A stretch of DNA of 8,014 nucleotides from Desulfobacterales bacterium. Its GTDB lineage: Bacteria; Desulfobacterota; Desulfobacteria; Desulfobacterales; Desulfobacteraceae. The notes beneath the pieces were generated by a model. That model was not told the DNA's origin and ran no database searches. It was given only the letters and a program-made list of their open reading frames with translations. The stretch covers positions 1 through 8,014 of the forward strand of contig JAKSAU010000725.1 of the NCBI GenBank assembly GCA_022361535.1, read 5' to 3'. Made by a program: the position numbers and the translations under genes. Below, in pieces: positions 1 through 8,014 of this stretch. Numbering within the stretch: the stretch's first letter is position 1; the number at the start of each line of letters is the position of its first letter.

Positions 1-825
1 ACATTGAAGGAATTCATTAACTATAAGGCCCTGGTCAGGACCAACAGGCAAGCCGGATGCTTTAAATATCGTGTTAGGAATTACACCCAATGCCATAAAA
101 GTAAAATCGGTTGGGAACTCCTCCCCTGATTCCATCACAATTCGTTGCTGTTCCACACGGCTTACATAACCGGTCTCCACGATGTCTATGCCGCGACGAG
201 ACAAAATTGACCGTACTCTATTTTTAACCCCGGGTTCAAACCGTGCCATGAACCCGTTACCACCAAATATCCGGATCACAGGCAGATGCCCTCCGGTTTT
301 TCGTGCCAGTTGCCAGACATTTCCGGCCACTTCAGCCGCAGATGGTCCGCCGCCCACCACAGAAACTACAGCAGATTTTTCCTTAAACAAATCCTGGAGA
401 CGCCGTGAGGCTTCCATGAGTTTTTCAATGGGTTTTACCGGGTATACATTATCCGGTTCATCTTCTTTCGCCGCTTTTGACAGTGTATCCAAAGGGACAT
501 ATGAACCTGCATTAAATGAAAGCACATCATAGTCAAAGGCATTACCTGACTCAGTAAAGACCTGCCGCTGGTCTGGATCTATTTTTACCACCCGGTCCTT
601 AATAAACACCCCGCCCTGGGAGGTAACCACCTTTTGGGTAGCAAACCGAATATCATCAGGTGCATATGTAGTACCGAGCATACCCGGCCCCATGCCCGAA
701 TAATAGTGGTAAAAAGAAGGGGCAATCACAGTAACCTTAACCCCTTTATCCGTAAACTTTCGGATGTTTTCCAAAGTGACCATATGGGCATGTCCGCCAC
801 CAACCAGAACCAGATGTTTCCTCAT
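1..825 (-). CDS. FAD/NAD(P)-dependent oxidoreductase, SelD-associated type, C-terminus cut by window edge
   Basis: Minus-strand reading frame, open for 275 codons from the ATG at 825 to the window edge, so the C-terminus is missing. Residues 5-14 (LVLVGGGHAH) form the N-terminal FAD Rossmann glycine motif. Residues 42-50 (YSGMGPGML) match the 'YSGMLPG' signature known from FAD oxidoreductases that occur fused N-terminally to selenophosphate synthetase SelD and as stand-alone relatives. A second dinucleotide motif, VVGGGPSAAEVAG, lies at 156-168 and should bind NAD(P)H. ALGVIPNT (245-252) resembles the conserved late segment of NDH-2/SQR-like enzymes. The start is supported by AGGAGAT about 6 nt upstream. 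The gene begins only 14 bp after the stop of the rhodanese-ferritin selenoprotein, so it is the third gene of that operon. Likely role: a flavin reductase passing NAD(P)H electrons to the rubredoxin or di-iron partner encoded upstream. Family is well supported; substrate is unknown. Fusion to SelD cannot be excluded because the end is not visible. Confidence 0.85.
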   Translation of the reverse strand, partial: MRKHLVLVGGGHAHMVTLENIRKFTDKGVKVTVIAPSFYHYYSGMGPGMLGTTYAPDDIRFATQKVVTSQGGVFIKDRVVKIDPDQRQVFTESGNAFDYDVLSFNAGSYVPLDTLSKAAKEDEPDNVYPVKPIEKLMEASRRLQDLFKEKSAVVSVVGGGPSAAEVAGNVWQLARKTGGHLPVIRIFGGNGFMARFEPGVKNRVRSILSRRGIDIVETGYVSRVEQQRIVMESGEEFPTDFTFMALGVIPNTIFKASGLPVGPDQGLIVNEFLQC

Positions 826-839
826 GGTCTATCTCCTGA

Positions 840-1670
840 TTATAATCCGTCCATCAACCTGCCAAGACTTGCCAGATGTTCTTTTTCCTCGTCTGCTATT
901 TTCAGTATAACCGATTGTGACTCCTGGGACTTCACTTTGCCCGCCACCCGCTGATATAAATCCAGGGCCTGTGCTTCAATAGACATGGCAAGGGACACCA
1001 CATCTACGGCTGATCCCATATCCGGATTAAAAAGATCCAGGTACTCCTGGGTGGTCATGCCCCCTTCCATAGCTGATTTGCCAGCCATGGACGACAAGTC
1101 TTCCAGGGTAGTCTGCGGATGTCCCAACCCCTGGTATGCCTTGACAATGGATTCCTGGTGCTTGATTTCAATACGTGAAAGCTTTTCAAAAAGGGATTTC
1201 ACCTGATTATTTTCAGCTTTTTCAGCCATATCCAGGTAGAAGTCCCGTAGCCCGTCTTCAAGTGAAAACGCAACTTTAAGAACATCTTCCGGGCTGCTGC
1301 CTTCTGTAAACAGATGAACACCCAAATCCTGGGGTCCAACAGCTGTTTCAGCCTGCCATGCCTTTATACCGCCTGAAACATTATATACTTGTTTAAACCC
1401 TTTTCCCGCAAGCATTTGTGCAGCCACCCGGCTGCGTCCGCCAACGGCTCAGTAAACCAGTACAGGCTTTTTACGATCAATTTCCGAAAGACGATCCCCA
1501 AGTTGGGGCAAAGGAATAAGGATTGCACCAGGGATATGGGACTGCTCATATTCCTTAGGCTGCCGGACATCCAGGATAGTTACCTGATCTGTCCCGGATT
1601 CGTCGATGATTGATTTGGTCTTTTTGAAATCAATAGACTTGGCCGGTGTTAAAAACTGCATCCATTTCAT
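840..1670 (-). CDS. Selenocysteine-containing rhodanese / ferritin-like (rubrerythrin-type) fusion protein
   Basis: One 277-codon frame (276 residues) interrupted by a single in-frame TGA at codon 74. Residues about 5-108 are a single rhodanese domain: ILDVRQPKEYEQSHIPGAI at 32-50, then VLVY-U74-AVGGRSR, then GFKQVYNVSGGIKAW at 91-105. Family members have Cys at position 74 (CxxxxR active loop), so the TGA replaces precisely the catalytic Cys. Residues about 125-276 form a four-helix ferritin-like di-iron domain with ligands E138, E168, H171 (RIEIKH), E232, E262 and H265 (EEKEH). Homology continues on both sides of the TGA without a frame change, and a SECIS-like hairpin follows it; both favour Sec insertion over a pseudogene. 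The start ATG has GGGAG about 6 nt upstream and lies 28 bp after the rubredoxin stop. Rhodanese moves sulfane sulfur via a persulfide; rubrerythrin-type domains reduce peroxide. The combined role (peroxide, persulfide or selenide chemistry) is inference. A Cys-containing rhodanese-ferritin architecture is known; the Sec form is the unusual part. Automatic annotation would split this into 1449-1670 and 840-1427. Confidence 0.88.
1420..1435 (-). promoter_or_regulatory. Bacterial SECIS stem-loop within the coding sequence
   Basis: On the mRNA strand GCAGCC, loop GGGU, then GGCUGC form a perfect 6-bp stem (five G-C pairs and one A-U) with a 4-nt loop. The loop begins 19 nt after the UGA, within the spacing typical of bacterial SECIS elements (roughly 16-37 nt). 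It contains a G followed by U, the feature SelB recognises in known cases such as fdhF. A weaker lower helix (UUG with CAA) may extend it below an internal loop. Its codons also encode conserved rhodanese residues, so part of the pairing could be coincidental. Confidence 0.75.
1449..1451 (-). other. UGA codon recoded as selenocysteine (Sec74)
   Basis: The minus-strand TGA stands in the frame of the rhodanese-ferritin gene between VLVY and AVGGRSR. This is the exact position of the invariant catalytic cysteine of rhodanese domains. A stop here would leave 73 residues of rhodanese with no active site and an orphan C-terminal fragment with no good ATG or ribosome binding site; the only nearby alternative start is a GTG at codon 82. 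Confidence 0.88.
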
Positions 1671-1698
1671 AATCGTCTCCCTTGATTGACTTACTCAG

Positions 1699-1878
1699 TT
1701 ATCCCATAGGTTTAAAACTTTTGGGGCTGGCACCGCAAACCGGACAACGCCATTCTTTTGGAAGTTCTTCAAACTTTGTACCTTTTTTAACCTTGCCTCT
1801 ACGGTCTCCTCTAGCGGGGTCATAAATACAGCCGCAATTGGCAACCTGGCACTGGCGCATATCCTTGGGATCTGACAT
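1699..1878 (-). CDS. Rubredoxin with a Cx4C first knuckle
   Basis: A 59-residue rubredoxin: a one-iron Fe(Cys)4 electron carrier, cytoplasmic. Conserved features are IYDPARGD at 18-25, GTKFEELPKEWRCPVCGA at 33-50 and the SFKP tail. Second-knuckle ligands are C45 and C48. The first knuckle is odd: the usual C-x2-C-G-Y is replaced by C10-QVAN-C15-G-C17, giving a four-residue spacing and a cysteine where Tyr is normal. The start at 1878 is chosen because AAGGAGG lies about 6 nt upstream; the same frame extends to 1929 without a comparable ribosome binding site and with a non-rubredoxin N-terminus. It is the first gene of the operon with the Sec rhodanese-ferritin protein and the FAD oxidoreductase, so its likely job is to carry electrons from the reductase to the di-iron centre (inference from order and families). 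Confidence 0.93.
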   Translation of the reverse strand: MSDPKDMRQCQVANCGCIYDPARGDRRGKVKKGTKFEELPKEWRCPVCGASPKSFKPMG

Positions 1879-2028
1879 ATTTCCTCCTTTTGTTCTATCA
1901 CCTCTTTGTTGTTTGCCCATTTCATTCACCTTAAATTAAAACGGGCATTATTCAACTGAGACGCTCTATCGTTTTATCATTGATCGAATATATTCAACTT
2001 TAATTAAATCTATACAATGCTATTCAAG
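1879..2028 (-). promoter_or_regulatory. AT-rich upstream region of the rubredoxin-selenoprotein operon
   Basis: This 150-bp stretch between the SagB-like gene and rubredoxin should carry the operon promoter. Three copies of TTGAATA lie on the minus strand (1997-1991, 1955-1949 and 2027-2021), with a fourth just inside the preceding gene (2036-2030). A 10-bp palindrome GAATATATTC is at 1986-1995. No clean -35/-10 pair stands out: TTGTAT (2017-2012) with TATATT (1992-1987) has a 19-nt spacing, which is long. The ribosome binding site AAGGAGG is near 1885-1891. Confidence 0.35.
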
Positions 2029-2036
2029 CTATTCAA
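2019..2036 (-). repeat. Perfect 9-bp tandem repeat TTGAATAGC x2
   Basis: On the minus strand TTGAATAGC is repeated twice without spacer, covering the stop codon of the SagB-like gene. Further TTGAATA copies follow downstream at 1997-1991 and 1955-1949. It could be part of an operator array for the rubredoxin operon or a chance duplication in AT-rich DNA. Confidence 0.5.
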
Positions 2037-3555
2037 TTTTCGTACCGGCTTTCAAAGGGCCGGCTGAGACGGCGTAGACCAAAGCACTATGGGCTCTAAG
2101 ATTCAACAATTCTTTGGCCTCCATATCGTAGATTGCCCCAATACCGCAACACCCGAACCCTAAATGTTCGGCACCAAGGTAAATTTGGTGAGCCAGCCTT
2201 CCTGCACCAGTCATCATATATCGATAGCCCCTACTGCCAAATTGGTCTTCCAGTTCCTTTAAATCAGATAAAAACAAAAAAGTCATGGCGGCCCTGGCGA
2301 TCCAGGCCTGATCCAGGCAAACCTTAGCAAGATCAGAAGCAAGGTTCCCGGAATGTAAAAGAGACGCTTTGGTGAGCGGGGTATTAAACAGGTAGAACCC
2401 ATCATCCAGACCCTCCAGGTTCTGGCATATCATACCCATTCGTAAAAAGCGATCTGCTGAAAATTTATTTTTTTCCCAAATCCCTTGGCGCACCCATGAA
2501 ACCAATTCAAGATACTGGTTCGAGGCCACATGCTCTTTAGCAAAGTTCCGTCTGGACCTGCGGCGAAGAATAAGGTTTTCCAAATCATACCGGGGTTGGT
2601 TTTGGAACATGTTTTTATTAGGAGAAGTATCACCGGAACCGGCATCGGTAATTGTAATGGTATTTAATGCAGGGGAATCAGTTACATGCAGGTCTCCAGG
2701 TAATGAATCTGGCCAAGAAGATTTAATATTGCTGCCTGCCTCATAAGCCTGGATAAGCGTATTGTAATGCTGCATATACTGCAATTCTTGCGACCGGGAT
2801 TCAAACTTGTCAAATTGAGAGTGCGACAGTATTTGTGTGTTGTCTGACATTTCCGGGACACTCTTGTTCCAGCCTGCTGCTACACACGCCAACGGTACTT
2901 CCATTTTATTATCCAAGTTTAAAAGAGCACTAATTTTCGTATCATCAAAATCAAGGTCCATACCATAATCCATCCCGGCAATTTTAAGCGCCAGACCGAT
3001 GTTCTGAATCAAGTGCCCACTGTCAAGAAGTAGATACCGGTATGCCCGTCCTCTGTACTTCCACGCACTGTTATAAAATGCTGCCGTAATAATGAATAAT
3101 AAACCGGGGCTGTTTAAAAAAGGACCGGAGCCTGTTTTTACTAGGATGTGATTTACCGGGTCAAAATAATACAGTCCTGTCTCATGTGTATCTGTCTCCG
3201 GAAAAAGGGAAGGACAAGCTGCCAGGTAAAGATGGCATGGATACAGGCCACCTGCAGAAGGCAAAGACCGTTGAAAAAAACTAATGCCACTTGCTTTTCG
3301 AGCTGCTGTTACACCGTATGCCAGGTAGAGAGCACGGCTGATCACATCAACAATTGATGTATCACGATTTAATTCACTGGAACTGTTGAAAAAATTATAC
3401 GGTTCAGGCAACTGACACTGTTGTCCAATGCCTTTGTCATATTCTTTTACAGGTTTTGGGTAATTGGCAAAATCAAGGAAATGGGCAGATAATTGATTTC
3501 GAATATGGGTATGGGCCCAATGATAAGCTTCAGCAGGGCCATGATCGGTATTCAT
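2029..3555 (-). CDS. SagB/ThcOx-type tandem nitroreductase-fold dehydrogenase
   Basis: A 508-residue protein with two nitroreductase-fold halves. The first (about 65-230) contains RSLPSAGGLYPCHLYL (96-111) and KYRGRAYRYLLLDSGHLIQN (166-185), the classic SagB-type FMN pocket and dimer motif. The second (about 325-500) repeats the plan with LRRRSRRNF (330-338), RGYRYMMTGAGRLAHQIYL (442-460) and HLGFGCCGIGAIYD (464-477). A linker of about 235-320 joins them. Proteins of this family are FMN-dependent; SagB itself oxidises azolines in peptide maturation, but many tandem members sit outside such clusters with unknown substrates. No YcaO cyclodehydratase or precursor peptide gene is visible in this window, so a peptide-modifying role is not supported. 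Start at 3555, with AAGAGG about 9 nt upstream. It lies 84 bp after the zinc-ribbon gene, separated by a hairpin, so it may be transcribed separately. Confidence 0.88.
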   Translation of the reverse strand: MNTDHGPAEAYHWAHTHIRNQLSAHFLDFANYPKPVKEYDKGIGQQCQLPEPYNFFNSSSELNRDTSIVDVISRALYLAYGVTAARKASGISFFQRSLPSAGGLYPCHLYLAACPSLFPETDTHETGLYYFDPVNHILVKTGSGPFLNSPGLLFIITAAFYNSAWKYRGRAYRYLLLDSGHLIQNIGLALKIAGMDYGMDLDFDDTKISALLNLDNKMEVPLACVAAGWNKSVPEMSDNTQILSHSQFDKFESRSQELQYMQHYNTLIQAYEAGSNIKSSWPDSLPGDLHVTDSPALNTITITDAGSGDTSPNKNMFQNQPRYDLENLILRRRSRRNFAKEHVASNQYLELVSWVRQGIWEKNKFSADRFLRMGMICQNLEGLDDGFYLFNTPLTKASLLHSGNLASDLAKVCLDQAWIARAAMTFLFLSDLKELEDQFGSRGYRYMMTGAGRLAHQIYLGAEHLGFGCCGIGAIYDMEAKELLNLRAHSALVYAVSAGPLKAGTKIE

Positions 3556-3611
3556 TGTCCAGGCCTCTTGTTTTACCCAGAAGTGAGAATTACAATTCTT
3601 TTTATGCGTTT

Positions 3612-3634
3612 GGGGAACCGCGTTGCGGTTCCCC
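3612..3634 (-). terminator. Strong hairpin after the zinc-ribbon gene
   Basis: Perfect 10-bp inverted repeat GGGGAACCGC / GCGGTTCCCC with a 3-nt loop, starting 5 bp beyond the zinc-ribbon stop codon on the minus strand. No U-run follows on the minus strand (the sequence continues AAACGCATAAAAAG), so it is not a classical intrinsic terminator in that direction. A T6 run lies about 10 nt beyond it on the plus strand. It may end or stabilise the short two-gene transcript. Confidence 0.45.
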
Positions 3635-3639
3635 GGGCT

Positions 3640-3819
3640 CTATTTTTTATCTTCTTCCTCAACTTCAGCTTCCATGACCATCATGCATTCATGGCATTCC
3701 AGCTCGATATTGGGCACATCACCGTACCTTTCTTTTAATTCTTCCTCTGATAGATGAGAAGTTCCACCGCAACCGCACTGGGGGCAAGATGTTGTGATTC
3801 TATATTTTTTTTCAGCCAT
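3640..3819 (-). CDS. Small zinc-ribbon protein, function unknown
   Basis: 59 residues. C12-P-Q-C15 and C42-H-E-C45 are two CxxC knuckles 26 residues apart, forming a probable zinc ribbon (or rubredoxin-like iron site). An extra cysteine, C17, sits in the Gly-rich CGCGGTSH loop. A helix-like segment LSEEELKERYG lies between the knuckles, and the C-terminus is strongly acidic then basic (EAEVEEEDKK). A strong ribosome binding site, AGGAGGAA, lies just upstream of the ATG. It follows the rubredoxin-like gene by 30 bp, so the two are probably co-transcribed. I do not recognise a named family. Its size and motif suggest metal binding and protein or nucleic-acid interaction; no enzymatic function can be assigned. 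Confidence 0.82.
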   Translation of the reverse strand: MAEKKYRITTSCPQCGCGGTSHLSEEELKERYGDVPNIELECHECMMVMEAEVEEEDKK

Positions 3820-3849
3820 GATTTCCTCCTATATTCCGGATATGGGGTC

Positions 3850-4014
3850 TTATTCTTGGCCCGTAATCCTTGGATCATTGGGTTTGCCGGCACAATCCGG
3901 CGTGTAGCAGGAATTGTCCACAAAGGAACAGTCTTTTTTACAAGATGGGCACTGCTCCGGCGGGGTGTCTGCTTCCAGATTATATCCGCATTGGTCACAT
4001 ATCCAACTGGTCAT
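3850..4014 (-). CDS. Rubredoxin-like cysteine-rich small protein
   Basis: 54 residues starting MTSWICDQCGY. Two rubredoxin-type knuckles, C6-D-Q-C9-G-Y and C22-P-S-C25, match the short rubredoxin domain found at the ends of rubrerythrins and in stand-alone forms (CGY...PPEQCPSCK). The second half adds three more cysteines (C29, C36, C41) in the pattern KKDCSFVDNSCYTPDCAG and ends with DPRI. These may form a second metal or disulfide site. The ATG has AGGAG about 8 nt upstream. It heads a probable two-gene unit with the zinc-ribbon gene. Likely function: one-iron electron transfer in the cytoplasm; partners are not known. It is missed by ORF finders with a 60-residue cutoff. Confidence 0.85.
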   Translation of the reverse strand: MTSWICDQCGYNLEADTPPEQCPSCKKDCSFVDNSCYTPDCAGKPNDPRITGQE

Positions 4015-4093
4015 GGTGTTTCTCCTTTATGTTTTGGGATTGCTCCCGTTTTCAAGATTCTTGGTGTCAGCCGATAAAGTGTTAAAGATTACT

Positions 4094-4121
4094 TTTTTAA
4101 ACTTATTAATATTACAATCAA
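4094..4121 (-). promoter_or_regulatory. Candidate promoter for the rubredoxin-like/zinc-ribbon pair
   Basis: On the minus strand TTGATT (4121-4116) is followed after 16 nt by TAAAAA (4099-4094), in an AT-rich stretch about 80 nt before the start codon. Both boxes match the sigma-70 consensus only partly. Confidence 0.3.
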
Positions 4122-4140
4122 GAAGCGTACCAACCTACTT

Positions 4141-4153
4141 ATCACCTGGTGAT
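4141..4153. promoter_or_regulatory. 13-bp palindrome ATCACC-T-GGTGAT, possible operator
   Basis: A perfect 6-bp inverted repeat around one base, lying 14 bp upstream of the TTGACA box of the plus-strand promoter candidate and about 20 bp upstream of the minus-strand candidate. The position suits a regulator acting on the divergent promoters. No family is assigned. Confidence 0.4.
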
Positions 4154-4167
4154 GATTTCTTTTTGTA

Positions 4168-4195
4168 TTGACATTTCCCCCAGTTTCTGGATGAT
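4168..4195 (+). promoter_or_regulatory. Candidate sigma-70 promoter for the hydrolase-DUF294-exonuclease cluster
   Basis: Perfect -35 TTGACA at 4168-4173 and, after 16 nt, GATGAT at 4190-4195 (4 of 6 to TATAAT). The leader to the hydrolase ATG would be about 110 nt. The rest of 4196-4311 shows no ORF of note; a GGGGAG ribosome binding site lies just before the ATG. Confidence 0.4.
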
Positions 4196-4311
4196 GGCGC
4201 TAGCAGTTCAATAATGCACTTGAGGGATGTGTTCACTCCGGTTCCGAAAGGATATCGCTGAATGAACAAACCATACCATAAAACCAATCCACATGCCAAG
4301 GGGAGCCACCC

Positions 4312-4983
4312 ATGAAAAATCAAACCCTCACCATATCCTTGAGTACGGAAGAATCTGTATCTGCAATTCTTTCAAGGCCTGAAGGTCAATGTAAAACAGG
4401 TATTGTTATTGCCCATGGAGCGGCCAATGATATGCACAACCCGCTAATAAAAGCCGTTGCTGAGGGACTTGCTAAAGCCGGAGTTGCATGTCTGCGGTTC
4501 AACTTCCTGTACAGAGAAAAGCAAAAAAAGTCTGTGGATCCGGAACATCGCCTTGTGCTTGCCTGGAAACAGGCCATCAATTGCATGGCAGAAACCTGTA
4601 AACCTGAAAAAATCATTGCAATGGGAAAATCCTTAGGTGCCCGGATTGCGGCCCAGGCCACAGCTGAAAATCAGGTTGCGCCGGACAGATTGATCTTTTT
4701 AGGATACCCCCTTCATGCACCCGGGAAAAAAGACCGTCTCAGGGATGCTCCGCTTTATAAAATCGAGCAACCCATGCTTTTTTTTGAAGGTACCCGTGAT
4801 CCTTTCTGCGATCTGGCATTATTGGACAAAGTTCTAAAAAAAGTCAAAACCCGGACACACCTTGAAATTATTGACAACGGAAATCACTCTTTTGAGTTAC
4901 CTAAGTCCAACCCGCGGCCCCAGGAAGACATTTTTGAGCAGATCATAGCGTATTGCAACCACTGGATAAGAGAAGATATTTAA
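4312..4983 (+). CDS. Alpha/beta hydrolase, Tex30/KANL3-like (dienelactone-hydrolase-like) family
   Basis: 223 residues, a complete small alpha/beta hydrolase. IVIAHGAANDMHNP (31-44) is the oxyanion-hole strand. The nucleophile elbow is G105-K-S107-L-G109 followed by AR, the GKSLGAR form typical of the Tex30/KANL3-like bacterial hydrolases. The acid is D163 (EGTRDPFCD) and the catalytic histidine is H192 (DNGNHSFELPK). No signal peptide is visible, so it is cytoplasmic. The start is backed by GGGGAG about 7 nt upstream. The stop TAA shares its last base with the ATG of the next gene (TAATG), implying translational coupling with the CBS/DUF294 protein. The substrate is unknown; ester or thioester hydrolysis is expected from the family. 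Confidence 0.9.
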   Translation: MKNQTLTISLSTEESVSAILSRPEGQCKTGIVIAHGAANDMHNPLIKAVAEGLAKAGVACLRFNFLYREKQKKSVDPEHRLVLAWKQAINCMAETCKPEKIIAMGKSLGARIAAQATAENQVAPDRLIFLGYPLHAPGKKDRLRDAPLYKIEQPMLFFEGTRDPFCDLALLDKVLKKVKTRTHLEIIDNGNHSFELPKSNPRPQEDIFEQIIAYCNHWIREDI

Positions 4984-6917
4984 TGGAAATAGAACTATTT
5001 GAAATCAGGAACCATCTTTTTTCCCATCCCCCGTTCCGTAACCTTCCCCAAAAAGATATTGATACACTGGTGTATCATGTCCAGATCGCCTATTTTAAGG
5101 CAGGCACAAGTATTCTTGAAAAAGGCCAGGAAAATGAATTTCTTCATGTGATCCGGAAAGGTGCTGTTGAAATATCCAGGAGCAGCGGTGAACTGATGAC
5201 CCGTATGGGAGAAGGGGAATGCTTTGGGCAGTTTGCCCTGTTGCGTAAAAAAAAGGTACGGTATCCGGCCAAGGCAATAGAAGATACACTGATTTACCTG
5301 ATACCGGACGAGCAATTCCAAGCCCTTTGCGACAAGTTTGACAGGTTTGCAGACTTCATGGAAGAAGACCATGGTGCCCGGCTTCAAACAGCTTTAGATC
5401 ATTCAGGCCATTCAGACCAATCGGGGCAAAACGGCCAAGCAAACCAGGCCGGAAGAAACCCATTAATGTTCTCAAAACTATATAAACTTTTGCATGGCAG
5501 GATCATTACAGCCACACCTGACGTCAGCATCCAGGAAGCGGCCAGGATCATGACCGTAAACAAGGTATCCTCCCTGGTATTGACCTCACCCAACGGGGAC
5601 GCGCCTCCTATTGCGGGTTTGATTACAGACAGGGATTTAAGAAAACGGGCCATTGTCAAAGGACTTGATCTATCCGTTCCGGTATCAAAAATCATGTCTA
5701 AAGACATCGTTACCCACCAGGCCCAGGATTTTGCCTTTGAAGCCATGCTGACCATGATGCGGCATAATCTCCATCACCTGCCCATCCTTGACAACGATAC
5801 TCCGGTCGGAGTGATCACTGTTTCGGACTTGATTCAATATGCCTCCCATGGATCGGTATTTATTGTGGGGGATATATTCCGTACAAAAGCCGTGGAAGAA
5901 CTTGTTGCAATGGTCCCTACCATTCGCCAGCTTTTTGTGCAGCTGGTCAATGAAGATGCCAACTCCCATACCATTGGGGCGGCCATGTCACGAATCAGTG
6001 TCAGCATTTCACAGCGACTGCTTCAGCTTGGAGAAAAAGTATTGGGTCCACCGCCCATCCCATATTGCCTCATGGTTTTGGGCTCCATGGCAAGGGATGA
6101 ACTAACCCTTGTCACAGACCAGGACAATGCGTTTGTACTGGATGATGCCTTTGATCCAAAACGCCATGATTCTTACTTCAAAGATCTGGCGCAGTTTTTA
6201 AGCGACGGTCTTGCACAATGCGGTTTTCCTTATTGTACAGGCGATATCATGGCAACAAACACACAATGGCGCCAGCCCTTATCAGTTTGGAAATCTTATT
6301 TTTCAGACTGGATTGATAATCCGGACCCCCAAGCCCTGCTTCATGCCTCAATCTTTTTTGACTTGGAAGGAATTTATGGTGAAACCGGATTTGCAAGTAT
6401 ACTCAAACAACTGATTCGGGATAAGGCAAAAGACAACGGCAGGTTCCTGGCTTGCCTGGCCCGAAACGCCCTTTTGCGAAAGCCGCCCTTAGGTTTTTTC
6501 AGGACCTTTGTTTTGGAGCCGGACGGTGCCCATAAAAATACGTTTAATCTAAAGCGCCGTGGGACTGCCCCGATCAGTGATATTGCCCGGGTCCATGCCT
6601 TGGCGTGCGGTACACTTAAAACTAATTCAGAAAACCGGCTTGCAGTTGTAAAAGAAACAGACATTCTATCCAAGGGTGTGGGAGACGATCTAATGGATGC
6701 CCTTGAATTTATATCCATGGTCCGTATCCGCCACCAGGCAAGGCAGGTAGAAAACAAAATTGAACCGGACAATAATGTTCGACCCTCTGAACTGTCCTCA
6801 TTTGAACGCCGGCATCTTAAAGATGCCTTCCAGGTTGTGTCCCAGGCCCAATCCTTTCTCAAATTCAAGTACAATGCTGCCCTTGACAAACCATCAAAAG
6901 AAAAGAAAGATCAATGA
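4983..6917 (+). CDS. cNMP-binding / twin CBS / DUF294 nucleotidyltransferase-like signalling protein
   Basis: 644 residues. Domains in order: cyclic-nucleotide-binding-like fold (about 12-125, GEGECFGQFALL at 77-88); a polar Ser/Gly/Gln/Asn-rich linker (about 139-158); two CBS motifs (about 165-290, with ITDRDLRKRAI and VGVITVSDLI); a DUF294 putative nucleotidyltransferase (GSMARDE at 367-373 and TDQDN at 378-382, with D379 and D381 as likely metal ligands); and a DUF294 C-terminal helical domain (about 480-625). The architecture matches the family annotated as 'cAMP-binding and CBS domain signal-transduction protein', whose relatives are related to GlnD-type nucleotidyltransferases. In the phosphate cassette the usual Glu of FGE is Gln (FGQ), so cNMP binding may be altered. 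The start at 4983 is preferred because it overlaps the hydrolase stop (TAATG); an in-frame ATG at 4953 lies deep inside that gene without a ribosome binding site. It overlaps the exonuclease by 4 nt. The target of the nucleotidyl transfer is unknown. Confidence 0.92.
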   Translation: MEIELFEIRNHLFSHPPFRNLPQKDIDTLVYHVQIAYFKAGTSILEKGQENEFLHVIRKGAVEISRSSGELMTRMGEGECFGQFALLRKKKVRYPAKAIEDTLIYLIPDEQFQALCDKFDRFADFMEEDHGARLQTALDHSGHSDQSGQNGQANQAGRNPLMFSKLYKLLHGRIITATPDVSIQEAARIMTVNKVSSLVLTSPNGDAPPIAGLITDRDLRKRAIVKGLDLSVPVSKIMSKDIVTHQAQDFAFEAMLTMMRHNLHHLPILDNDTPVGVITVSDLIQYASHGSVFIVGDIFRTKAVEELVAMVPTIRQLFVQLVNEDANSHTIGAAMSRISVSISQRLLQLGEKVLGPPPIPYCLMVLGSMARDELTLVTDQDNAFVLDDAFDPKRHDSYFKDLAQFLSDGLAQCGFPYCTGDIMATNTQWRQPLSVWKSYFSDWIDNPDPQALLHASIFFDLEGIYGETGFASILKQLIRDKAKDNGRFLACLARNALLRKPPLGFFRTFVLEPDGAHKNTFNLKRRGTAPISDIARVHALACGTLKTNSENRLAVVKETDILSKGVGDDLMDALEFISMVRIRHQARQVENKIEPDNNVRPSELSSFERRHLKDAFQVVSQAQSFLKFKYNAALDKPSKEKKDQ

Positions 6918-7633
6918 TCGGGCCATCCAATATCAAACCACCGGATTGGGAAAAAAGGTTTACCAAACTGGCCCAAGAGGCTTCAGACCCAAGGCTAAAG
7001 GATTTTTACCAAGCCTCATGTGTGCCTTTGAGCACCCCGGTTAGCCAAGTCAGGTTCCTGGCCCTGGACCTTGAGACTACCGGGCTGGACATCAAAACAG
7101 ATGCCATTGTCAGCATTGGTTTTGTTCCTATGACATACAACCGGGTCATTTGCCAGGGGGCCAGAAACTGGACGATCAGACCGGAGCAAAGCCCTGAATC
7201 ACCATTGGCGGAGATTCATGGCATCACCCACACCCATCTTGAAACCTCACCCGGTTTCAACGACAGCCTCAGCCACATACTCAAAGCAATGGCCGGCCAC
7301 ATTGTCGTGGCCCATTATTGTGATATTGAAAGAGAATTCCTGGACAAGGCTTGCCGGGAATTCACTGGTGAAACCCTACAATTTCCAGTAGTGGACACCA
7401 TGGAATTGGAATCCAGAAAGCACCCGGTATTCCGTCCCAATGTCTTTCAGAGATGGCTGGGAGATAAACCGAGCCCTTCCCTTCGTCTTTCCCATTCCCG
7501 GGAGCGTTATGGACTGCCAAGGTATACACCACATCATGCTTTGACAGATGCCCTGGCTACAGCCGAACTGCTCATGGCTCAGCTTGCGGACCGCTACCTG
7601 CCCCATACCCCCATTGGAAAACTATGGATATAA
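6914..7633 (+). CDS. DEDDh 3'-5' exonuclease (DnaQ/PolC epsilon-like)
   Basis: 239 residues. Exo I is LDLETTGLD (51-59) with D52 and E54. Exo II is VVAHYCDIEREFL (131-143), where E139 aligns with the usual Asp and D137 is an alternative. Exo III is H207-HALT-D212, the HxxxxD spacing of the DEDDh class. IHGIT (101-105) is the typical middle motif. The fold acts on DNA or RNA 3' ends with two metal ions. An N-terminal extension of about 45 residues precedes the domain. Its ATG overlaps the DUF294 gene stop (ATGA), so the two are translationally coupled. DUF294 proteins and epsilon-like exonucleases are repeatedly found side by side in Proteobacteria, so this is a conserved pair rather than a replication gene. 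The physiological substrate is unknown. Confidence 0.9.
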   Translation: MIGPSNIKPPDWEKRFTKLAQEASDPRLKDFYQASCVPLSTPVSQVRFLALDLETTGLDIKTDAIVSIGFVPMTYNRVICQGARNWTIRPEQSPESPLAEIHGITHTHLETSPGFNDSLSHILKAMAGHIVVAHYCDIEREFLDKACREFTGETLQFPVVDTMELESRKHPVFRPNVFQRWLGDKPSPSLRLSHSRERYGLPRYTPHHALTDALATAELLMAQLADRYLPHTPIGKLWI

Positions 7634-7959
7634 TTTTGCTATGTTTTATTAGACGCTATCTCAAAAAAAGCTTTTGGCTTAAATTCAAGGAAGGGGAAAA
7701 TTCAACCGGAAGCATATATCCAGAGTATTCATGTATACAAATAACGGCATGTTTATCCCGGAAACGGCTGCCATATTTTTTCGAAAAATTCGGCAGCTGC
7801 GTCTTAGAATAAACGGGCCGGTATCTGCATATGGAATGCTCCTGTTCATCAGGATCAATCGGAAAGTTATTTTGAGAACTGTTATAAACCCTGTCACACC
7901 AGCAGGTTTGACTTTCTCCGACGGTTATGGTTATTTGCAAAAAACAGATTGGATATATT
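7634..7959. other. 326-bp intergenic region without a supported gene
   Basis: Between the exonuclease stop and the next start. It holds a 31-nt imperfect hairpin (7767-7797), a small hairpin TCCTG-TTCAT-CAGGA (7841-7855) and AT-rich tracts. Short overlapping ORFs exist on both strands but none has a recognisable sequence or a good ribosome binding site. No clear intrinsic terminator for the upstream cluster was found; AAAAAAAGCTTTTGGCTT at 7663-7680 forms only a 4-bp stem. Confidence 0.5.
7767..7797. repeat. Imperfect 31-nt hairpin in the intergenic region
   Basis: Outer arms GCTGCC and GGCAGC pair perfectly; after a 2-nt mismatch the inner arms ATTTTT and AAAAAT pair around a TCG loop. The outer stem can be lengthened by a G-T wobble and a C-G pair. 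There is no T-run after it on the plus strand, so a terminator role is not clear. It could act on either strand. Confidence 0.4.
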
Positions 7960-8014
7960 ATGAAAAAGATCTTACTTCTTATAATTGCTTTACTGTTCAT
8001 GTTCCCGGCCACTG
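7960..8014 (+). CDS. N-terminus of a probable exported protein, cut by window edge
   Basis: Eighteen codons from an ATG at 7960: MKK followed by a long hydrophobic stretch ILLLIIALLFMF and then PAT. This is a textbook signal-peptide start (basic n-region, hydrophobic h-region, small residues near the expected cleavage site), so the product is probably exported through Sec. Only a weak purine patch (TTGGAT) lies upstream as ribosome binding site. Nothing can be said of the mature protein. Confidence 0.6.
   Translation, partial: MKKILLLIIALLFMFPAT

Follow-up and report, generated by a model that had tools for sequence, protein, structure and literature searches.

Identification of a predicted selenoprotein gene

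The minus-strand frame 1670–840 most probably constitutes one selenoprotein gene, with selenocysteine (Sec) predicted at residue 74 of a rhodanese/rubrerythrin-type fusion protein; from the sequence comparisons described below, we assign this reading a probability of about 0.93. The frame lies in the window, that is, the whole stretch of 8,014 nucleotides that was analyzed. It spans 277 codons, encoding 276 residues and ending in TAA, and its ATG start at 1670 is preceded by AGGGAG, which resembles a ribosome-binding site. The sole internal stop is a TGA at 1451–1449, codon 74, in the context VLVY-TGA-AVGGRSR. The first-pass annotation had described the frame as intact except for this codon, and translation of 1670–840 confirmed the description. 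The features of the gene are as follows.

840–1670, minus strand: predicted Sec-containing rhodanese/rubrerythrin-type di-iron fusion protein, 276 residues (homologues and Pfam)
1449–1451, minus strand: in-frame UGA, codon 74, putatively read as Sec, at the rhodanese catalytic position
1347–1604, minus strand: rhodanese domain, residues 23–108 (Pfam PF00581, E = 2.3e-23; fold matches to rhodaneses)
858–1286, minus strand: rubrerythrin/ferritin-like domain, residues 129–271 (Pfam PF02915, Rubrerythrin, and PF13668, Ferritin_2)
1420–1435, minus strand: putative bacterial SECIS upper stem-loop (arms 1435–1430 and 1425–1420, 6 bp; loop GGGU at 1429–1426)

Open stretches of 45 codons or more flank eight further TGA codons of the window on both sides, so an uninterrupted reading frame around such a codon carries no weight by itself. 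In the sequence comparisons, the TGA at codon 74 is set apart by the homology that extends across it and by the recurrence of this stop at the identical position in 94 further genes.

Domain organization and homologues

Pfam domains were found on both sides of the TGA, indicating that the two open halves correspond to one homologous protein. The structure predicted with C at position 74 was a confident model (mean pLDDT 89, pTM 0.86). The active-site loop of rhodaneses begins at the catalytic Cys. The fusion protein has the rhodanese fold with an active-site loop beginning at the catalytic Cys/Sec position, as is characteristic of the rhodanese superfamily, and site 74 was assigned to the catalytic Cys on the basis of this family loop and the fold matches. 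The second domain is a four-helix domain with the Glu and ExxH ligands of ferritin-like di-iron proteins; E138, E168-x-x-H171, E232, and E262-x-x-H265 were invariant across 77 aligned sequences and are, by analogy, likely to be the di-iron ligands. Pfam and NCBIfam detected no rubredoxin-like domain in the fusion chain, which therefore falls outside rubrerythrin proper (NF045767). The two NCBIfam models for rhodanese selenoproteins, NF041203 (45.2 of 115 bits) and NF045694 TsoB (25.3 of 805 bits), both scored below their cut-offs.

A search over about 5.8 billion proteins yielded 3310 homologues, 120 of which were listed; the listed full-length homologues covered 96–100% of the query. Site 74 was Cys in all 118 homologues that spanned it among the 120 listed of 3310, and Cys homologues 66–70% identical to the query were among them. 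This result bears out the earlier claim that the TGA occupies an invariant active-site Cys. The remaining two listed proteins start downstream of site 74. P0010 (191 residues, 5 members) begins 12 residues after the site and is 99% identical to the query, though not letter-identical, and its source may be a related sample. P0095 (195 residues, 3 members, 77% identical) begins 8 residues after the site. These starts, known from protein records, fit the truncation that a gene-calling program would impose on a gene with UGA at this codon, and they agree with the first-pass prediction that automatic annotation would report truncated genes.

Conservation of the UGA codon

Public genomes were scanned with an alignment in which site 74 was masked, to keep copies with UGA from escaping detection, and the codon was then read. 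Of the 86 genomes from the family to which Desulfospira (G022) belongs, 66 carried the fusion; 51 had one TGA and 15 had none, and the fetched copies of the 51 all read TGA at site 74. In a draw of 395 genomes from the phylum, with up to 6 initial candidates scored in each, at least 83 had a match, comprising 31 with one TGA, one with TAG, one with TAA, and 50 with no stop. The TGA was codon 74 in all 31 TGA-bearing genomes (with G022 as L030), and codon 74 was Cys in each of the 9 no-stop genomes, out of 50, in which it was read. The TAG and TAA sit elsewhere, at codons 247 and 4 of Cys genes; the gene with TAG at codon 247 is a Cys-form fusion of genome G240 (L166:1-1350).

After duplicates and two loci below 90 bits (L068 and L074) were dropped, the set comprised 95 distinct genes with TGA at codon 74, the window included, and 30 with TGC or TGT. 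Every stop at codon 74 was TGA (95/95), with neither TAA nor TAG among them, and some of the proteins with TGA at this site had an identity as low as about 33%. The comparison proposed in the first-pass annotation, which looked for Cys at position 74 in most homologues and UGA in some, was thus carried out, with 30 Cys genes and 95 TGA genes fetched. The fusion and its UGA form are widespread in Thermodesulfobacteriota. With 3310 homologues and the UGA form in 51 of the 66 fusion-bearing genomes of one family, the first-pass view of the fusion as a rare combination proved wrong.

A protein tree was built from 122 of the 125 genes with site 74 masked; three rows shorter than 150 residues were left out. 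On the best tree, a minimum of 14 Sec/Cys changes was required, at least 6 of which were forced by well-supported branches, compared with a mean of 26.1 for shuffled states. The gene of the window grouped (support 95) with those of G065 and G066 (77% and 75% identity), both of which have UGA.

Three individual cases were recorded in the course of these comparisons. A UGA form was present in a contig labelled Candidatus Neomarinimicrobiota (L049:4209-5030). The UGA form of Desulfosarcina cetonica JCM 12296 (L064:5001-5821) has an apparent frameshift close to codon 74. Genome G089 carries two copies of the fusion, both with Cys (L118 and L122).

A putative SECIS element downstream of the UGA

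A 2026 review (PMC13188914) describes, in its text on the bacterial SECIS model, an upper stem of 4–16 bp, an apical loop of 3–9 nt, a distance of 16–37 nt from the UGA, and a G within the first two bases of the loop. The stem-loop of the window, GCAGCC-GGGU-GGCUGC, falls within these limits, with 6 bp, the loop GGGU, and a position 19 nt downstream of the UGA.

Two alternative stems were defined among the relatives. Stem A, counted as five pairs, was complete in 83 of the 95 TGA genes, all 83 of which had a G within the first two positions of the loop, at a UGA-to-loop distance of 18 or 19 nt. Six further genes had a complete stem B, whose pairing is moved by other synonymous codons for Arg-79, Ala-83, and Ala-84, and 6 genes had neither. 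Stem A or B was therefore complete in 89 of the 95 TGA genes, against 1.27 expected when codons were drawn anew according to codon usage in the genes themselves; stems A and B were both delineated with the sequences already in view, and the sequences are related by descent. Among the 30 Cys genes, 9 had a complete stem A or B, against 0.31 expected, and 21 had neither. Most of these 9 adjoin Sec genes on the tree, which is unrooted, or are interspersed with them, and their stems look like remnants. D. widdelii (L052), a relative of D. cetonica, has a Cys form in which stem B is still complete.

Codon choice and folding were compared only among genes with more than 44% identity (65 TGA genes and 19 Cys genes). 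Codon 83 (Ala) was GCT in 62 of the 65 TGA genes and in 7 of the 19 Cys genes, while GCT made up 14.6% of the other Ala codons in the TGA genes. Ranked by unusual synonymous choice among 186 positions in the TGA genes, codons 80, 83, 79, and 81 came 1st, 2nd, 5th, and 9th, respectively; codon 80 was likewise unusual in the Cys genes (rank 2 of 189), so the signal at this codon is not UGA-specific. Folding energy did not separate the two sets (mean z of −0.96 for the 65 TGA genes and −1.33 for the 19 Cys genes), and single-sequence folding of the window gave z values of −0.66 to −1.56. RNAalifold covariation was near zero, the protein sequence leaving little freedom at most paired bases, and likewise did not separate TGA from Cys genes. 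Neither folding energy nor covariation was accordingly counted as support. An Rfam scan of the window gave three sub-threshold matches only, none of them a SECIS.

Sec machinery in related genomes

The genes for Sec incorporation were searched in 50 of the genomes that hold the best 64 loci (42 with the UGA form and 8 with the Cys form). Matches over the cut-off were obtained for selB in 43, tRNA-Sec in 42, and selA in 47 of the 50 genomes, and for selB in 36, tRNA-Sec in 34, and selA in 40 of the 42 UGA genomes. None of the UGA genomes lacked all three, and G006 and G012 were the only ones with just one; such gaps are perhaps due to draft assemblies. In a further selection of 16 genomes, most of them with long contigs (5 UGA and 11 Cys, with G022 and G036 repeated from the first set), selB and tRNA-Sec were present in all. 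From the phylum draw, 80 genomes with the fusion were searched; selA was present in 78 and selB in 79, and all 29 UGA genomes among them carried both. G389 had neither selA nor selB, and its copy of the fusion has no stop. Since almost every genome with a copy lacking the stop also has this machinery, the machinery does not discriminate UGA from Cys; its presence in most of the carrier genomes searched is consistent with Sec. Together, the Cys column, the conserved TGA, the fit to a SECIS, and the Sec machinery in relatives strongly support the reading of codon 74 as Sec that the first-pass annotation had put forward.

Gene neighborhood

From the upstream side, the window contains genes for a mini rubredoxin-like protein, a small CxxC protein, a SagB-type nitroreductase, and a rubredoxin, followed by the fusion and an FAD oxidoreductase. 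The neighbors are as follows.

3850–4014, minus strand: mini rubredoxin-like (RUBY_RBDX) protein, 54 residues (PF21349)
3640–3819, minus strand: small CxxC (zinc-ribbon-like) protein, 59 residues (from the sequence; no Pfam match)
2029–3555, minus strand: SagB-type nitroreductase-family protein, upstream (TIGR03605 over the cut-off, two matched stretches)
1699–1878, minus strand: rubredoxin directly upstream of the fusion, probable electron carrier (PF00301, E = 3e-18)
1–825, minus strand: FAD/NAD(P) oxidoreductase directly downstream, cut by the window end (PF07992)

The conservation of these neighbors was counted among loci with enough flanking sequence. The FAD oxidoreductase adjoined the fusion at 55 of 58 TGA loci and 15 of 19 Cys loci. 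A rubredoxin gene lay within 600 nt upstream at 29 of 57 TGA loci versus 1 of 19 Cys loci. The mini rubredoxin-like protein (33/51), the small CxxC protein (27/51), and the SagB-type nitroreductase (17/51) were each found at TGA loci and at 0 of 18 Cys loci. Further neighbors were a downstream fusion of a VTT domain with an FAD disulfide reductase (27 of 46 UGA loci and 1 of 19 Cys loci) and a nearby rubrerythrin match (21 of 42 and 1 of 19, respectively). In a near relative, the VTT protein (L123:1663-3810) has 715 residues and combines a VTT membrane domain with an FAD disulfide reductase similar to MerA and lipoamide dehydrogenase. A link between the larger neighborhood and Sec was considered and set aside, as it is confounded by kinship; well-supported branches offer only 4–5 independent pairs, with which no test can reach 0.05.

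The FAD oxidoreductase comprises about 370 stop-free codons in most relatives. At L057 and L063, a TGA comes straight after a partial match to this protein and was taken as a frame fault. Elsewhere in the window, 4981–7633 holds an ordinary gene pair, in which a cyclic-nucleotide-binding/CBS/DUF294 nucleotidyltransferase gene shares an ATGA overlap with a 3′-5′ exonuclease gene. In the plasmid collection, no place covered 80% of the fusion, and all 591 records had less than 60% identity.

Proposed function and alternative explanations

In the proposed mechanism, SelB would carry Sec-tRNA(Sec) to UGA-74, directed by the SECIS stem-loop located in the coding region just downstream. Sec would take the place of the catalytic cysteine in the rhodanese domain, and translation would continue through the rubrerythrin-type di-iron domain. 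The neighboring FAD oxidoreductase, of the NAD(P)H type, may then supply electrons that reach the di-iron domain by way of rubredoxin, and sulfane sulfur, from persulfide or thiosulfate, may be taken up by the Sec-rhodanese as a selenosulfide. A change of persulfide chemistry next to a di-iron centre, as suggested in the first-pass annotation, may also result. Solved structures show rhodanese domains joined to persulfide reductases and to a persulfide dioxygenase, and the rubredoxin and rubrerythrin neighbors point to defense against peroxide or oxygen. We tentatively propose, with a chance that we put below even, that this electron route and the selenosulfide would serve to reduce persulfide, peroxide, or both in strict anaerobes exposed to oxygen. 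A more doubtful extension is that the di-iron centre, with rubredoxin and the FAD oxidoreductase feeding it, would reduce or oxidize the selenosulfide (or perselenide) that the Sec-rhodanese forms on the same polypeptide. If this were true, the protein would be a two-site Se-dependent enzyme of a kind not yet described, dedicated to persulfide/peroxide stress in sulfate reducers.

The protein might instead be a selenoprotein for sulfur or selenium transfer, for example of perselenide to SelD, rather than for persulfide/peroxide reduction. Rhodaneses can carry selenium, and the best NCBIfam match of the adjacent FAD oxidoreductase was TIGR03169 (Nterm_to_SelD), a domain N-terminal to SelD. However, a full-length relative of this oxidoreductase reached 234.2 bits against a cut-off of 310, and the neighbors that were counted are rubredoxin-type and rubrerythrin genes. 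We consider a transfer function rather unlikely.

Far less probable is that UGA-74 is a true stop and that GTG 1427 or ATG 1415 starts a free di-iron protein, split from an old fusion. P0010 and P0095 have exactly such starts, and codon 86 is ATG in 60 of the 65 TGA genes; yet it is also ATG in 14 of the 19 Cys genes, where it is internal. A split would also make the rhodanese half end right before its catalytic position, although the flanking residues are conserved in the TGA genes, would not account for the exclusive use of TGA over TAA and TAG at this codon, and would leave the conserved stem without a reason.

A nonsense mutation in a decaying gene, or a sequencing error by which the Cys codon TGC or TGT was miscalled as TGA, would require only a single-base change, and Cys homologues exist at the identities given above. 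The finding of TGA at this position in 94 additional genes, whose proteins are widely divergent, makes a sequencing error unlikely, and the lack of any other stop in the frame and the maintenance of the stem-loop by synonymous choice likewise argue against decay, leaving this explanation with a very small probability. Decoding of the UGA as Trp or Cys, by a near-cognate tRNA or a changed code, would also open the frame, but it is highly improbable, since the window gene that terminates at 6917 uses UGA as its ordinary stop, which speaks against general reassignment, and UGA ends the FAD oxidoreductase at its usual length in several relatives (for example, L012, L018, L042, and L058), while relatives possess selA, selB, and tRNA-Sec and the stem-loop matches a SECIS.

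Relationship to known systems and significance

The predicted selenoprotein was compared with systems described in the literature. The 2026 review catalogs, in its main text, five forms of rhodanese-like selenoproteins, forms 2 and 4 of which belong to PF00581 with the motif UxxG (PMC13188914). Rhodanese-like or sulfurtransferase selenoproteins also appear in the text of a 2022 review, the GOS survey, and a study of marine deltaproteobacterial MAGs (PMC9312934, PMC2398784, and PMC8318568, respectively). This catalog and these surveys bear out the earlier statement that rhodanese-like selenoproteins have been predicted in bacteria. The cataloged proteins share with the fusion a Sec in a rhodanese-like domain, and UxxG also fits its UAVG; they differ in that the entries name no rubrerythrin or ferritin domain, neither word occurring in the main text (PMC13188914). 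An entry of form 2 or 4 could nevertheless cover the fusion already. A rhodanese-rubrerythrin fusion described as a selenoprotein was not found in the main-text passages, titles, and abstract openings covered by the literature search. For D. autotrophicum HRM2, at least 31 selenoproteins are given in the text of PMC2702500.

Among the closest known proteins are the Cys-containing fusions that bear the JGI name "rhodanese-related sulfurtransferase/rubrerythrin". These have the same two domains, length, and flanking motif, but carry a Cys codon in place of UGA, and 21 of the 30 Cys genes read contain neither stem. The combination of a rhodanese with a sulfane-sulfur redox enzyme is shared by the NAD(P)H persulfide reductases, namely CoADR-RHD (3icr) and the enzymes of Shewanella (3nta) and A. 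fulgidus (6pfz), and by the persulfide dioxygenase-rhodanese (5ve3). However, the partner domain is a flavoprotein in the reductases and a mononuclear iron enzyme in 5ve3, not a di-iron four-helix bundle, and the rhodanese has Cys, not Sec, throughout. The fusion resembles rubrerythrin in its ferritin-like di-iron domain and has a rubredoxin gene next door, but it lacks the fused rubredoxin domain of rubrerythrin and has an N-terminal rhodanese domain instead.

In current annotation, the family appears as two pieces, a stub of 73 residues and a ferritin-like protein without its N-terminal part, which together are probably one intact selenoenzyme in many sulfate-reducing bacteria. Its recognition would add an architecture, a Sec-rhodanese with a di-iron partner, to the selenoproteome, and would link selenium to a stress locus of the rubredoxin/rubrerythrin type. 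The repeated exchange of Sec and Cys within one family, with the Sec machinery kept, would provide natural pairs for learning what selenium buys a rhodanese.
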